From Gammaproteobacteria bacterium (GTDB taxonomy: Bacteria > Pseudomonadota > Gammaproteobacteria > Nitrosococcales > Methylophagaceae), in the NCBI GenBank assembly GCA_029248745.1, contig JAQWIT010000003.1, forward strand, positions 124,001 through 188,000: DNA of 64,000 bases. Reading direction: 5' to 3'. Of the stretch, positions 1-64,000 are shown piece after piece. The notes below the pieces were generated by a model. It was not told where the DNA came from and did no database searches. It saw only the letters and a list, made by a program, of their open reading frames with translations. Positions within the stretch are counted from its first letter, which is position 1. Every line of letters starts with the position of its first letter. A program made the position numbers and the translations under genes.

Positions 1-275
1 CATTGGTCAGAGGAAGAAGGATTAAATTCCGTTACGCCCATCTTGGTGGTAAGAATCCTCCCCGAATTATTATCCACGGAAATCAAACAGATTCAACACC
101 GCAAAGTTATCGGCGTTACTTGGAGAATACATTTAGAGATGTATTAAAGCTCCATGGCACACCGGTGATGATTGAATTTAAAAAAGGCGACAATCCATTC
201 AAAGGACGCAAAGCCAAAATCAATAAAGAGACAAAAACAACGAAACAACGCCCAACATCAAAACGTGTGAGGTAA
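1..275 (+). CDS. der: GTPase Der (EngA), C-terminal fragment
   Basis: This is the last ~90 residues of the ribosome-assembly GTPase Der, cut by the window edge. The reading frame is set by base 3 and no start is present. The visible part is the C-terminal KH-like domain that follows the two GTPase domains. Typical features are [12 protein letters not shown], the [13 protein letters not shown] stretch, [11 protein letters not shown] and [15 protein letters not shown], followed by a basic tail. Der acts in maturation of the 50S subunit. The identification is firm, but the GTP-binding motifs lie outside the window. No terminator directly follows the gene; the next plus-strand terminator is 340 bases downstream. 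Confidence 0.93.
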
Positions 276-289
276 GAAGCTAAAGGATC

Positions 290-622
290 TTATAAAATAC
301 CTTCATCTACACCCATTAAATTTTCTAGATTGCTTAAGTGGCCACGAATTTTCTCACGTGAGGAAATTTTTTCTCTCGCAGCAAATGGCAAGTCAGTAAA
401 CATAATCACTTTCTTCTCGATTAAAGTCGTAATTAAACCTTCTAAAACACGAACAAATTCGCCATCAGAAGTCGATAAGGCGACTTTTGCTTCGTCAGTT
501 TTAGTTGAGTTGGCCAGATAAGTAATGAGTTCTGGAGAATGTATTGAAAGTTCTTCATCTTCTGGAGACTGTGCTGTTTCGTTAACAGCGACAATATCAC
601 CCTTAGTATTACAAAGCCGTGC
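290..622 (-). pseudogene. Small protein of the 'tryptophan synthase beta chain like' family, without a start codon
   Basis: An open frame of 110 codons runs from just after an in-frame TGA (623-625) to a TAA at 290-292. The protein reads ARLCNTKGDIVAVN at the N-terminus and ends in GHLSNLENLMGVDEGIL, with VRVLEGLITTLIEKK and MFTDLPFAAREKI in the middle. From memory this matches a roughly 100-residue family, common in gammaproteobacteria, usually labelled tryptophan synthase beta like although it is no such enzyme. Family members start M-Y/A-R/K-R, so nearly the whole protein is here, but no ATG, GTG or TTG lies in frame ahead of it. The N-terminal codons fall inside the plus-strand terminator hairpin. 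It is either silenced by loss of the start or uses a rare codon. Confidence 0.6.
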
Positions 623-640
623 TCAGTCACGGCTTTTTTA
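614..640 (+). terminator. Rho-independent terminator upstream of fabA
   Basis: A stem of AAAGCCGTG paired with CACGGCTTT around the loop CTCAGT is followed by a run of T on the plus strand. It would stop plus-strand transcription coming from der before the fabA promoter. On the minus strand there is no T-run, so it acts in one direction only. Confidence 0.75.
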
Positions 641-691
641 TGTCCAAAAATGAGAAATAGTTCACGAATTTTTCTAGTTTATAGCGGACCA

Positions 692-700
692 TGATATGAT
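692..700 (+). promoter_or_regulatory. Candidate extended -10 promoter of fabAB
   Basis: TGATATGAT has the TGnTATAAT form of an extended -10 element with one mismatch. It lies about 40 bases before the fabA ATG and just after the terminator at 614-640. No good -35 box is seen, as is common with extended -10 promoters. No FabR or FadR operator could be recognised with confidence. Confidence 0.4.
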
Positions 701-738
701 GGCGTCTTGCCAAGTATGAGGCGCTTTTAGAGAATTTC

Positions 739-1254
739 ATGAGTAAAGAATCGTCGTATAGTTACGAACAGCTTTTAGAATGCGGCCACGGTCAAATGTT
801 TGGCCCTGGCAATGCCCAGTTACCTACTCCCAATATGCTGATGATGAATCGCATCGCCCACATAGCGAATACGGGTGGTGAATATGGTAAAGGCGAAATC
901 ATTGCGGAATTAGACATTACACCGGACCTTTGGTTCTTCGATTGTCATTTTCCTGGCGATCCCGTTATGCCGGGCTGTTTAGGGCTTGATGCGATGTGGC
1001 AACTGGTTGGTTTTTTCCTCGCTTGGGATGGCAATCCTGGTCGTGGTCGAGCATTAGGCGCCGGGGAAGTGAAATTCACAGGCCAAATTTTACCGACAGC
1101 AAAAAAAGTCACTTATAAATTAGATTTAAAACGGGTTATTGCTAGAAAATTAGTTCTAGCAATCGCAGATGGTTCAGTCTCCGTAGATGGTCGTGAAATT
1201 TATACAGCGAAAGACCTCCGTGTCGGACTATTTACTTCTACAGATGATTTTTAG
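739..1254 (+). CDS. fabA: 3-hydroxydecanoyl-ACP dehydratase/isomerase FabA
   Basis: FabA dehydrates 3-hydroxyacyl-ACP and isomerises trans-2- to cis-3-decenoyl-ACP, the branch point of anaerobic unsaturated fatty acid synthesis in the cytosol. The 171-residue length is standard for the family. The hot-dog fold signature is clear: [16 protein letters not shown] carries the catalytic His, and the following [11 protein letters not shown] carries the catalytic Asp. The ATG at 739 is preceded by a weak AGAGAA. fabB follows after 9 bases, so the two form the usual fabAB operon, which supports the specific FabA call rather than FabZ. Confidence 0.97.
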
Positions 1255-1263
1255 GAACCAGTA

Positions 1264-2481
1264 ATGAAACGTGTTGTTGTTACAGGGTTAGGTATTACGT
1301 CATGTCTAGGTTTAGATGCCGAGTCAGTGACAGAGTCACTTCGTACAGGACGTTCGGGTATCAAATTTAAACAAGAATATGCTGATATGGGGTTCCGTAG
1401 TCATATAGCTGGCTCAGTAGATATTGATTTTAAAGAATATATAGATCGTAAAGTATTGCGCTTCATGGGTGATGCAGCAGCTTATGCCTATATTTCAATG
1501 CAGCAGGCGATTGCTGACGCTGGATTAACAGAAGACCAGGTTTCTAACCCACGGACAGGTCTAGTAATGGGATCAGGTGGTGCTTCATCATCAAATCAAG
1601 TTGAAGCAGCCGATATCATGCGTGATAAAGGCCTTCGCCGTGTTGGCCCGTATCGTGTAACCCAGGTCATGGGTAGCACAACGTCAGCCTGTCTCGCGAC
1701 GCCGTTTAAGATTAAAGGCGTCAATTATTCAATGTCATCAGCCTGTGCAACTAGTGCACATTGTATTGGCAATGCGATGGAACAAATTCAACTCGGTAAA
1801 CAAGACATTGTCTTTGCCGGTGGTGCTGAGGAAGAGCACTGGACGATGAGTTCTTTATTTGATGCCATGGGTGCGCTTTCAACTAAATATAACGATACGC
1901 CAGATAAGGCTTCTCGTGCTTATGATGCCGATCGTGATGGCTTTGTCATTGCCGGCGGCGGTGGTGTATTAGTCCTAGAAGAATACGAACATGCTAAAGC
2001 ACGCGGCGCTAAAATTTATGCTGAGTTAACAGGGTATGGTGCAACGTCAGATGGCTACGATATGGTCGCGCCATCAGGTGAAGGTGCAATTCGTTGTATG
2101 CAACAAGCTACGTCAACAGTCAACAACCCTATTGACTATATCAATGCCCATGGAACCAGTACACCGGTAGGCGATTTAGCTGAACTGGGCGCGATAAAAG
2201 CAGCATTTGGTGATGATATGCCGATGGTTGGCTCAACAAAATCTTTATCAGGTCATTCACTCGGTGCCGCAGGTGTACAAGAAGCAATTTATAGTTTACT
2301 GATGATGGAAAATGATTTTATCGCGGCGTCGGCTAATGTGGATAATCTGGACCCTGAAGCTGAAGGTGTACCGATCATTCGTGAGCGTAAGGATAATGCA
2401 GGCTTAAAAACGATTATGTCGAATAGTTTTGGTTTTGGTGGCACTAATGCCTGTCTTGTCTTCGAGAAGTGCGTTGATTAA
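1264..2481 (+). CDS. fabB: 3-oxoacyl-ACP synthase I FabB
   Basis: This beta-ketoacyl-ACP synthase I elongates the cis-3-decenoyl-ACP made by FabA. The 405-residue length matches the family. The Cys-His-His triad is visible: nucleophile Cys in [11 protein letters not shown], His in [11 protein letters not shown], and His in GHSLGAAG. The C-terminal [15 protein letters not shown] is the usual glycine-rich segment. It starts 9 bases after fabA and is followed by a strong bidirectional terminator, so fabAB is a two-gene unit. Confidence 0.97.
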
Positions 2482-2501
2482 CAGTCACTGTAGTGATTCA
2501 T

Positions 2502-2530
2502 AAAAAAGGCCATTCTGAATGGCCTTTTTT
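2502..2530. terminator. Bidirectional terminator between fabB and the convergent small gene
   Basis: A symmetric hairpin of AAAAAAGGCCATTC and GAATGGCCTTTTTT provides a T-run on each strand. It lies 20 bases after the fabB stop and 7 bases from the end of the convergent gene at 2538-2753, so it can serve both. Confidence 0.85.
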
Positions 2531-2537
2531 ATGGCAG

Positions 2538-2753
2538 TTAGATTAAATCTTCATCAGTAACAGGGCCTCGTTCGCCTGCTAATGCAGCTTGGATTAAACT
2601 AATTAACCTCGATTTTTTATCGGGATCATCTAAATGCTGAGAACTAAAAGTAATGCCATACTGTTTCGCGTACTGCTGCACCAACATTACAAGTATTGTT
2701 TCATCTTCCACAAAAGTCTCCAAACCGCGGTAAAAGCCCGTTATTATATACAC
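2538..2753 (-). CDS. Conserved-looking 71-residue protein of unknown function
   Basis: I do not recognise this protein. It is 71 residues, mildly acidic, with no signal peptide, membrane segment or Cys/His metal motif. A predicted helix-rich centre (ILVMLVQQYAKQYGITF) is followed by a charged C-terminus ending in GPVTDEDLI. It stands alone between the fabB terminator and the divergent esterase gene, with its start 25 bases from the esterase start, so the two share a promoter region. An internal ATG at residue 23 is an alternative start. Open-frame length and placement support a real gene, but no function can be offered. Confidence 0.6.
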   Translation of the reverse strand: MYIITGFYRGLETFVEDETILVMLVQQYAKQYGITFSSQHLDDPDKKSRLISLIQAALAGERGPVTDEDLI

Positions 2754-2778
2754 CTTCGATAGATAAAGAAGCTTAAGA

Positions 2779-3543
2779 ATGATGTTACATCATCAGATTC
2801 AAGGACAAGGCTCCCCGTTAATTATTTTACATGGCTTATTCGGTTCATCGGATAACTGGCGGAGCATCGCCACACAATTATCGCAAGACCGACAAGTGAT
2901 CTCAGTTGATTTAGCGAATCATGGACAATCACCTCATACGGAGAAGGTCAGTTATCAAGCGATGGCGGATGATGTGGCTAATTTAATCCAGGATTTAGGG
3001 TTAAAAAAGGTTGATATGCTGGGTCACTCAATAGGTGGCAAGGTTGCAATGACAGTAACAGCAAGCTATCCAGATCAGATAAAGTCATTGATAGTCGTGG
3101 ACATGGCGCCGAAACGTTATCCAGACAGGCACAGCGATATCTTCGATGCCTTATTAGCACTAGATGTTTCAACGATCACAAAGCGAAGAGAAGCGGATGT
3201 CATTTTAGCCAAATCGATATCAAATAAAGCCATTAGGCAATTTTTATTAATGAATCTGATCAAGCGTAATGAGCAGTTGAAATGGCAATTAAATTTAACC
3301 TTATTAGCGCAACAATATCCGGCATTACTAGAAGCAGTCTGTGAAGGCATCAGTATCAAACAGCCCAGCTTGTTTATTCGTGGGGCATTATCCGACTATA
3401 TTGAGGATGGAGATGTAACGTTAATTAAACAACAATTTCTTAGCGTTGATATCGTGACAATTGAAAAAGCCGGACATTGGATTCATGCCGAAAGGCCGGA
3501 TGAATTTTTATCAACAGTACGAGCATTTCTCAATCATGATTAA
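2779..3543 (+). CDS. ybfF: Alpha/beta hydrolase, YbfF-type esterase
   Basis: A cytosolic alpha/beta-hydrolase of 254 residues resembling the E. coli acyl-CoA esterase YbfF. The oxyanion-hole motif LHGLFGSSDNW, the nucleophile elbow GHSIGGK, VVDMAPKRY after the elbow, and the catalytic His in AGHWIHAERP are all present. Family members hydrolyse short acyl esters or acyl-CoA; the true substrate is not known from sequence. Two ATG codons are adjacent at the start. Its stop overlaps the start of the next gene, suggesting translational coupling with the pyrophosphohydrolase. Confidence 0.85.
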   Translation: MMLHHQIQGQGSPLIILHGLFGSSDNWRSIATQLSQDRQVISVDLANHGQSPHTEKVSYQAMADDVANLIQDLGLKKVDMLGHSIGGKVAMTVTASYPDQIKSLIVVDMAPKRYPDRHSDIFDALLALDVSTITKRREADVILAKSISNKAIRQFLLMNLIKRNEQLKWQLNLTLLAQQYPALLEAVCEGISIKQPSLFIRGALSDYIEDGDVTLIKQQFLSVDIVTIEKAGHWIHAERPDEFLSTVRAFLNHD

Positions 3544-3886
3544 GCCTGAATTATTAGAAAAATTGATAACCTTCCGTAAAGAACGTGACTGGGAACAGTT
3601 TCATACGCCAAAAGAACTCGCTATTTCTGTTTCCATCGAAGCCGCAGAGTTATTAGAATGGTTTCAGTGGAAGACAGAACAACAGGTAGCGGAGCATTTA
3701 CAAACAAAAAAGCGCCAAGATTTAGAAGATGAAATTGCTGATGTCGCGGTTTATCTTAGTTATTTGTGTCATGACTTAGATATAGATCTCAATAAGATCG
3801 TCGAAGCAAAATGCCAGAAGAATGCTGAAAAATATCCGGTAGAGAAGGTAAAAGGGCGTAACAATAAGTACACAGACTATTTTTAA
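3536..3886 (+). CDS. MazG-like nucleotide pyrophosphohydrolase
   Basis: A 116-residue all-alpha NTP pyrophosphatase of the MazG-like / dCTPase (RS21-C6) type. These enzymes hydrolyse non-canonical or excess (d)NTPs to monophosphates with Mg2+. The metal-binding pattern is present as EAAELLEWFQW followed by LEDEIADVAVYL, giving the E-x3-E and E-x3-D acidic pairs. The chosen ATG at 3536 overlaps the esterase stop by 8 bases; a longer frame extends upstream inside the esterase and is less likely. Substrate preference cannot be read from the sequence. Confidence 0.85.
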   Translation: MIKPELLEKLITFRKERDWEQFHTPKELAISVSIEAAELLEWFQWKTEQQVAEHLQTKKRQDLEDEIADVAVYLSYLCHDLDIDLNKIVEAKCQKNAEKYPVEKVKGRNNKYTDYF

Positions 3887-3967
3887 TAACAATAACGAAT
3901 GCAAAAACAACAACATACCGTTATAGTACTCACCTGATTGACGCTAATAAGAAAGAGATATCGATTT

Positions 3968-4825
3968 ATGAATGCCATTGTTTTTCTAATTCAATGTTCA
4001 GATCAAAAGGGATTGCTAGCCGGTATAACAGGTTTTTTCTCGCAACGTGAATATAATATTTTGCACTGCCAACAATATACAGACGTGTTGGAAGGTCAAT
4101 ATTTCATGCGGTTGAAACTTGAAGATAGCCAGCAATTAGATAGAAACGAGTTAGAACAACAATTTAAAGACTATGCCGATAGTTTAGGGCTCAATTGGTC
4201 GGTGCGTTATTCAGATCAGCCATACCGCGTTGCATTATTAGTGACTAAAGCATCACATTGCCCTTACGACCTATTATTACGTGAGTTTGAAGGCGAGTTA
4301 AGCTGCGATATTCCGTTAATTATAGGAAACCATGCGGATCTTGAACAGATGGCAAAACAATTTGATAAGCCGTTTTATCATTTACCAATTACTAGAGAAA
4401 CAAAACCACAACAAGAAGCACAGATAAAAGCCTTATTGGCAGAATATCAAATAGATCTCGTTGTGATGGCGCGTTATATGCAGATTTTATCAGAGCAATT
4501 TGTCAAAGAGTTTGCCGGGCGCGTAATTAATATTCATCACGGTTTTTTACCGGCATTCCAAGGTGCTAAACCTTATCACCAAGCCTACGATCGTGGGGTA
4601 AAAATCATTGGGGCAACGTCACATTACGCCACAGCTGATTTAGATGAAGGTCCTATTATTGAACAAGATATTCAACGGGTCCAGCACGACAATAGCCCAG
4701 AAGATTTAGTTATGATCGGTAAAGATATTGAGCGACTTGTCTTAGCACGCGCAGTGAAGGCCCATATTGAACACCGTATTATTATTTCAGGACGAAGAAC
4801 TATCGTTTTTTCTGAAGGTGTTTAA
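3968..4825 (+). CDS. purU: Formyltetrahydrofolate deformylase PurU
   Basis: PurU hydrolyses 10-formyl-THF to THF and formate, supplying formate to PurT and balancing the one-carbon pool. The 285-residue protein has an N-terminal ACT domain (NAIVFLIQCSDQKGLLAGIT) and a C-terminal formyltransferase domain. Key active-site segments are INIHHGFLPAFQGAKPYHQA, with the catalytic Asn and His, and DLDEGPIIEQD with the Asp. The start at 3968 follows an AAGAAAGAGA ribosome site; an upstream in-frame ATG at 3938 adds an unconserved leader. A formate-linked one-carbon role would suit a methylotroph, though PurU is widespread. Confidence 0.95.
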   Translation: MNAIVFLIQCSDQKGLLAGITGFFSQREYNILHCQQYTDVLEGQYFMRLKLEDSQQLDRNELEQQFKDYADSLGLNWSVRYSDQPYRVALLVTKASHCPYDLLLREFEGELSCDIPLIIGNHADLEQMAKQFDKPFYHLPITRETKPQQEAQIKALLAEYQIDLVVMARYMQILSEQFVKEFAGRVINIHHGFLPAFQGAKPYHQAYDRGVKIIGATSHYATADLDEGPIIEQDIQRVQHDNSPEDLVMIGKDIERLVLARAVKAHIEHRIIISGRRTIVFSEGV

Positions 4826-4910
4826 CACTTCAAAGTAGCGCCAAACCCGAAAGTAGGACATAGGACACAAATTTAGAATTAATTCATTTTTTCCATTTCA
4901 AATACCAATG

Positions 4911-4950
4911 TAATCTGCAACTTATAGCGTAATTAACGCAAGTTAGATTA
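4911..4950. repeat. Interrupted inverted repeat upstream of the HDOD gene
   Basis: TAATCT, AACTT and GCGT on the left reappear as reverse complements ACGC, AAGTT and AGATTA on the right, around an AT-rich centre. There is no T-run, so it is not an ordinary terminator. It sits between purU and the HDOD gene, about 20 bases before the putative original ATG of the latter, and could be an operator or a leader hairpin. Confidence 0.35.
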
Positions 4951-5045
4951 ACAATGAGGTAATGGTTGAAATGAGTGAATTGTCTAGCAAAGGGTAAAAA
5001 ATCGCAGCATTACTAGCGTCGCAAATCGAGTTAGAACAAATCGAT

Positions 5046-5822
5046 GTGCCAATGTTGCCTGAGGTCGCAAACAAAGCATTAAGGCTAACGCAAGATCCTG
5101 ATTCGACTGCAGCTGCTATGGCAAATCTGATTCGAAGTGATCAATCATTAGCTGCTCACGTCATGCGTATAGCGAATTCGGTTGCCTATACGCCGCTAGC
5201 CAATTTGGTGTCACTACAACAAGCTGTGGCACGCCTAGGAATGGGCGTGATGAGTGAAATTGCCTTATCGGCTTCGGTCGGTGCGAAACTATTTAATACC
5301 CCTGGTTATGAATCCTATGTTGCCAAACAATGGCAGCACGCCCTCGCAACTGGGCTTTGGGCTAAAGAGATCGCACGTGCGACACGTAGTAATGTTGAAG
5401 TGGCATTCTTAGCAGGTTTACTACACTCGATAGGTCGGCCAGCAGTATTACAAACGATCTTGGACTTAATCAACTTACACGAAGTACCATTATCCGAAGC
5501 AGAAGTTTTGGCTTTAGAATCACAGTATCAGCATGAAGCCAGCAAAATGGTCATCAATAGTTGGGAAATGCCGAGCCTAGTCACAGCAGCAGTGGCCTAT
5601 TACCCTGATTATCAGAATGCTTCGACTGCCGTAACGCAAGCTGCGCAAGTTAATTTAGCGATTCAATATGCAGCACATATGTTGGACACAGACAAAATAG
5701 AAGAAGCGGACCTATTATCATCTCCAGCGTTAGCAGCACTCAATATCTATCAAGATGAGGCTGAAGCCTTATTAGCCAAGTCAGAGTCTGTGGCTGAGAA
5801 ATGCCAGGAGTTATTAGCATGA
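5046..5822 (+). CDS. HDOD-domain protein, N-terminus interrupted by an in-frame TAA
   Basis: HDOD proteins are signalling scaffolds related to HD phosphohydrolases. The 258-residue product starting at GTG 5046 covers the domain, from PMLPEVANKALRL through DQSLAAHVMRIANSVAY and SLQQAVARLGMGVMSEIALS. In the same frame an ATG at 4971 with a good TGAGGT site gives MSELSSKG, then TAA at 4995-4997, then an unbroken KIAALLASQIELEQIDV into the domain. The original gene therefore probably began at 4971 and has a nonsense codon at codon 9. Whether GTG 5046 restarts translation is unknown, as no ribosome site precedes it. The stop overlaps sthA as ATGA. Confidence 0.7.
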   Translation: MPMLPEVANKALRLTQDPDSTAAAMANLIRSDQSLAAHVMRIANSVAYTPLANLVSLQQAVARLGMGVMSEIALSASVGAKLFNTPGYESYVAKQWQHALATGLWAKEIARATRSNVEVAFLAGLLHSIGRPAVLQTILDLINLHEVPLSEAEVLALESQYQHEASKMVINSWEMPSLVTAAVAYYPDYQNASTAVTQAAQVNLAIQYAAHMLDTDKIEEADLLSSPALAALNIYQDEAEALLAKSESVAEKCQELLA

Positions 5823-7216
5823 GCCAACAAGAATTTGACTATGACGTTGTTGTGATTGGGAGTGGTCCAGCGGGTCAAAAAGCAGCCGTTCAAGCTGCAA
5901 AAGCAGGCCAACGTGTTGCCATTATAGAACGGGATAGTCTGTTTGGTGGCGCATGTGTTCACCAAGGTACTATTCCATCTAAAACATTAAGAGAAAATGC
6001 ATTACGCGTAAAAAACATGGGTCAGAATGTCGCATTAGTCGATTTTGAACTAAGTGAAGATAGAGAAATGGCGACCTTAGTTGATCGCTTAGATGATGTG
6101 TTAAAAGCGCACGATGGTTTTATGCGCGAGCAAATTGATCGTAACCAAGTAGAGCGCATTCATGGCCGAGCTAGTTTCGTTAATAACCATACCTTAGATA
6201 TTAACTACGTTGGTGGTGAAACGAAGCAAATTAGCAGCCATAAAATGATTATTGCGACAGGTTCATATCTTAGACACCCCGATAACATCCCAATTGATCA
6301 CGAACATATTCTAGACAGCGATTCTATCCTATCTATGCTTTATTTACCGAGTAGTCTGACGGTACTAGGCGGCGGTGTTATTGCCAGTGAATATGCGTCT
6401 ATATTTCAAGCACTGGGTGTAAAAGTCACTATGGTTGACCGCTATCCAACACCACTTGGTTTTTTAGATAGTGATATGACCGTTCGTTTTGTCAGAGAAT
6501 TTGAAGCGATGGGTGGTACTTGGTTAGGAAATCAAAAAGTCCAAAAAGTCCATTGGGATGGTGTGAGTGAAGTCATAACAGAGTGTGAAGGTGGAACCGT
6601 GGTACGTAGTCAGAAACTACTATGTGCAGCAGGCCGCGTAGCGAATGTTAAAGAGTTGCAATTACAAAATGCAGGCCTGATGTTGAACGAACGAGGCCTA
6701 ATAAGCGTTGATGAGCAGTTATGTATTGTCGTGGGTAATATCTATGCAGCAGGTGATGTTATTGGGCCACCTTCATTAGCATCGGTATCAATGGAACAGG
6801 GGAGACGTGCCTCGTGTAATGCCCTAGGCGTCAATATTGGTGACAGTAGCCAATTAATTCCAGCTGGGATCTATGGTGTACCCGAGTTATCTTCAGTGGG
6901 TTTAACTGAGCAGCAAGCACGCGATCAATATGGTGATGTCATTGTAGGAAAAGCCGATTTTTCAGAAGTCGCCCGAGGCCAGATATCAGGCAATACAGGT
7001 GGCATGTTGAAAATTGTCTCCGATCCGCAGGGAGATGCCATTTTAGGGGTGATGATAGTCGGAGAAGCATCGACCGAGGTTGTCCATATTGGACATATGG
7101 CCATGTTATGTCATGCCAAAGTCGATATTTTTATTGAAAGTACATTTAATTTTCCAACGCTAGCAGAAACTTACCGTATAGCGGCACTGGAGATTATTGC
7201 TAAACGGCCAAAGTAA
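5819..7216 (+). CDS. sthA: Soluble pyridine nucleotide transhydrogenase SthA
   Basis: A flavoprotein disulphide-reductase family member that moves electrons from NADPH to NAD+. The 465 residues show the FAD-binding VVVIGSGPAGQKAA, the second Rossmann motif VLGGGVIASEYASIF, FAD-contacting IYAAGDVIGPP, and the dimerisation domain. The active-site region is GACVHQGTIPSKTL. Only one Cys precedes the Thr where lipoamide dehydrogenase has C-x4-C, which is the hallmark of SthA. The start at 5819 gives an ATGA overlap with the HDOD gene, favouring it over the longer frame. Confidence 0.92.
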   Translation: MSQQEFDYDVVVIGSGPAGQKAAVQAAKAGQRVAIIERDSLFGGACVHQGTIPSKTLRENALRVKNMGQNVALVDFELSEDREMATLVDRLDDVLKAHDGFMREQIDRNQVERIHGRASFVNNHTLDINYVGGETKQISSHKMIIATGSYLRHPDNIPIDHEHILDSDSILSMLYLPSSLTVLGGGVIASEYASIFQALGVKVTMVDRYPTPLGFLDSDMTVRFVREFEAMGGTWLGNQKVQKVHWDGVSEVITECEGGTVVRSQKLLCAAGRVANVKELQLQNAGLMLNERGLISVDEQLCIVVGNIYAAGDVIGPPSLASVSMEQGRRASCNALGVNIGDSSQLIPAGIYGVPELSSVGLTEQQARDQYGDVIVGKADFSEVARGQISGNTGGMLKIVSDPQGDAILGVMIVGEASTEVVHIGHMAMLCHAKVDIFIESTFNFPTLAETYRIAALEIIAKRPK

Positions 7217-7255
7217 TGTTTTAAAAATCATGAACAACGATCTGAGGTATGAGTG

Positions 7256-7420
7256 ATGAAATACAGAGAAAGTATTGATGAAGTGGCAATGGTTGAAGAA
7301 GAGTTCGTAAATGAAACTGTGGAATATGACGAAAGTGAAGACATGTTCATCGAAAGTGAAGAGATGGACTATGATATGAAGATGTTTGAGAGCGAATTAG
7401 ACTGGTCTGATCGTTTATAG
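7256..7420 (+). CDS. 54-residue highly acidic peptide, unknown
   Basis: A short frame 39 bases after sthA, starting at an ATG that overlaps the TGA of an 8-codon leader frame (TGATG), with a GAGG-type site ahead. The product is about one third Glu/Asp with interspersed Met, Phe and Tyr (YDESEDMFIESEEMDYD), ending in ELDWSDRL. No family is recognised. Regular spacing of aromatic and acidic residues suggests an unstructured or amphipathic peptide, perhaps an inhibitor or a protein-binding tail. Real coding is inferred from the uninterrupted acidic composition in an intergenic gap. Confidence 0.45.
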   Translation: MKYRESIDEVAMVEEEFVNETVEYDESEDMFIESEEMDYDMKMFESELDWSDRL

Positions 7421-7505
7421 CCTTAGCGTTAAGAAATACGCTAAAGGTCTTCGTTTGAAAAGTACCACCAGCTATAAAAACTGGTGATACTTCCAATGGT
7501 TCCGC

Positions 7506-9641
7506 TTAAATATTGAAGTCGAAATTAAATCCAGCCAAGATAGAACGGCCAACAATAACCGAATTATCTTTCAAGAAACTGGTATGACGACGACCATCTT
7601 CATTGAGTAAGTTACGGCCTTTAACAAATACACCTAAGCCTTTTAATGACGCAGGCTGCCAATTGGCATCGAATGACACCAGATCATAACCATCCGTACT
7701 GCTTTCTAGCTCAGCTGTTTTGCTTTGATTAAAGACACGCTGATAATCCATACTGAATGCCATGTCCCCATGACCCGTATCAAACCCTAAACCAGCACGT
7801 GCAGGAGAGATATGCGGTAAATCACCACCATTATCTAATTTTGCCCTAACATAATCAGCAGAGAAGCGAAGTGTGAAAGGCATTTGTCCCTTACTAATTT
7901 GCCATGCAGAAGTGAACTCAGCACCATAGAATTTAGCATCTTCTTGTTCATTGGTAAGGAAGTTATTACCTTCATCACTCAGAACTTCAGCACCACCAAT
8001 TGTCAGCGTCTCTAGATAAATATAGTCGCTGACTTGGTTATAGAACGCCGTGATATTGTAGGTAAAGTCACCAAGATGCCTATCCAAACCAATTTCTAAA
8101 TTAGTATAAGCCTCTTCATCTAGGTCAGGATCACCAATTTCAACCGTTTCTGATGCGTGATGTTCACCGAATGAATAAAGCTGTTCTGCTGAAGGTGCCC
8201 GCTCAGAGCGACTTAATGACACCCTGAAATGATGACTATCATTAATATCAACGATGGCACCTGCCGACACGCTGAAAGGAGTAAAACTGCGGTCACTGAG
8301 TTTAGCCGCTTGCATTAACTCTCCTGCAAATGGTGCTACAAAGTCAACGTCACGTTCTTCATCTAAAGTAGCAGGTTCAGAATCGACATAATCGATACGT
8401 GCGGCTAATTCAATATGACCAAAAGAAGTTTCTGTGTTTTCTAAGACGAATAGACCATAAGAACGTGTTTCGTTATCACGGACATAGAAACTACCACCAT
8501 GGCCACCACCGGCTGCAGGTGCGCTTGTTTGGAAATCAGTATCATTGATTTGTAAGCCAACCACGCCTTCCCAAGCACCAATAGGGTTATGGAGCAATTC
8601 GATACGTACTTCAGCTTCATCTTTATCAAATTCACCTTCAATGCCAGATTCTTCTAGAACCCCACCATCAAACTCAGCGGCAACTTCACCTTGATAAAAT
8701 TCGGTATAGGCGACTTTAAAGCGTGCAGTATGAATACCGGCAAACGGGTCATCTATTTCACTACGAAAATCTATACGGTCATAATCCGCTCTGATATGTG
8801 CTTGCTCTTCTTCACCAACACCTGTAATGACAGTGGGGAGGCCGTAGCTTGTTTTCCAGCGGCTATAACCAAGTGCTGCGAATCCCCAGTATTGGGAGTA
8901 AAGGCCCGTCACAGAAAAACTATTGGTATCAATACCACTATTTTCTAAAGTGCCTTTATCATCTGCTGTCTGATCGATACCTTGGAAACCATCGATATCA
9001 AAGTCATCGCTGCGTCGGCCAGCATAATCAGTGCGAATTACAAAATTGTCTGATAGCGGCAATGAAAGGCCAATATTTCCGAGACGCTGATTACCATTGC
9101 CGCTGTAGGCGAATTGACCGTTGACATTGATTTCATCGCTAAAGTTGGGATTAAAGTGTTCACTGATGACGTTGATAACGCCACCTGAGGCATTACCACC
9201 GTATAGTAAGGTGGCAGGTCCACGCAAAATTTCAATTTGAGAGGCATTAGCAGTATCTATCGCAATATTATGATCCGCACCTTCACCAGCAACGTCAACG
9301 ACTCTCAAGCCGTTATCAAGGACCTGAACACGAGACCCCGTTAAGCCGCGAACAACAGGGCGGCCGACACCAGGTCCAAAGTCTGAATTATGAACACCGG
9401 GTAAACCATCTAAGGTTTCACCCAATGTGTTTGATTGGCGGCGTGCTAATTCTTCATCAGTAATGACCGTGACAGAATTGATTAAATCATCGACAACGCG
9501 ATCCCCAAATGGATCAGAAGTAACAATGAGGTTGTGCATCTCTACGGGCGTATCAGCATAGGCTAACTGACTTGCTGCTAATGCAGATAAGCCACCGCTA
9601 ATCAATAAGGCAAGCCTTTTTTTATGTAATATGTTTTTCAT
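7506..9641 (-). CDS. znuD: TonB-dependent outer-membrane receptor, ZnuD-like zinc receptor
   Basis: A TonB-dependent receptor of about 711 residues with a signal peptide ending near ALAASQLAYA. The plug domain contains SVTVITDEELARRQ, VRGLTGSRVQVLDNGLRV, EILRGPATLLYGGNASGG and GVINVI. The barrel follows and ends in a terminal aromatic-type strand (GFNFDFNI). Extracellular-loop His clusters (GGGHGGS, GEHHASE) and the plug sequence are typical of the ZnuD family, which imports zinc, directly or from host-bound forms. The ATG at 9641 is chosen because GGAG precedes it. A His-rich small gene lies upstream on the same strand. Haem uptake is the main alternative. Confidence 0.85.
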   Translation of the reverse strand: MKNILHKKRLALLISGGLSALAASQLAYADTPVEMHNLIVTSDPFGDRVVDDLINSVTVITDEELARRQSNTLGETLDGLPGVHNSDFGPGVGRPVVRGLTGSRVQVLDNGLRVVDVAGEGADHNIAIDTANASQIEILRGPATLLYGGNASGGVINVISEHFNPNFSDEINVNGQFAYSGNGNQRLGNIGLSLPLSDNFVIRTDYAGRRSDDFDIDGFQGIDQTADDKGTLENSGIDTNSFSVTGLYSQYWGFAALGYSRWKTSYGLPTVITGVGEEEQAHIRADYDRIDFRSEIDDPFAGIHTARFKVAYTEFYQGEVAAEFDGGVLEESGIEGEFDKDEAEVRIELLHNPIGAWEGVVGLQINDTDFQTSAPAAGGGHGGSFYVRDNETRSYGLFVLENTETSFGHIELAARIDYVDSEPATLDEERDVDFVAPFAGELMQAAKLSDRSFTPFSVSAGAIVDINDSHHFRVSLSRSERAPSAEQLYSFGEHHASETVEIGDPDLDEEAYTNLEIGLDRHLGDFTYNITAFYNQVSDYIYLETLTIGGAEVLSDEGNNFLTNEQEDAKFYGAEFTSAWQISKGQMPFTLRFSADYVRAKLDNGGDLPHISPARAGLGFDTGHGDMAFSMDYQRVFNQSKTAELESSTDGYDLVSFDANWQPASLKGLGVFVKGRNLLNEDGRRHTSFLKDNSVIVGRSILAGFNFDFNI

Positions 9642-9711
9642 TTGATTCTCCAACATAGACAGCTAAGCAAGTGACATCACTATTTGATAAAAGTGAAATC
9701 GCAGAAATTTG

Positions 9712-9740
9712 ATAAACAAAAAGGTAGGCTTTTTGTTTAT
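9712..9740. repeat. 12-bp perfect inverted repeat upstream of znuD
   Basis: ATAAACAAAAAG, the spacer GTAGG, then CTTTTTGTTTAT. It lies between the His-rich small gene and the receptor gene, about 70 bases before the receptor start. It could be a weak terminator or attenuator separating the two genes, or an operator. It does not resemble the palindrome found in the Zur cluster. Confidence 0.4.
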
Positions 9741-9822
9741 GCTGATCTATGAATAAATAAGATTATGACGCTAGGTTTGTCGTATGAAATTAAAGACCGA
9801 TCTAGACGTTCTGATTGTATTT

Positions 9823-10125
9823 TCAGGAGATTAGGTATGGGGGGGCGCGAATGGCATAGATATCACGTTGTTTGTTAAGGATCAACGTGATGGAGAGTGA
9901 GCTAATAAGCTCTGATGTATCAGCAGAAGTGATAACTGAAAGTGAAGCGGTGTTTTCTAGCGTAGGACTATTAGCAAAGGCCTCGAAGCGTTCACACTGA
10001 ACATCATGCTCATGTCCATGAAAGGGATGCTCGACATCATGCCACAAGGCAAGCGACTGCATTAATAGCAGCAGCGCTGTAATCAAATACAGCAGTCGCG
10101 TTTGTTGTGATCGATTAAATGTCAT
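9823..10125 (-). CDS. Small His-rich exported protein next to znuD (DUF2946-like)
   Basis: A 100-residue protein with an N-terminal hydrophobic segment (LLYLITALLLLMQSLALW) followed at once by a metal-ligand patch, HDVEHPFHGHEHDVQC. The C-terminus reads YAIRAPPYLIS. This layout (signal anchor, HD-x-EH-x-FH patch with a Cys, terminal ARAPP-like motif) recurs beside zinc and copper TonB receptors and resembles DUF2946 proteins. I infer a periplasmic metal-binding role linked to ZnuD. The dapE start region lies upstream; the receptor gene follows about 180 bases downstream. Confidence 0.65.
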   Translation of the reverse strand: MTFNRSQQTRLLYLITALLLLMQSLALWHDVEHPFHGHEHDVQCERFEAFANSPTLENTASLSVITSADTSELISSLSITLILNKQRDIYAIRAPPYLIS

Positions 10126-10130
10126 GTGTT

Positions 10131-11604
<1,474 letters not shown>

Positions 11605-11757
11605 ACTTAATCAAGTTCCAATCAAAGAGTAATATTCATGAGGGTTTTTATTCGAGGGCAAGGCGAATGACTTTATGAGAACCCGAATGTATTGGAATAC
11701 ATGAGGATCGCAAGAAAGTGATTCAACGTCGCCATCGGATAAAAAGACCATTAGTAA

Positions 11758-12579
11758 TTAGATATCGCGTAATAGTTCGTTAATACCTACTTTACCACGT
11801 GTTTTTTCGTCAACTTGTTTAACGATAACAGCACAGTAAAGGCTATACGTACCATCTTTAGACGGTAAGTTACCAGATACAACAACTGAGCCAGCAGGGA
11901 TACGACCATAAGTGATCTCACCTGTCATACGGTTAAAGATTTTTGTGCTTTGACCGATGTAAACACCCATTGAAATCACAGCGCCTTCTTCAACGATGAC
12001 ACCCTCAACGACCTCAGAACGCGCGCCGATGAAACAGTTATCTTCGATGATAGTTGGGCCGGCTTGTAATGGCTCTAAAACGCCACCTATACCGACACCG
12101 CCTGATAAATGCACATTCTTACCAATTTGCGCACAAGAACCCACAGTTGCCCATGTGTCAACCATGGTGCCCGAATCAACATAAGCACCAATATTAACAT
12201 AAGAAGGCATTAACACGGTGCTTGGTGCAATATATGAACCGCGACGAACGGTGGCGGGGGGAACAACTCTTACACCGGCTTTATCAAAATCAGCTTCAGT
12301 AAAACTAGCGAATTTAGGCTCAACTTTATCGTAGTAATTAGTTTCGCTACCCGGCATGATTGTATTGTCATTCAAACGAAATGAAAGTAAAACAGCCTTC
12401 TTTAGCCATTGGTTAACCACCCAATCACCATCTTGTTTTTCTGCTACACGAGCGCTGCCGTTATCAAGCATTTCAAGGGCGTCATTGACGGCATTTCTGA
12501 CAGTGTTATCTGCATTGCTAGGGGTAATGTCAGCACGACGTTCGAAAGCGTCTTCGATAATTTTTTGAATATCACTCAT
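11758..12579 (-). CDS. dapD: Tetrahydrodipicolinate N-succinyltransferase DapD
   Basis: DapD transfers succinate from succinyl-CoA to tetrahydrodipicolinate, committing to the succinylated lysine branch. The 273 residues comprise an alpha N-terminal domain ([18 protein letters not shown]) and a left-handed beta helix of hexapeptide repeats, visible from [20 protein letters not shown] through [19 protein letters not shown]. Length is canonical. It follows dapC by 28 bases and precedes the Spx-like gene after a 153-base spacer that may hold its own regulatory signal. Confidence 0.97.
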
Positions 12580-12607
12580 TGTTGGTTTTCTCCGATTGAA
12601 TTTCTAA

Positions 12608-13801
12608 TTATAAATGTTCGATAAGATGGCGAATACGGTGTGCAGCTTCGACACATTCTTCTAGCGAGGCGACTAGCGCCATACGAATACGGTTCGCGCC
12701 AGGATTACCTGATTCAGTGTCTCGGGCTAAATAACTACCGGGTAAGACCGTCACGTTTTGTTCATCAAATAGGCGTTGGGCGAATGTGGTATCTACAATT
12801 GGGGTTTCAGCCCATACGTAAAAACTCGCTTCTGGCTGTGTTACGTTCATAACGGGCGATAAAATAGCTAAAACAGCTGCAAATTTTTCACGGTAACAAT
12901 GTCGGTTATAAATAACATGGTCTTCATCCTGCCAAGCGCTAATGGAGGCAGCTTGAGTTGCGAGAGGCATGGCACAACCATGGTAAGTTCGGTAACGTAA
13001 AAAATCTTTTAAAATGGCAGCATCACCGGCGACAAAGCCAGATCGGAGTCCTGGCGCATTTGAACGCTTAGATAGGCTATGAAAAACGACACAGCGACTG
13101 TAATCCGTGTAGCCAGCATTCATTGCGGCTTGTAACAAGCCAACAGGCGGATGAGTTTCGTCAAAGTAGATTTCTGAATAACATTCGTCAGAGGCGATGA
13201 CAAAATCATATTGATGAGCAAGTGCAATAAGTTGACTCAATGTCTCAGCATCAATGACAGCACCGGTAGGGTTGCCTGGGCTACAGAGATAGACAAGTTG
13301 GCACTGTTGCCAAACTTCAGGACTGACAGCATCAAAATTGGGAGTGAATTCTGAGTCAAAAGTGCAATTTAAAAAGTGGGGTGTTGCACCAGCGAGAATT
13401 GCTGCACCTTCATAAATCTGATAAAACGGGTTTGGTATCACGACCAAGGCATCTGTTTTTCGTTCAATCATAGCCTGAGCAAAAGCGAAAAGAGCTTCGC
13501 GCGTACCGTTAACAGGCAAGACTTGTGTGGCAGCATCGATTTGACTGTTTAAATCAAAACGCTGATCCAGCCAGTTAGCAATAGCTTGCCTTAACTCGAT
13601 TGTGCCTGCTGTGGTTGGGTAGTGTGATAAACCGCCTAAGTTTTCGATAACGGCATTGGTGATAAAGCCGGGCGTAGGGTGTTTTGGTTCTCCAATTGAT
13701 AAAGCAATATGTGCTAACTCAGTTGGCGGCGTTAATCCTGCTTTCAATTTAGCCAGTTTTTCAAACGGGTAAGGGTGCAACTGGGCCAAATCAGGGTTCA
13801 T
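12608..13801 (-). CDS. dapC: Succinyldiaminopimelate transaminase DapC
   Basis: A fold-type I, PLP-dependent aminotransferase of 397 residues. The PLP lysine lies in SLSKRSNAPGLRSGF, and the substrate and cofactor segments include SPGNPTGAV and SDECYSEIYFDE. Placement directly upstream of dapD and dapE marks it as the succinyldiaminopimelate transaminase rather than a general aspartate aminotransferase. It heads the dap transcription unit; a TATAAT element on the minus strand (13838-13833) lies 32 bases before the ATG. Confidence 0.93.
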   Translation of the reverse strand: MNPDLAQLHPYPFEKLAKLKAGLTPPTELAHIALSIGEPKHPTPGFITNAVIENLGGLSHYPTTAGTIELRQAIANWLDQRFDLNSQIDAATQVLPVNGTREALFAFAQAMIERKTDALVVIPNPFYQIYEGAAILAGATPHFLNCTFDSEFTPNFDAVSPEVWQQCQLVYLCSPGNPTGAVIDAETLSQLIALAHQYDFVIASDECYSEIYFDETHPPVGLLQAAMNAGYTDYSRCVVFHSLSKRSNAPGLRSGFVAGDAAILKDFLRYRTYHGCAMPLATQAASISAWQDEDHVIYNRHCYREKFAAVLAILSPVMNVTQPEASFYVWAETPIVDTTFAQRLFDEQNVTVLPGSYLARDTESGNPGANRIRMALVASLEECVEAAHRIRHLIEHL

Positions 13802-13840
13802 AGCTCGATATTAATGCAAAATAAAGCAGACTATTATAAC

Positions 13841-13856
13841 GGGTTATCAATAACTC
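13841..13856. promoter_or_regulatory. Palindrome in the dapC / exporter divergent promoter
   Basis: GGGTTATCAATAACTC is a near-perfect inverted repeat (one G:A asymmetry) lying directly beside the minus-strand TATAAT of dapC, on the -35 side. It also lies just before a TGGTATAAG element facing the exporter gene. It could be an operator controlling both, but no regulator is identified. Confidence 0.3.
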
Positions 13857-13874
13857 GTGGTATAAGGTTAGCCC

Positions 13875-14756
13875 ATGATGACCAGAATAATCTCCGAAAA
13901 TAATCTCGCCATTGCCTGCCTACTTTTTTCTGCCAGTCTATGGGGCCTGATTTGGTACCCACTGCGCCTACTTAATGAGGCGGGCATGTCGGGTATTTGG
14001 AGCTCCTTAGTGATGTATCTTGCAGCAGCGGTATTAACGCTGCCAATGATTTTTAAAAACCGACAAGGTCAGCTGCAAGGGGATAAAGTCATTCTATTGG
14101 CTTTAGCACTCGCAGCAGGTGTCACCAACGTCGCTTTTGTTGTTGCCTTAATTCAAGGTGAAGTGATGAGAGTCATGCTGTTGTTTTATTTATCACCATT
14201 ATGGACAGTGTTAATCGGTCGCTGGTGGTTGAAAGAGCGTTTGTCGAGACGTGCGATTATTTTCTTTTGTGTTGCGATGCTCGGATCAGTGGTGATGCTT
14301 TGGAATCCAGAATTAGGTAAGCCCTGGCCGAAAGGGCTATCGGATTGGCTTGCTTTATTAGCAGGGATTGCATTTTCAGTTAATAATGTCATTGCGAGAA
14401 AATTATCAACACAGTCGATGGCTATCAAAACAGCTGCAACGTGGTGGGGTGTTGTTTTCGTTTCAATAGCTGTGATTTTAACAACGCAAGCAGCGTGGCC
14501 AAATGTATCTAGTAGCTTGTGGTTAGGAGCTTGGTTCTTGGGCTGGTTGGGCATTGTAGCAATGACAGTCGCAGTATTATATGGCTTAGCAAAAATGCCT
14601 GTTTATCGTTCATCTGTGATTATGTTGTTTGAATTGATTGTTGCTGCGGTTGCGGCATGGTTATTAACTGATGAAACAATGACGATGCAGGAGTGGGTTG
14701 GTGGTGTGATGATATTATTGGCAGCATTTGGTGTTGCTAGAATATCAGTACCATAA
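13875..14756 (+). CDS. DMT-superfamily (EamA) transporter
   Basis: An inner-membrane protein of 293 residues with ten predicted helices in two homologous EamA halves. The first half begins LLFSASLWGLIWYPLRLL and the second begins DWLALLAGIAFSVNNVIARK, the internal-repeat signature of drug/metabolite exporters. Members export amino acids, nucleobases or other metabolites; the substrate is not readable. Divergent to dapC. Two adjacent ATG codons (13875, 13878) are possible starts. Confidence 0.88.
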   Translation: MMTRIISENNLAIACLLFSASLWGLIWYPLRLLNEAGMSGIWSSLVMYLAAAVLTLPMIFKNRQGQLQGDKVILLALALAAGVTNVAFVVALIQGEVMRVMLLFYLSPLWTVLIGRWWLKERLSRRAIIFFCVAMLGSVVMLWNPELGKPWPKGLSDWLALLAGIAFSVNNVIARKLSTQSMAIKTAATWWGVVFVSIAVILTTQAAWPNVSSSLWLGAWFLGWLGIVAMTVAVLYGLAKMPVYRSSVIMLFELIVAAVAAWLLTDETMTMQEWVGGVMILLAAFGVARISVP

Positions 14757-14785
14757 AAAAATGATGATATATGAGGAAAAAGACA

Positions 14786-15172
14786 ATGATTAAAGCGATC
14801 GCACATGCGAGTTTTTTAGTGTCAGATGTAAAAAAATCTTTAGTATTTTATTGTGATATTTTGCAGATGCACTTAAACGAGACACGACCTGATTTTGCTT
14901 TTGATGGTGCTTGGATTGATATTAGTGATAGCGGTCAGCAAATTCATCTAATGCAACTACCTAACCCAGATTCCGCTGAAGGCAGGCCTGAGCATGGCGG
15001 TCGAGATAAGCATGTGGCATTGGTTGTCGAAGACATTTCAAAACTAGAACAGCGTCTAGTAGATGCCAATGTTGAATTCAGCAAAAGCAAATCTGGCAGA
15101 GCCGCTTTTTTCTGTCGTGATCCTGATGGAAATGCCTTGGAGTTTGCTGAAGATTTTGCCCCTAATATCTAA
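14786..15172 (+). CDS. VOC-family (glyoxalase/bleomycin resistance) protein
   Basis: A 128-residue vicinal-oxygen-chelate fold protein. It starts IKAIAHASFLVSDVKKSLVFY and ends in FFCRDPDGNALEFAEDF, with the metal-site Glu and the D-P-x-G-N turn typical of the fold. A His in IAHASFLV and another in KHVALVV complete likely metal ligands. The start at 14786 is preceded by AGGAAAA. Substrate is unknown: lyase, dioxygenase and antibiotic-binding activities all occur in the family. Confidence 0.82.
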   Translation: MIKAIAHASFLVSDVKKSLVFYCDILQMHLNETRPDFAFDGAWIDISDSGQQIHLMQLPNPDSAEGRPEHGGRDKHVALVVEDISKLEQRLVDANVEFSKSKSGRAAFFCRDPDGNALEFAEDFAPNI

Positions 15173-15546
15173 CAAACATCTGCTATCAAGCACTTACAAA
15201 CTTACTCATATTACCTGTGGATAACTTTGTGAGTAAAGTGAAAAAGGATGGCTAAGTTATTCTTTTTAAACCTAAGACTACAAGTTGGTTAAAAAATAAA
15301 CACCTAAAATAATTGATATAAATCAGGGGTTTAAGATAGTTTGTCCTGCAATCAATAACTTAGCGGCGTTTGTTCTGATAATAGAAGAGCTCTTGCACTG
15401 GAAAAGTGAATAACTAAGGAAGATATTCAAAAAAGGGTTAACTATTTTCTGTTTTGTAAAGCTTCATTTTTATAAAAAATATAATGTCTGCTAATTTAGT
15501 GACTTGGCGGAAAGAGTTATCACTATTTCGAGCAAAAGATCCTAGT
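15173..15546. other. 374-base AT-rich interval without a recognised gene
   Basis: Nothing convincing is seen. A 26-codon frame on the plus strand (ATG at 15484) reads TWRKELSLFRAKDPSSL and runs into the end of the convergent gene; it may be a gene remnant. No tRNA, hairpin terminator or promoter of note was found. Confidence 0.5.
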
Positions 15547-15777
15547 TCACTTGCCATTATTTAAATAATTATTCACTTGCATTTCAAGCAACTGCTGTAC
15601 ACTGCCATCTGCTTCGATGGCACGATTTTTTAGTTTTTTCAAAGTAGCTTGCTCCAGACGTAGAGATGTGTTTTTTTTGAGCGCTGGACTAACGGGTTGT
15701 GGGCTTTGAGCTAATGCGGGTGCCTTTTTTTTGATCTTTTTATCACGTGATTTCTTTTTCTTTTCGCAACTCACCAT
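15547..15777 (-). CDS. Basic ribbon-helix-helix-like protein
   Basis: A 76-residue protein. The first ~30 residues are very Lys-rich (KKKKSRDKKIKKKAP) with a Pro/Gln linker. The rest has the size and pattern of a ribbon-helix-helix domain: TSLRLEQATLKKLKNRAIE, then DGSVQQLLEMQVNNYL, that is, one polar strand and two helices. This points to a DNA-binding repressor or nucleoid-associated role. No toxin partner is adjacent, so it does not look like a classical antitoxin. Family membership is inferred by pattern only. Confidence 0.6.
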   Translation of the reverse strand: MVSCEKKKKSRDKKIKKKAPALAQSPQPVSPALKKNTSLRLEQATLKKLKNRAIEADGSVQQLLEMQVNNYLNNGK

Positions 15778-16021
15778 GATGCTATAGCTCTGTGTTTTAA
15801 ACGTTACCTGATTATTTCAGTGAATTTTGAGTTTTTTTGATTTTCTTTTCGTGTTTTGAAATTCTAGCTTCTCTTGCTTTAATTTCTTTTTCGAGATAGT
15901 TATAGCGCCATATTTGAATTTAAAGTTATCATCTTATCATGACGATTTGAAAGAATGACGTCATGACAGACGTCTAGAGTTTACGGTTTGGAAATACCTG
16001 TTGATAATAATGAGCAAATAG

Positions 16022-16885
16022 CTAGGGCGCAAAAGAAGTCTCGATAAAACGGTCATTGAGAGCGTTATGTTCAGCGGTGGGTTGAATACGATTTTGTTCC
16101 AAACCAACGAAGTCGAATAAGTTAGTATCAGCCAATTGGGTTGGTGCAACATTTTGCAAACTCTTAAAAATAATATCTGAGCGGCCAGGAAATTTTTTCT
16201 CCCAATTTTGCAGCATGTCTTTAATGACCTGACGCTGAAGGTTTTCCTGAGAACCACATAAATTACACGGAATAATAGGAAATTGTTGGTAGTCTGCGTA
16301 ACGAGCGATATCGGCTTCCTTGCAGTAGCTGAGTGGCCTGATCAAGATATTCGTTTTATCATCGCTTAATAGTTTGGGTGGCATGGCTTTCAATTTACCG
16401 CCATAGAACATGTTTAAAAAAGCCGTTTCTATAATATCGTCTCGGTGATGTCCTAATGCGATTTTAGTAATGCCATTTTGACGAGCCCAAGCATAAAGTG
16501 AGCCTCGCCGTAGGCGTGAGCAAATGCCACAGGTGGTTTTGCCTTCTGGAACTACTTCCTTAACAATGCTGTAGGTGTCTTTTTCAATGATATGAAAAGG
16601 GACATCCAGTGAAGAAAGATATTCAGGTAGAACATGCATTGGAAAACCAGGTTGCTTTTGATCTAAGTTAACTGCAATGAGCTCGAAATCAATAGGCGCA
16701 TGTTTTTGCAAATTCATTAAAATATCGAGCAGAGTGTAACTGTCTTTTCCACCAGATAGACAAACCATCACTTTGTCGCCATCTTGGATCATATCGAAGT
16801 CAGCAATGGCTTGACCGACATGGCGGCGTAAACGCTTCCTGAGTTTATTAAATTCGAGTTTTTGTTTTGCCTGTGAATCAGACAT
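16022..16885 (-). CDS. ttcA: tRNA 2-thiocytidine synthetase TtcA
   Basis: TtcA thiolates cytidine 32 in certain tRNAs using ATP and an Fe-S cluster. The PP-loop [17 protein letters not shown] and the cluster-binding cysteines in [12 protein letters not shown], with a third Cys in PCNLCGSQ, are present. The 287-residue length fits. ATG at 16885 overlaps the moeA stop as TGATG, so the two genes are coupled; a TTG three bases upstream is a less likely start. Confidence 0.95.
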
Positions 16886-18144
16886 CAAATGAGTCCTGCG
16901 AAAGGTTGTACAGTGACAAGACTATTAGCGGGCAAACCATCACATTGCTCGTCTAATAAAATAAAGCAATTTGCCGTACTCATAGAGCGTAAGATGCCTG
17001 AACCTTGTCCTCCTGTGATAGCCACTTGGGTAATGCCTTCAGGATTGGTTGATAAAATGCCGCGCTGGTACTCAAATCGACCTGGGCGTTTGCGAATAGC
17101 ATCAGTACAAACAACTTGTAATGTCAGTGATTCTGTATTGGCCTCACCCATTAATTGGCGTAACGCAGGCGTGACAAATTGATAGAAGGTGACCATCACG
17201 GAAACAGGGTTACCGGGTAATCCAAAAAATAAAGCATCATTGATTTGTCCAAATGCTAACGGCCTACCAGGTCGCATTGCAATTTTCCAAAAATCAACTT
17301 GCCCCAATTCAGCGAGCATTTCTTTAACATAATCAGCATCACCGACAGAAACACCCCCCGATGTAATGACTACATCAGCTTGTGTAGAAGCATCAATTAG
17401 CGTTTGGCGAAGTTGGCCTTTATCATCTGGGACGACGCCCATATCTAAAATATCGACATCGAGGCGTTTGAGCATGCCATATAAAGTGTAGCGATTGCTG
17501 TCATAAATCTGGCCAGATTCAAGCACCTCACCGATAGACTTTAATTCATCGCCAGTAGAGAAAAAAGCAATACGTAGCCGTCTCTTCACAATGACTTCAG
17601 CAATGCCCAAAGAGGCTATCAACCCAAGATCAGAAGGGACTAGGCGGCGTCCAGCAGACAAAACGACATCACCTGTTTTTAGGTCTTCACCAGCATAACG
17701 GACATGTTCGCCAGCAGGATGTGGGCGGTGAATTTTAATAATATCACCATCTACTTCGACAAGTTCCTGCATGGCAATAGTATCGCATTCAGGGGGAACA
17801 ACAGCCCCAGTCATAATCCGAATACACTCGCCAGCGTTAATGGCACCAGTGTATGGCTGACCAGCATAAGCAATCCCAACCTGTTTTAATTCACTCAAGC
17901 CCTTGGCCAAATCGTGACTGTTGATAGCGTAGCCGTCCATGGCTGAATTATTGTGCGAGGGTACATGAATTGACGAGATGATATCTTGATGCAAAACACG
18001 GTCTAATGCGTCACGTATCGGACATGATTGCCAGGCATTTAGGGGAGAAACTAAGGAAGCAATACGTTGTCTGGCGGCAGCAATATCTAAGCGGTTTTTG
18101 TCTTCAGGATCAGCGCAACTAGGTTCAGGGGTAAATTCGGCCAT
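16885..18144 (-). CDS. moeA: Molybdopterin molybdenumtransferase MoeA
   Basis: MoeA inserts molybdate into adenylated molybdopterin. The protein has the MoeA N-terminal domain ([20 protein letters not shown]), the central MoCF-binding domain with [16 protein letters not shown] and [16 protein letters not shown], and the C-terminal beta domain. The start at 18144 ([10 protein letters not shown]) lies 4 bases after the mobAB stop and is preferred over an upstream frame that overlaps mobAB. It is followed by ttcA in a tight minus-strand unit. A molybdoenzyme such as nitrate reductase or formate dehydrogenase is therefore expected elsewhere. Confidence 0.94.
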
Positions 18145-18148
18145 AATC

Positions 18149-19267
18149 TTAAGATGTCCAATGCAGTATAAAGTCAGCGACATAATCTGCTATAGCATCA
18201 ATATCGTTGATGTTAAGTTGATCTATATTGCGGCTCAAAGATAAGTGTTCATCACTCGCAATGGCGATGACATTGTCATCATGATCATAAATAAAGGGTT
18301 TACCGAGGCTTGGCCGGTGTAGTTCAATTTTAGCAAACGGCTCATGCTTGAATCCTTCGACTAAAATAATATCGAGTGTCGTTGCATCAAGGCGAGGAAT
18401 AAGATCTGATAATTCTGGTTTTTTTTCAGTATGCTGGCTCGCTTGCATTAATGCCATCAAACGACTTGATGCGACCAACGTTTGTTGAGAACCTGCTTCA
18501 CGAATTTCATAACTATCCTTGCCGGGCGTATCAATATCAAAAAGATGATGGGCATGCTTTATGACGGCAACATTAATACTTTTTTCCATAAGTGCAGGGA
18601 TAAGTTGACGAAGTAACGTTGTTTTACCAGTACCGCTGTAGGCAGAAAAACCCAATACGGGAATGTCTGCTTGAATACGCGCATGATGTGAATCGATGTC
18701 TTCAGGTTGGTTAAAATTGATAAAGCTATCAACCTGATCTGAGAAATCGACAGCCACCATATTATGCTGAGCGAACCATAAGTCGATTTTACGATCGCCT
18801 TTTGCAAGATAATTCTCTAGATGTGTTGCCAGACGACAAGGTATCAAACAAAAGACCGGTTGTAGACGATTACCATCGTGTGCGACGGCAATATCGGCCT
18901 GATTGGCAAGTAATGTTTCCATCATCCGCTGACGTAATTGTGGTGAAAGTTGGGGCGAATCGCAGGGGCAAGTCAGGATGAAATCAGTGTCACAAGCTTT
19001 CATAGAACTGAGCATACCCGCTAGAGGACCACAAAAATCAGTTAAGGTATCTTCGATAACAGGGTATCTGTATTCTTGATATTGTCCTATATTACGATTT
19101 GCATTGATAATAAGCTTATCAACCTGCGGTTTAAGCAGTGTGATAATGCGCTCAATCAGTGGTCGTTCATGGTACGGGATAAGACCCTTGTCTTGACCGC
19201 CCATACGGCGGCCCTGGCCACCAGCTAAAATGACACCGGTTACTGTAGAAGGTGATGATATATTCAT
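18149..19267 (-). CDS. mobAB: Fused molybdenum cofactor guanylyltransferase / MobB GTP-binding protein
   Basis: One 372-residue polypeptide carries two domains. Residues ~10-200 are MobA, which adds GMP to Mo-molybdopterin (GVILAGGQGRRMGGQDKG, the nucleotide loop, then LIPYHERPLIE). Residues ~215-372 are MobB (VLGFSAYSGTGKTTLLRQL P-loop, VIKHAHHLFDIDTPGKDSY). MobA and MobB are separate proteins in E. coli; fusions occur in other bacteria. The ATG at 19267 (MNISSPSTV) is chosen; an upstream frame to 19447 would overlap the divergent protease remnant. It heads the mobAB-moeA-ttcA unit. Confidence 0.92.
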   Translation of the reverse strand: MNISSPSTVTGVILAGGQGRRMGGQDKGLIPYHERPLIERIITLLKPQVDKLIINANRNIGQYQEYRYPVIEDTLTDFCGPLAGMLSSMKACDTDFILTCPCDSPQLSPQLRQRMMETLLANQADIAVAHDGNRLQPVFCLIPCRLATHLENYLAKGDRKIDLWFAQHNMVAVDFSDQVDSFINFNQPEDIDSHHARIQADIPVLGFSAYSGTGKTTLLRQLIPALMEKSINVAVIKHAHHLFDIDTPGKDSYEIREAGSQQTLVASSRLMALMQASQHTEKKPELSDLIPRLDATTLDIILVEGFKHEPFAKIELHRPSLGKPFIYDHDDNVIAIASDEHLSLSRNIDQLNINDIDAIADYVADFILHWTS

Positions 19268-19328
19268 TATCTTTATTATTATGCTAGTGCTAGTTGTTAA
19301 ATGGAATACTTTGTTAGGGGGAGAAACC

Positions 19329-19971
19329 ATGCCAAAAGCATTATCTGCGGTGCTTATTATACTGCTAAATGTCTCTACCGCATGGGCTGATGTCTCTAAA
19401 ATTATTGTTTTAGGCCTTTTCAATGATATGGCTGTGTTAGATATCATAATAAATAGCGTATTCTAAAAGCAGGAAAGACCAGTCGAGAAGATGTTACCTT
19501 GGTTTCTGCAAGCAGCAAAGTGGCGGTACTGGAAGTACATGGTATTCAAGAAGAACACTTCTTGGGTAATCACATCGATAGTCATTATTTTTTACCGCCC
19601 AAACAAGCGAAAGTAAGCCTTTGGCCAACAAAAGGGATGTATTTAACACCTGATAGTGTTAATGGTTTTAGCGTTGATTTTTTAGTGGATACCGGAGCAT
19701 CGTCCCTTGTACTTAACGCACCGATAGCAAAACGGCTTACTATTGATTATGCAAAAGGTGGGGGCATTGGTGTGAAAACAGCCTCTCGAATTGAAAAGCT
19801 TACCGCATCATGCTGGACCAGGTGCAAGTAAGCCAAATTAGGCTTCATAATGTGTCTACAATGTTATTAGATGGGCCGGAACCTGCTCGTGCTCTATTAC
19901 AGATGAGTTTTTTAGGCCAATTGGATATGGAAAGAAGTGGCGAAAGAATGGATTTAAAACAAAAGTTTTAA
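19329..19971 (+). pseudogene. Decayed retropepsin-like exported aspartic protease
   Basis: Across two frameshifts this region encodes a clan AA (TIGR02281-like) periplasmic aspartic protease. A signal peptide (PKALSAVLIILLNVSTAWA) leads to GLFNDMAVLDI. A shift near 19445-19460 moves to RILKAGKTSREDVTLVSASS and the active-site motif VDFLVDTGASS. A second shift near 19800 moves to AYRIMLDQVQVSQIRLHNV and the end LDMERSGERMDLKQKF. The ALLGMSFLG motif of the family reads ALLQMSFLG. Sequence is otherwise well preserved, so inactivation is recent, or these are sequencing errors. Confidence 0.8.
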
Positions 19972-20159
19972 GCCATCACATCTAGATTACTGCCAAGACG
20001 GTCATTGATTTGTAGAATAGCTTGAATTAAAGCGAGTGCCGCTACACCTTGAGTCTCGATTTGTTCGTTAGCCAATTGAACAGTGGCCACGCTCAAATAG
20101 TTTGCTGTCTTTTGTGCAAACAATAGAGGCGAAAGCGCTGTTGTTCTATCAATACTCAT
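19968..20159 (-). CDS. Small YjfB-like putative motility protein
   Basis: A 63-residue protein, helix-rich, ending in LGSNLDVMA. The overall pattern (short N-terminus, AALALIQAILQ helix, terminal G-x-N-[LI]-D-V) resembles the YjfB family (PF14070), labelled putative motility proteins. An AAGGA site precedes the ATG by 8 bases. It is convergent with the protease remnant, sharing the last four bases. The identification is by eye and moderate. Confidence 0.5.
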   Translation of the reverse strand: MSIDRTTALSPLLFAQKTANYLSVATVQLANEQIETQGVAALALIQAILQINDRLGSNLDVMA

Positions 20160-20292
20160 TGAGGATATCCTTAATAGTGATACCCGTAATATAAAGAACA
20201 GTTGTCCGTCAGGCTGTCAAGTTAGTCATAAAGCATAAAAAATCCCTGCTCAGTAGAACATGGCTTTTTTAGAACTGAGATATCATTTTAAC

Positions 20293-21102
20293 TTAATCAA
20301 AACCTTTGCTTATCAGGGCATAAGCTGAGTGATTATGAATAGATTCGAAGTTCTCAGATTCAACGATATAGGCATCAATACGATCATCATCATTGAGCCG
20401 TGCAGCAATATCACGAACAATATCTTCGACAAATTTTGGGTTGTCGTAAGCACGCTCTGTTACGTACTTCTCATCAGGTCGTTTTAAGAGACCAAAAATC
20501 TCGCAAGATGCCTCTTCTTCAACCAAATCGATTAAGTCTTCGATCCAAACAAAGCTATCAACACGAACGGTCAATGTGACGTGTGAGCGTTGATTATGAG
20601 CACCGTAATCAGAAATGTTCTTAGAACAAGGACATAAGCTAGTGACGGGAACGACCACTTTAACTGTGATACTTGTTTTGTCACCTGTGATTTCACCAAT
20701 AAAGCTCGCTTGGTAATCCATTAAGCTTTTTACTTTGCTAATTGGTGCTTCTTTATTGACGAAATAGGGGAAGTCCATCTCTATATAGCCAGATTCTGCT
20801 TGGAGACGTTCTGTCATTTCGCTCAGCATGTTACGGAAAGACTTAACTGTAATTTCACGTTCATGTTGATTCAAAATCTCAACAAAACGCGACATATGCG
20901 TACCTTTAAACTGATGAGGCAAGTTTACATACATATTAAAGTTCGCAACCGTATTTTGCTCGCCAGTACTTCGGTCACTGACTTTTATAGGGTGCTGAAT
21001 ATCCTTTATACCGACTTTATCTATAGCGATATGACGCTTATCGGCGATGTTTTGTACATCTTCAATTTCATCACAGCAATCCGGTTTTTTGTCAGTTGTC
21101 AT
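20293..21102 (-). CDS. folE2: GTP cyclohydrolase FolE2 (type IB)
   Basis: FolE2 makes dihydroneopterin triphosphate from GTP, the first step to folate and queuosine. Unlike zinc-dependent FolE it works with other metals, and many bacteria express it under zinc limitation. The 269-residue protein shows the family motifs [36 protein letters not shown] with the conserved Cys, and [15 protein letters not shown] at the end. It is 3 bases downstream of queD. No Zur-like palindrome was seen ahead of queD-folE2. Confidence 0.95.
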
Positions 21103-21105
21103 CTC

Positions 21106-21486
21106 TTAATCCTCAGTATATCTGACGCAGGCACGTTCTGTTTCCCATAAAGTCACAGCGGAAACACGGGCAGTGTTGATATTTAGCGTGTCTCTCAAAT
21201 GTTGATAAAAGTATTGGGCAATATTTTCCGCAGTAGGGTTCCGAACATCAAAGGGGGGTATATCATTTAAGTATCGATGGTCTAATGTTTTAGCTAATTC
21301 ACGGGTTGCCGTTTTGATTGTTTTAAAATCCATTCCCATCTCATACTCGTTTAAAGCGGTTGCGGTCACTTCGACCTCAACTTTCCAATTATGGCCATGC
21401 ATACGGCTGCAATCACCCGGGTAATCACGAAGGGTGTGAGCAGAGGCAAAATCAGCTAAGATTTTTAAAGTATAGCTAGGATTCAT
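21106..21486 (-). CDS. queD: 6-carboxytetrahydropterin synthase QueD
   Basis: QueD converts dihydroneopterin triphosphate to 6-carboxy-tetrahydropterin, the second step towards queuosine in tRNA wobble positions. The zinc and catalytic motifs are present: FASAHTL (His), CSRMHGHNWKVEV (catalytic Cys and two His), and LDHRYLND. Length 126 residues is typical. Its substrate is the product of the adjacent folE2, and the two genes form an operon. Confidence 0.93.
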   Translation of the reverse strand: MNPSYTLKILADFASAHTLRDYPGDCSRMHGHNWKVEVEVTATALNEYEMGMDFKTIKTATRELAKTLDHRYLNDIPPFDVRNPTAENIAQYFYQHLRDTLNINTARVSAVTLWETERACVRYTED

Positions 21487-21525
21487 GAGTTGATTTCTAT
21501 CTAAAGGGCTGTAATCAATCGGCTA

Positions 21526-23349
21526 TTATGCCGGAAAATGTTGTTTTACGGTATTAATTATGCCCTCAACTGATAAACCGCAGTCCACTAACATTTGCTG
21601 ATGTTGTCCATGATCGAGGAAATTATCGGGTAGTCCTAGAATTTTAATCGGTGTCGAAGCACCTTTGGACAATAAATATTCGGCAACACCACTGCCAGCA
21701 CCGCCCAATTTTGCATTTTCTTCAATCGTAATGATCAGTTCATGGTTGGCAGCAATATTATCAATTAGTGTTGTATCAAGTGGCTTGATAAAACGCATAT
21801 TTACAACAGTAGCTTCGAGTGTTTCTCCTGCTTCTTGCGCGGTTTTGACCATACTGCCAAAACCGAGGATTGCTACGCGACTACCTTCAGACTTAGTCTC
21901 TGCTTGACCAATAGTAAGTGGTGTTAACGTTGTTTCAATCTCAGCACCAGGTCCCGAGCCTCTTGGGTAACGAACAGCACTAGGCCCATTATGTTGATAT
22001 CCGGTCGTGAGCATCTGGCGACATTCATTTTCGTCAGCAGGCGCCATAATCAACATGTTGGGGACACAGCGAAGATAACTTAAGTCAAAACTGCCTGCAT
22101 GGGTGGCGCCATCTGCACCTACCAAGCCACCTCGGTCGATAGCAAATAAAACCGGTAAATTTTGTATCGCTACATCATGGATTAATTGATCATATGCCCG
22201 TTGCAAGAAAGTAGAATAAATTGCCACTACTGGCTTTTTGCCTTCGCTGGCAATTCCAGCTGCTAAAGTGACAGCATGCTGTTCGGCAATACCCACATCA
22301 AAATAGCGTTCGGGGAATTGTTCAGAAAAATGGCTTAAACCTGAGCCATCACACATGGCAGGGGTAATGGCAATCAAATCTTCAGACTCTGCTGCCATAT
22401 CACACAGCCAATCACCAAAAACAGAAGTGTAACTTGGCCCGGCGGCTTGGCTATTAGCTGGACTGACGCCATGATATTTATTGGGCTGTTCTTCCGCTGG
22501 TTGGTAACCTTTACCTTTTTTAGTGACAATATGGAGGAACTGTGGCCCCTTACGATCACGTAGGTTACTTAATGTAGAAAGCAAAGTATCCAGATCATGG
22601 CCATCGATCGGACCGATATAGTTAAAGCCCATTTCTTCAAATAGTGTGCCCGGAATCACCATACCTTTCATATGTTCTTCAGCACGACGGGCAAATTCCC
22701 AAGCAGAAGGTAATTTTTCTAATACTTTCTTACTACCTTCACGTGCAGTGGTGTAAAAGTTACCAGATAACATGCGAGCCAAGTAATTTGACATACCGCC
22801 GACATTTCTTGAAATCGACATCTCATTGTCGTTTAAGACGACGAGTAAGTTTGCATTTAAATCTCCAGCATGGGCAAGGGCTTCATAAGCTTGCCCTGCA
22901 GTGAGTGCACCGTCACCAATAATGGCGACACTATGGCGTTGACTGTATTGGGCTTGTGCAGCTAGTGCCATACCTAAAGCAGCACTGATAGAGGTGCTAG
23001 AGTGACCAACCCCAAAAGTATCGTAAGGACTTTCACTGCGTTTGGGAAAACCCGACAAACCACCGGCTTGGCGCATCGTACTCATTTGGTCACGTCGGCC
23101 TGTTAGGATTTTATGGGCATAACTTTGATGCCCAACATCCCAAACAAAACGATCTTCAGGTGTTTTAAAGACATAATGTAAGGCTAAAGTCAGTTCGACA
23201 ACACCCAAATTAGATGAAATATGGCCACCTGTTTGCTGAACACTATCAACTATCAATGCTCTAATTTCGGTTGCAAGTTGAGGCAATTGGCTCTTATCCA
23301 ATTGTCTCAAGTCATCCGGGCTATCAATTTGTGAAAGTAGCGTAGTCAT
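21526..23349 (-). CDS. dxs: 1-deoxy-D-xylulose-5-phosphate synthase Dxs
   Basis: Dxs condenses pyruvate and glyceraldehyde-3-phosphate with TPP, the entry reaction of the MEP isoprenoid pathway. The 607 residues include the TPP/Mg motif [15 protein letters not shown] continuing to [14 protein letters not shown], the transketolase middle segment ([16 protein letters not shown] with the catalytic Glu) and the C-terminal transketolase domain. It forms the common xseB-ispA-dxs operon. Confidence 0.97.
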
Positions 23350-23361
23350 GTTTATTAATTC

Positions 23362-24258
23362 TTAATGTCGTCTTTGAACGACAAATTGGGCTAAGGCAGC
23401 TAAAGCTTTAGTATCGTATGGCATATCAACCAAAATAGCTAAAGCTTGTTCAATTAAGTCGTTGGCTTTCTGTTGTGCCTCTGCCGAACCCATAAGAGCA
23501 GGATAGGTCGGTTTATTAAGTGCAATATCTGCGCCTGGCATTTTACCCAAAGTATCCGTGTTTGCGGTAACATCCAGAACATCATCTTGTACTTGGAAAG
23601 CAAGTCCAATGGCTAAAGCATAATCAGAGAGAGGGGGTGTAAGTTTCTCCCAATTTTCTTGTGAAGAAAATAGGCCTAATTGAACGCTGGCTTTAATCAG
23701 TGCCCCTGTCTTCAATTCATGCATCATTTGTAACGCCGAGAGGTCGAGATCTTGTCCAACTGAAGCGAGATCGATGGCTTGACCACCAGCCATACCCCAT
23801 AATCCACTTTGATGAGATAAGGCTTTAACCATGGCGACTTGTTGTTGTGCTGATAATCGTTCATCGCAGAGTGTCTCAAATGCGAGAGATTGTAGAGCAT
23901 CACCCGTTAGTAAGGCGATAGCATCGCCGTACACTTTGTGGCAGGTGGGTTTACCTCGGCGTAAGTCATCATTATCCATCTCTGGCATATCATCATGGAC
24001 AAGAGAATAGGCATGAATGAGCTCTACAGCACACGCTGGCGCATCAAGACAATCAAGCTGTGCGCCTAATGCTTCACCTGTGGCATAGACCAGCAAGGCC
24101 CTTAAACGTTTGCCGCCATTTAATGTGGAGTAATGCATAGCATCGACAAGTTCAGATGATGGGCTGATATTCGTCGCTACCAATGAATGGGTTAAGGCCT
24201 GTTCTACACGTGCTTGCCTAGATTGCATCCATGTTCTAAAAACAAAATTCTGCTTCAC
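23362..24258 (-). CDS. ispA: Farnesyl diphosphate (geranyltranstransferase) synthase IspA
   Basis: IspA condenses IPP with DMAPP and geranyl-PP to form farnesyl-PP for quinones and undecaprenyl-PP. The first Asp-rich motif is [15 protein letters not shown] and the second is [25 protein letters not shown] gives the substrate-binding Lys and Arg. The start overlaps the xseB stop by four bases. Dxs, feeding the same pathway, follows after 12 bases. Confidence 0.96.
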
Positions 24259-24497
24259 GAGTCTGACGAATTGCCCTCAAAATCAACTATATTGGCTTGA
24301 TCACTTTGCTGTAATAAAAGTTGTACCTTTTGTTCAGCCTGGCTTAATGCTTCTTGGCAATCACGGGTGAGAAGTACACCACTTTCATATAGCTTTAATG
24401 ACTCCTCAAGACTTAGATCACCTTGCTCTAGTCGCTCAACCAAAGATTCTAGTTCAGTAATGGAAGCTTCATAATCGAGTTTTTTTCGTCTTGCCAC
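24255..24497 (-). CDS. xseB: Exodeoxyribonuclease VII small subunit XseB
   Basis: XseB is the small helical subunit of exonuclease VII. The 80-residue protein has the family pattern [21 protein letters not shown] and [10 protein letters not shown]. It heads the xseB-ispA-dxs operon, the standard gammaproteobacterial order. Promoter elements were not resolved; the 78-bp inverted-repeat element lies 85 bases upstream. Confidence 0.94.
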
Positions 24498-24582
24498 AGC
24501 AGTCGGCCTCTAACAAAAAGTAAGTGTATTTGAAGTATTATAAATTAATCATCTTATTCTTGCCTGAACGATTGAGGGGTAG

Positions 24583-24660
24583 TTAACCTGAGTTTGGGAT
24601 AAGGATAGTCAGCAAGCTTATGGAAATCTATTGACTGTTGTTATCCCGAACTCAGGTTAA
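24583..24660. repeat. MITE-like 78-bp inverted-repeat element
   Basis: Two 20-bp arms, TTAACCTGAGTTTGGGATAA and its reverse complement TTATCCCGAACTCAGGTTAA, differ at one base. Inside them a second pair, AGTCA and TGACT, also matches. The element fills the divergent xseB/ribF promoter gap. TTAA occurs at both outer ends and could be part of the arm or a target duplication. It has no coding capacity and could fold into a long hairpin. Only one copy is in the window. Confidence 0.6.
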
Positions 24661-24708
24661 TTAATGTTAGTCTATGGCAACTTTAGATAAAATTACCCAC
24701 TTTAAAGC

Positions 24709-25644
24709 ATGCAAAAAATTATTCGAGGCTTCCATAATTTACCCGATCAGCCAACAGGTTGTGTGGCGACAATTGGTAATTTCGATGGCATTCATTTAGG
24801 TCATCAAGCCGTATTGAGCCAATTAGCATTGAAAGGTGATTTACTCGGTTTACCAGCAGTAGTAATCACATTTGAACCTCAACCTAACGAGTTCTTTGCA
24901 CCTGATAAAGCACCTGCCAGGCTGAGCCGCTTTCGTGAGAAAGTAGAAGCGTTGAGAAGCTATTCTATTCAACAATTGTGCGTTTTGCGGTTCGATAAAA
25001 AATTAGCTCAAATGTCAGCTAATGATTTCGTTGAACAGTTATTAGTGAAAGGACTCAATGTCCGCTACTTAGTGGTGGGTGACGATTTTAAATTCGGCAA
25101 AAACAGACAAGGTGATTTTGCATTGCTACAACAACTAGGTAAGGAGCATGGTTTTCAGGTCGTCAACATGCACACTTTTGCAATCGAACAAGACCGTGTG
25201 AGTAGCACGCGGATCCGACAGGCACTTGGAGCTGGCGATTTAATGTTGGCTCAGACTTTACTCGGTCATCCTTATAGAATGAGCGGTAGAGTGGCACATG
25301 GGGATAAACGTGGTAGAACGCTGGGATTCCCAACAGCTAATATCCATTTACACCGTTGCAAAGTACCGATGAGTGGCGTTTATGCAGTACAACTATTTGG
25401 TTTAGATGGCGAACCATACCAAGGCGTGGCCAATGTCGGTGTTAGACCAACAGTGAAAGGTGGGCATAAAGCATTATTGGAAGTACATCTATTTGATTTT
25501 AATGCTGATATATACGGTCACTACGTACAAGTACATTTCTTACGTAACATACGTGACGAAAAGAAATTTGATGGCTTAACAGAATTAGCGACACAAATAG
25601 CACAAGATTGTGATGTAGCAAAAAAATATTTTGAACAAAATTAA
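24709..25644 (+). CDS. ribF: Bifunctional riboflavin kinase / FAD synthetase RibF
   Basis: RibF phosphorylates riboflavin to FMN and adenylates FMN to FAD. The N-terminal FAD synthetase half has TIGNFDGIHLGHQAVL and RVSSTRIRQALGAGD. The C-terminal kinase half has GRTLGFPTANIHL, with NVGVRPTVKGG and LLEVHLFDFNADIYG. At 311 residues it is standard. It stands alone, and no FMN riboswitch is visible upstream. Confidence 0.96.
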   Translation: MQKIIRGFHNLPDQPTGCVATIGNFDGIHLGHQAVLSQLALKGDLLGLPAVVITFEPQPNEFFAPDKAPARLSRFREKVEALRSYSIQQLCVLRFDKKLAQMSANDFVEQLLVKGLNVRYLVVGDDFKFGKNRQGDFALLQQLGKEHGFQVVNMHTFAIEQDRVSSTRIRQALGAGDLMLAQTLLGHPYRMSGRVAHGDKRGRTLGFPTANIHLHRCKVPMSGVYAVQLFGLDGEPYQGVANVGVRPTVKGGHKALLEVHLFDFNADIYGHYVQVHFLRNIRDEKKFDGLTELATQIAQDCDVAKKYFEQN

Positions 25645-25691
25645 AGCAAAAATTACCCGATGGAGCGATCATACAAATTCATTACTACTAT

Positions 25692-26283
25692 CTATATATG
25701 TTGGGTAAGAATGTTTGCAATTTTTGTTTGCAATTGAGGAATCCAATCTGTTTCAAACCAAGGGTTATTTTTCAGCCAGCGGTTATTCCTAGTACTAGGG
25801 TGAGGTAATGGAACTAGCCGTGGCCAATGGGGCTGCCAATCAAGAACCAGCTCAGTTAGAGCTGCGATGGTTAAAGTGATAATCTTGTGCGAAGCGACCC
25901 AAGACAATAGTTATTTCAATGCCTTGAAGATGAGATAACAAACTTGACCGCCAAGCAGCCTCACATTCTGGCCTAGGGGGGGAATCACCCTGTTTTCCGG
26001 TACCTGAGTAGTATAACCCCATGGGTAAAATTACAGCCATTTTAGGATTATAAAGTTGTTCTGAACTGATTCCCATCCATTGTCTGAGTCGTTGGCTACA
26101 GGGGTCACTAAAGGGAATGCCCTGATTGGTTGGCTTTCTTGCCGGGCGTATGACTTGCAATAAGAATTTTTGCATTCGGATGAACTTGAAATAAAGGATG
26201 AGCGTTAAGCGTTAATTTTTGCTCGCAAAAGGCACAACTTCTAATTGTTCAACCAGTGAATCGAAATCTGATAATTATGGCAT
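25692..26283 (-). pseudogene. Decayed uracil-DNA glycosylase family protein
   Basis: Read across frames, this is a UDG-superfamily protein: CEQKLTLNAHPLFQVHPNAK, ILIASHTPGK, IPFSDPCSQRLRQWMGIS, VILPMGLYYSGTGKQGD, then LPHPSTRNNRWLKNNPWFE near the C-terminus. The ATG at 26283 overlaps the stop of the upstream SIMPL gene (TAATG). Codon 3 is TAA, most simply a former CAA. Further frameshifts lie near 26225, 26120 and 25890. Clearly inactive as written; the residual similarity is high, so loss is recent. Confidence 0.75.
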
Positions 26284-27000
26284 TAGTCAGAAAGATGATA
26301 TTGAACCTTAGCAACCACTCTCACTTTCTTGATAGGCGGATTATTCCGATCACGGGCATAAATACTAAATTGTCCTTGTGATGCCCTTTTGATTTTACCT
26401 AATTGGCTATCAGATTCGGCTGCAAATTTTTCAGCAACATGACGAGCATTTCTGGTCGCTTCTTCGATCATTTCCGGTTTGACGCCATTCAAACGTGTAA
26501 ATATATACTCTGTTTGGGAATCGTAACCTTAGCCGGTAAAACAATCCCTTTTTTACCAAGTTCTGATAAAGAGCCCATGACAGAACGGACAGTGTCTATA
26601 TCGTGGGAATAAACAGTCACAGTTTGAAAAGCAGAGTAATGAAATTCTGGTGCACGATTATTATCATATTGCTGCGCAATTTCGACAGTAATAGCAGGGG
26701 TGGAGAACGTAATATCTGTTTCTGTAATGCCGTGCTCAACCAGAAAGTGTTTAATGTCCGAACTGGTGATGTCAATCGCGTCATTAAGTTCCTTCAAGTC
26801 ATTACTGGCTGTATTAAATTGAATTGACCAAATGACAATATCGGCCTTAGATTCTCGTTCTGATAAGCCTTTTACGGTGACATTACGATCATAATGATGG
26901 TATTCAATAGCTGCTTGCCCGAGTAAATAACCTAAAACAGACAAACCTAAAAAATAAATAAACCTAATAAAAAAACATTGCTATGGCGATGTTCAGTCAT
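26283..27000 (-). pseudogene. Decayed SIMPL-domain (DUF541/YggE-like) protein
   Basis: From ATG 27000 the frame gives TEHRHSNVFLLGLFIF and stops; adding one T to the homopolymer near 26950 restores LGLSVLGYLLGQAAIEY. The SIMPL core follows (VTVKGLSERESKADIVIW, FHYSAFQTVTVYSHDI). A second shift near 26520 is needed to join IVLPA to GYDSQTEYIFTRLNGVKPEM, continuing to KVRVVAKVQYHLSD. SIMPL proteins are periplasmic or membrane-anchored stress-linked proteins. Two frameshifts, one in a T-run, inactivate the gene unless they are sequencing errors. Confidence 0.75.
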
Positions 27001-27041
27001 GAAGGACTCTAATAGTTTGGTTTATTCATGAGGTAATGCTT

Positions 27042-27359
27042 TTAGTTAATAAACAATCCGGATAGTTTCTGACCGCGGAGTCGTTTGCAAATCCTTTTAT
27101 ATACCGGGTAACCAATGACAGAGAAAAAGGCGCTAAAAAATAAGCCGATTAATGGGAATGTTAGTAAATTGCTAATATAGCTGCCAAACTTATCTAATTG
27201 GATGAAACCAAATAGATCGAGAACAGTCGTTAACACCGCCCATGCAAGACCACCAGAAAAGCCAGCAAGTCCTGTAATTAACACCAAAGAAACTAAGTTT
27301 AACTGAACAGCACTTTGTGTATGAGCCGTGGGTGTCGTATCCATGTTTTCTTCTGACAT
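27042..27359 (-). CDS. Small inner-membrane protein, unknown
   Basis: A 105-residue protein, not recognised. After a polar N-terminus (SEENMDTTPTAHTQSAVQ) it has two or three hydrophobic segments (LVSLVLITGLAGFSGGLAW, then LLTFPLIGLFFSAFFSVIG) and a basic C-terminus (YKRICKRLRGQKL). Basic residues at the end suggest a cytoplasmic C-terminus. The start at 27359 follows AAAGG at seven bases and is preferred over an upstream frame start. Confidence 0.6.
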   Translation of the reverse strand: MSEENMDTTPTAHTQSAVQLNLVSLVLITGLAGFSGGLAWAVLTTVLDLFGFIQLDKFGSYISNLLTFPLIGLFFSAFFSVIGYPVYKRICKRLRGQKLSGLFIN

Positions 27360-27432
27360 AATAACCTTTAAGAACTGAATTTGAGTGAGTTGCAATCTCA
27401 CTAAATTCTAGCATACCCTGGGAGTAAAACGA

Positions 27433-27957
27433 CTATTCTCTCAACCGACATTGCCAGGTAATGTCTCGCAAATACGTGATAATGCCGTAATGTTTTAGCC
27501 AAGCCTCAGCATCCTCTGCATCTTGTTCAAACCAATCTTTAGCACTGCCTAAACGGAAACTGTAACCCCAACGATCCATGTCCAATAACATGCGATCAGG
27601 GCCCATTATCGGAAAATGTTTAGACAATAAGATCTGTAAATAACAAACCCCATTTTCTTCATCAAAATCACCTTCAGCATCGGTGTCTAAATTAAGTCGC
27701 CGCTTAGGTGTCATACAAATATAATGGCTAGCTTCATGCAAGGCAGAATGGACAGGTGTGTCATTACGTAAATAAAGTGTGTTACCCACTAAACCTGCTT
27801 CTCGGTCACCAAAGAAACTCCCAGGAATAGCTTCTTCATCGGGAACAAAGTAAAGGACTAAACCATAGGGCTCAAGTAACCGGCTCAGTGCCAACTGCAT
27901 GTCAGCAGTGCAATTTAAAACAGTCGTGGAATCAGTCGATGACACGCCGTGCATCAC
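27433..27957 (-). CDS. Conserved putative zincin-like protein with HEASH motif
   Basis: A 174-residue protein of a conserved proteobacterial family without assigned function. It contains HSALHEASHYICM, an HExxH metal site, then CYLQILLSKHFPIMG and the segment WGYSFRLGSAKDWFEQDAED, which I recall from homologues beside tcdA. A zinc peptidase-like activity is inferred from the motif alone; a later Glu or His could be the third ligand. Its first 26 bases overlap tcdA, so the two are translationally coupled, hinting at a link to tRNA t6A cyclisation or shared expression only. Confidence 0.7.
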   Translation of the reverse strand: MMHGVSSTDSTTVLNCTADMQLALSRLLEPYGLVLYFVPDEEAIPGSFFGDREAGLVGNTLYLRNDTPVHSALHEASHYICMTPKRRLNLDTDAEGDFDEENGVCYLQILLSKHFPIMGPDRMLLDMDRWGYSFRLGSAKDWFEQDAEDAEAWLKHYGIITYLRDITWQCRLRE

Positions 27958-28675
27958 CGATAATATGATTCGCCACTAATCCTGCTAAGGTTAAACCAAA
28001 TAACGAAGGCATATAACTAACTGTGCCATTAACAACACGTGCACGACCACGATCAACTGCTTCAGGAGGCAAAGGTGGGAGATTGGATTCAACAGAATAG
28101 ACCGTTTGAATGCCTCGGCCAACACCGCGTTTACGAACATGACGACGTAATTGGCTGGCCAATTTGCAAACCGTGGTATCCATTAAGTCGCCTGTTCTAA
28201 TTTGGCTAGGATCCAATTTACCGCCAGCACCCATACTAGAAAAAATAGGGGTATTTTGTTTCCAGGTGGTTTCAAGCAATGCTGTTTTACTACTCATACT
28301 GTCAATGGCATCGACGACAATATCAAAAGGCTGTGACAATAACGCTGGAATGGAGTCTGGACTTAAAAAAGCATTCAATGTCGCGACCTCGCAGTCCGGA
28401 TTGATATCTTGAATCCGATTTGCCATCACGTCTGTTTTATTTTGCTCAAGCGAAGAATGTAAAGCGACTAACTGCCGGTTTAAATTCGACGATGAAACAA
28501 CGTCATGATCAACCAGTGTCAGTTTGCCAACACCAAGCCGTGCTAGGGCTTCTGCTACAAAAGAGCCCACACCACCGATACCGGCTATCAACACATGACT
28601 GTCTTGAAGGCGAGTGATGCCTTCATCACCAATTAAGATATGGCTACGTTCAAACAGAGGAGAAGATAAAGACAT
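27932..28675 (-). CDS. tcdA: tRNA threonylcarbamoyladenosine dehydratase TcdA
   Basis: TcdA (CsdL) is an E1-like enzyme that uses ATP to cyclise t6A37 of tRNAs to ct6A. The ThiF/MoeB fold is clear: VLIAGIGGVGSFVAEALARL nucleotide loop, LVDHDVVSSSNLNRQL with the conserved Asp and Arg, and VVDAIDSMSSKTALLE. The 247-residue length matches. The adjacent HEASH protein gene overlaps its end. Confidence 0.93.
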   Translation of the reverse strand: MSLSSPLFERSHILIGDEGITRLQDSHVLIAGIGGVGSFVAEALARLGVGKLTLVDHDVVSSSNLNRQLVALHSSLEQNKTDVMANRIQDINPDCEVATLNAFLSPDSIPALLSQPFDIVVDAIDSMSSKTALLETTWKQNTPIFSSMGAGGKLDPSQIRTGDLMDTTVCKLASQLRRHVRKRGVGRGIQTVYSVESNLPPLPPEAVDRGRARVVNGTVSYMPSLFGLTLAGLVANHIIGDARRVID

Positions 28676-28718
28676 TTGAGAGGTCAGTCAGCTTTAAATA
28701 AAAAAAAGCTATTCTAAC

Positions 28719-29063
28719 TTATTCTAGTCGTGAGGCGCACGGCACACATTGCATTGCGGCAGGATCGATGGAAAGACGTTTAACATCAATTTCAGCATGA
28801 CATTCGGTACAAAAACCGTAATCTCCCGATTCTATCATGGCGATGGCTGTGGTAATTTGACGTAACTGTTGTTGGCGCAAACGGGTTGTTTCAATGGTCA
28901 TCGATTGTGATTGTATCGCATCGATACGAGAGACGCGACCAACACTAGACTGGTCTAATGCCAGTGTTTCAGTTGCCGATTGACCTAATTGTTGACTGGC
29001 CATCAAGGTATCACGTTGCTGTAATAACAGTGTTTTAAAGCGATTTAGTTCAGCATCATTCAT
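28719..29063 (-). CDS. TraR/DksA-family zinc-finger protein
   Basis: A 114-residue DksA-like protein. A helical coiled region (LNRFKTLLLQQRDTLMASQQ) is followed by a C4 zinc finger, GFCTECHAEIDVKRL and CVPCASRLE. The D-x-x-A coiled-coil tip typical of true DksA is not obvious, so direct ppGpp-linked control of RNA polymerase is uncertain. It may be a shorter paralogue. It lies between tcdA and the decayed transglutaminase gene. Confidence 0.82.
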   Translation of the reverse strand: MNDAELNRFKTLLLQQRDTLMASQQLGQSATETLALDQSSVGRVSRIDAIQSQSMTIETTRLRQQQLRQITTAIAMIESGDYGFCTECHAEIDVKRLSIDPAAMQCVPCASRLE

Positions 29064-29067
29064 AGAG

Positions 29068-30400
29068 TCACTTTGCTTTGGGCTTAAAGTGTTTAACGGC
29101 GTGTTTGAAGTCGCTTATGGATGACATCCTTTTATCATAACGGAGCGAAACATACTGTGCCGTAATTTGGCAGATTTGTGGTCGATATTCTGGAAAGGAT
29201 TGTGCTGAACTGTCGGCAAAATCAAGTGGACCTTCATGTGGAAGACGGCCGCTCAAACTTAGTTTAGAAGATGCTGGCAAAATCTCTGGTAAATCACTAC
29301 AACGGGGTCAGTTTCTCGGTGAGTGCATCAGTAAAAGTGCAGAAGTCATCAATAAAACAACGCTAGAAGCAATCAATAAGGCCATAGTCATACGCTGCCA
29401 ATTCGAGTTAACCATACAGAGTGTTTAAAGACTTTTGCAGGTCAGGGCCATAAGCCAAAATAGAACGGTTCCAAGCCTTATTAACAGCATCCCGATTGTG
29501 TTTAACCGTTTTCCAAATATTAATTAATTGTTCGGATTGAGGAAATAACAGAGGTGCGCGGGATGTCCGCGGTAAAATATCAGACATGCCGCGGTCAATA
29601 CGCTCACGTGAGATAGCGGTAGTAGGATCAACACGTAACCAATGGGCCAGGCAACCAGACTTCGGTCCAAGCATGGGTATCACGTTGTCTTACAACCCAC
29701 TAATTGTCAACGGGGTTAAAGTTCACCGCCCTGATAACCTGTCACAATACTCGTAGGCATACTAGTAGCAAGCATTAAGGTTGTGAAACTAGCAGCAGAG
29801 TGTTCGCAAAACCCCTTGCGGCTTTCAAATAAAAATTGATCGACAACATCGCCCGATAACATCGGTGGTGTCAAAGTGTAATAAATGGAGCCTGATTAAA
29901 GTGATTCAGAGCCATTTTGATAAGTGATTCAGGAAAGTCAGCACTTTGTCGCCATTGCTCGGCTAAAGCACGTGTTCGCACATGAAGGCCTTCTGGTAAT
30001 GCCAAGGCAGCACGGAGGTGAGGCGTATTATAAGCCGCCATCGCAAAACCAGTCGAAGAAGCCAATTGATATTGAACACGGCTTTTTATGAGTTTATCAC
30101 TCAGTAATATTGCATCGTGAGAAAGGCAAGTAGTTAAGCTAATAGGGAATGGGCTAGGTAAATCGAGCGCAAAGAGCCAATGTGCATTATGGGGCTCTAG
30201 TGTGACAGTATATTGTACTGCTTTATAACAGAAGGAGAAGGTATTGCTTGTCTAGGCAATGTAAGTTCTCGCCACTGTCTACCATCAGTTTGCCACAATA
30301 CGGGGCCACGCCAATATAAAGCGTTATTAGCTGGTATATCGTTGTCAAATTTAACTCTAAACGCCTGTCCTTTATCAGAACATAATAAAGACTATGACAG
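29068..30400 (-). pseudogene. Remnant of a TgpA-type transglutaminase (DUF3488) membrane protein
   Basis: The minus strand holds scattered pieces of a DUF3488-transglutaminase protein in order: YWRGPVLWQTDGRQWREL, then ALALPEGLHVRTRALAEQWR. The core follows with catalytic GFCEHSAASFTTLM, TGYQGGELNPVDN and THAWTEVW, then RVDPTTAISRERIDRG and the C-terminal cytoplasmic part RLPHEGPLDFADS, ending KHFKPKAK at 29068. Stops and shifts separate them (for example near 29895 and 29735, a TAG after VDN, and a TGA after LLLMHSPRN). The multi-helix N-terminal half is missing; tatD begins where it should be. Confidence 0.75.
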
Positions 30401-31153
30401 GCTGAATAATTGACTCACATTGTCGCTTGTTATCTGTGCGATAACATCGAGTTTTTCAGTCCGTAACGTTGCCAATCTCGACACAATATGAACAAGCGAC
30501 AGGGGTGAGTTTCGCCGGCCAGCTTGACCTTGCAATGGCATATCAGGTGCATCCGTTTCTAAAGCAATGGCAGATAAAGGCAAGTCACTAAATAACCGTC
30601 TGACTCGGGTCGCTTTTTCATAGGTAATTGTACCGCCAATGCCCAGTAAGAACCCCAGCTTAATATACTGTTGTGCCTCTTGTTCGCTGCCACTAAAAGC
30701 ATGAACAATACCGCCTTTAACCCGGTGTTTTTTCAATAGTTGCAACACAGCATTGTGGGCCTTTCTGACATGTAAAATCACCGGTAAATCAAAAGCATCA
30801 GCGAGTTTTAGTTGTTGTTCAAATAGGTTTATTTGGCTTTCTTTATCGTGTTCAGCTTGATAAAAATCTAAACCAATCTCACCGATAGCGACAGGTTGAT
30901 TTTGCTCAAGGTAGTCATGAAGCAGGGTGATATCCGTTGGCTGGTGCTTATCCATAAACATCGGATGCAAGCCAAGGGCATATTCAATCTCAGAAAACTT
31001 AGCGGATAGGGATAGTAATTTATACCAACGGTTGGCTGTGACACCCGGTACGATAATCCGTGCAATGTGATGTTGTTTACATTCAGCTAAAAGGGCATCA
31101 CGATCAGTGTCAAAGATATCAAAATCTATATGACAATGACTGTCTATCAGCAT
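30392..31153 (-). CDS. tatD: TatD-family metal-dependent hydrolase
   Basis: A TIM-barrel DNase/hydrolase of 253 residues. Metal ligands are visible: DSHCHIDFD (His-x-His), AIGEIGLDFY (Glu), VILHVRKAH (His), IVHAFSGS (His) and LETDAPDMPL (Asp). TatD proteins act as 3'-5' exonucleases in repair or DNA turnover. It is two bases upstream of nothing but decayed sequence, and follows ggt closely on the same strand. Confidence 0.92.
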   Translation of the reverse strand: MLIDSHCHIDFDIFDTDRDALLAECKQHHIARIIVPGVTANRWYKLLSLSAKFSEIEYALGLHPMFMDKHQPTDITLLHDYLEQNQPVAIGEIGLDFYQAEHDKESQINLFEQQLKLADAFDLPVILHVRKAHNAVLQLLKKHRVKGGIVHAFSGSEQEAQQYIKLGFLLGIGGTITYEKATRVRRLFSDLPLSAIALETDAPDMPLQGQAGRRNSPLSLVHIVSRLATLRTEKLDVIAQITSDNVSQLFSLS

Positions 31154-31155
31154 GA

Positions 31156-32847
31156 TTAAGGTGCTTGACGCGCCACAATTGAAATAACAGCTGAGCCTTC
31201 ACCACGTGGATCGCTTGCTGCATCTAAGTATCCCGCTTTTTTGTCAAAAGTGATGACTTGCATATTGCCGTATTGTCGCGACAATACATTGATTTTATGA
31301 CCATAATCTGCAAGCGATTGTTGCATTTCTTGAGAAAAACCAACGGGTTCTAATTGGATAGCGTTAGGCAAATATTGATGATGATACCGTGGTGCAGAGA
31401 CTATGGCATTAGCATTTTTACCGTCGATAAAGTCTAAAAGGCCGAGTAGCACCATAGTAATAATACGGCTGCCACCGGGTGTGCCAATCACCATAAAATG
31501 TTCATCATTTTCAATGAAAGTTGGGCTCATACTCGACAATGGACGCTTATACGGTGCAATTGCATTAGCTTGATTACCCACCAAACCATAGCCATTAGCT
31601 GAGCCAGGCTGAGATGAGAAATCATCCATCTCATCATTGAGTAAGACACCTGTCTCAGGTGCGACAAAACCCGAACCAAAGGGGTAATTGATACTCAACG
31701 TTGCAGCGACACGATTACCATATTGATCGACAATAGAAAAGTGAGTGGTATCTTCGCCCTTGCTCTTTACCTTGGTCAAAATAGCATTATCGCTTGCGTT
31801 TCCGCTATCAATGGTGGAGGCTAATTGTTGTGCATAACCTTGCTCGGTTAAATGGGATGGAATAGCAATAAAATCACTGTCACCCAAATAACGGCTGCGA
31901 TCAAAATACGCGCGTCGCATAGCTTCAATCACATAATGTTGCTTCTGAATTGGCTGACTGTTATCGAGAGGTAAATAAGTCAGTTGATTGATTATTTGAC
32001 TAAGTACAATACCACCTGATGAGGGTAATGATGCTGAACTAATTTTGTAACCGCGATAATGACTGCTGACAACATCGCGTTCTATAACTTGATAACGATC
32101 CAAGTCAGCTTGTGTCCAGATACCTCCGGCGTTACTGACACCCTTTAATAACTGTTTGGCGACAGGGCCTTGATAAAACCCTGCTCGGCCATACTGTGCC
32201 AAATGTTCTAACGTGTTGGCTAAATCTGCTTGTTTTAGGATATAGCCTGTGTCAGGTACACGCTCATTATCTAAGAAAATTTGAGCAGCAGCTGGAGAAG
32301 CAAGCAAGGCATTGTGTCTAAAATGGGCTAATTTTTGATAGTGTTTTGAAATGGCAAAACCCGATTTAGCAGTGTCAATAGCTGGTGCGAGAGATTGATG
32401 AAGAGGCAACTGACCATAGTGCTGGCTAAGATGAACTAAAGCTGCTGGCAAACCAGGAATACCGGCTGATAGTGGGCCGTCAAGAGAGGCACGTTTATCA
32501 TGCTGACCATTAGCATCTAAATACATATAACGGTGAGCTGCACCGGGTGCCATTTCGCGGCCATCTATCATGATTTGGTGTTGATCTGATGCGCGATGTA
32601 ATAACCAAAAACCACCACCACCCAGTCCAGAGCCAGCCGGCTCAACCACGGCAAGAGCGGCACTAACAGCAATTGCCGCATCAAAAGCATTACCGCCTTG
32701 CTCTAATATTGTTAAACCTGCTTGTGTGGCGAGGGGATGTGCTGTTGCAATGGCTGCATTATCAGGGTGATGTGCTGATGGGAAGTGACTGCAGCCAGCG
32801 ATAATGAGCAACAATAAAACGACAGCGAGCCGTTTGAGGTTACACAT
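31156..32847 (-). CDS. ggt: Gamma-glutamyltransferase, lipoprotein form
   Basis: Ggt cleaves the gamma-glutamyl bond of glutathione and conjugates in the periplasm. The 563-residue precursor has a lipobox (LLLLIIAGCS), so it is probably membrane-anchored. The autocleavage site with the catalytic Thr is DTTHFSIVDQYGNRVA. Other family motifs are GLGGGGFWLLHR, MAPGAAHRYMYLD and SSMSPTFIENDE, then GTPGGSRIITMVL. The start overlaps the trhO stop as TAATG, indicating coupling. Confidence 0.94.
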   Translation of the reverse strand: MCNLKRLAVVLLLLIIAGCSHFPSAHHPDNAAIATAHPLATQAGLTILEQGGNAFDAAIAVSAALAVVEPAGSGLGGGGFWLLHRASDQHQIMIDGREMAPGAAHRYMYLDANGQHDKRASLDGPLSAGIPGLPAALVHLSQHYGQLPLHQSLAPAIDTAKSGFAISKHYQKLAHFRHNALLASPAAAQIFLDNERVPDTGYILKQADLANTLEHLAQYGRAGFYQGPVAKQLLKGVSNAGGIWTQADLDRYQVIERDVVSSHYRGYKISSASLPSSGGIVLSQIINQLTYLPLDNSQPIQKQHYVIEAMRRAYFDRSRYLGDSDFIAIPSHLTEQGYAQQLASTIDSGNASDNAILTKVKSKGEDTTHFSIVDQYGNRVAATLSINYPFGSGFVAPETGVLLNDEMDDFSSQPGSANGYGLVGNQANAIAPYKRPLSSMSPTFIENDEHFMVIGTPGGSRIITMVLLGLLDFIDGKNANAIVSAPRYHHQYLPNAIQLEPVGFSQEMQQSLADYGHKINVLSRQYGNMQVITFDKKAGYLDAASDPRGEGSAVISIVARQAP

Positions 32848-33845
32848 TAGCGATGGTGCTTTTTCATTGAAGCATCGCGCTGCTTCTCATACTGTGCTTG
32901 TTTTTTTGCACGATTAGCAGCAATTACCTTAGCAGTGTTGCCACCGATATGCACTTCACCACGTTGCTGGGCTAATTGCATTTGCTTTTCACGTTCAGCA
33001 AAACGTGCTTTTTGTTTATCAGATGTTTTTTCAAAGCAATGTGGGCAACTGACACCATGTTGATATTGTTCACTGAGCTTATCTTGTTCTGTGATTGGCA
33101 TTCTACAGGCATTACATTGATCGTATTCACCTCTTTGTAATTGATGATTCACCGTGACACGTTCATCAAAAACAAAGCATTCGCCCTCCCAAAGTGATTC
33201 CTCAGCAGGGACTTCTTGTAAATATTTTAGAATGCCGCCTTCTAAATGATAGACCTCATCAAACCCTTGTTCCTTTAAAAAGGCAGTTGATTTTTCGCAG
33301 CGGATACCCCCGGTACAGAACATCGCCACTTTATTATGTTTTTCTGGGTCTAGCTCCTGTTTTACATAGCCTGGAAACTCTCTAAAACTATCTGTTTTAG
33401 GGTTGAGGGCATTTTTGAACGTACCAACTTGCACTTCATAATCATTACGCGTATCGACCAACAATATATTGGGATCGCTGATTAAATCATTCCAATCTGT
33501 TGGTTTAACATAAGTACCGACGACTTGCTTCGGATCAATGCCCTCAACGCCCATTGTGACGATTTCTCTTTTGAGTTTGACGCGACTACGCAAAAAAGGC
33601 GGTTGATCGGTATAGGACTCTTTGTAGCTCAACGCCGCCAGTCTTGGGTCTGATTGCAAGTAAGTGAGGATAGCGTCGATACCAGAACGAGAGCCTGCAA
33701 TCGTGCCGTTAATACCTTCTTGGGCCAATAATAATGTACCTTTAACGTCATATTTTAACATTAGCGCCAGTAGCGGCGGTTGAATTAAAGCGTAATCATC
33801 AAGGGTGACAAATTTATATAAAGCACAAACAACAATTTGGGACAT
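32847..33845 (-). CDS. trhO: tRNA uridine(34) hydroxylase TrhO (rhodanese-related)
   Basis: TrhO (YceA) hydroxylates U34 in tRNAs with O2, on the way to 5-methoxy/carboxymethoxy-uridine. The 332 residues have an N-terminal acylphosphatase-like domain ([15 protein letters not shown]), a rhodanese domain with active Cys in [16 protein letters not shown], and a C-terminal Cys-rich segment ([17 protein letters not shown]). The ending is rich in Lys, Arg and Gln. Coupled to ggt. Confidence 0.93.
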
Positions 33846-34025
33846 AACGGTTTTAAAGCCAATTCAAAGGAAAAAATAGCTATTATTTTACTGTGTTTTC
33901 TATTGATTGTCTTGAATGTAGAGACAAGATACGTAAAGAATTTTAAAGCCTATTCCTACAAGCCATAGCAAATTATAGAGAAAAGAGTGGCTTTATTGAA
34001 AAAGCGATGACTGAAAGGTTTATGC

Positions 34026-35244
34026 CTAACAGCCAGTGAAAAACTGCCGAGAGAGAAAAGAATAAAGTAAGGGAATGTTCGCGTCATGGACTTGCCAATT
34101 GATATTAGCGGTATCAAGCTCGATTTTATTGTTCCCAATTTTTGTGAAAATACGAATCTCTTGCTGGAAAAAATAATTTTTATCTTGTTTTTTATGGGCA
34201 ATAAATCGAGTCTAGCTAATTTAATAGGGACATTCAAAAAAGGGTTAAAGACCATACGACTCATTTGAGAATGGAAGCTGGGTGTTTGTCGATCCTTTTT
34301 GCAAATTACTACTTTCATACCGAGCCGCTCAACGCCATTCTCGAATGCTTGCAAGCGGTAATTTGCCAAATTAATAAGTACATAACGTTGGCCGAGTTTT
34401 CTTGGCATCCAGCGATGGCGTTCTAGATTGATTTTGAGTTGCGCTAAACGCGTTTCAACAGGAGCATTCAATGTCCTGAGCGTATTACGACATATGATGC
34501 CATCTACCATCAAGACAACACGTTGTTGAAACAGGCGGACAGCTTGTTCCATTAGTGGATCATAAAGGTTCGATAGAATGGCATGAGTGAGTGTAAAAAA
34601 ATCATCTTCTACGGCTAAATGAGTTTGGATTAAAGCAACATGCGGGTGGTAATCACCAGAAGGCAATTTTGGTGAGGTGCGAATGAGTTCCAGCCTCCGT
34701 GTTGAGCATAGCGTAGATAACGTTCACACCTTGTTATAAGGCGTTGGTAGGTTGGTGTGTGTGGTGGTAACCAATCGAGATGAAATCTAAAATCTCCAGA
34801 TGACGAGGCATGATCTAAGAAAACAGAGGCATCGAATTCATCTTGTGGAATATATCAGTTTGGGTCAACTGTTGATGGTAGCCAACGTCCGAACCTTAAA
34901 TCATGGCTCAATGATAAAAGCGCCTCTGTCATTAAAGTATTAAATTGGGTTTGTTCCTGTACCTCCCTTGAATTGGAAAGAGAGACTAAGGTCTGGTAGT
35001 GATAATCAGCGGGCTCAAGTCCATGATTAGCAGACTTAGCGATGAAGTCGATAGCTTCTTAAGCTTCGGAAAGGGTTTGATTATATTTAAACCAATTTTA
35101 GTGATGTTGACTCTCTTCTGTATTTTGGAGTGTTTTTAATGGCAATGAGGCGGTGGCGAATGCCATAGGACACAAGCTGAAAAACACCAAAGATAATTGG
35201 CAAAGTAAACGAGAAGATAAATTACCGCTCACTGATATTGTCAT
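34026..35244 (-). pseudogene. Decayed YcbB-type L,D-transpeptidase
   Basis: An ATG at 35244 begins a signal peptide (LCQLSLVFFSLCPMAFATA) soon followed by stops. Later pieces are recognisable as LdtD/YcbB: a peptidoglycan-binding segment (LYDPLMEQAVRLFQQ), LERHRWMPRKLGQRYVLINL, MKVVICKKDRQTPSFHSQ and VFNPFLNVPIKLARLDLLP. A frameshift near 34200 then leads to EIRIFTKIGNNKIELDTANI and a stop at 34026. The catalytic S-G-C-V-R region is not found. It once would have made 3-3 peptidoglycan cross-links. Many stops lie between 34670 and 35200. Confidence 0.75.
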
Positions 35245-35290
35245 TCCATAAATATATTTTCTACCATAGTCCTATTATGAAAGATAGCCG

Positions 35291-36259
35291 CTATGAAATA
35301 GGTGCTCTAGCTCTAATAAGTAACCAAAGAAAGAAAGGCCCACCCAATAGAGTTGTGATGACACCAACGGGAATTTCGGCAGGTGCGATGATTAATCGCG
35401 CTATAGTGTCACAGACAATTAAGAAACTACCGCCAAATAAACAGCTGGCAGGCACTAGCCAACGGTGGTTTTGGCCGATGAGTAAGCGACAGATATGTGG
35501 CACCATCATACCAACAAAACCAATCGGGCCACATGAAGCGACAATGGCACCAATACACAATGACGTCACGAAAAACAGTATCGAGCGGATTTGAGTGACA
35601 TTCACCCCGCGACTTAACGCCATTTCATCACCCGTTGTTAATAAATTAAGCTCATTGCTTAAATAAAATACAACCGCGACAGTGAGTAAGACAAAAGGCA
35701 AAAGCGGCCAAATAGTGTCATAGCCTACAATGGCCAAGTTACCCATCAGCCAGCGTATCAAACGATAGGCATCAGGCATATCGTTAAGATATTGAATGAG
35801 TAGAATAAGGCTTGAAAAAAAGAAACTGATAGCGACGCCCGTCAATAAAAGGGTATGGAGTGAAAAGCCTTTATTTAAAGTGCTAATGCTGTAAACAAAG
35901 CGGATCGTGATCAAGGCGCCAAGAAAGGCAAACAAGCTCGTACTGCTGAAGCCAAAAACAGAAAAACTAACGCCGAAAAAAACCGACAAAGCAGCGCCAA
36001 GGGAGGCACCACTTGCGACACCCAAAGTAAAAGGGGTGGCTAAAGGGTTATGAAACATAGCTTGAAAGACCAAACCGCAGATCGATAAGCCAGCACCCAC
36101 AATAAAAGCTAACAATAATCTTGGTAATCGAATATCGCAAAAAATCTGACGTTCAACCCCGGGTGCTAAGTGCTCAGATAAACCAAGGTAAGGAGTGATA
36201 ACAACGATAACAAGTGTTAAAAAGCCGATGAGACTAAGATTTCTTTTGGCGTCATTCAT
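35291..36259 (-). CDS. btuC: FecCD/BtuC-family ABC transporter permease
   Basis: Inner-membrane permease of 322 residues with about ten helices. Family signatures are RLPRLLLAFIVGAGLSICG near the N-terminus, NPLATPFTLGVASGASLGA, and the coupling-region sequence GPIGFVGMMVPHICRLL with GHRW-like NHRWLVPAS. It belongs with the ATPase and binding protein upstream. The substrate is cobalamin or an iron-siderophore; the whole set looks most like BtuFCD. Confidence 0.88.
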   Translation of the reverse strand: MNDAKRNLSLIGFLTLVIVVITPYLGLSEHLAPGVERQIFCDIRLPRLLLAFIVGAGLSICGLVFQAMFHNPLATPFTLGVASGASLGAALSVFFGVSFSVFGFSSTSLFAFLGALITIRFVYSISTLNKGFSLHTLLLTGVAISFFFSSLILLIQYLNDMPDAYRLIRWLMGNLAIVGYDTIWPLLPFVLLTVAVVFYLSNELNLLTTGDEMALSRGVNVTQIRSILFFVTSLCIGAIVASCGPIGFVGMMVPHICRLLIGQNHRWLVPASCLFGGSFLIVCDTIARLIIAPAEIPVGVITTLLGGPFFLWLLIRARAPIS

Positions 36260-37038
36260 CGTGTTATCTCACTACTTAAGGCAATTAATTGGTTTGTCTC
36301 GGGGTGAGTTAGAGTCACAAAGGGGTGGTCATAGAGCTGAGATAAAATAGGGGCTGCTAGTAATGCATCAGAATCACCATACCATAAGGTTTTACCGGAC
36401 TTAAGTGCCAAAATATGCCGACTATGTTGAATAGCATGATTAAGATCATGCGTGACCTCGATAATGGTGATGTGATGGGCTTGGTTGAGTTGCTGAATTA
36501 AAGCATGAACTTCACCTTGGTGATGAGGATCCAGAGAACTCGTTGGTTCATCTAATAGCAACAAACGGGCTTGTTGACACAGCGCTGCTGCAATTTGAAC
36601 TCGCTGAAACTCGCCACCACTCAAAGTAGCACAATGTCGATTTAAAAAAGCGTCGATATCCGTGAGCACCACTGCGGAATCAAAAGCAGATTGATCGGAT
36701 TTGGACCAAACTGCAAAAGCATCGTGATGTGGGTAGCGACCTAAACGTATAAAATCAGACACTATCATATCAATCGCTGGCGGTCGTTGGCCGACATAAC
36801 TGACGGTACGTGCTAATTGCTTTTGGCTGAACGCTTTAAAAGGGCATTTATCTATTGTAATACGACCTGAATTGACAGGTGTAATCCCCATTAGGCTTTT
36901 GAGTAAAGTACTTTTCCCTGCGCCATTTTGTCCAAGAATACAAAGATAATCCCCTTCAGACACATCAAAGCTTATTGAATCTAATAGCGGTTTATTATCA
37001 ATTTGAATTGATAAATCAGAGACAGAAAACAAAGTCAC
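36256..37038 (-). CDS. btuD: ABC transporter ATP-binding protein, BtuD/FecE type
   Basis: Cytosolic ATPase of 260 residues. Walker A is GQNGAGKSTLLKSL, the signature is TLSGGEFQRVQIAAAL, Walker B is RLLLLDEPTSSLD, and the H-loop is VTHDLNHA. The GTG at 37038 overlaps the btuF stop (GTGA) and has AAGGAAA ahead; an in-frame ATG at 37059 is an alternative. The stop overlaps btuC, so the three genes are a tight btuF-btuD-btuC operon. Confidence 0.9.
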   Translation of the reverse strand: MTLFSVSDLSIQIDNKPLLDSISFDVSEGDYLCILGQNGAGKSTLLKSLMGITPVNSGRITIDKCPFKAFSQKQLARTVSYVGQRPPAIDMIVSDFIRLGRYPHHDAFAVWSKSDQSAFDSAVVLTDIDAFLNRHCATLSGGEFQRVQIAAALCQQARLLLLDEPTSSLDPHHQGEVHALIQQLNQAHHITIIEVTHDLNHAIQHSRHILALKSGKTLWYGDSDALLAAPILSQLYDHPFVTLTHPETNQLIALSSEITR

Positions 37039-37943
37039 TTTAAGTTTCCTTGATACCACGCTAATTCAGGATGGAGAATCGACACTAAATGCTTCAGCAA
37101 AGTGATGACACGTGGCCCGGGAATAGTGGCGTAATCAGCTTGAATAATATGCACTTGCTCATTTTGTACGGCTTGAACCGATTCTAAAGTCATCCATTGT
37201 GCATAAATAGCATCGAGTGAAACTGAGAGATCATCAGCCTCCGGAAAAACATCAATAATGACATCAGGGTTGAGGTTCAAAATACCTTCTAATGAAATAT
37301 GTGGAACTATAGGATAAGGACGTCGATAAACATTTTCACCGCCTGCTATTTGCAGTAAATCATTATAAAAATCTTGCTGTCCAGCGATATAAACTGAATG
37401 AAGGGCATTATCACCTAAAGGGTGGCTTACAGATATCATAACGGTGGGTTTGGCTAGTGGCTTCACCGCTAACTGCATAGCAGTAATTTGTTCCGTCATG
37501 TGCCTTAACAATTGGGTTGCTTCTTGTTGATACCCCGTCGCGATCCCGACATGACGAATGGTGGATTTAATATCGACTAATGTGCGACTACTGACGGTCA
37601 GTGTGCGAATGCCAAGTGACTTTAATTGCTGCTGTACTGCTTGCTGAGAACTTAATAAAATAACCAAATCTGCATTCAGCGCGACAATAGCCTCAATATT
37701 CACATCAACTAGGCCACCTATACTAGGTAAAGCAATAGCCTCATTTGGGTAATCACAATAACGCGTGACAGCAATCACTTTGGAACCTGCGCCCAAGGCG
37801 AACAACGTTTCGGTAATATGGGGTGATAAACTGACTATCCTTGAAGGTGCCTGTTTGAGCCAAAGGGTTGTTGCTTTGACGGGGAAGGTAAAGCTGAATT
37901 GTAGTAAAATCAGCAATAACAAAAGCGGCCAGTTATGCAACAT
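37035..37943 (-). CDS. btuF: Periplasmic binding protein, BtuF-like
   Basis: A 302-residue exported PBP of the TroA/BtuF type. After a hydrophobic signal (WPLLLLLILLQFSFTFPVKA) come RIVSLSPHITETLFALGAG, VTRYCDYP, IGGLVDVNIEAIVALNADL and GGENVYRRPYPIVPHISLE. These match cobalamin and siderophore binding proteins; CDYP and the I-G-G sequence favour cobalamin. No B12 riboswitch was recognised in the 120 bases upstream. Divergent to hpt. Confidence 0.87.
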   Translation of the reverse strand: MLHNWPLLLLLILLQFSFTFPVKATTLWLKQAPSRIVSLSPHITETLFALGAGSKVIAVTRYCDYPNEAIALPSIGGLVDVNIEAIVALNADLVILLSSQQAVQQQLKSLGIRTLTVSSRTLVDIKSTIRHVGIATGYQQEATQLLRHMTEQITAMQLAVKPLAKPTVMISVSHPLGDNALHSVYIAGQQDFYNDLLQIAGGENVYRRPYPIVPHISLEGILNLNPDVIIDVFPEADDLSVSLDAIYAQWMTLESVQAVQNEQVHIIQADYATIPGPRVITLLKHLVSILHPELAWYQGNLK

Positions 37944-37971
37944 GTTCTAGCCTCCTTAATTATAGACAAAA

Positions 37972-37986
37972 CCGTTATTATAACGG
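37972..37986. promoter_or_regulatory. Palindrome between btuF and hpt
   Basis: CCGTTATTATAACGG, 6-bp arms around TTA, lies in the 123-base divergent gap between btuF and hpt. TATAAC-like hexamers within it could be -10 elements. It is a possible operator; no regulator can be named. Confidence 0.3.
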
Positions 37987-38066
37987 GCAAATACTATCCT
38001 ATGAGTGGATTTATTTGTTCGATGAAAGATCTACAAGTCTTAGAAAAAAAAGAGAGTGCAAAGACA

Positions 38067-38618
38067 ATGACACAAGCAATGACCGACAAAGCGCTAGCAC
38101 AAGCCGAATGTTTATATGACATGAAAGCCATTGAGACCGCGTTAGATAAATTAGCAAATAAATTAAACGCGCATTATGCCAATCTGAATCCATTGTTATT
38201 GTGTGTGATGAAAGGGGCGCTAGTGACAATGGGCCAATTGTTGCCGAAGCTCACTTTTCCAATAGAAATCGATTATATCCATGCGACACGCTATGGCGAT
38301 AAATTGGAAGGAGGGGGAGTGGACTGGCTGCATAAGCCAGAAATGGCGTTAAAGGGTAGACATATTATCTTGATTGAAGATATTGTCGATCAAGGCGACA
38401 CACTTAATGTGTTGAGAAACTTCTGCGTAGAAAATAAAGTAAAGTCAGTTGCTTGCGCCACATTGGTGAATAAATTACAGGTATCTCAATCGTGTGAGCC
38501 CGCAGAGTTTATTGCTTTGACCGTCCCTAATCGCTATGTGTTTGGCTTTGGATTGGATTATCAGGGACAGGCACGCCAGTTTCCTGGTATTTATGCTTTA
38601 CCGGAGTCTCAAGCGTGA
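38067..38618 (+). CDS. hpt: Hypoxanthine-guanine phosphoribosyltransferase
   Basis: A purine PRTase of about 183 residues. The PRPP motif is LIEDIVDQGDTLNVL; an upstream CVMKGALVTMG and YIHATRYGD loop complete the active site. It salvages hypoxanthine (and perhaps guanine) to nucleotides. The ATG at 38067 follows GAGAG and matches usual N-termini (TQAMTDKALAQAECLYD). The adjacent phosphorylase gene overlaps by four bases and would release hypoxanthine, the natural substrate here. Confidence 0.9.
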   Translation: MTQAMTDKALAQAECLYDMKAIETALDKLANKLNAHYANLNPLLLCVMKGALVTMGQLLPKLTFPIEIDYIHATRYGDKLEGGGVDWLHKPEMALKGRHIILIEDIVDQGDTLNVLRNFCVENKVKSVACATLVNKLQVSQSCEPAEFIALTVPNRYVFGFGLDYQGQARQFPGIYALPESQA

Positions 38619-39373
38619 GCCAGCTAGCCATTATTGGTGGTACAGGCTTAACAAACATAGCGGGTTTGGATGTTGTTCGGCAACATCAGCTTAAGACACC
38701 CTTTGGTGAGCCCTCAGCGAAAATAGTGGAGGCGTCATATGGAGGGGATAAAAGGATTTATTTTTTAGCGCGTCATGGAGAGCAGCATACCATTGCGCCA
38801 CACCGAATTAATTACCGCGCTAACATCTGGGCATTACAGTCATTAGGTGTAACAGAAGTCATTGCTGTTGCCGTAGTCGGGGGAATCAGCGCTAATGTCG
38901 GACCAGAAACAATCGTGTGCCCAGATCAAATTGTTGACTATACCTATGGGCGAGAGCAAAGTTTTTTTAGTGATGACTTTTCGGCCCATCAGCATATTGA
39001 TTTTACTTATCCTTATAGCGAACAGATTAGACGACGTATTTTATCGGCAGGCCAACAGCACAATATTCAGATAGTGGATAAAGGGGTGTATGGCGCAACA
39101 CAAGGTCCAAGACTTGAAACAGCAGCCGAGATAAAACGCATGGCACAAGATGGTTGCACAGTAGTAGGCATGACAGGGGTACCTGAAGCGGCATTAGCAA
39201 GAGAATTAGGCCTAGATTATGCGTGTTGTGCTTTAGTGGTTAATTGGGCAGCTGGCTTATCAGGACAAGAGATTCAATATTCTGAAATAGAACAAACCGT
39301 TATTTCGGGGATGGCATCAGTACAACGGGTATTGGTTGCAATAATTGATCATACAAGTTCTGATCCCAGTTAA
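38615..39373 (+). CDS. mtiP: S-methyl-5'-thioinosine (or thioadenosine) phosphorylase
   Basis: A 252-residue MTAP-type phosphorylase. Family motifs are LAIIGGTGLTNIAG, FLARHGEQHTIAPHRINYRA, GVYGATQGPRLETAAEIK and VVGMTGVPEAALARELGLDY. In pseudomonads the homologue prefers methylthioinosine, made by deamination of methylthioadenosine. The GTG start overlapping hpt (GTGA) fits this: phosphorolysis gives hypoxanthine for Hpt. Substrate preference is inferred from the pairing. Confidence 0.87.
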   Translation: MSQLAIIGGTGLTNIAGLDVVRQHQLKTPFGEPSAKIVEASYGGDKRIYFLARHGEQHTIAPHRINYRANIWALQSLGVTEVIAVAVVGGISANVGPETIVCPDQIVDYTYGREQSFFSDDFSAHQHIDFTYPYSEQIRRRILSAGQQHNIQIVDKGVYGATQGPRLETAAEIKRMAQDGCTVVGMTGVPEAALARELGLDYACCALVVNWAAGLSGQEIQYSEIEQTVISGMASVQRVLVAIIDHTSSDPS

Positions 39374-39942
39374 ATGGGGGTTAAACTCAATAACGCCCCA
39401 AGATGAGGGTGATCGAAAAAGTGCAATTTGTCGCGGCGAACACGGCGTGTTTCTTTAAGATAATGTCTCCGTTGTCCGCCGACCTCTGACCAATCATCAG
39501 TCTGAGTAACCCGATCGAGCTGTAAATCAACGGTTGCAAATAAGTAGGTGCCCTTGTGAAGGCGAACTCGACCATTAATCAAACTATTATTAATGGCTAT
39601 TGATTTAGCATTCGCTTTGGTCTTGATAGGTTGCTCCCAAGATTGGTGGTAATGCACTTGGTAACGTGGCGATTTTTTGAGTCTTGAAGCTGAACCAGTC
39701 AATGTCTTATTAGCTGCCGGCTGAATCATATCGTTGGTTGTATTCGGGTCAAACAACGCACTGGGTACACATGCTACGGGCGCTTGCTCATCACTGACTG
39801 AATCGAGTTGTTCAAAAACGACGAGTTCAACGTGATACCACTGCTCAGCAAAACTGATCTGGCTAAAAGAAAGCAAACCCAACAAGCACAGTGCTTTGAG
39901 TAATATAAAAGACGAATTCTCGTTATGTAGATGATTTTGCAT
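39370..39942 (-). CDS. csiV: CsiV-family envelope protein
   Basis: A 190-residue exported protein. The signal peptide (LLKALCLLGLLSFSQISFAE) leads into WYHVELVVFEQ, the CsiV hallmark. LKKSPRYQVHYHQSWEQP, RVRLHKGTYLFATVDLQLD and a final DKLHFFDHPHLGALLSLTP follow. In Vibrio cholerae CsiV is a lipid II/lipoprotein-linked factor needed for PG synthesis under D-amino acid stress. The stop overlaps that of the convergent phosphorylase. Confidence 0.82.
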   Translation of the reverse strand: MQNHLHNENSSFILLKALCLLGLLSFSQISFAEQWYHVELVVFEQLDSVSDEQAPVACVPSALFDPNTTNDMIQPAANKTLTGSASRLKKSPRYQVHYHQSWEQPIKTKANAKSIAINNSLINGRVRLHKGTYLFATVDLQLDRVTQTDDWSEVGGQRRHYLKETRRVRRDKLHFFDHPHLGALLSLTPI

Positions 39943-40007
39943 GTCGCCTATTGTGCTATCGGCCCACAAAAATGTCCAAGAGAAATCATAAAATTGCTCT
40001 AATTAGC

Positions 40008-40016
40008 TGGTATGAT
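40008..40016 (+). promoter_or_regulatory. Candidate extended -10 promoter of qmcA-nfeD
   Basis: TGGTATGAT fits TGnTATAAT with one mismatch and lies 34 bases before the chosen qmcA ATG. No matching -35 box was seen. The same form occurs ahead of fabA. Confidence 0.45.
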
Positions 40017-40050
40017 AAGTTATCGAATCAATGGAATATAGGTGAAGCTG

Positions 40051-40974
40051 ATGTTGGGTTTTTCTGAGTTTGCAATAGCAATTCTTTTCTTAGTTATCGT
40101 TGCAATTTATATGGGCGTCAAATCGGTGCAACAAGGACGAGAATATACAGTTGAACGCTTCGGCCGTTATACTAGAACACTACGACCAGGCTTACGTTTC
40201 ATCGTGCCAGTAGTAGATAGTATTGGTGCTAAAATCAATATGATGGAACAAGTGCTTGATGTACAGTCCCAAGAGATTATCACTAAAGACAATGCCATGG
40301 TTAGAGTGGATGGCGTGGTATTTTTCCAGGTTGTCGATGCGGCAAAAGCAGCCTATGAAGTCAATAATTTAAACAATGCTATTTTGAATCTGACCATGAC
40401 TAATATCCGGACCGTAATGGGGTCAATGGATTTGGATGAATTATTATCAAAAAGAGACGAAATCAATGCCCGCCTACTCGGGGTGGTTGATGATGCGACG
40501 ACGCCTTGGGGTGTCAAAGTCACTCGGATCGAAATCAAAGATATTGCACCGCCTGCAGATTTGGTTGAGGCGATGGGGCGTCAAATGAAAGCCGAACGTG
40601 AAAAACGGGCTAACATCCTAGAAGCAGAGGGACTTCGTCAATCTGAAATCTTAAAAGCTGAAGGTGAAAAGCAAGCGGTCGTGTTGGATGCGGAAGGTCG
40701 GAGAGAGGCTGCATTCCGAGATGCAGAAGCACGTGAACGGCAAGCAGAGGCAGAAGCGAAAGCGACGACAATGGTATCAGAAGCGATCGCAAGTGGTAAT
40801 GTTCAGGCTGTGAATTACTTCGTGGCCCAAAAATACGTGGAAGCATTGAGAGATATGGCATCAGCCAATAATCATAAGGTTATTTTCATGCCCTTAGAAG
40901 CGAGTAATGTTATGGGTTCATTAGGCGGCATTGCAGAACTTGCCAAAGATGCCTTTGCTAAAAGAGGAGCTTAA
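40051..40974 (+). CDS. qmcA: SPFH/stomatin-like membrane protein QmcA
   Basis: A 307-residue SPFH/band 7 protein anchored by one N-terminal helix ([17 protein letters not shown]). [20 protein letters not shown] opens the SPFH domain, and a long Glu/Ala/Arg coiled region ([19 protein letters not shown] onwards) follows. Such proteins scaffold membrane microdomains and associate with NfeD. The ATG at 40051 has AGGTG at six bases; a GTG nine bases upstream is an alternative. nfeD begins one base after the stop. Confidence 0.9.
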
Positions 40975-40975
40975 G

Positions 40976-41416
40976 ATGCCATTCATTTTAGATCATTGGC
41001 ATTGGTATATCTTGGGTGTAGCGCTGATAACGATTGAAATTTTAGTGCCAACATTTTTTGCATTATGGATCGGTATCTCAGCTTTGTTAACTGGAACGAT
41101 CCTTTATTTCGTGCCTTCATTGGCATGGGAATACCAAATTATTATCTTTGCCATTTTGTCTGTTGTCAGTGTTGTGCTGTGGATTCAGTACTATGTCAAA
41201 AACCCGATTGCGACTGATGAGCCTTTGTTGAACCGCCGAGGCGAGCAATACATAGGACGAACGATTACGCTTAAAACGCCAATTGAAGATGGCCATGGCA
41301 AGATAAGTATCGACGATTCGACATGGAAAGTACGAGGGCCAGACTGTCCGGTAGGCACGAAAGTGAAATTAATCGCACTCAGTAACGTTATTTTCGATGT
41401 TCAAATCGTCGACTAA
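40976..41416 (+). CDS. nfeD: NfeD family membrane protein
   Basis: A 146-residue short NfeD: two to three hydrophobic segments (WYILGVALITIEILVPTFFA, FAILSVVSVVLWIQYYV), then a C-terminal OB-fold domain with GRTITLKTPIEDGHGKISID and STWKVRGPD. It partners the stomatin-like protein encoded just upstream, as in E. coli qmcA-ybbK. RBS AGAGGAGC lies in the end of qmcA. Confidence 0.9.
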   Translation: MPFILDHWHWYILGVALITIEILVPTFFALWIGISALLTGTILYFVPSLAWEYQIIIFAILSVVSVVLWIQYYVKNPIATDEPLLNRRGEQYIGRTITLKTPIEDGHGKISIDDSTWKVRGPDCPVGTKVKLIALSNVIFDVQIVD

Positions 41417-41428
41417 AAAATAACAAAA

Positions 41429-42616
41429 ATGGCCGAGTTTTTTAACACGGGACTGACGCAACAGCAGTTCCTTGATCAGTATTGGCAAAAGAAGCCCTTA
41501 ATTATTCGTCAGGCATTCCCAGACTTTGAATCGCCCATTAGTCCTGATGAGCTAGCGAGTTTAGCCTATGAGTCAGAGATTGAGTCAAGGTTAATTGTTG
41601 AACAAGGTCGAGAATCAGCTTGGCAAGTATCGCATGGTCCTTTTGTAGATGCAGATTTTGAGCATCTACCTGAAAGTCATTGGACTTTATTGGTACAGGA
41701 CGTCGATAAACATATAGCTGAAACACAATCAATCTTGACGCCTTTTCGGTTTATTCCGAATTGGCGTAGGGATGATTTAATGATCAGTTATGCCGCCCTT
41801 CATGGCTCAGTCGGGCCACACACTGATAGCTATGATGTATTTTTATTGCAGGGCTTAGGCACACGTAAGTGGCAAGTGACTGATCACGAAATACATGCTC
41901 CTTCATTAATACAAGATATTGATTTACAAGTCTTGTCAGAATTTAATCATGCTCATGAATGGTTGTTAGAACCGGGTGACATGCTTTATTTACCGCCTCA
42001 CTTCGGTCATCATGGCGTTGCGATGGAAGCATGTATGACATTGTCCATTGGATTTAGAGCACCTACGCAAGCCGAAGCAATGGATGCTGTGTTAAATACA
42101 CTTTTAGAGCGAGGGCTCACTCAAAAGCATTATCAAGATGCAAATTTGAAAATGGTAGAACATGACCATGAGCTGAACCAACAAGACTTAGATAATTTAA
42201 AAACGCTACTGCATCAAACCATCGACGATGCAGAACCCATATTGCTTGAAAGCTTGGGCAGGTTGGTGACTGAAACCAAACCTAGTTTAGTTGATATCAC
42301 GCATGAATATGTGACAGAGCCGACCTCTAAAAAGCTAATAGAACAGCAATTTGAACAGGGTCAGTTATTACAAAAAAGTACTTATCACCGCTTCGTCTGG
42401 CTTGAAAAAGAAAGTGGCGGTGAGATTTTTGTTGCTGGTGAGAGCTATCACCTTAAACAATGTTCACGTCAACAATTAATACTGTTAACAGAGAACACAA
42501 CCCTAAATCGAGCTGATTGGCTCAACTTATTACCAGAACCAGAAGTCGTTGAAACGCTATGCTTACTTATTGAAGAAGGGGCATGGCAGTGGCAGACACT
42601 GGACAATATGCTTTAA
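41429..42616 (+). CDS. roxA: Ribosomal protein arginine hydroxylase (RoxA/YcfD-like cupin)
   Basis: A 2-oxoglutarate/Fe(II) oxygenase of the JmjC-like cupin_4 group, 395 residues. The iron-binding HxD is in GPHTDSYDVFLLQGLGTRKW, and a distal His is in YLPPHFGHHG. E. coli YcfD hydroxylates Arg81 of ribosomal protein L16. The N-terminus (LDQYWQKKPLIIRQAFP) is characteristic. It is 12 bases after nfeD. Confidence 0.9.
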   Translation: MAEFFNTGLTQQQFLDQYWQKKPLIIRQAFPDFESPISPDELASLAYESEIESRLIVEQGRESAWQVSHGPFVDADFEHLPESHWTLLVQDVDKHIAETQSILTPFRFIPNWRRDDLMISYAALHGSVGPHTDSYDVFLLQGLGTRKWQVTDHEIHAPSLIQDIDLQVLSEFNHAHEWLLEPGDMLYLPPHFGHHGVAMEACMTLSIGFRAPTQAEAMDAVLNTLLERGLTQKHYQDANLKMVEHDHELNQQDLDNLKTLLHQTIDDAEPILLESLGRLVTETKPSLVDITHEYVTEPTSKKLIEQQFEQGQLLQKSTYHRFVWLEKESGGEIFVAGESYHLKQCSRQQLILLTENTTLNRADWLNLLPEPEVVETLCLLIEEGAWQWQTLDNML

Positions 42617-43128
42617 CGCCGTTTAGTACGCAAAAAGATGTTTTTATGGCATTTCGGACAGGGTGGAATTCGACTCGTTTTTGTAAAGTGCAATAAAGTG
42701 TCGCATTGCTGACAAGCTAATGTGCCTATACGTGTTAACTCACCTGTATGGTATTCCTGAGCGCGCTTTGCCTGCTCAGCTAGTTGAGACAGTTGTAGGC
42801 CAGTTTCATCAGCTACTTGTGAAAAAACATCTAATAAACGATCTTCGATCAATTCAATATCAAAACTCACCCAGCTCGAGATAGCTGCACCTGATTGTGA
42901 TAAATGGGCAGATAAATCACTGATATCGCGGTGCAAGTATTTGGCTAACTTATCGGCCTCATCTTGCGTGAGTTCTTTCAACTCAATGGCTTGCTGTTTA
43001 GCTTCATCAATATGGGTTTGTAATGCGGGAAGAGTATGTTGCTGGGCATTGTCAATCAGATGGTGAACACGTTCCATCATCGTGTCATAGGCAGCAATCA
43101 GTTTTTGCTCTAAGTTCTGTTCGGACAT
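42613..43128 (-). CDS. Zinc-ribbon protein, DUF1451 (YbeL-like)
   Basis: A 171-residue cytosolic protein. The long helical N-terminus (LIAAYDTMMERVHHLIDNA) is followed by a four-Cys zinc ribbon, LACQQCDTLLHF and PPCPKCHKNIFLRTKR. This domain order is that of DUF1451, whose function is unknown. It converges with roxA and overlaps its end by four bases. Confidence 0.85.
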   Translation of the reverse strand: MSEQNLEQKLIAAYDTMMERVHHLIDNAQQHTLPALQTHIDEAKQQAIELKELTQDEADKLAKYLHRDISDLSAHLSQSGAAISSWVSFDIELIEDRLLDVFSQVADETGLQLSQLAEQAKRAQEYHTGELTRIGTLACQQCDTLLHFTKTSRIPPCPKCHKNIFLRTKRR

Positions 43129-43275
43129 GACATTACTCCTTTATACAGACGACCTTATTATCCCAATTTACCATAAATTGGGGCTAACTGTTCAAAAAGC
43201 GTTCAGTCTAACTAGATAGGAAGAGATCTAAAATGCTCACAAAAAAGGAGCAATAGGGTAATTGAAAAGCGGGTT

Positions 43276-43960
43276 TTAAAGTGAACCGGGATTGATTTTA
43301 CTAATAAAAGAATTATGTAATTTGATGGTGAAAACAGAACCATCACTTTCATGCTGTAAATCTAAATTAAGTAAAACGCTGATTTTGGCATTGGTATCCC
43401 ATAAATTTAATAGCCCAACACTGGTATTGGCTTCGATAAATTTCGCTTTATCAATTAGATTTCTGGCTGCCTAAATAGCTATATCGATAGAAGCGATTTG
43501 GCATTTTGAATTTAATAACAAGTCGACACGACTTTGAATAATCGGTTTACGTGTCGCAACGACCTGTAAAGACATATTATCTACTGGAAGGTTAAGGTAA
43601 ACTAAAGCGACATCATCAATATGATAATCAATTAAATCTTCCACATGCCAGCGTAAAGCCGATTGAAATTCTTGTTTATCGACTTGTGGCTTTTCAACAT
43701 GTAAAAACTGGTATTCATCAAGGTTAAGAACAAAATGACACGGTGTATCACTGAGTCCATATTCTTTGGAGAGTAGGGATAAAATGGTGTCGTGTTCATT
43801 CAGGCCACAAGGGTAAAACTAAGCATGAACAAGTCTAGCAGTATGAGGGGCATGATCTATAACAGCGAGCGTTATACCCGTGGAAGTAATAATAATCCCA
43901 GCGACTTTACTGTGACTGGCTTTGGCTTTTAATGGTAGTACCACACGCCATCCTTAAGTA
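43276..43960 (-). pseudogene. mshI: Decayed mshI (MSHA/type IV pilus biogenesis, PilM-like)
   Basis: One continuous frame of about 225 codons reads GWRVVLPLKAKASHSKVAGI, FVLNLDEYQFLHVEKPQVDK, FQSALRWHVEDLIDYHIDD and LQVVATRKPIIQSRVDLLL, matching the N-terminal half of MshI. It is broken only by two TAG codons, at 43819-43821 (after VHA) and 43471-43473 (after SIDIAI). A stop replaces the expected N-terminus just before GWRVV, and the C-terminal part is missing. Both TAG sites are where Gln would fit. MSHA pili serve surface attachment; no other msh genes are here. Confidence 0.65.
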
Positions 43961-43995
43961 ATCTGCCGTTGATTTACATAGGGGTCTGGATACGC

Positions 43996-44214
43996 CTATC
44001 TTGCGCGGAAAGTAATACGACCTTTACTCAAATCATACGGTGTAAGCTGGACAGTGACTGTGTCACCCGTCAGAATACGAATATAATTTTTACGCATCTT
44101 ACCAGAGATGTGTGCAGTCACGACGTGACCGTTTTCAAGTTCTACGCGAAAAGTTGTATTTGGCATCGTGTCAATGACAGTGCCTTCAAACTCAATGTGT
44201 TCTTCTTTTGCCAT
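43996..44214 (-). CDS. infA: Translation initiation factor IF-1
   Basis: The 72-residue S1/OB-fold factor starts [20 protein letters not shown] and ends [12 protein letters not shown], near-identical to other proteobacterial IF-1. IF-1 occupies the ribosomal A site at initiation. The start at 44214 is the universal one; a longer frame upstream is ignored. It follows bpt, as in many gammaproteobacteria. Confidence 0.97.
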
Positions 44215-44282
44215 AAAATCTATCTGTTCCACCGAATCTAAAAGGCTAGTGTGCCGTAAAATGATTGGTTATACAATAGTTT

Positions 44283-44990
44283 TCATGGGTTCAGCGGTTG
44301 CCATTGTAGATCAATATAGCCTTCTACAGCAGAAAAACTGCTTTTGTAGCGCATTTTTTGGCAGTCAGCTATCCAATAGCCTAGGTAAAGGTAGGGTAAA
44401 TCAAGCGACTGTGCCAACGAGATTTGTTCTAGGATAGCGTAAGTGCCCAAACTTGACGATTGATAATCAGGGTCAAAAAAAGTATAAAAAGCCGACAGCG
44501 CGTGATCAACATAATCTGTTACCGCGACCGCCACCAAATGATCCCCATCTCTAAATTCAATGAACTGGCTCTCACTCCAATAGCTCATTAAAAAATGTTG
44601 GTAACTTTCTTCACTGGGGTTATCCATCCCTGCATCTTTATGTCGGTAGTTTAAATAGCGGGTATATAAAGCAAAATGTTCGGGATTAAATTTAGCAGGA
44701 TGTTCGTGTGTTGTGATGAGGGCATTGCGCTTTATACAACGGCGTTGAGATCGACTAAGTTTAAATGCCGAAACATTAATACGAGCTGGAACACAAGCAT
44801 CACACCTGGGGCAATGAGGTCGATAACTACGATTACCACTACGTCGAAAACCGAACTGAATTAACTCACTATAAAGTGGATTGCTCATCGGCAAAGCAGG
44901 ATCAGGGTATAAATTTTGAGATTGTTGCTCAGGTAAATAAGGGCAATTATGAGAGTGGGCATCCTGAAAAAATTTAAGAGATAGACTCAT
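44283..44990 (-). CDS. bpt: Aspartate/glutamate leucyltransferase Bpt (N-end rule)
   Basis: Bpt transfers Leu from leucyl-tRNA to proteins with N-terminal Asp or Glu, marking them for ClpS-ClpAP. The 235-residue protein has SELIQFGFRRSGNRSYRPHC, CDACVPARINV and YLGYWIADCQKMRYKSSF, the ATE family signatures. It overlaps aat by four bases (ATGA), which fixes the start at 44990. The two transferases form the N-end rule operon. Confidence 0.95.
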   Translation of the reverse strand: MSLSLKFFQDAHSHNCPYLPEQQSQNLYPDPALPMSNPLYSELIQFGFRRSGNRSYRPHCPRCDACVPARINVSAFKLSRSQRRCIKRNALITTHEHPAKFNPEHFALYTRYLNYRHKDAGMDNPSEESYQHFLMSYWSESQFIEFRDGDHLVAVAVTDYVDHALSAFYTFFDPDYQSSSLGTYAILEQISLAQSLDLPYLYLGYWIADCQKMRYKSSFSAVEGYIDLQWQPLNP

Positions 44991-45703
44991 GAGATAGGGT
45001 ACATGTTCGGGTTGAGCTGCCATGCATCCTCGGTAGTCGGAAGCTGGGTCAGTTGTGTAATATCAGTAATAAAGTCATCGCGATCAATTTCACAAGCCCC
45101 CATCGAAGCCAAATGATCTGAGTATAATTGACAATCGATGAGCGGAACGCCCCAGGAAGTTAAATGCTGACACAACGTGACCAAAGCAATTTTTGAGCTA
45201 TCACGTGCAACACTAAACATTGATTCACCGAAAAAAACGCGGCCGATCGCAACACCATATAAACCGCCGACCAATCGCTCACCTTCCCAGCATTCAACAC
45301 TATGTGCGTAGCCATGTTGGTGCAATTCGGTATAGGCATTCACCATCTCAGGATGGATCCAAGTACCTTCTTGCAAACTGTCGTTGGCTTGTCTGGGCAT
45401 GGCACAAGCTTGCATCACGTCTTGGAAAGCGCAATCAAAGGAGATGCGATAAGGCATTTTTCGCAGGGTTCTTCTCAAACTTTTAGACACATTCACTTGA
45501 TCGGTGTAGAGCACCATTCTTGGATCAGGACTCCACCATAAAATAGGATTATCGTGATTAAACCAAGGAAAAATACCTTGTTGATATGCTTTTAGTAGAC
45601 GGCCGTATGATAAATCTCCACCCGCTGCAAGCAAACCATCTGTTAAGGCATTTGAAAGAGGCGGAAATGCATAATCATCCTGTTGTAGCCAACACAGGCT
45701 CAT
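44987..45703 (-). CDS. aat: Leucyl/phenylalanyl-tRNA-protein transferase Aat
   Basis: Aat adds Leu or Phe to N-terminal Lys/Arg of proteins for N-end rule degradation. FPWFNHDNPILWWSPDPRM, EGTWIHPEMVNAY, GLYGVAIGRVFFGESMFS and DCQLYSDHLASMGA are diagnostic. Length 238 is normal. It is coupled to bpt downstream and lies two bases from the EAL/HDOD gene upstream. Confidence 0.96.
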   Translation of the reverse strand: MSLCWLQQDDYAFPPLSNALTDGLLAAGGDLSYGRLLKAYQQGIFPWFNHDNPILWWSPDPRMVLYTDQVNVSKSLRRTLRKMPYRISFDCAFQDVMQACAMPRQANDSLQEGTWIHPEMVNAYTELHQHGYAHSVECWEGERLVGGLYGVAIGRVFFGESMFSVARDSSKIALVTLCQHLTSWGVPLIDCQLYSDHLASMGACEIDRDDFITDITQLTQLPTTEDAWQLNPNMYPIS

Positions 45704-45705
45704 GG

Positions 45706-46899
45706 CTAACTTGAGAGTTGAGAATTAAGCTCTTTTGACCAAGAAAGGGCATCTAAGTATATCTGTCCCATTGCATCGGCAGGAACCGGTGAGTTCACGA
45801 CAGCCTCCCAATCCCCTCGTTCATAACTCAATGTGTCAAGTAATGCATGTCCTGCCGGGCCTTCAAGTTTTAATAAGGCATCCTTTAATTCTGGTGATAA
45901 GGGCAATTTTTCGATCAATGAGGATAAAGGGCTATCCATTAAAGCATCAAGTGTCGAGAATAAACCCGCAGCGAAGAAGAGTTCGGCTTGGCCTTTATGA
46001 TATTTGGCTAACAATTCGCACATCCTGGCCCGGGTCATAGCAACAACACGCAACTCAACGGGTTTGTCATCAATACCAGATAAACCTAATAAGCTTGCCC
46101 AAGTTTTAATTTTATTTTGTCCCAACATCACAATGGCTTGTTGGGTGCTACTAACTTCACGTGGTAAACCAAAGAAAGCAGAGTTAATTAAACGCAATAA
46201 CTTATAGCTGAGGGTAACATCCTGATTAACAGTATCAGCTAATTCTTCAGCCTCAATGTCAGGGTTTTGTAGCTTAACCAATAGCTCTGTCAGAGTTTGT
46301 AACGAGGGCGATGTCTTTTTACCATCTGATACGGAAGGTAGTGTATAAAAAGAACCTTGGCAAAAATTGAGTTGGTTGGTCTTACATAAACCATAATCAC
46401 TTTGGTCGTTTACCCCAATAGCAGCAAGCTGATGATATTGTGCTTGCCAATCTGTCATGTTTTTTTCTAGTTCATCAATATTGAATTGCTGCATATTTAC
46501 CAGCAATAGCTCGTCGTGATTACCATCAGTACTATCTTTGGCATGACGGGCAAAGCGAAAACGATCGCCTTCAGCAGCAATAGGCATATCATCCTGTTGA
46601 AGTACAAAAGTATATTGTAGTATCGAAACACGGTTTTCAGAAATAGCTTCTCGCCAAGAGGCAGGAACCGAAAGTAATACTTTCCGGTGATCACTTACCG
46701 TAGGCAAAATATCGCTAAGCTCAGATATAAAATCAGGGACTTCAGCATCATGAGGAAGCGGTTGACCAGCTTGATCAAGAAAAGAGAAATGGTAGCTATC
46801 GACATCAAGGCGGTTAGTGATAAACAGGGGCTGGCGATGAATTAAGCCTGAAAATTGTTTTAATAATCCGAATGGCGATTGTTCATTTGGCATAGACAC
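45706..46899 (-). CDS. EAL-like/HDOD signalling protein (YuxH type), degenerate EAL
   Basis: A 397-residue protein. The N-terminal ~200 residues have the shape of an EAL domain (RQPLFITNRLDVDSYHFSFL, later FCQGSFYTLP), but no E-A-L or D-D-F-G catalytic motif is present, so c-di-GMP hydrolysis is unlikely. The C-terminal half is HDOD (AEELADTVNQDVTLSYKLLR, STQQAIVMLGQNKIKTWASL). It is the second HDOD gene in the window. It sits between recR and aat. Confidence 0.8.
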   Translation of the reverse strand: MSMPNEQSPFGLLKQFSGLIHRQPLFITNRLDVDSYHFSFLDQAGQPLPHDAEVPDFISELSDILPTVSDHRKVLLSVPASWREAISENRVSILQYTFVLQQDDMPIAAEGDRFRFARHAKDSTDGNHDELLLVNMQQFNIDELEKNMTDWQAQYHQLAAIGVNDQSDYGLCKTNQLNFCQGSFYTLPSVSDGKKTSPSLQTLTELLVKLQNPDIEAEELADTVNQDVTLSYKLLRLINSAFFGLPREVSSTQQAIVMLGQNKIKTWASLLGLSGIDDKPVELRVVAMTRARMCELLAKYHKGQAELFFAAGLFSTLDALMDSPLSSLIEKLPLSPELKDALLKLEGPAGHALLDTLSYERGDWEAVVNSPVPADAMGQIYLDALSWSKELNSQLSS

Positions 46900-46919
46900 T
46901 GCTCTTCCTGATTTCTAAG

Positions 46920-47519
46920 TTATATTGATTCACGACCTGAAAACGCAAGAGATAGTGTACCACTGTCTACATACTCAAGCTCGCCACCAATAGGAATACC
47001 GTGAGCAAGACGCGTGATATGGATATCCTGGGCCTTGGCTAGTTGGCTGATATAGTGTGCTGTGGCTTCACCTTCAACGGTTGGGTTCGTTGCTAAAATG
47101 ACTTCTTGAATAGTCTTTTGAGCAAAGAGTTCAGTTAAAAGTGGGATACCTAATGCTTCTGGACCCACGCCATCTAGTGGTGATAAATGACCCGATAAAA
47201 CAAAGTAACGACCTTTGTAGTGCGTAGCTTGTTCAATAGATAAGACATCACTGGGCATTTCGACGATACACAACTGATCTTGACGACGTTGAGGGTCAGC
47301 ACAACGCGGACAAATAGGTGTCTCGCTGAGAATACGACACTGTTCACAGTGCTGAACTTTATCGAGAGCATGTGCTAAAGCATCTGCCAATAACTGACCA
47401 CCATCACGGTTGCGCTCTAATAAGTGGAAAACCATACGCTGAGCGGATTTAGGCCCAACGCCTGGAAGACATCGAAAAGCATCAATTAATTGATCAATAG
47501 TTGGTCCAAGACTCGCCAT
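46920..47519 (-). CDS. recR: Recombination mediator RecR
   Basis: RecR loads RecA at gaps with RecFO. The 199 residues have the N-terminal HhH ([18 protein letters not shown]), the C4 zinc finger ([16 protein letters not shown]), and the Toprim motif ([15 protein letters not shown]). It is the end of the dnaX-ybaB-recR operon. Confidence 0.97.
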
Positions 47520-47540
47520 AGATAGTCAGCTAATAATAGG

Positions 47541-47849
47541 CTAGAAAGGAATCTTCATACCAGGTGGCAACATACCCGACATACTATCTTGACTGGTCTT
47601 TTCAACTTGGCGAACCGCGTCATTGACTGCGGCTGCGATCAAGTCTTCCAACATGTCTTTATCATCTTCGAATAAAGCATCTTCGATACTGACGCGTTTT
47701 ACATCATGTTTACCCGTCATGACGACTTTCACCATACCACCGCCAGCTTGGCCAGTGATTTCAAGGTTAGCTAGCTCTTGCTGTGCCTTTTCCATGTTGG
47801 CTTGCATTTGCTGTGCTTGCTTCATTAAATTACCCATACCACCTTTCAT
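47541..47849 (-). CDS. ybaB: Nucleoid-associated protein YbaB/EbfC
   Basis: A 102-residue DNA-binding dimer that acts as a nucleoid-associated factor. Signature segments are [38 protein letters not shown] and the end [13 protein letters not shown]. It sits between dnaX and recR, the classic arrangement. Confidence 0.96.
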
Positions 47850-47860
47850 GTTTTTTCCTC

Positions 47861-49531
47861 TTACTTAATCGGTTTAATTGTACTTTCTATAACACGTGCA
47901 TCAAATGCGGATTTAATCGCATCGACAGTAGGGTCATTATGAATCGACGCTTTAGCTCGTTCTTGGTCAGCAACGGCATGTTCCGCACGTTCTGTTGCTA
48001 GCGTAGGAGAACTTTGGTATGTGTCTGCATCGACAAACGAAATTTTAATCGTTTGACCCAGTGATTTACTTAATCCAGTCTCCAATCGCTCTTGCGGTTT
48101 TTTACTGGCTAGATGGGCAAGTTCAGGCGCAATCGCTAATGTCACATTATTATCTTTAAAATCAACAAAAGCACTGTTATCAGCAAGTTGTCGTGCTAGT
48201 GCAGTCAATTTTAGACTATTAATAAGGTTAAGCCAATTGTCAGTAGTGATCGAAGCAGATGTCGTTGATTCAACCGCTTTTTCAGGGGCAAGCTCTACTT
48301 TAACAGTTGGTTTAGTCGGAGGTGGCTCTATTGTCGGTGTAGATTCAGCCGGTTTGTTTTTAGAGTTTACTTTAGCGGCCGTTTTTTTTTCTGTGGGTTT
48401 TGACTTTGGTGTTGGAAAAGAAGGCGTCTCAATGTGGTGAGTTACATCGGCAGGTTGAAAGTGCATCATTCTTAACAGGGTCATTTCAAAACCACTTTTT
48501 GGATCAGCTGCATAGGGCAAATCTCGTTTGCCATGTAAAGCAATTTGATAAAAGAGCTGTGTTAATTCAGGCGACAGTTGCTGGCTAAAAGAGACCAAAG
48601 TGTCAGCATCCTCTAGTTCAGTGGTATTGAGATCAGGAACGAGTTGCAAAGTAGCAATGCGTTGAAACAGGCTAAGTAAGTCATTGAGGACTTGTACAAA
48701 ATCTCGGCCTTGAACTGATAGATCTTGAGACTGTTGAATGACAGCATCGCCATTACACGAGATTAAAGCCTCGATAAGCTGGTAAAGCTGTTGTTGAGAA
48801 ATATTCCCCAACATATCGTGTATTTTAGCACTTTTCACGGTGCCAGACCCATGAGAAATGGCCTGATCAAGTAAGCTCAGTGCATCCCGCATACTTCCAT
48901 CGGCTGCTTTAGCAATAGCACTGAGTGCATCGGGTTCAAAGCCGATATCTTCAGATTTCAAAATAGTTGTTAAATGGCCTGAAATTTGGCCGATATCTAA
49001 CCGTCTTAAATTAAACTGTAAACAACGTGACAGAATCGTCACAGGCAATTTTTGAGGATCGGTAGTTGCAAATAAAAATTTGACGTGTGGTGGTGGCTCT
49101 TCCAGTGTTTTAAGTAAGGCATTAAAACTGCTTGTTGACAGCATATGCACTTCATCAATCAAATAGACTTTATAGCGACCACGACTAGGTGCATATTGCA
49201 CATTATCGAGTAACTCACGGGTATCATCGACTTTAGTGCGAGAAGCAGCATCAACCTCAATCAAATCAACAAAACGACCTGAATCAACTTCTAGGCAACT
49301 TTGACATTCACCACAGGGGGTCGAGCTGACACCTTGCTCACAGTTAAGCGATTTAGCAAAGATACGGGCCAAGGTCGTTTTACCAACGCCACGTGTGCCA
49401 GAGAAAAGAAAAGCATGGTGAAGGCGGCCTTGGTCTAAACCATTGATTAAGGCTTTAAGGACATGTTCTTGTCCGACAACGTTGGAAAAGGTGTTAGGCC
49501 GCCATTTTCGAGCGAGAACCAAATAACTCAT
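47861..49531 (-). CDS. dnaX: DNA polymerase III subunits tau/gamma DnaX
   Basis: DnaX is the clamp-loader ATPase. Walker A is [20 protein letters not shown], the zinc module is [16 protein letters not shown], Walker B region is [12 protein letters not shown], and sensor 1 is [12 protein letters not shown]. The 556-residue form is tau. Domain III ends around residue 365 and a Pro/Lys/Thr-rich linker follows. In that linker codons 381-384 (GAA AAA AAA ACG) form an A9 run at 48382-48390; both alternative frames stop within five codons. It heads the dnaX-ybaB-recR operon. Confidence 0.97.
48382..48391 (-). promoter_or_regulatory. A9 slippery run in dnaX, candidate programmed frameshift/transcript slippage site
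   Basis: The minus strand reads G followed by nine A then CGGCC. Re-reading or adding one A gives E-K-K-N-G-R then TAA, a 386-residue product; losing one A gives R-P-L-K then TAA. Either product keeps domains I-III, like gamma. Thermus thermophilus dnaX uses an A9 run for transcript slippage and E. coli uses A-AAA-AAG; here no upstream Shine-Dalgarno stimulator was seen. Confidence 0.55.
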
Positions 49532-49565
49532 AGAATAGGGTGATCACCAAGCTCATCAAAATTAG

Positions 49566-49680
49566 GGTGGCGACCCGTACCAGCCAAATCTCGGCGCCCG
49601 AGTCCGAAGGCTCCGCTGCTCCCTTCCGGGCCTGACGGGTTGACCAACATATCGTCGCGAGGTAACCGGCACAGGCCACC
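49566..49680 (-). ncRNA. ffs: Signal recognition particle 4.5S RNA
   Basis: On the minus strand the universally conserved SRP domain is visible: GTCAGGCCCGGAAGGGAGCA, the GGAA tetraloop with the asymmetric loop that binds Ffh M domain. The ends pair (5' GGTGGC with 3' GCCACC) and a long hairpin can form between, giving about 115 nucleotides, the size of E. coli 4.5S RNA. It lies 35 bases upstream of dnaX on the same strand, a common location. A short frame overlapping it is not considered coding. Confidence 0.93.
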
Positions 49681-50195
49681 ATAGAGTGCGTGATTTTAGT
49701 TGTTTTTTTTATTTTTGGCTATGTTTATTCTGTTGTTTAGTGGAGAAAGACTGAAATAGAGGCTTTAAGGATAAGAAGCTAAGTGATTAACCCGGCCTGA
49801 TTTAAACGCAAGAAGTCTTAAAGATCAAAGTTGAGGAATTGAATAGGAATTAATCACATGCAATAAATAAGGGATATAGGCATGATTTTGAGAGCCTAAT
49901 CACAGATTAGAAATAATATCTAAATTAAGTTAGGTAACTACTGTAATTAGTTGAACATGTCCGTTAAAGTCGGAACCCATAATAACAAGTAGATTTGCGT
50001 AAATCCTTATGGGTAATTTAAAAGCAAGCAGCTTTATTTCTCTTTTTATCTGTTCTTTGAGTAGTCAGGCCAGTAGTCTCAACAGTTTAAAAAAACATGA
50101 GTTTAGAAGAGGTTTTCAGGAGGTTACGGGATAGGCCTACCGCAACCGATAGAGCACATACTAGAAGCTGAAATAGCGACAAGAAGCTGATAATC
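49681..50195. other. 515-base interval with no confident gene
   Basis: The only item of note is a 41-codon plus-strand frame at 50009-50134 with a signal-peptide-like start (GNLKASSFISLFICSLSSQA), then a stop. It may be a remnant of an exported protein gene or chance. The ffs promoter must lie near 49685-49730, where the sequence is a T/A-rich stretch. No terminator hairpin was recognised. Confidence 0.4.
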
Positions 50196-51449
50196 TTAAT
50201 CTAAACATACGCCTAAGGCCTGTTTATAAGCCATGATGGCGGGTATTAAGCCCGCAATGAATGCAGCGGCCATAATGAAGCCTAGATATATGAGCTGCTC
50301 TAAGCTAAATAGATTAGCAGATAAATGAAGCCCGAATTGCTCAAGTGCAAGGTTTTTAGCAAGTTCAAAACTGCCAGCTAAGCTCAATATGCCCAGAACA
50401 TACCCAACAAAAGTTACCAGCATCACCTCAATTTCGATCAGTGAGAAAATAAACCAAGGACTGGCACCCATCACCCGCATAACCGCAATCTCGCGTTGTC
50501 GTTCACGAATAGAAGCCAACAACATAGCAACCAAGCCGAGTAAGGAAGAAAGCAGAATTAACAGTGCGATTAAACGCAAGCTGTGCTCCATTACTGACGT
50601 TATTTGCCATAGCTTGGCCAGAGTCACACCTGGTAGCATAGCAAGTAAGGCTTCTTCACGATATTCATTAATAACACGTTGAAGGCGAAATGTTGCCGTT
50701 TTTTGTTTCAACCCAAGCATCACAGCCGTAACGGATTTAGGTGTTAAAGATTGTGCATCGCTGATAGCTGTAGGATTTGAATTAACACCATTGTTCCAAC
50801 CGATATGAATAGCTTCCATACCGGGCAGGCTAATATATAAGCTTCTATCGACCGGTGTCCCAGTCGCTTTCAGCAGACCGCTGACACGAAACGGTTTATC
50901 TTTATGTAAACTAAAACTAGTCGAGCCCAGGCCATGCGCTAGAACCAATTCATCGCCTAATTGATAATCTAGTTTACGTGCAACTTCAGCACCTAAGACT
51001 ACATCGTAGACATCTTTAAACGCTTGGCCAGCCTCGAATTGCAACGGTTGCAGTTCAGCGTAACGGTAATACTTAAAATAATCTGGCGTTGTTGCAGTAA
51101 CGCGGTAACCCTGGTGAGAATCACCCAATGAAATGGGAACGGCCCAGTTAACACTACTTAAAGAGCTGAGTTCTTGGTAGGTTTTCCAGCTGATATTTTG
51201 AGTCGCAGCACCCATATGAAACACGGCATAGAGTAATAAGTTGATATCGCCTGTACGGGCGCCGACGATTAAATCTGTCCCTGCGATAGTACTGTTAAAA
51301 TTTTGTTTGGTTTGCTGGCGTATTTGTTCAACACCGATCAACACATAAACGCTGACAATAATGGCAAGCAGCGTGAGTAAAACTGAGCCTTTGCGGCTCT
51401 TTAGACTATTAAGGGCCAGTTTGAAAAAGATCGGATTGCATTTAGGCAT
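50196..51449 (-). CDS. FtsX-like ABC permease, zinc-cluster (ZrgC-like)
   Basis: A 417-residue MacB/FtsX-type permease. The N-terminal helix (RKGSVLLTLLAIIVSVYVLI) is followed by a large periplasmic domain (about residues 40-270), then three helices (LIALLILLSSLLGLVAMLL, IEVMLVTFVGYVLGILSLA and a last one near the end). Such permeases couple ATP hydrolysis to periplasmic events rather than import through a channel. It overlaps the ATPase gene, and its neighbours (DUF3299, His-rich DUF2796, Zur) place it in a zinc-acquisition system like Vibrio cholerae Zrg. ATG 51449 is preferred; ATG 51461 is possible. Confidence 0.82.
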   Translation of the reverse strand: MPKCNPIFFKLALNSLKSRKGSVLLTLLAIIVSVYVLIGVEQIRQQTKQNFNSTIAGTDLIVGARTGDINLLLYAVFHMGAATQNISWKTYQELSSLSSVNWAVPISLGDSHQGYRVTATTPDYFKYYRYAELQPLQFEAGQAFKDVYDVVLGAEVARKLDYQLGDELVLAHGLGSTSFSLHKDKPFRVSGLLKATGTPVDRSLYISLPGMEAIHIGWNNGVNSNPTAISDAQSLTPKSVTAVMLGLKQKTATFRLQRVINEYREEALLAMLPGVTLAKLWQITSVMEHSLRLIALLILLSSLLGLVAMLLASIRERQREIAVMRVMGASPWFIFSLIEIEVMLVTFVGYVLGILSLAGSFELAKNLALEQFGLHLSANLFSLEQLIYLGFIMAAAFIAGLIPAIMAYKQALGVCLD

Positions 51450-52128
51450 CGTTGATCTCATTCATAGTCTGGCTACGTGAGAAGTAGGGCGATAAAGTGT
51501 GATCATGGCTAACAAATAGCAAAGTTAAATTCGTCGACTCTACTTGTCGTAACAGCAATTGTACAAAAGCGTCACGACTTTGATGATCGAGAGAAGAGGT
51601 CGGTTCATCGACAATCAATAATTGTGGTTGATGGATCATCGCCCGGGCAATAGCCACGCGCTGCTGCTGACCAACGCTGAGTTGATCAGATGTTTTATGC
51701 CAATGATCTTGGTCAATACCCAGTGACAACAAAATTGAACTGGCCTGCGCTTCCATAGCGTGCCTTTCAGGACGTTGGCCATTAAATGCACACGCTAATC
51801 TGACATTATCTAAAGCAGAGAGATAGGGAATAAGGTTAAAACGTTGGAAAACATAGCCAATATGTTGAGCACGAAAATGATCGCGCTGACGACCAGAGAG
51901 CGTGTCCAATGACGAGCCTAAGACATTAATCTGACCTTGAGAAACAGGTAAAATCCCGCTAATGACATTTAATAAAGAAGATTTCCCACACCCTGAAGGA
52001 CCTTGCAAAAATAAACGCTCACCTTGCACAACCTGCCATGAAGGCATATTGAGAACAAGCGGTGAGTGTGCGGAATAACTATATTTCAGTTTTTCTATCT
52101 GAATAGCCATCTTCATATAATAGGTCAT
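51442..52128 (-). CDS. ABC ATPase, LolD/MacB type, zinc-cluster
   Basis: A 228-residue ATPase: Walker A GPSGCGKSSLLNVISG, signature QLSVGQQQRVAIARAM, Walker B QLLIVDEPTSSLD, H-loop FVSHDHTL. It overlaps the permease downstream, so the two are one ABC unit. A candidate Zur operator (52136-52147) lies 8 bases before the ATG at 52128, placing the gene under likely zinc control. In-frame ATGs at 52116 and 52110 are alternative starts; the latter gives AIQIEKLKYSYS, the typical beginning. Confidence 0.88.
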   Translation of the reverse strand: MTYYMKMAIQIEKLKYSYSAHSPLVLNMPSWQVVQGERLFLQGPSGCGKSSLLNVISGILPVSQGQINVLGSSLDTLSGRQRDHFRAQHIGYVFQRFNLIPYLSALDNVRLACAFNGQRPERHAMEAQASSILLSLGIDQDHWHKTSDQLSVGQQQRVAIARAMIHQPQLLIVDEPTSSLDHQSRDAFVQLLLRQVESTNLTLLFVSHDHTLSPYFSRSQTMNEINDA

Positions 52129-52135
52129 TTCCTTT

Positions 52136-52147
52136 ATGATACATCAT
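52136..52147. promoter_or_regulatory. Candidate Zur operator 1
   Basis: ATGATACATCAT, a 12-bp palindrome with one asymmetry, fills the 48-base divergent gap between the ABC ATPase gene and the DUF3299 gene. The same sequence with T for C (ATGATATATCAT) precedes the MerC-like gene 2.7 kb away. The zur gene lies between them. Shared position and sequence support a common operator; identity as Zur box is inferred. Confidence 0.55.
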
Positions 52148-52176
52148 AGCATTTTTAACTTTTTTTGCGTGTAATT

Positions 52177-52752
52177 ATGAGCCTAAAAGCCCGATATCTA
52201 GCCAGTCTTTTACTGTTGCTACTTTCACTGAGTACCTTATCTGCAAGGGCTGAAAACCCCCGTACGCTACATTGGGATGAGTTATTGCCAGCTGCTGACT
52301 TGGAAGCACTGATAAACCCACCTGAATATCTGAATGAGATAGATGATGGTTCACTCGAAGATATAATCACCAATGGCTTAGAGCAAGCACTTTCTTTGGC
52401 GGCAGATGATGCATATCAACAAGCGTTGGTCTCAACGAGTGTTATACCAGAAATGGATGGGCAGCATGTCAGAGTACCAGGGTTTATCGTGCCTTTGACC
52501 TATGACAATGAACAACGCGTGACCACTTTCTTTTTAGTCCCTTACTTTGGTGCTTGTATCCATGTACCACCACCGCCACCAAACCAAATTATCTATGGTC
52601 AATTTGAAAAAGGGTCAGCTTTAGCGGACATCTACGATGCTTACTGGGTAATAGGCACATTGCATACAACGATTACTGAGAATGATACTGCCACATCAGC
52701 TTATAGTTTAACTGTCACCGATGTGCGCCTTTATGAGGAAGACCCCAGCTAA
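52177..52752 (+). CDS. Exported DUF3299 protein, zinc-cluster
   Basis: A 191-residue protein with a signal peptide (YLASLLLLLLSLSTLSARA). The DUF3299 core has HVRVPGFIVPLTYD, TTFFLVPYFGACIHVPPPPP and the closing DAYWVIGTLHTT. The conserved Cys-x-His-x-Pro-Pro-Pro is a probable metal or active site. It is transcribed away from the ABC ATPase with the candidate Zur operator between, and it matches the gene content of the Vibrio zrg operon. Likely periplasmic zinc handling; mechanism unknown. Confidence 0.83.
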   Translation: MSLKARYLASLLLLLLSLSTLSARAENPRTLHWDELLPAADLEALINPPEYLNEIDDGSLEDIITNGLEQALSLAADDAYQQALVSTSVIPEMDGQHVRVPGFIVPLTYDNEQRVTTFFLVPYFGACIHVPPPPPNQIIYGQFEKGSALADIYDAYWVIGTLHTTITENDTATSAYSLTVTDVRLYEEDPS

Positions 52753-52764
52753 ACCATCTGCAAC

Positions 52765-53307
52765 TTACTGCTTAAAATACACTTGCCTGTCATCGTGACG
52801 TAAAGTTGCTGTACCTGAAGTAGTATCGACTATCCAATTCAATTTGATGGAGTCAATAGCAGGGAAATATTCTTGTAGAGAAACAGTGACAGAATCTAAG
52901 CCTTCTGAGTTACATTTAAATTTGTAATTGGCTTCAAGTTCAGCATGCTGATTATCGTGATTATCGTGATTATCGTGGTGTCCATGGTCATCGTGCTCAT
53001 CTTCGCCATAGTGGATATTACGGTGAGTGAGTTCACATAGGCTACCGTTAAACTGCAACCACTCATGTGGGCCGTCAAAGTGTGCCGCCATAGCGTGAAT
53101 AGCCACTTTTTCAGCTTCAGTTCTTGCGGCATACTCAAAGCCAACGAGATTCATCAACGGAGAGGTGATTTCGACTTCAATATGATTAGCTTCGGCAATC
53201 AGGTTTATCTCGACTAAGCCATGTACATGTGCATCTATATGCTCATCGTCAAAAGCATAAACGGTATAGGAAGGCCAGATTAAGACAGCAAATATAAGGC
53301 TTTTCAT
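52765..53307 (-). CDS. zrgA: His-rich periplasmic DUF2796 protein (ZrgA-like zinc binder)
   Basis: A 180-residue exported protein with a signal peptide ending SYTVYAFDD. The mature part starts EHIDAHVHGLVEINLI and holds a metal-binding loop GEDEHDDHGHHDNHDNHDN. DUF2796 proteins include Vibrio cholerae ZrgA, the zinc-binding component of the Zur-controlled Zrg uptake system. The HDN triplets are coded by a 9-bp repeat (52950-52976). The start at 53307 lies 16 bases after the zur stop, suggesting zur-zrgA co-transcription; an upstream ATG inside zur is less likely. Confidence 0.85.
   Translation of the reverse strand: MKSLIFAVLIWPSYTVYAFDDEHIDAHVHGLVEINLIAEANHIEVEITSPLMNLVGFEYAARTEAEKVAIHAMAAHFDGPHEWLQFNGSLCELTHRNIHYGEDEHDDHGHHDNHDNHDNQHAELEANYKFKCNSEGLDSVTVSLQEYFPAIDSIKLNWIVDTTSGTATLRHDDRQVYFKQ
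52950..52976. repeat. Three 9-bp units in the zrgA-like gene
   Basis: GATTATCGT occurs three times in tandem, coding H-D-N units on the minus strand. Unit gain or loss keeps the frame and would change the number of His ligands. Confidence 0.85.
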
Positions 53308-53323
53308 AAAGGGAATAGCACCA

Positions 53324-53779
53324 TTATTTTTGGCAGCCTTCACATAAGCCATGTAGTTCTAGTTGAGGACTGTTTAATTGAAATTGTATAGCATTGATAC
53401 TTTTTTCAAGCGCAGAAATCAAAGTCTTATCGAGACCAATTTCATTGACGGCATTACAGCTATCGCAAATTAAAAATTGAGGAGCTTGATGAGTATGGTC
53501 ACAGTTGATATGTGAGCAGGCTAAGAACTTATTGGTCGTTGTCAGTTTATGCGCTAAACCATTCTGCATCAGGAAGTCTAACATTCTGTAAACCGACATA
53601 GCCGGAATACTATCACCGGCTTTTTCATGATAGAGGTCTGCTATTTCATACGCTGATTGTGGTTGTCCATTTTCTAATAATATCTCAAGAATAAGACGAC
53701 GCTTTTGAGTTAGGCGACCACCATTATTTCTGCAATGGTCCTCGGCTTGTTGGATAACGTTGTCTATGTTTAGTATCAT
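53324..53779 (-). CDS. zur: Fur-family regulator Zur
   Basis: A 151-residue Fur-family repressor. The winged helix (GRLTQKRRLILEILLENGQP, PAMSVYRMLDFLMQNGLAHK) is followed by the metal sites: HINCDHTHQ, FLICDSCNAV and the C-terminal CEGCQ. The C-x2-C pairs for structural zinc and the CDHTHQ segment are typical of Zur rather than Fur. The neighbours are zinc-uptake genes. It presumably represses the operators at 52136 and 54872 when zinc is bound. Its own promoter shows no copy of the palindrome. Confidence 0.92.
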   Translation of the reverse strand: MILNIDNVIQQAEDHCRNNGGRLTQKRRLILEILLENGQPQSAYEIADLYHEKAGDSIPAMSVYRMLDFLMQNGLAHKLTTTNKFLACSHINCDHTHQAPQFLICDSCNAVNEIGLDKTLISALEKSINAIQFQLNSPQLELHGLCEGCQK

Positions 53780-53834
53780 GTCAGAGTTTTTTTCATTAAG
53801 GAGCCAGTACTTTTTGGTAGTTTAATCTTATTAA

Positions 53835-54473
53835 TTAGATGATATCCAGCGTCAGAATCAGTCTACGCTGCTTTGAACTAGCCAGTGGAGAGCGATGTAC
53901 AACACCATCACCAGTATTATCACTCCAGCTTTGACCTTTAAATAACAACACATCACCTACTGAAACACGGTTAATTTTATCGGAGTAGATGACTGTTTTA
54001 TCATATTGCCTATCAACTAAAGCCTGCCTATCGGTATTGTCATCTTCAAGCCATTCAGTGGTCAGACCGGAATAGGTACTGACGAGGCGGCAGAGTACTT
54101 TATCGACATGGAAAAAGGGGCATAAGGTCTTTTCAACTAGTTCAAAACGCAATCCAATTTCTGCAATTTCGAACAAATCAGCATACAAAGTAGCTAACAT
54201 TTCAACATCATGTGCCAAATGACTATATTTTGCTTCTCCCCACTGTTCCTGTAACCACTGGGCAACTTGAGATGGGGGTAAAATAATCCGATATGTAAAA
54301 TGTTGCTTATCAGTCAACAATTGCTCGACATCTCGCCTAACCGAACTATCTAATGGGCGCTGCCAATTAATCAGTCGTACATTTTCCTGATAAATATCAG
54401 CCATTAATACAGGATCATTGCCTGCTAAATAATAGTGGTCTAATTCGAGGCTTTGGTTATGGGCTAACATCAA
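53835..54473 (-). CDS. DUF1826 protein, zinc-cluster
   Basis: A 212-residue soluble protein. The segments VRLINWQRPLDSSVRRDVEQ, CPFFHVDKVLCRLVSTYSG, LLFKGQSW and VVHRSPLASSKQRRLILTLD are DUF1826 features. H-V-D and a late His within a double-stranded beta-helix-like pattern recall 2-oxoglutarate/Fe oxygenases, but that is speculative. DUF1826 genes are often seen beside zur and COG0523 zinc GTPases. It lies 16 bases downstream of the merC-like gene and should share its Zur-type operator. Confidence 0.75.
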   Translation of the reverse strand: MMLAHNQSLELDHYYLAGNDPVLMADIYQENVRLINWQRPLDSSVRRDVEQLLTDKQHFTYRIILPPSQVAQWLQEQWGEAKYSHLAHDVEMLATLYADLFEIAEIGLRFELVEKTLCPFFHVDKVLCRLVSTYSGLTTEWLEDDNTDRQALVDRQYDKTVIYSDKINRVSVGDVLLFKGQSWSDNTGDGVVHRSPLASSKQRRLILTLDII

Positions 54474-54489
54474 ATAAAGTCAATTTTAA

Positions 54490-54855
54490 TCAAGACAAAG
54501 GTGAAAGAGTGATTGTGAGTAATTTCTTGTTTAGGCCATGTGCTGAGATAATCAAAAACGCAGATGGAATCACTAACCAGAGCTCAAGTGACTCAGGGAG
54601 ATAAAAGCTGCTAGACATAACCAAGATACCAATCGACGCTAAAATTAAAGGAATAGCAGAGCCATGTTGTTTATAAGCATACGGTAAGCTTAAAACAGCT
54701 AAGATGATCACAGGTATTAACAAGGCTTGATGAACCCATTCGGCTTCAAACCAACTTATTGCAGCACCACTTAGCCCTATGATAAGTAAGAGTGGGGCGG
54801 CAAGACAGTGAATTAAACACAGGCCAGACGTAAAAATAGCAAGATTATCTTTCAT
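54490..54855 (-). CDS. MerC-domain membrane protein
   Basis: A 121-residue membrane protein with four helices and the MerC motif SGLCLIHCLAAPLLLIIG, whose paired cysteines bind Hg or other thiophilic metals. In mer operons MerC imports Hg2+, but chromosomal copies beside zur are common and probably handle zinc. No merA, merR or merT is present, supporting a zinc role. A candidate Zur operator lies 16 bases upstream of the ATG. Confidence 0.8.
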   Translation of the reverse strand: MKDNLAIFTSGLCLIHCLAAPLLLIIGLSGAAISWFEAEWVHQALLIPVIILAVLSLPYAYKQHGSAIPLILASIGILVMSSSFYLPESLELWLVIPSAFLIISAHGLNKKLLTITLSPLS

Positions 54856-54871
54856 ATTGCGCTCTAATAAA

Positions 54872-54883
54872 ATGATATATCAT
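54872..54883. promoter_or_regulatory. Candidate Zur operator 2
   Basis: ATGATATATCAT, a perfect 12-bp palindrome, lies 16 bases before the merC-like ATG, in front of the merC-DUF1826 unit. It differs by one base from the palindrome at 52136-52147. The TGATA/TATCA half-sites are AT-rich like known Zur boxes but not identical to the E. coli consensus. Confidence 0.55.
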
Positions 54884-55012
54884 ATCTTAATTGGAATTAA
54901 CATAATGTCAACTTTTTTAGCTATGAATAGAGTTGGTCATTACAAATAGAGCTCGCAGGGTTCAAGATGAATTTTAGCTTCGGGTTTCTTTAGAATTTAT
55001 ACTGGGCAGTTA

Positions 55013-55136
55013 ATGGTGGAGAGGGTGCGGTATACCAAGCACATCCTTGTGCTTGTCCCTTCGCGCGCTCCGCGGTGCTTAACATTCCAGACGATAAGTC
55101 GAACAGGCTTCAAATCGAAATCTCACTAAGCTCCAT
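55013..55136. repeat. tRNA-adjacent segment of unusual composition
   Basis: This stretch downstream of tRNA-Ser contains a GC-rich block (CGCGCGCTCCGCGG) and a 7-bp hairpin (AAGCACA / TGTGCTT, 55037-55054), unlike the AT-rich neighbours. A 38-residue plus-strand frame (55013-55129) is open but I doubt it is a gene. From memory very similar segments recur near tRNA genes of marine gammaproteobacteria, so it may be a dispersed repeat. Confidence 0.35.
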
Positions 55137-55164
55137 AAAAAAATACCCCGCTATGCGAGGTATG
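55137..55164 (-). terminator. Terminator of tRNA-Ser
   Basis: On the minus strand ATACCTCGC, loop ATA, GCGGGGTAT is followed by seven T, with one G:T pair in the stem. It starts seven bases after the tRNA CCA end, as expected for a single-gene tRNA transcript. Confidence 0.85.
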
Positions 55165-55170
55165 TATTTA

Positions 55171-55260
55171 TGGCGGAGAGCGAGGGATTCGAACCCTCGA
55201 TAGGGATTAACCTATACACACTTTCCAGGCGTGCGCCTTCGACCACTCGGCCAGCTCTCC
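55171..55260 (-). tRNA. tRNA-Ser (anticodon GGA)
   Basis: A 90-nucleotide class II tRNA on the minus strand, with encoded CCA. The acceptor stem GGAGAGC pairs with GCTCTCC, the D arm GGCCGAGTGGTC, anticodon loop CTGGAAA (GGA), a long variable arm typical of serine, and T arm with GGTTCGAATCC are present. It reads UCC and UCU codons. Confidence 0.97.
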
Positions 55261-55297
55261 AAATTTCTAGACAATTGTTTCTGAGAAGTGAACCCTA

Positions 55298-56242
55298 TTA
55301 AGCTTCAACAGCTTCAACAGCTTCAACAGCTTCAACAGCTTCAACAGCTTCAACAGCTTCAACAGCTTCAACAGCTGTTTCAGATGACGTCGAAGTCTCC
55401 ACAACCTCGGTTGTTTGTTCTGCTTCTACTATATCGTTTTGTTCTTCAGACGCTTCATCAACTTGATTGTCATCAGATGCTTTTTCACGACGACGTTTAT
55501 CACCTTGACGAGCGTAATAGGCCAGTCCTTTCAAAACGATATCAGGATAATGAGCGATATTCGCAGGTAAGATAGGTCTGATCAGTTCAGCATCGCCGCC
55601 CGTAATAATAAAGCGGATACGATTTTTAAATTGCTCTTTCAAATCGCTCATTAAGCGATCAATCGTTGCTGTGACCGTATATAAAGTACCCGTTTGAATG
55701 GCGCTTTGTGTATTAACCGCCAATGTTCTAAATTCCGATTCTGCCAGTGTATCTGTTAAGTCACTTGTGCCAGAAATTAATGAGTTACGCATCAGGTCGA
55801 GGCCCGGTAAAATCATACCACCCTGATGAAGACCATACTTGGTGACAATATCCACAGTGATAGCCGTACCACAGTCAATAATACAGGTTGCCATACGTGC
55901 ATGTTGGCGGGCTGCAATCAGTGATAGCCAACGGTCAACACCTAATACTTCTGGCTCTACGTAGGCATTAGTGACACCAAATCGTTTCTTTTCACTTTGA
56001 ATAAAAGTTGGAGTGACTTGCCATTTCTTTTCGGCCCACTCGGTGAGTTGCTTGGCAATTTTATCACCGGCGACATTAGAAACAAAAACAGCTTCAATGC
56101 CTTCAACACCCTTAAAATATCTATTAAGCCCAGCCTTTATGCCCGTTTTACTTCGGACGAAAGTTTGGCTATCAGCAAATCGACCGGATTCAAGAAAGGC
56201 AAACTTAACACGGGTGTTACCAATATCAATCAATAACTTCAT
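55298..56242 (-). CDS. coaX: Type III pantothenate kinase CoaX with repetitive acidic tail
   Basis: CoaX phosphorylates pantothenate in CoA synthesis. The ASKHA fold shows LLIDIGNTRVKFAFL (phosphate 1), LGVDRWLSLIAA, CIIDCGTAITVDIV and FIITGGDAELI. Type III kinases have about 250 residues; this has 314, with an extra ~60-residue low-complexity acidic tail from about GDKRRREKAS. The tail ends in eight V-E-A units coded by a 9-bp repeat. birA overlaps the start by four bases, the standard coaX-birA pairing. Confidence 0.92.
   Translation of the reverse strand: MKLLIDIGNTRVKFAFLESGRFADSQTFVRSKTGIKAGLNRYFKGVEGIEAVFVSNVAGDKIAKQLTEWAEKKWQVTPTFIQSEKKRFGVTNAYVEPEVLGVDRWLSLIAARQHARMATCIIDCGTAITVDIVTKYGLHQGGMILPGLDLMRNSLISGTSDLTDTLAESEFRTLAVNTQSAIQTGTLYTVTATIDRLMSDLKEQFKNRIRFIITGGDAELIRPILPANIAHYPDIVLKGLAYYARQGDKRRREKASDDNQVDEASEEQNDIVEAEQTTEVVETSTSSETAVEAVEAVEAVEAVEAVEAVEAVEA
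55302..55373. repeat. Eight 9-bp tandem units at the 3' end of coaX
   Basis: GCTTCAACA is repeated eight times without error, coding V-E-A units on the minus strand right up to the stop codon. Perfect identity implies recent expansion. Changes in unit number keep the frame, so tail length can vary between strains without loss of the kinase. Confidence 0.95.
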
Positions 56243-57051
56243 GATGCAAACCGAATACTAACGTGACTGTTGGATAGAGTGTGAAGCTGGTTTTGATGTT
56301 CGTAGCGTAAGGCACCATTTTCATCGATACCCTGTGCTTTAACGGTTTGCGTTACATCATCGCTAATCAGTTGAATCGTGGCGTTGTGTAATGCGTCATA
56401 TTGAGACCAGAGGGGCACGAAATCTTGCAATCCACGTGCTTGGAATAGAGTAAGTGTTTCAATCATATTTTGAATTAAATGTCCTGCCAGCTCATTTCTA
56501 CAGGGTACCTCAGTACAGAGCTGTTGAAGGCTGGTTGTCGGTTGTTGTATTTTATCTCGTGTGGCAGTTGGAAGCTTAAAATTAAGGCCAACTCCAATAA
56601 CGGTGTTATGTTGATTACCGAATCGTGATTCTACTAGAATTCCAGCAAGTTTATGTCGATTAACCAATACATCATTGGGCCATTTCAGTTGTAAATCACT
56701 GATTCCATGGGCCTTTAAGGTATTAATGAGTCCAATGCCAATCGCAATACTTAAGCCGTTTTGCAGGGTATTTGCGGGAAATGGCCAAAATAAAGATAAA
56801 TAGAGGTTACCTGCTGGCGGAGATTGCCATTGATCGCCACGGCGACCACGTCCTGCGGTTTGATGCTCACTTAGGCAGACAGCAGGCGTATCGAGTCCTT
56901 GTTCTAATCGTTGCCATAATTGGTCATTAGTTGAAGCAACAGACTCATAAATAGACAGATTGCCAAGTTGTTGATAGCTGCTATCTGACATAGCATTACG
57001 AATAGCAGAGCGTGAAAGGGGTGCAAAGGGGCTGGATTCAATAAAAGTCAA
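56239..57051 (-). CDS. birA: Biotin-[acetyl-CoA-carboxylase] ligase, monofunctional BirA
   Basis: BirA attaches biotin to the carboxyl carrier protein AccB. The catalytic domain has SVASTNDQLWQRL, QTAGRGRRGDQWQSPPAGNL, LKWPNDVLVNRHKLAGILVE and IGVGLNF, plus the C-terminal SH3-like domain. At 270 residues it lacks the N-terminal winged-helix of E. coli BirA (about 320), so it should not repress the bio genes. It is coupled to coaX. Confidence 0.93.
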   Translation of the reverse strand: MTFIESSPFAPLSRSAIRNAMSDSSYQQLGNLSIYESVASTNDQLWQRLEQGLDTPAVCLSEHQTAGRGRRGDQWQSPPAGNLYLSLFWPFPANTLQNGLSIAIGIGLINTLKAHGISDLQLKWPNDVLVNRHKLAGILVESRFGNQHNTVIGVGLNFKLPTATRDKIQQPTTSLQQLCTEVPCRNELAGHLIQNMIETLTLFQARGLQDFVPLWSQYDALHNATIQLISDDVTQTVKAQGIDENGALRYEHQNQLHTLSNSHVSIRFAS

Positions 57052-57104
57052 AAATAAAGTCTATGTATAGTGCGTGAGTTGTCATTCAGTCTAACAAATT
57101 ACGC

Positions 57105-57794
57105 TCAGGCAATCAGGTCTAAAATAGCCTCAGGTCTGTAGTCATTAACAGCATCATCATTTTCAGAAAAAATTTGTGCTTGGCGAGCTGCAATATCATT
57201 ATTGGCTTCATCGGATTGTGTGCTATCACCAATCTCTTCTGTTGAATCTGACGCAACGCTATCTCTCACTTCTTCATTAGCTTCAGACGCTTCCTCTGAT
57301 TCAGCGCGATGTTGTTGACCAATTTCCGCCCTCGCCTGAACGGCAAGTTGCGCTGCTTGTGCGGCGACACGTAAATCCTGCGCTGAAGGTCTCGCAGGTG
57401 CCAGTGCAGCAGCACGAATACGCTGGGCTTTTGCTAATGTGGCTTCTGGGTCGCCCGCAACAGGCGCGGTATGAATACAGATCTCGCCGCCGACAGCATA
57501 TTGAACGCCATCGGGCCCTCGCTGATATGTACATGAAACGCCGGGGGCTAAGCTACTGGCTGCTGCAAGATGAGCAGCCTCATGTGCACGAACTTTACGG
57601 TCACGCGCTTTTAATTCTTGAAATTGTTTGACTTGTTGTTCGGTTAAGATACTGGGAATATGTGCTTTGGTAGATTGGCTAGCACTAATTTGTTGTCATT
57701 TTGGCTGCGATTCGCCTTGCTGGTCAACAGCTGTTGGTTTGACAACGCCTGGGGCCTGAATAGGTGCTAGGGCAGGCGCAGCAATGACTTGCAT
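57105..57794 (-). pseudogene. SprA-related putative metalloprotease interrupted by one in-frame TGA
   Basis: A single 230-codon frame from ATG 57794 to TGA 57105, broken only by TGA at codon 33 (57696-57698, followed by C). The second part carries LKARDRKVRAHEAAHLAAAS with the HExxH site, TYQRGPDGVQYAVGGEI, GDPEATLAKAQRIRAAALAP, then an acidic low-complexity tail. These are motifs of the SprA-related / CJM1_0395 putative metalloprotease family. No ATG, GTG or TTG lies between the TGA and the domain, so expression would need readthrough. Likely a former CGA or CAA-type codon. It lies four bases after the small rod-like gene. Confidence 0.75.
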
Positions 57795-57797
57795 AGG

Positions 57798-58028
57798 CTA
57801 GACTTCAATATCCAACAAGGTGCCAAGAGTGGCATTACTGGATTCAATCACTTTAAGAGAAGCTTCAATCTGTTGCTCAGCGCTGAGATTACTGACCAAG
57901 GCAGAAGTAATATCAATATCAGCATCCGGTTGGCCTGATCGCGCAATATCAGCGCCATTCTTATTAAGCTGCTGCAGGCCTGATTGAACACCCGCTAAAC
58001 CAGACAGAAATGCATAAATTGTACTCAT
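57798..58028 (-). CDS. Small flagellar rod/hook-like protein (FlgG-terminal type)
   Basis: A 76-residue protein. STIYAFLSGLAGVQSGLQQL at the N-terminus and QIEASLKVIESSNATLGTLL-type C-terminus recall the paired terminal helices of flagellar rod and hook proteins, joined without the central domains. Similar mini-proteins occur beside SprA-like metalloprotease genes in other gammaproteobacteria, as I recall. ATG 58028 fits this alignment; ATG 58067 upstream is possible. No true flagellar operon is nearby. Confidence 0.6.
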   Translation of the reverse strand: MSTIYAFLSGLAGVQSGLQQLNKNGADIARSGQPDADIDITSALVSNLSAEQQIEASLKVIESSNATLGTLLDIEV

Positions 58029-58082
58029 AATAATTATTCTAAAATAAACGGTATCTTGTATAGACATAACAAAACAAAGCCG

Positions 58083-59382
<1,300 letters not shown>

Positions 59383-59383
59383 G

Positions 59384-60556
59384 CTAATGGTCCGAAAGTG
59401 GTTCAAATGAAGAGAAATGTAATTCAGTAGGACGAATGGTACCCCAATGTTGGCAACCCGGGCAGTGCCAATGCATGGTTTTGCCTGAAAATCCACAATG
59501 TTGGCAGACATAGCGACGGCCATGTTGTAACAAGCTATCGGTCATATCATGTACAAGTGGTAAGAGCGTTTGATCACTTAATTTACCCATTGATAATAAA
59601 TGATGCAAGCCTTCTAATGACGGTTGTTGCTGTAATTGTGTTTGTAGGTACGCTTGTGCTTTTTCAGTGCCTGATTGAATTTCAATTACCTCAGCAAGCA
59701 TAAGGTGCGCACTTAGCATCTTGGGGTGTCTGGCTAAAATGCCTTTTAACCAAGTTCGAAATACCGTCATTTTATTCAAAGCTTGGTAACACGTTTTGAG
59801 TAAAGGCAGGGCTTCAGGAAGATAGTGAGGATCTTGTTGTTCTACCTTAGCAAGCGATTTTAAGGCTTTAGCATGTTGATCTGCCTCGATATAAACAGAG
59901 GCTTCCAACAAAGCAGCACGGACACACTTCGGGTTAAATTGTGTTGCTTTTTTGAGTAACGAAAGACTACCAGATGCATCAAGTTTAAGCGCCTGTTCAG
60001 CTAACTCACAATAAAGCTGTGCGATTTCAGCGCCTATTTTTTCAGGGTGTTCGGATCGTAATTTTTTAGCCATATCAATGGCTTTTTGCCAATGCTTTTG
60101 CTGTTGATATAAGCCTAATAAATGTCTATAGGTTTCATTCGGCGGAGAAGGCTTATTGAGCAGTTCCAAAAAGAGTTGTTCTGCCCGATCTAAAACACCC
60201 GCACTCATATAATCCAAGCCTAATTCGATTAGGGCTTGATCACGCTGGGATGGGCTTAATGTGGGGCGGGCAATTAAGTTCTGATGAATACGAATGGCAC
60301 GTTCCGTTTCACCGCGGCGCCGAAAGAGGTTAGCGAGTGCTAAATGGGTTTCGACCGTATCACTATTGACTTCAAGCAAACCGATAAAAACATCAATGGC
60401 CTTATCAGGCTGCTCATTTAATAAGTAATTTAAGCCTTTAAAATAATCGGGGTCGAACCGACTTTGCTGCGTAGAGAAACGTTTTTTATAATGGCGACGT
60501 GCTGTTAACCAACCTGACAGGGCAGCAATAGGTAATAATAGAAACAGCCATTCCAT
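59384..60556 (-). CDS. lapB: LPS assembly protein LapB (YciM)
   Basis: LapB presents LpxC to FtsH and so limits LPS synthesis. The 390-residue protein has one N-terminal membrane helix (WLFLLLPIAALSGWLTAR), about nine TPR repeats (NYLLNEQPDKAIDVFIGLLE and on), and the C-terminal rubredoxin-like zinc site YVCQHCGFSGKTMHWHCPGC. It follows lapA by 11 bases, the standard operon. Confidence 0.95.
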   Translation of the reverse strand: MEWLFLLLPIAALSGWLTARRHYKKRFSTQQSRFDPDYFKGLNYLLNEQPDKAIDVFIGLLEVNSDTVETHLALANLFRRRGETERAIRIHQNLIARPTLSPSQRDQALIELGLDYMSAGVLDRAEQLFLELLNKPSPPNETYRHLLGLYQQQKHWQKAIDMAKKLRSEHPEKIGAEIAQLYCELAEQALKLDASGSLSLLKKATQFNPKCVRAALLEASVYIEADQHAKALKSLAKVEQQDPHYLPEALPLLKTCYQALNKMTVFRTWLKGILARHPKMLSAHLMLAEVIEIQSGTEKAQAYLQTQLQQQPSLEGLHHLLSMGKLSDQTLLPLVHDMTDSLLQHGRRYVCQHCGFSGKTMHWHCPGCQHWGTIRPTELHFSSFEPLSDH

Positions 60557-60567
60557 AGCAAAATAAA

Positions 60568-60861
60568 TTAATTTGCGTCTTTAATCGGCAAGATACGCAG
60601 GCTATTAATCTCTTGCTCGCTCACAGCCACTCTCTTATGTAAACGTCTATTTTCGTATCGTAACCCTAAAGTAATTATAAAAATGGCTAAAGCGCCAAGT
60701 ACAATACCTGTAACAATGGAAGTAATCACAACCAGCGAAATCGGCAGCGTGATTGAACTGAGATAATAATTAAGCTCGACCGGACCATTGTTAATGGCAG
60801 AAAAGGCCGCACCAGCAGCAAACACAATGACGAAAATAATGATGGTGATAATACGTTGCAT
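60568..60861 (-). CDS. lapA: LPS assembly protein LapA (DUF1049)
   Basis: A 97-residue inner-membrane protein with two helices (IIIFVIVFAAGAAFSAI, VVITSIVTGIVLGALAIFII) around the conserved N-x-x-P-V-x-L-N-Y-Y segment (NGPVELNYYLSS), then a cytoplasmic coiled region. It partners LapB. It appears to head the run lapA-lapB-arsC-wrbA-DUF2069 and on to the two small downstream genes. Confidence 0.92.
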   Translation of the reverse strand: MQRIITIIIFVIVFAAGAAFSAINNGPVELNYYLSSITLPISLVVITSIVTGIVLGALAIFIITLGLRYENRRLHKRVAVSEQEINSLRILPIKDAN

Positions 60862-61034
60862 AACGAAACCTGTCTTAAACGAAAAGGGCTAAAAGGTGGC
60901 TTTAAACTATTCGCCTCAATTAGTCAGATCATACCTCAAAATGACACATTGCCCAGATTAGATTGAAATCATGTAAAATTGCCGCTCTAATTAAAGCATT
61001 AAGTCTGTAACGATTCGACTTTGGAGAAAAAGAT

Positions 61035-61358
61035 ATGACCTTTGTTGTCACTGAAAACTGTATCAAATGTAAATATACCGACTGTGTTGATGTCTGTCCG
61101 GTAGATTGTTTTCATGAAGGGCCAAACTTTCTCGTCATCGATCCTGAAGAATGTATCGACTGTACCCTTTGTGAACCGGAATGTCCGGCTGAAGCGATTT
61201 ATTCAGAAGATGATCTACCAGCAGAACAAGCACACTTTACAGAACTAAATGAAGAGCTAGCGAAAATCTGGCCAGTATTAACAGAGAAAAAAGAAGGCCC
61301 AGCTGATGGTGCAGAGTGGGATGGGAAACCTGATAAGTTAAAACTATTAGAGCGTTAA
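61035..61358 (+). CDS. fdxA: 7Fe ferredoxin FdxA
   Basis: A 107-residue ferredoxin with one [3Fe-4S] and one [4Fe-4S] cluster. [18 protein letters not shown] and [17 protein letters not shown] hold the cluster cysteines; [20 protein letters not shown] is the usual C-terminal extension of gammaproteobacterial FdxA. GGAGAAAAAG precedes the ATG. It is monocistronic, bounded by a strong terminator. Confidence 0.95.
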
Positions 61359-61373
61359 TAGTTAAAATAATAT

Positions 61374-61403
61374 AAAAAAGCCCGCATAAAATGCGGGCTT
61401 TTT
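61374..61403 (+). terminator. Terminator of fdxA
   Basis: AAAAAAGCCCGCAT, loop AA, ATGCGGGCTTTTT: a strong GC stem with A and T flanks, 15 bases after the fdxA stop. Almost the same hairpin recurs after rpoH (62293-62320). Confidence 0.88.
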
Positions 61404-61663
61404 ACATAAACTAAATTGTATTTGCCGCAAAAGAGTCTTTTAAGAAGTTGGATTTAGGTCTAAGGAGACTGGCCGTTTAATCTCAAAAGCGTACGCTATC
61501 TAATACTGTTTAGCCACCTTCTACTGCTCGGCAAACTGTCGTCCCAAAAGTCCGCATAAGCAGCCTTTTAACCATCAATACTACGCCCGTTTTACACTAC
61601 AGACTGTTACTTGCCAAACGCAGTCACTCGTTTTACGCCCTGTTAAGTGGAATAAAAAATCAC
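61404..61663. other. Interval after fdxA without a recognised gene
   Basis: No open frame of note, tRNA or strong hairpin was seen in these 260 bases. The sequence lacks ribosome sites and looks like decayed or spacer DNA. Confidence 0.45.
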
Positions 61664-61912
61664 TTATCCATAAAAGGCTTCGACAGTGCCTTTTATCTTC
61701 ATCAGCATAGGCTGGCCATAACGATCCAATGCTTTAGGAGATGCGATTTTTATCCACCCTTCACTAATACAATATTCCTCGACATCATTACGTTCTTTTC
61801 CATTCAGCCGAATACCAATATCATGCTCAAAAACTTCTGCCACATGATGCGGGCTAGCAGGGTTGATTGAAAGGCGATCCGGTAAAGCGGGTAGCGAAGT
61901 TGTGTCGTTCAT
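61664..61912 (-). CDS. DUF3297 protein
   Basis: An 82-residue soluble protein: LPDRLSINPASPHHVAEVFE, IGIRLNGKERNDVEEYC, GWIKIASPKALDRYGQPMLM. These are the DUF3297 signature segments, whose function is unknown. It stands alone on the minus strand. Confidence 0.85.
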   Translation of the reverse strand: MNDTTSLPALPDRLSINPASPHHVAEVFEHDIGIRLNGKERNDVEEYCISEGWIKIASPKALDRYGQPMLMKIKGTVEAFYG

Positions 61913-62065
61913 ATTCGTGACCTGAAATAAATGAAAGTTATTGCATTGTAGACAATCTAGGTCTAGTCCTCAAACGCTTAAGAAACGGTTTAGTCTTGTG
62001 ATGAGTTAATGGCTAAATTTGAGAGAACACCAGCTGGTTTTTTTGAACAGAAATGGATTAAGTTA

Positions 62066-62241
62066 TCAGCCCACAATTGACCACTCATCAATCATTTTTT
62101 TCACTATTCGCACTGAGCTATCGAACAGCACCAATGCAATCACAATCCAGTCGAAAGGATACGGAAAGTACTCGAAAAAAAGGCTAATGAGGTTGTTAGT
62201 AGTAATGTAACGAGTAAGGCAGCAATCCAATCAATTTTAAT
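62066..62241 (-). pseudogene. Possible small membrane protein, frameshifted and with an ATT start
   Basis: After a good GAGGAG site (62248-62253) and six bases comes ATT, not ATG, then KIDWIAALLVTLLLTTSLAF, a hydrophobic helix. One shift in a T7 run near 62180 joins it to YPFDWIVIALVLFDSSVRIV, then KKMIDEWSIVG and a stop at 62066. The Shine-Dalgarno and two plausible membrane segments suggest a former gene; the start codon and frame are both damaged. Low confidence. Confidence 0.35.
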
Positions 62242-62292
62242 CGTTATCTCCTCAGGAATCACAGAGCAGATACAAGGGTAAAAAACGTACAC

Positions 62293-62320
62293 AAAAAAGC
62301 CCGCATAGGGCGGGCTTTTT
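62293..62320 (-). terminator. Terminator of rpoH
   Basis: AAAAAAGCCCGC, loop ATAG, then GGCGGGCTTTTT on the plus strand, with a T6 run on the minus strand. It lies 31 bases downstream of the rpoH stop on the minus strand. Confidence 0.82.
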
Positions 62321-62350
62321 ATTTAGCGAAAGTGATCTAAAAACAAAGCT

Positions 62351-63211
62351 TTAGGCCATTAAGTGTTTTAATTTTTTAAGTGCATTATTTTCAATTTGGC
62401 GAATACGTTCAGCCGAGACTTGGTAATGGTCTGCCAATGTATGCAAAGTGGCCTTACCTTCATCATTTAGCCAACGCTGACGTAGGATATCTTGGCTACG
62501 CTCATCTAATGTGGCTAAGGCATTGCTCAATTTTGTTTCTTGAAAGTCTTTATGATCAACGTTTTCGACGTGAACAGAAGGGTCGGTATTTTCTGGTCCT
62601 GTCAGGTAAGCAGCAGGTGAAAACGTATTATCTTCATCATCGACATCAACAGGCAAATCAAATGAGGCATCTGGTTGCGCCAAACGACGTTCCATATCCA
62701 TTACATTATCGGGTGTGACGCCGAGGTCTTCTGCGACTGCTTCAACTTCTTCTTGGTTTAACCAACCCAAGCGTTTTTTTGCACTGCGTAAATTGAAAAA
62801 TAATTTCCGCTGCGCTTTCGTTGTCGCAATTTTTACAATACGCCAGTTTTTAATGACATATTCATGGATTTCAGCACGGACCCAATGGACAGCAAAGGAA
62901 ACCAAGCGAACACCTTTGGTCGGGTCAAAGCGTTTAACCGCTTTCATCAAGCCGATATTACCCTCTTGCATTAAATCAGAGACAGGTAAACCGTAAGCGC
63001 TATAGCCTCTGGCAATACGGGCGACAAAGCGTAAGTGTGAAAGGACAAGGCGTTGTGCAGCCTCAACGTCGCCATCTTGTTGGAGACGTGTTGCTAAATC
63101 ATATTCTTCTTTAGCCGTTAAAACAGGAATGTTATGGACTAGATTCGTATAAGAATCAATACTTCCTATTGGGGCTAAGGCAAGTTCATAAGGTGTTGCA
63201 GCTGTTGCCAT
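62351..63211 (-). CDS. rpoH: Heat-shock sigma factor RpoH (sigma 32)
   Basis: Directs RNA polymerase to heat-shock promoters. The 286 residues have region 2 (LVLSHLRFVARIARGYSAYG, DLMQEGNIGLMKAVKRFDP, with WVRAEIHEYVIKNWRIVKIA), the RpoH box (QRKLFFNLRSAKKRL) and region 4 (LADHYQVSAERIRQIENNAL). A leader thermosensor was not evaluated beyond noting a 97-base gap to ftsX. Order ftsX-rpoH is the gammaproteobacterial norm. Confidence 0.97.
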   Translation of the reverse strand: MATAATPYELALAPIGSIDSYTNLVHNIPVLTAKEEYDLATRLQQDGDVEAAQRLVLSHLRFVARIARGYSAYGLPVSDLMQEGNIGLMKAVKRFDPTKGVRLVSFAVHWVRAEIHEYVIKNWRIVKIATTKAQRKLFFNLRSAKKRLGWLNQEEVEAVAEDLGVTPDNVMDMERRLAQPDASFDLPVDVDDEDNTFSPAAYLTGPENTDPSVHVENVDHKDFQETKLSNALATLDERSQDILRQRWLNDEGKATLHTLADHYQVSAERIRQIENNALKKLKHLMA

Positions 63212-63308
63212 TAGTGACCTTCCAAAAAATTATTCTCTAATAATAACATGAAGCTATCGATTTAATCACTATCTTAAGTACATAAAAATGGGAGTAAAGT
63301 TCCAATTT

Positions 63309-64000
63309 TCAAGGGCAAGGCTTTATTGAATCAGGCTCAATGGCACGTAAATGCCGGCCGACGGCCAACCAAGCACCTAGAATACCTAAGAATATCCCGG
63401 TAAGAGGCAAGTAAAGTAGCAATAAGCCTGTGAACCATTGTAAATGGAATTCACTGCCATATAGACTCGCCAAATGGTAAACAGGTTCACTCAACATGCT
63501 TAATACGACGAGTAAGGTGCTCCACGCAAAGAAACCACCCAAAATGCCATACCAAAAACCGGTATAGAGGAAAGGGCGCCTTATAAAACGATTAGTTGCG
63601 CCTACCAATTTCATAACCTTGATTTCAGATTGGCGGTTAATAATCGCTAAGCGAATGGTATTGCCGATCACTAATAGCACACTCAAAGATAGCAGTATCC
63701 CGAGTAGGCCAATCCCGCGTTCTAATAATTGGTTAATACTGCGTAGACGTTTTAGCCAAGCCATGTCTAATTGGGCTTGTTCAACTTCAGGCAAGGCGGA
63801 TAAGTCGCGTAGTAGAAATTGAATATCTTCGTCTGACGTTGTACTTTCGGTGGGAACCAATGTCATAACGGCAGGAAGCGGATTATCAGGAAGACTATCC
63901 AACAGACTGCCTAAACCCGATAACTCTCGAAACTCAATAAGAGATTGGTCAGCGTTTTGGTAATGTACTTCTTTGACAGTTGGCCAGTCTCGTATCTTGG
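63309..64000 (-). CDS. ftsX: Cell division protein FtsX, C-terminal part
   Basis: The frame stays open through the window end (visible from KIRDWPTVKEVHY), so only the C-terminal ~230 residues are present. FtsX with FtsE activates periplasmic amidases at division. The end of the periplasmic ECD is followed by three helices (GIGLLGILLSLSVLLVIGN, GILGGFFAWSTLLVVLSML, LLLLYLPLTGIFLGILGAWL). The motif RLAIINRQSEIKVMKLVGAT is the coupling region to FtsE. Confidence 0.94.
   Translation of the reverse strand, partial: KIRDWPTVKEVHYQNADQSLIEFRELSGLGSLLDSLPDNPLPAVMTLVPTESTTSDEDIQFLLRDLSALPEVEQAQLDMAWLKRLRSINQLLERGIGLLGILLSLSVLLVIGNTIRLAIINRQSEIKVMKLVGATNRFIRRPFLYTGFWYGILGGFFAWSTLLVVLSMLSEPVYHLASLYGSEFHLQWFTGLLLLYLPLTGIFLGILGAWLAVGRHLRAIEPDSIKPCP

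Follow-up and report, generated by a model that had tools for sequence, protein, structure and literature searches.

A nine-adenine run in the dnaX linker of a gammaproteobacterium as a probable transcriptional-slippage site of the Thermus kind

The dnaX gene of the gammaproteobacterium studied here carries nine consecutive adenines on its coding strand, which raises the question of whether the run serves to make a gamma-like clamp-loader subunit beside tau or is a neutral product of a lysine-rich linker. The window (the whole stretch of DNA analysed, 64,000 nucleotides) belongs to a 1.73-Mb genome in 20 contigs that is 99.99% complete. Its dnaX lies on the minus strand (47861-49531), where the tau reading frame encodes 556 aa and matches the DnaX N-terminal model TIGR02397 at 446 bits; the proteins of two Methylophaga sp. 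loci, L038 and L039, are 67% and 59% identical to it. The 4.5S SRP RNA is encoded directly upstream on the same strand (49575-49671), and a match to this RNA also stood beside dnaX at 13 of 14 loci searched, the exception being the E. coli locus. The open reading frames 3′ of dnaX look, from their translations, like ybaB (47541-47849) and recR (46920-47519), and the order dnaX-ybaB-recR is also annotated in E. coli.

The run reads G-A9-C in the coding sense and occupies 48382-48390 of the minus strand, within codons GAA AAA AAA ACG (E381, K382, K383 and T384). The original prediction had found the run correctly but placed its end one base too far, at 48391, which is the flanking base (C on the plus strand, G on the coding strand). 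Its placement in the linker after domain III was borne out by Pfam, whose boundaries at residues 361 and 420 bracket codons 381-384: the run begins about 20 residues past domain III of gamma/tau (PF12169, residues 232-361; 48449-48838, minus strand), which a short product would keep, and precedes tau domain V (PF12170, residues 420-552; 47876-48274, minus strand), which binds polymerase alpha and would be absent from it. Stops wait in both shifted frames, three and four codons on, as had been claimed. The TAA of the −1 frame (48372-48374, minus strand), reached from an A10 transcript or by a −1 shift, would give a protein of 386 aa ending in EKKNGR, and the TAA of the +1 frame (48367-48369, minus strand), reached from an A8 transcript, one of 387 aa ending in EKKRPLK. 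The predicted masses are 42.8 and 42.9 kDa against 61.0 kDa for tau, in agreement with the product of about 386 residues and 43 kDa lacking the tau C-terminus that had been foreseen. Since the reading frame continues into domain V, the run is unlikely to have gained or lost a base in assembly. The run also contains, in the correct phase for −1 ribosomal shifting, the heptamer A_AAA_AAA (48383-48389, minus strand), which the original prediction did not mention, and it is abutted on its 3′ side by a weak hairpin (CGGCCG/CGGCTG with a 24-nt loop; 48346-48381, minus strand) that is not clearly beyond chance.

This anatomy suggests a transcriptional-slippage site of the kind known from Thermus thermophilus dnaX, and we regard that reading, covering slippage, protein and role, as somewhat favoured. 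RNA polymerase would realign on the nine As and produce transcripts with eight, nine, ten or other numbers of As; those in register would encode tau, and those out of register would terminate a few codons further on, giving a gamma-like subunit that consists of domains I-III and is about 386 aa long. Such a subunit could in principle join clamp loaders without binding polymerase alpha, and ribosomes on A_AAA_AAA might add a small amount of −1 shifting. That the organism makes a gamma-like product is likewise rather likely. In T. thermophilus, slippage on nine As is reported to give gamma from transcripts whose run is altered by non-multiples of three (PMC5009743, PMC1088944), a finding credited in both sources to Larsen et al. 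2000. The two genes are alike in their single tau open reading frame, the nine As on the sense strand, close stops in both frames and a gamma predicted from A8 and A10 transcripts; they differ in that the present run is not kept in near relatives and belongs to another phylum. They differ also in tRNA-Lys, of which one was found in the window genome against two for Thermus according to a review. Enterobacterial RNA polymerase is reported to slip at runs of nine As or Ts, and on the Thermus dnaX run the slippage in E. coli goes in both directions (PMC6260861). According to the same source, poly(A) provokes slippage by the E. coli RNA polymerase less easily than poly(T) does, which we counted against the slippage reading of the window run.

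How surprising the run is depends on the background chosen. No other run of nine or more As or Ts exists in the window, where dinucleotide shuffles average 5.2, and the whole 1.73-Mb genome has 22, a background from which about 0.002 such runs would be expected in the roughly 300-nt dnaX linker. With the protein held fixed, synonymous shuffles recreate A9 at the site in 56% of cases (the gene's lysine codons are 33 AAA and two AAG). Stops in both frames as near as those observed occur in just 8.6% of shuffles and at 42 of 400 codon positions tried within dnaX. Taken alone, the window site is only mildly unusual. Two further properties were considered and set aside, namely an avoidance of A9 across the window's genes as a sign of selection (0.6 runs expected in 61 predicted genes, almost wholly from the 0.56 of dnaX itself, and one observed) and a coding-sense A9 special to dnaX (by eye, about half of the genome's 19 exact A9 sites are on the sense strand of long open reading frames).

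These numbers give some room to the explanation that the run is neutral, a product of a lysine-rich, AT-rich linker, with any slippage incidental and a gamma-like subunit made without selection. We consider this unlikely but a serious contender, and the relatives of the window organism also speak for it. Of the 59 genomes searched, the window's own included, 58 gave a match; in a family search, 53 of 57 genomes, again including its own, had DnaX at E ≤ 1e-100, and the same-genus set comprised 25 usable dnaX genes, one of them (L159) without its start. Runs of nine or more As (A9+) are present in two of the 25, the window gene and G021, and synonymous shuffles give 2.0 ± 1.0, so that there is no excess. 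In the window's clade (SH-aLRT 90 in a quick tree) the two nearest relatives, G012 and G003, have A7 and A6G in place of the window's A9, G018 has A7 and G016 has no run. The sole other carrier, G021, reads CAA AAA AAA ACT, and its sister G004 reads CAA AAG AAA ACT, the very kind of synonymous AAG break in a relative that the original prediction had named as counting against it. The run is not conserved in the window's genus; the appeal to "conservation of such a run" fails, and selection for A9 in the window's lineage is unproven.

Against the neutral explanation stands the class-wide pattern. A first sample of 147 gammaproteobacterial dnaX genes (L083, L085, L165, L177, L178 and L179 left out; region counts exclude genes lacking the anchor motif or shorter than 1400 nt) contained 14 A9+ runs, all of them within the 40 kb of linker; the N-terminal (126 kb) and C-terminal (44 kb) coding regions had none. 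With a close stop defined in both samples as one within five codons, ten of these runs had one in the −1 frame against 6.0 expected (p 0.015), ten in the +1 frame against 7.3 (p 0.05) and six in both against 1.8 (p 0.005). A second sample, drawn evenly over the class from 191 genomes with a match, consisted of 26 loci and 100 stretches; after L248, L283, L297, L322, L330 and three near-copies of first-sample loci were left out, 118 genes remained; for the 24 of them without the anchor motif, a default position served as the start of the linker. This sample yielded 11 A9+ runs, all in the linker (35 kb) and none in the remaining 165 kb, with close stops in the −1 frame for seven (3.1 expected, p 0.007), in the +1 frame for six (4.6, p 0.20) and in both for three (1.2, p 0.096). 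The second sample reproduces the excess of runs in the linker and that of −1 stops, and for stops in both frames it agrees in direction only; the samples have some lineages in common (L302 is near L086 and L110). Combined, they comprise 258 non-redundant genes, after removal of those below 1400 nt and of near-copies above 97%, with 25 A9+ runs in 24 genes where about ten are expected, and close stops for 17 runs in the −1 frame (9.1 expected), 16 in the +1 frame (11.9, p 0.019) and nine in both (3.1, p 0.0005). All of these p-values are too small because related genes were counted separately. A genome-wide background of 2,649 such runs in 359 Mb, with genome sizes rounded except for the window's own, predicts 0.134 in the 118 linkers of the second sample, where 11 were seen; part of this gap arises because the linker is lysine-rich, a composition that the synonymous shuffles fix and the genome background does not.

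The excess is confined to particular run lengths. Among the 238 genes outside a sister genus of the window's, here called g3, it falls at six and at nine to ten As, with A6 observed 50 times against 34.8 expected, A9 20 times against 8.4 ± 2.4 (reached by none of 200 synonymous shuffles) and A10 five times against 1.7, and it is missing at A7 (16 against 17.6) and A8 (six against 5.4). In the 148 genes of at least 50% GC, A6 occurs 18 times against 6.7 and A9 six times against 0.9; in the 90 genes below 50% GC, A6 is not significantly raised (32 against 28.6), A9 occurs 14 times against 7.1, and A9 and A10 together 17 times against 8.6, about half of them by chance. GC-rich dnaX genes (0.57-0.71) with A9 or A10 in the linker include L289, L335, L098 and L256; the first of these is from genome G173, in which dnaX is 71% GC and only six A9+ runs exist in 2.8 Mb, including that of the dnaX linker. 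A run of A10 is also carried by L112, the dnaX locus of Thiothrix caldifontis. The run is followed by CAC and then a −1-frame stop in L289 and L335, and also in L086, L110 and L117. A FastTree phylogeny of 247 genes, which lacks one of the 24 A9 genes, requires no fewer than 15 changes for the A9 state (23 genes) and nine for the A6G state (35 genes); some near neighbours have A9+ in common (L055, L058, L086, L110 and L302; L080 with L117; L239 with L281), and the other carriers are isolated.

The class-wide excess of A9-A10 with close stops, together with the rarity in shuffles of two stops as near as those at the window site, weighs against neutrality, and a neutral A9 would itself be expected to slip somewhat. 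Our estimate for functional slippage at the window site is a judgement, not a calculation; it is set by the chance origin of about half of the low-GC A9-A10 runs together with the two close stops at this one. What survives of the original prediction is supported by the class-wide linker and close-stop excess and not by conservation, and the mechanism it proposed is plausible and backed by these statistics.

The signals accompanying the two kinds of site differ as well. At 35 A_AAA_AAG sites, 20 of them from g3, a Shine-Dalgarno (SD)-like motif accompanies 26 against 7.3 expected, and the downstream RNA is more stable than in synonymous shuffles, with a mean z between −1.2 and −1.7 in the five windows used. 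The 15 sites from outside g3, among them that of L039 (Methylophaga), follow the same trend more weakly (SD-like motif in nine against 3.8; z −0.7 to −1.4). The 25 A9+ sites have one SD-like motif against 1.2 expected and a mean downstream z of −0.01 to −0.20, although six of them individually fall below −1.5. Thinning to less than 85% nucleotide identity left 26 and 24 sites with similar values. The structure test is informative for groups and has little power on an individual gene: even the established E. coli stem scored only −0.44. This contrast fits ribosomal frameshifting at A_AAA_AAG and Thermus-type transcriptional slippage at A9+, and the Thermus analogy drawn originally is upheld both in anatomy and in the lack of stimulators at A9+ sites as a group. 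The window gene has the A9 profile that would fit the slippage type, with both stops close, no SD-like motif found upstream and no significant structure. By this test, with its little power on one gene, and by the hairpin scores, no strong stem turned up there (z −1.87, −1.25 and −0.29 for 40, 50 and 70 nt; synonymous-shuffle z 0.1).

Production of the 386-aa protein by translation, through a −1 ribosomal frameshift at A_AAA_AAA of the E. coli dnaX kind on a weaker heptamer, is improbable. It would draw on the in-phase heptamer, the −1 stop three codons on and a single tRNA-Lys, with anticodon UUU, among the 35 tRNA genes called at 37 tRNA matches. Relatives also lend it something: G003 has A_AAA_AAG and G012 has A_AAA_AAA, with −1 stops five and two codons on, and eight of the 25 genes of the genus (2.9 expected) have a phase-2 A_AAA_AA(A/G) heptamer followed by a −1 stop no more than five codons on, a count reached by none of 300 shuffles. 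The E. coli gene resembles the window gene in its short subunit without domain V, its −1 stop right past the site and its tRNA-Lys with UUU only. However, its frameshift heptamer is A_AAA_AAG (PMC5009743), whereas the window has A_AAA_AAA inside A9, reported to be much less shift-prone in E. coli (PMC5009743), with no SD-like stimulator and only a weak hairpin. The Rfam frameshift family RF00382 did not match in the window dnaX, where two Rfam matches fell far under their cut-offs (the E. coli dnaX control scored 96.8 bits), although RF00382 misses 13 other A_AAA_AAG loci too, and the near +1-frame stop would serve no need under translational shifting. Sliding of ribosomes on the poly(A) lysine codons is highly improbable. 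E. coli ribosomes are reported to slide on homopolymeric A, with truncated product from three AAA lysines upward, but the truncation is given as robust for A11 (PMC4363877), and this run is A9 with two AAA codons.

Slippage has been proposed for other dnaX poly-A runs. Among dnaX genes split into two open reading frames, such as that of Chlorobium, 12 of 17 have a poly-A of 7-10 and slippage was suggested, but those genes depend on recoding for tau, which the window gene encodes in frame (PMC3711429). The gammaproteobacterial dnaX of Blochmannia also has a poly-A for which slippage was proposed, but as a correction of a frameshifted gene in an AT-rich endosymbiont, and the window gene is intact (PMC3017870). 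Gamma is reported to arise by proteolysis in Caulobacter (PMC5009743). The genera with dnaX entries in Recode-2 are given as Escherichia, Neisseria, Salmonella and Vibrio (PMC3711429), and truncating slippage of the Thermus dnaX type is described as hard to judge by comparative sequence (PMC1088944). A literature search turned up neither an A9 survey of the dnaX genes of Gammaproteobacteria nor a title on dnaX frameshifting in Methylophaga, which is weak evidence, as subscription papers lay mostly outside the search.

Taken more broadly, the data may mean that the short dnaX subunit of Gammaproteobacteria has two recoding modes, A9-A10 slippage and A_AAA_AAG frameshifting, gained and lost repeatedly in one linker, with the gamma-like product selected and the mechanism interchangeable; the window's clade (A9, with A7 in G012 and A6G in G003) would then be caught in the act of switching. 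We hold the evidence for this to be evenly balanced. A 2012 review states that most non-enterobacteria keep no dnaX frameshift signature and may not make gamma (PMC3290774). If A9-A10 or A_AAA_AAG does recur in one linker, a clamp-loader subunit without the polymerase-binding domain would seem worth having, and close relatives with differing mechanisms offer material for direct comparison.

The sister genus g3 carries a conserved A_AAA_AAG cassette. Of its 24 dnaX genes one is truncated, and the 23 usable ones (L137-L157, L032 and L037) all have A_AAA_AAG, where 1.1 would be expected, at codons 370-379; in 22 of them a −1 stop follows within five codons (0.6 expected). Of 20 non-redundant genes, 13 have an SD-like motif 5′ of the site (3.3 expected). 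A hairpin begins about 17 nt 3′ of the heptamer, a longer spacer than that of E. coli, whose predicted stem starts about five bases past it. The g3 hairpin was analysed in 17 of the 23 sequences, where 82% of cells pair against 68% in shuffles, double-change cells number 24 against 11.6, and the covariation score is 0.450 against 0.217 (reached by none of 500 shuffles), with much lower scores for slid versions; two further measures stayed at shuffle level (double-change pairs, five against 4.1; further pair types, ten against 10.3). RF00382 did not match in eight g3 loci or in five other A_AAA_AAG loci. A separate RF00382 search of the 57 family genomes gave nothing over the cut-off, and none of its weak listed matches (E 0.02-1) was at dnaX; this search used stricter filters, under which seven of 14 controls matched in some form and only one exceeded the cut-off. 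The g3 cassette with its distant hairpin is possibly a separate family of frameshift elements.

Linkers elsewhere in the window's family and genus are varied. In eight same-family genes (L014, L018-L022, L028 and L030) the linker has neither an A_AAA_AAR heptamer nor a run of eight or more As. Three genes of the window's own genus (L023, L024 and L026) have A_AAA_AAG at codon 360, directly past domain III (QPKKSE); the second −1-frame codon after the shift is TGA, as in E. coli, and the site lies about 70 codons earlier than there.
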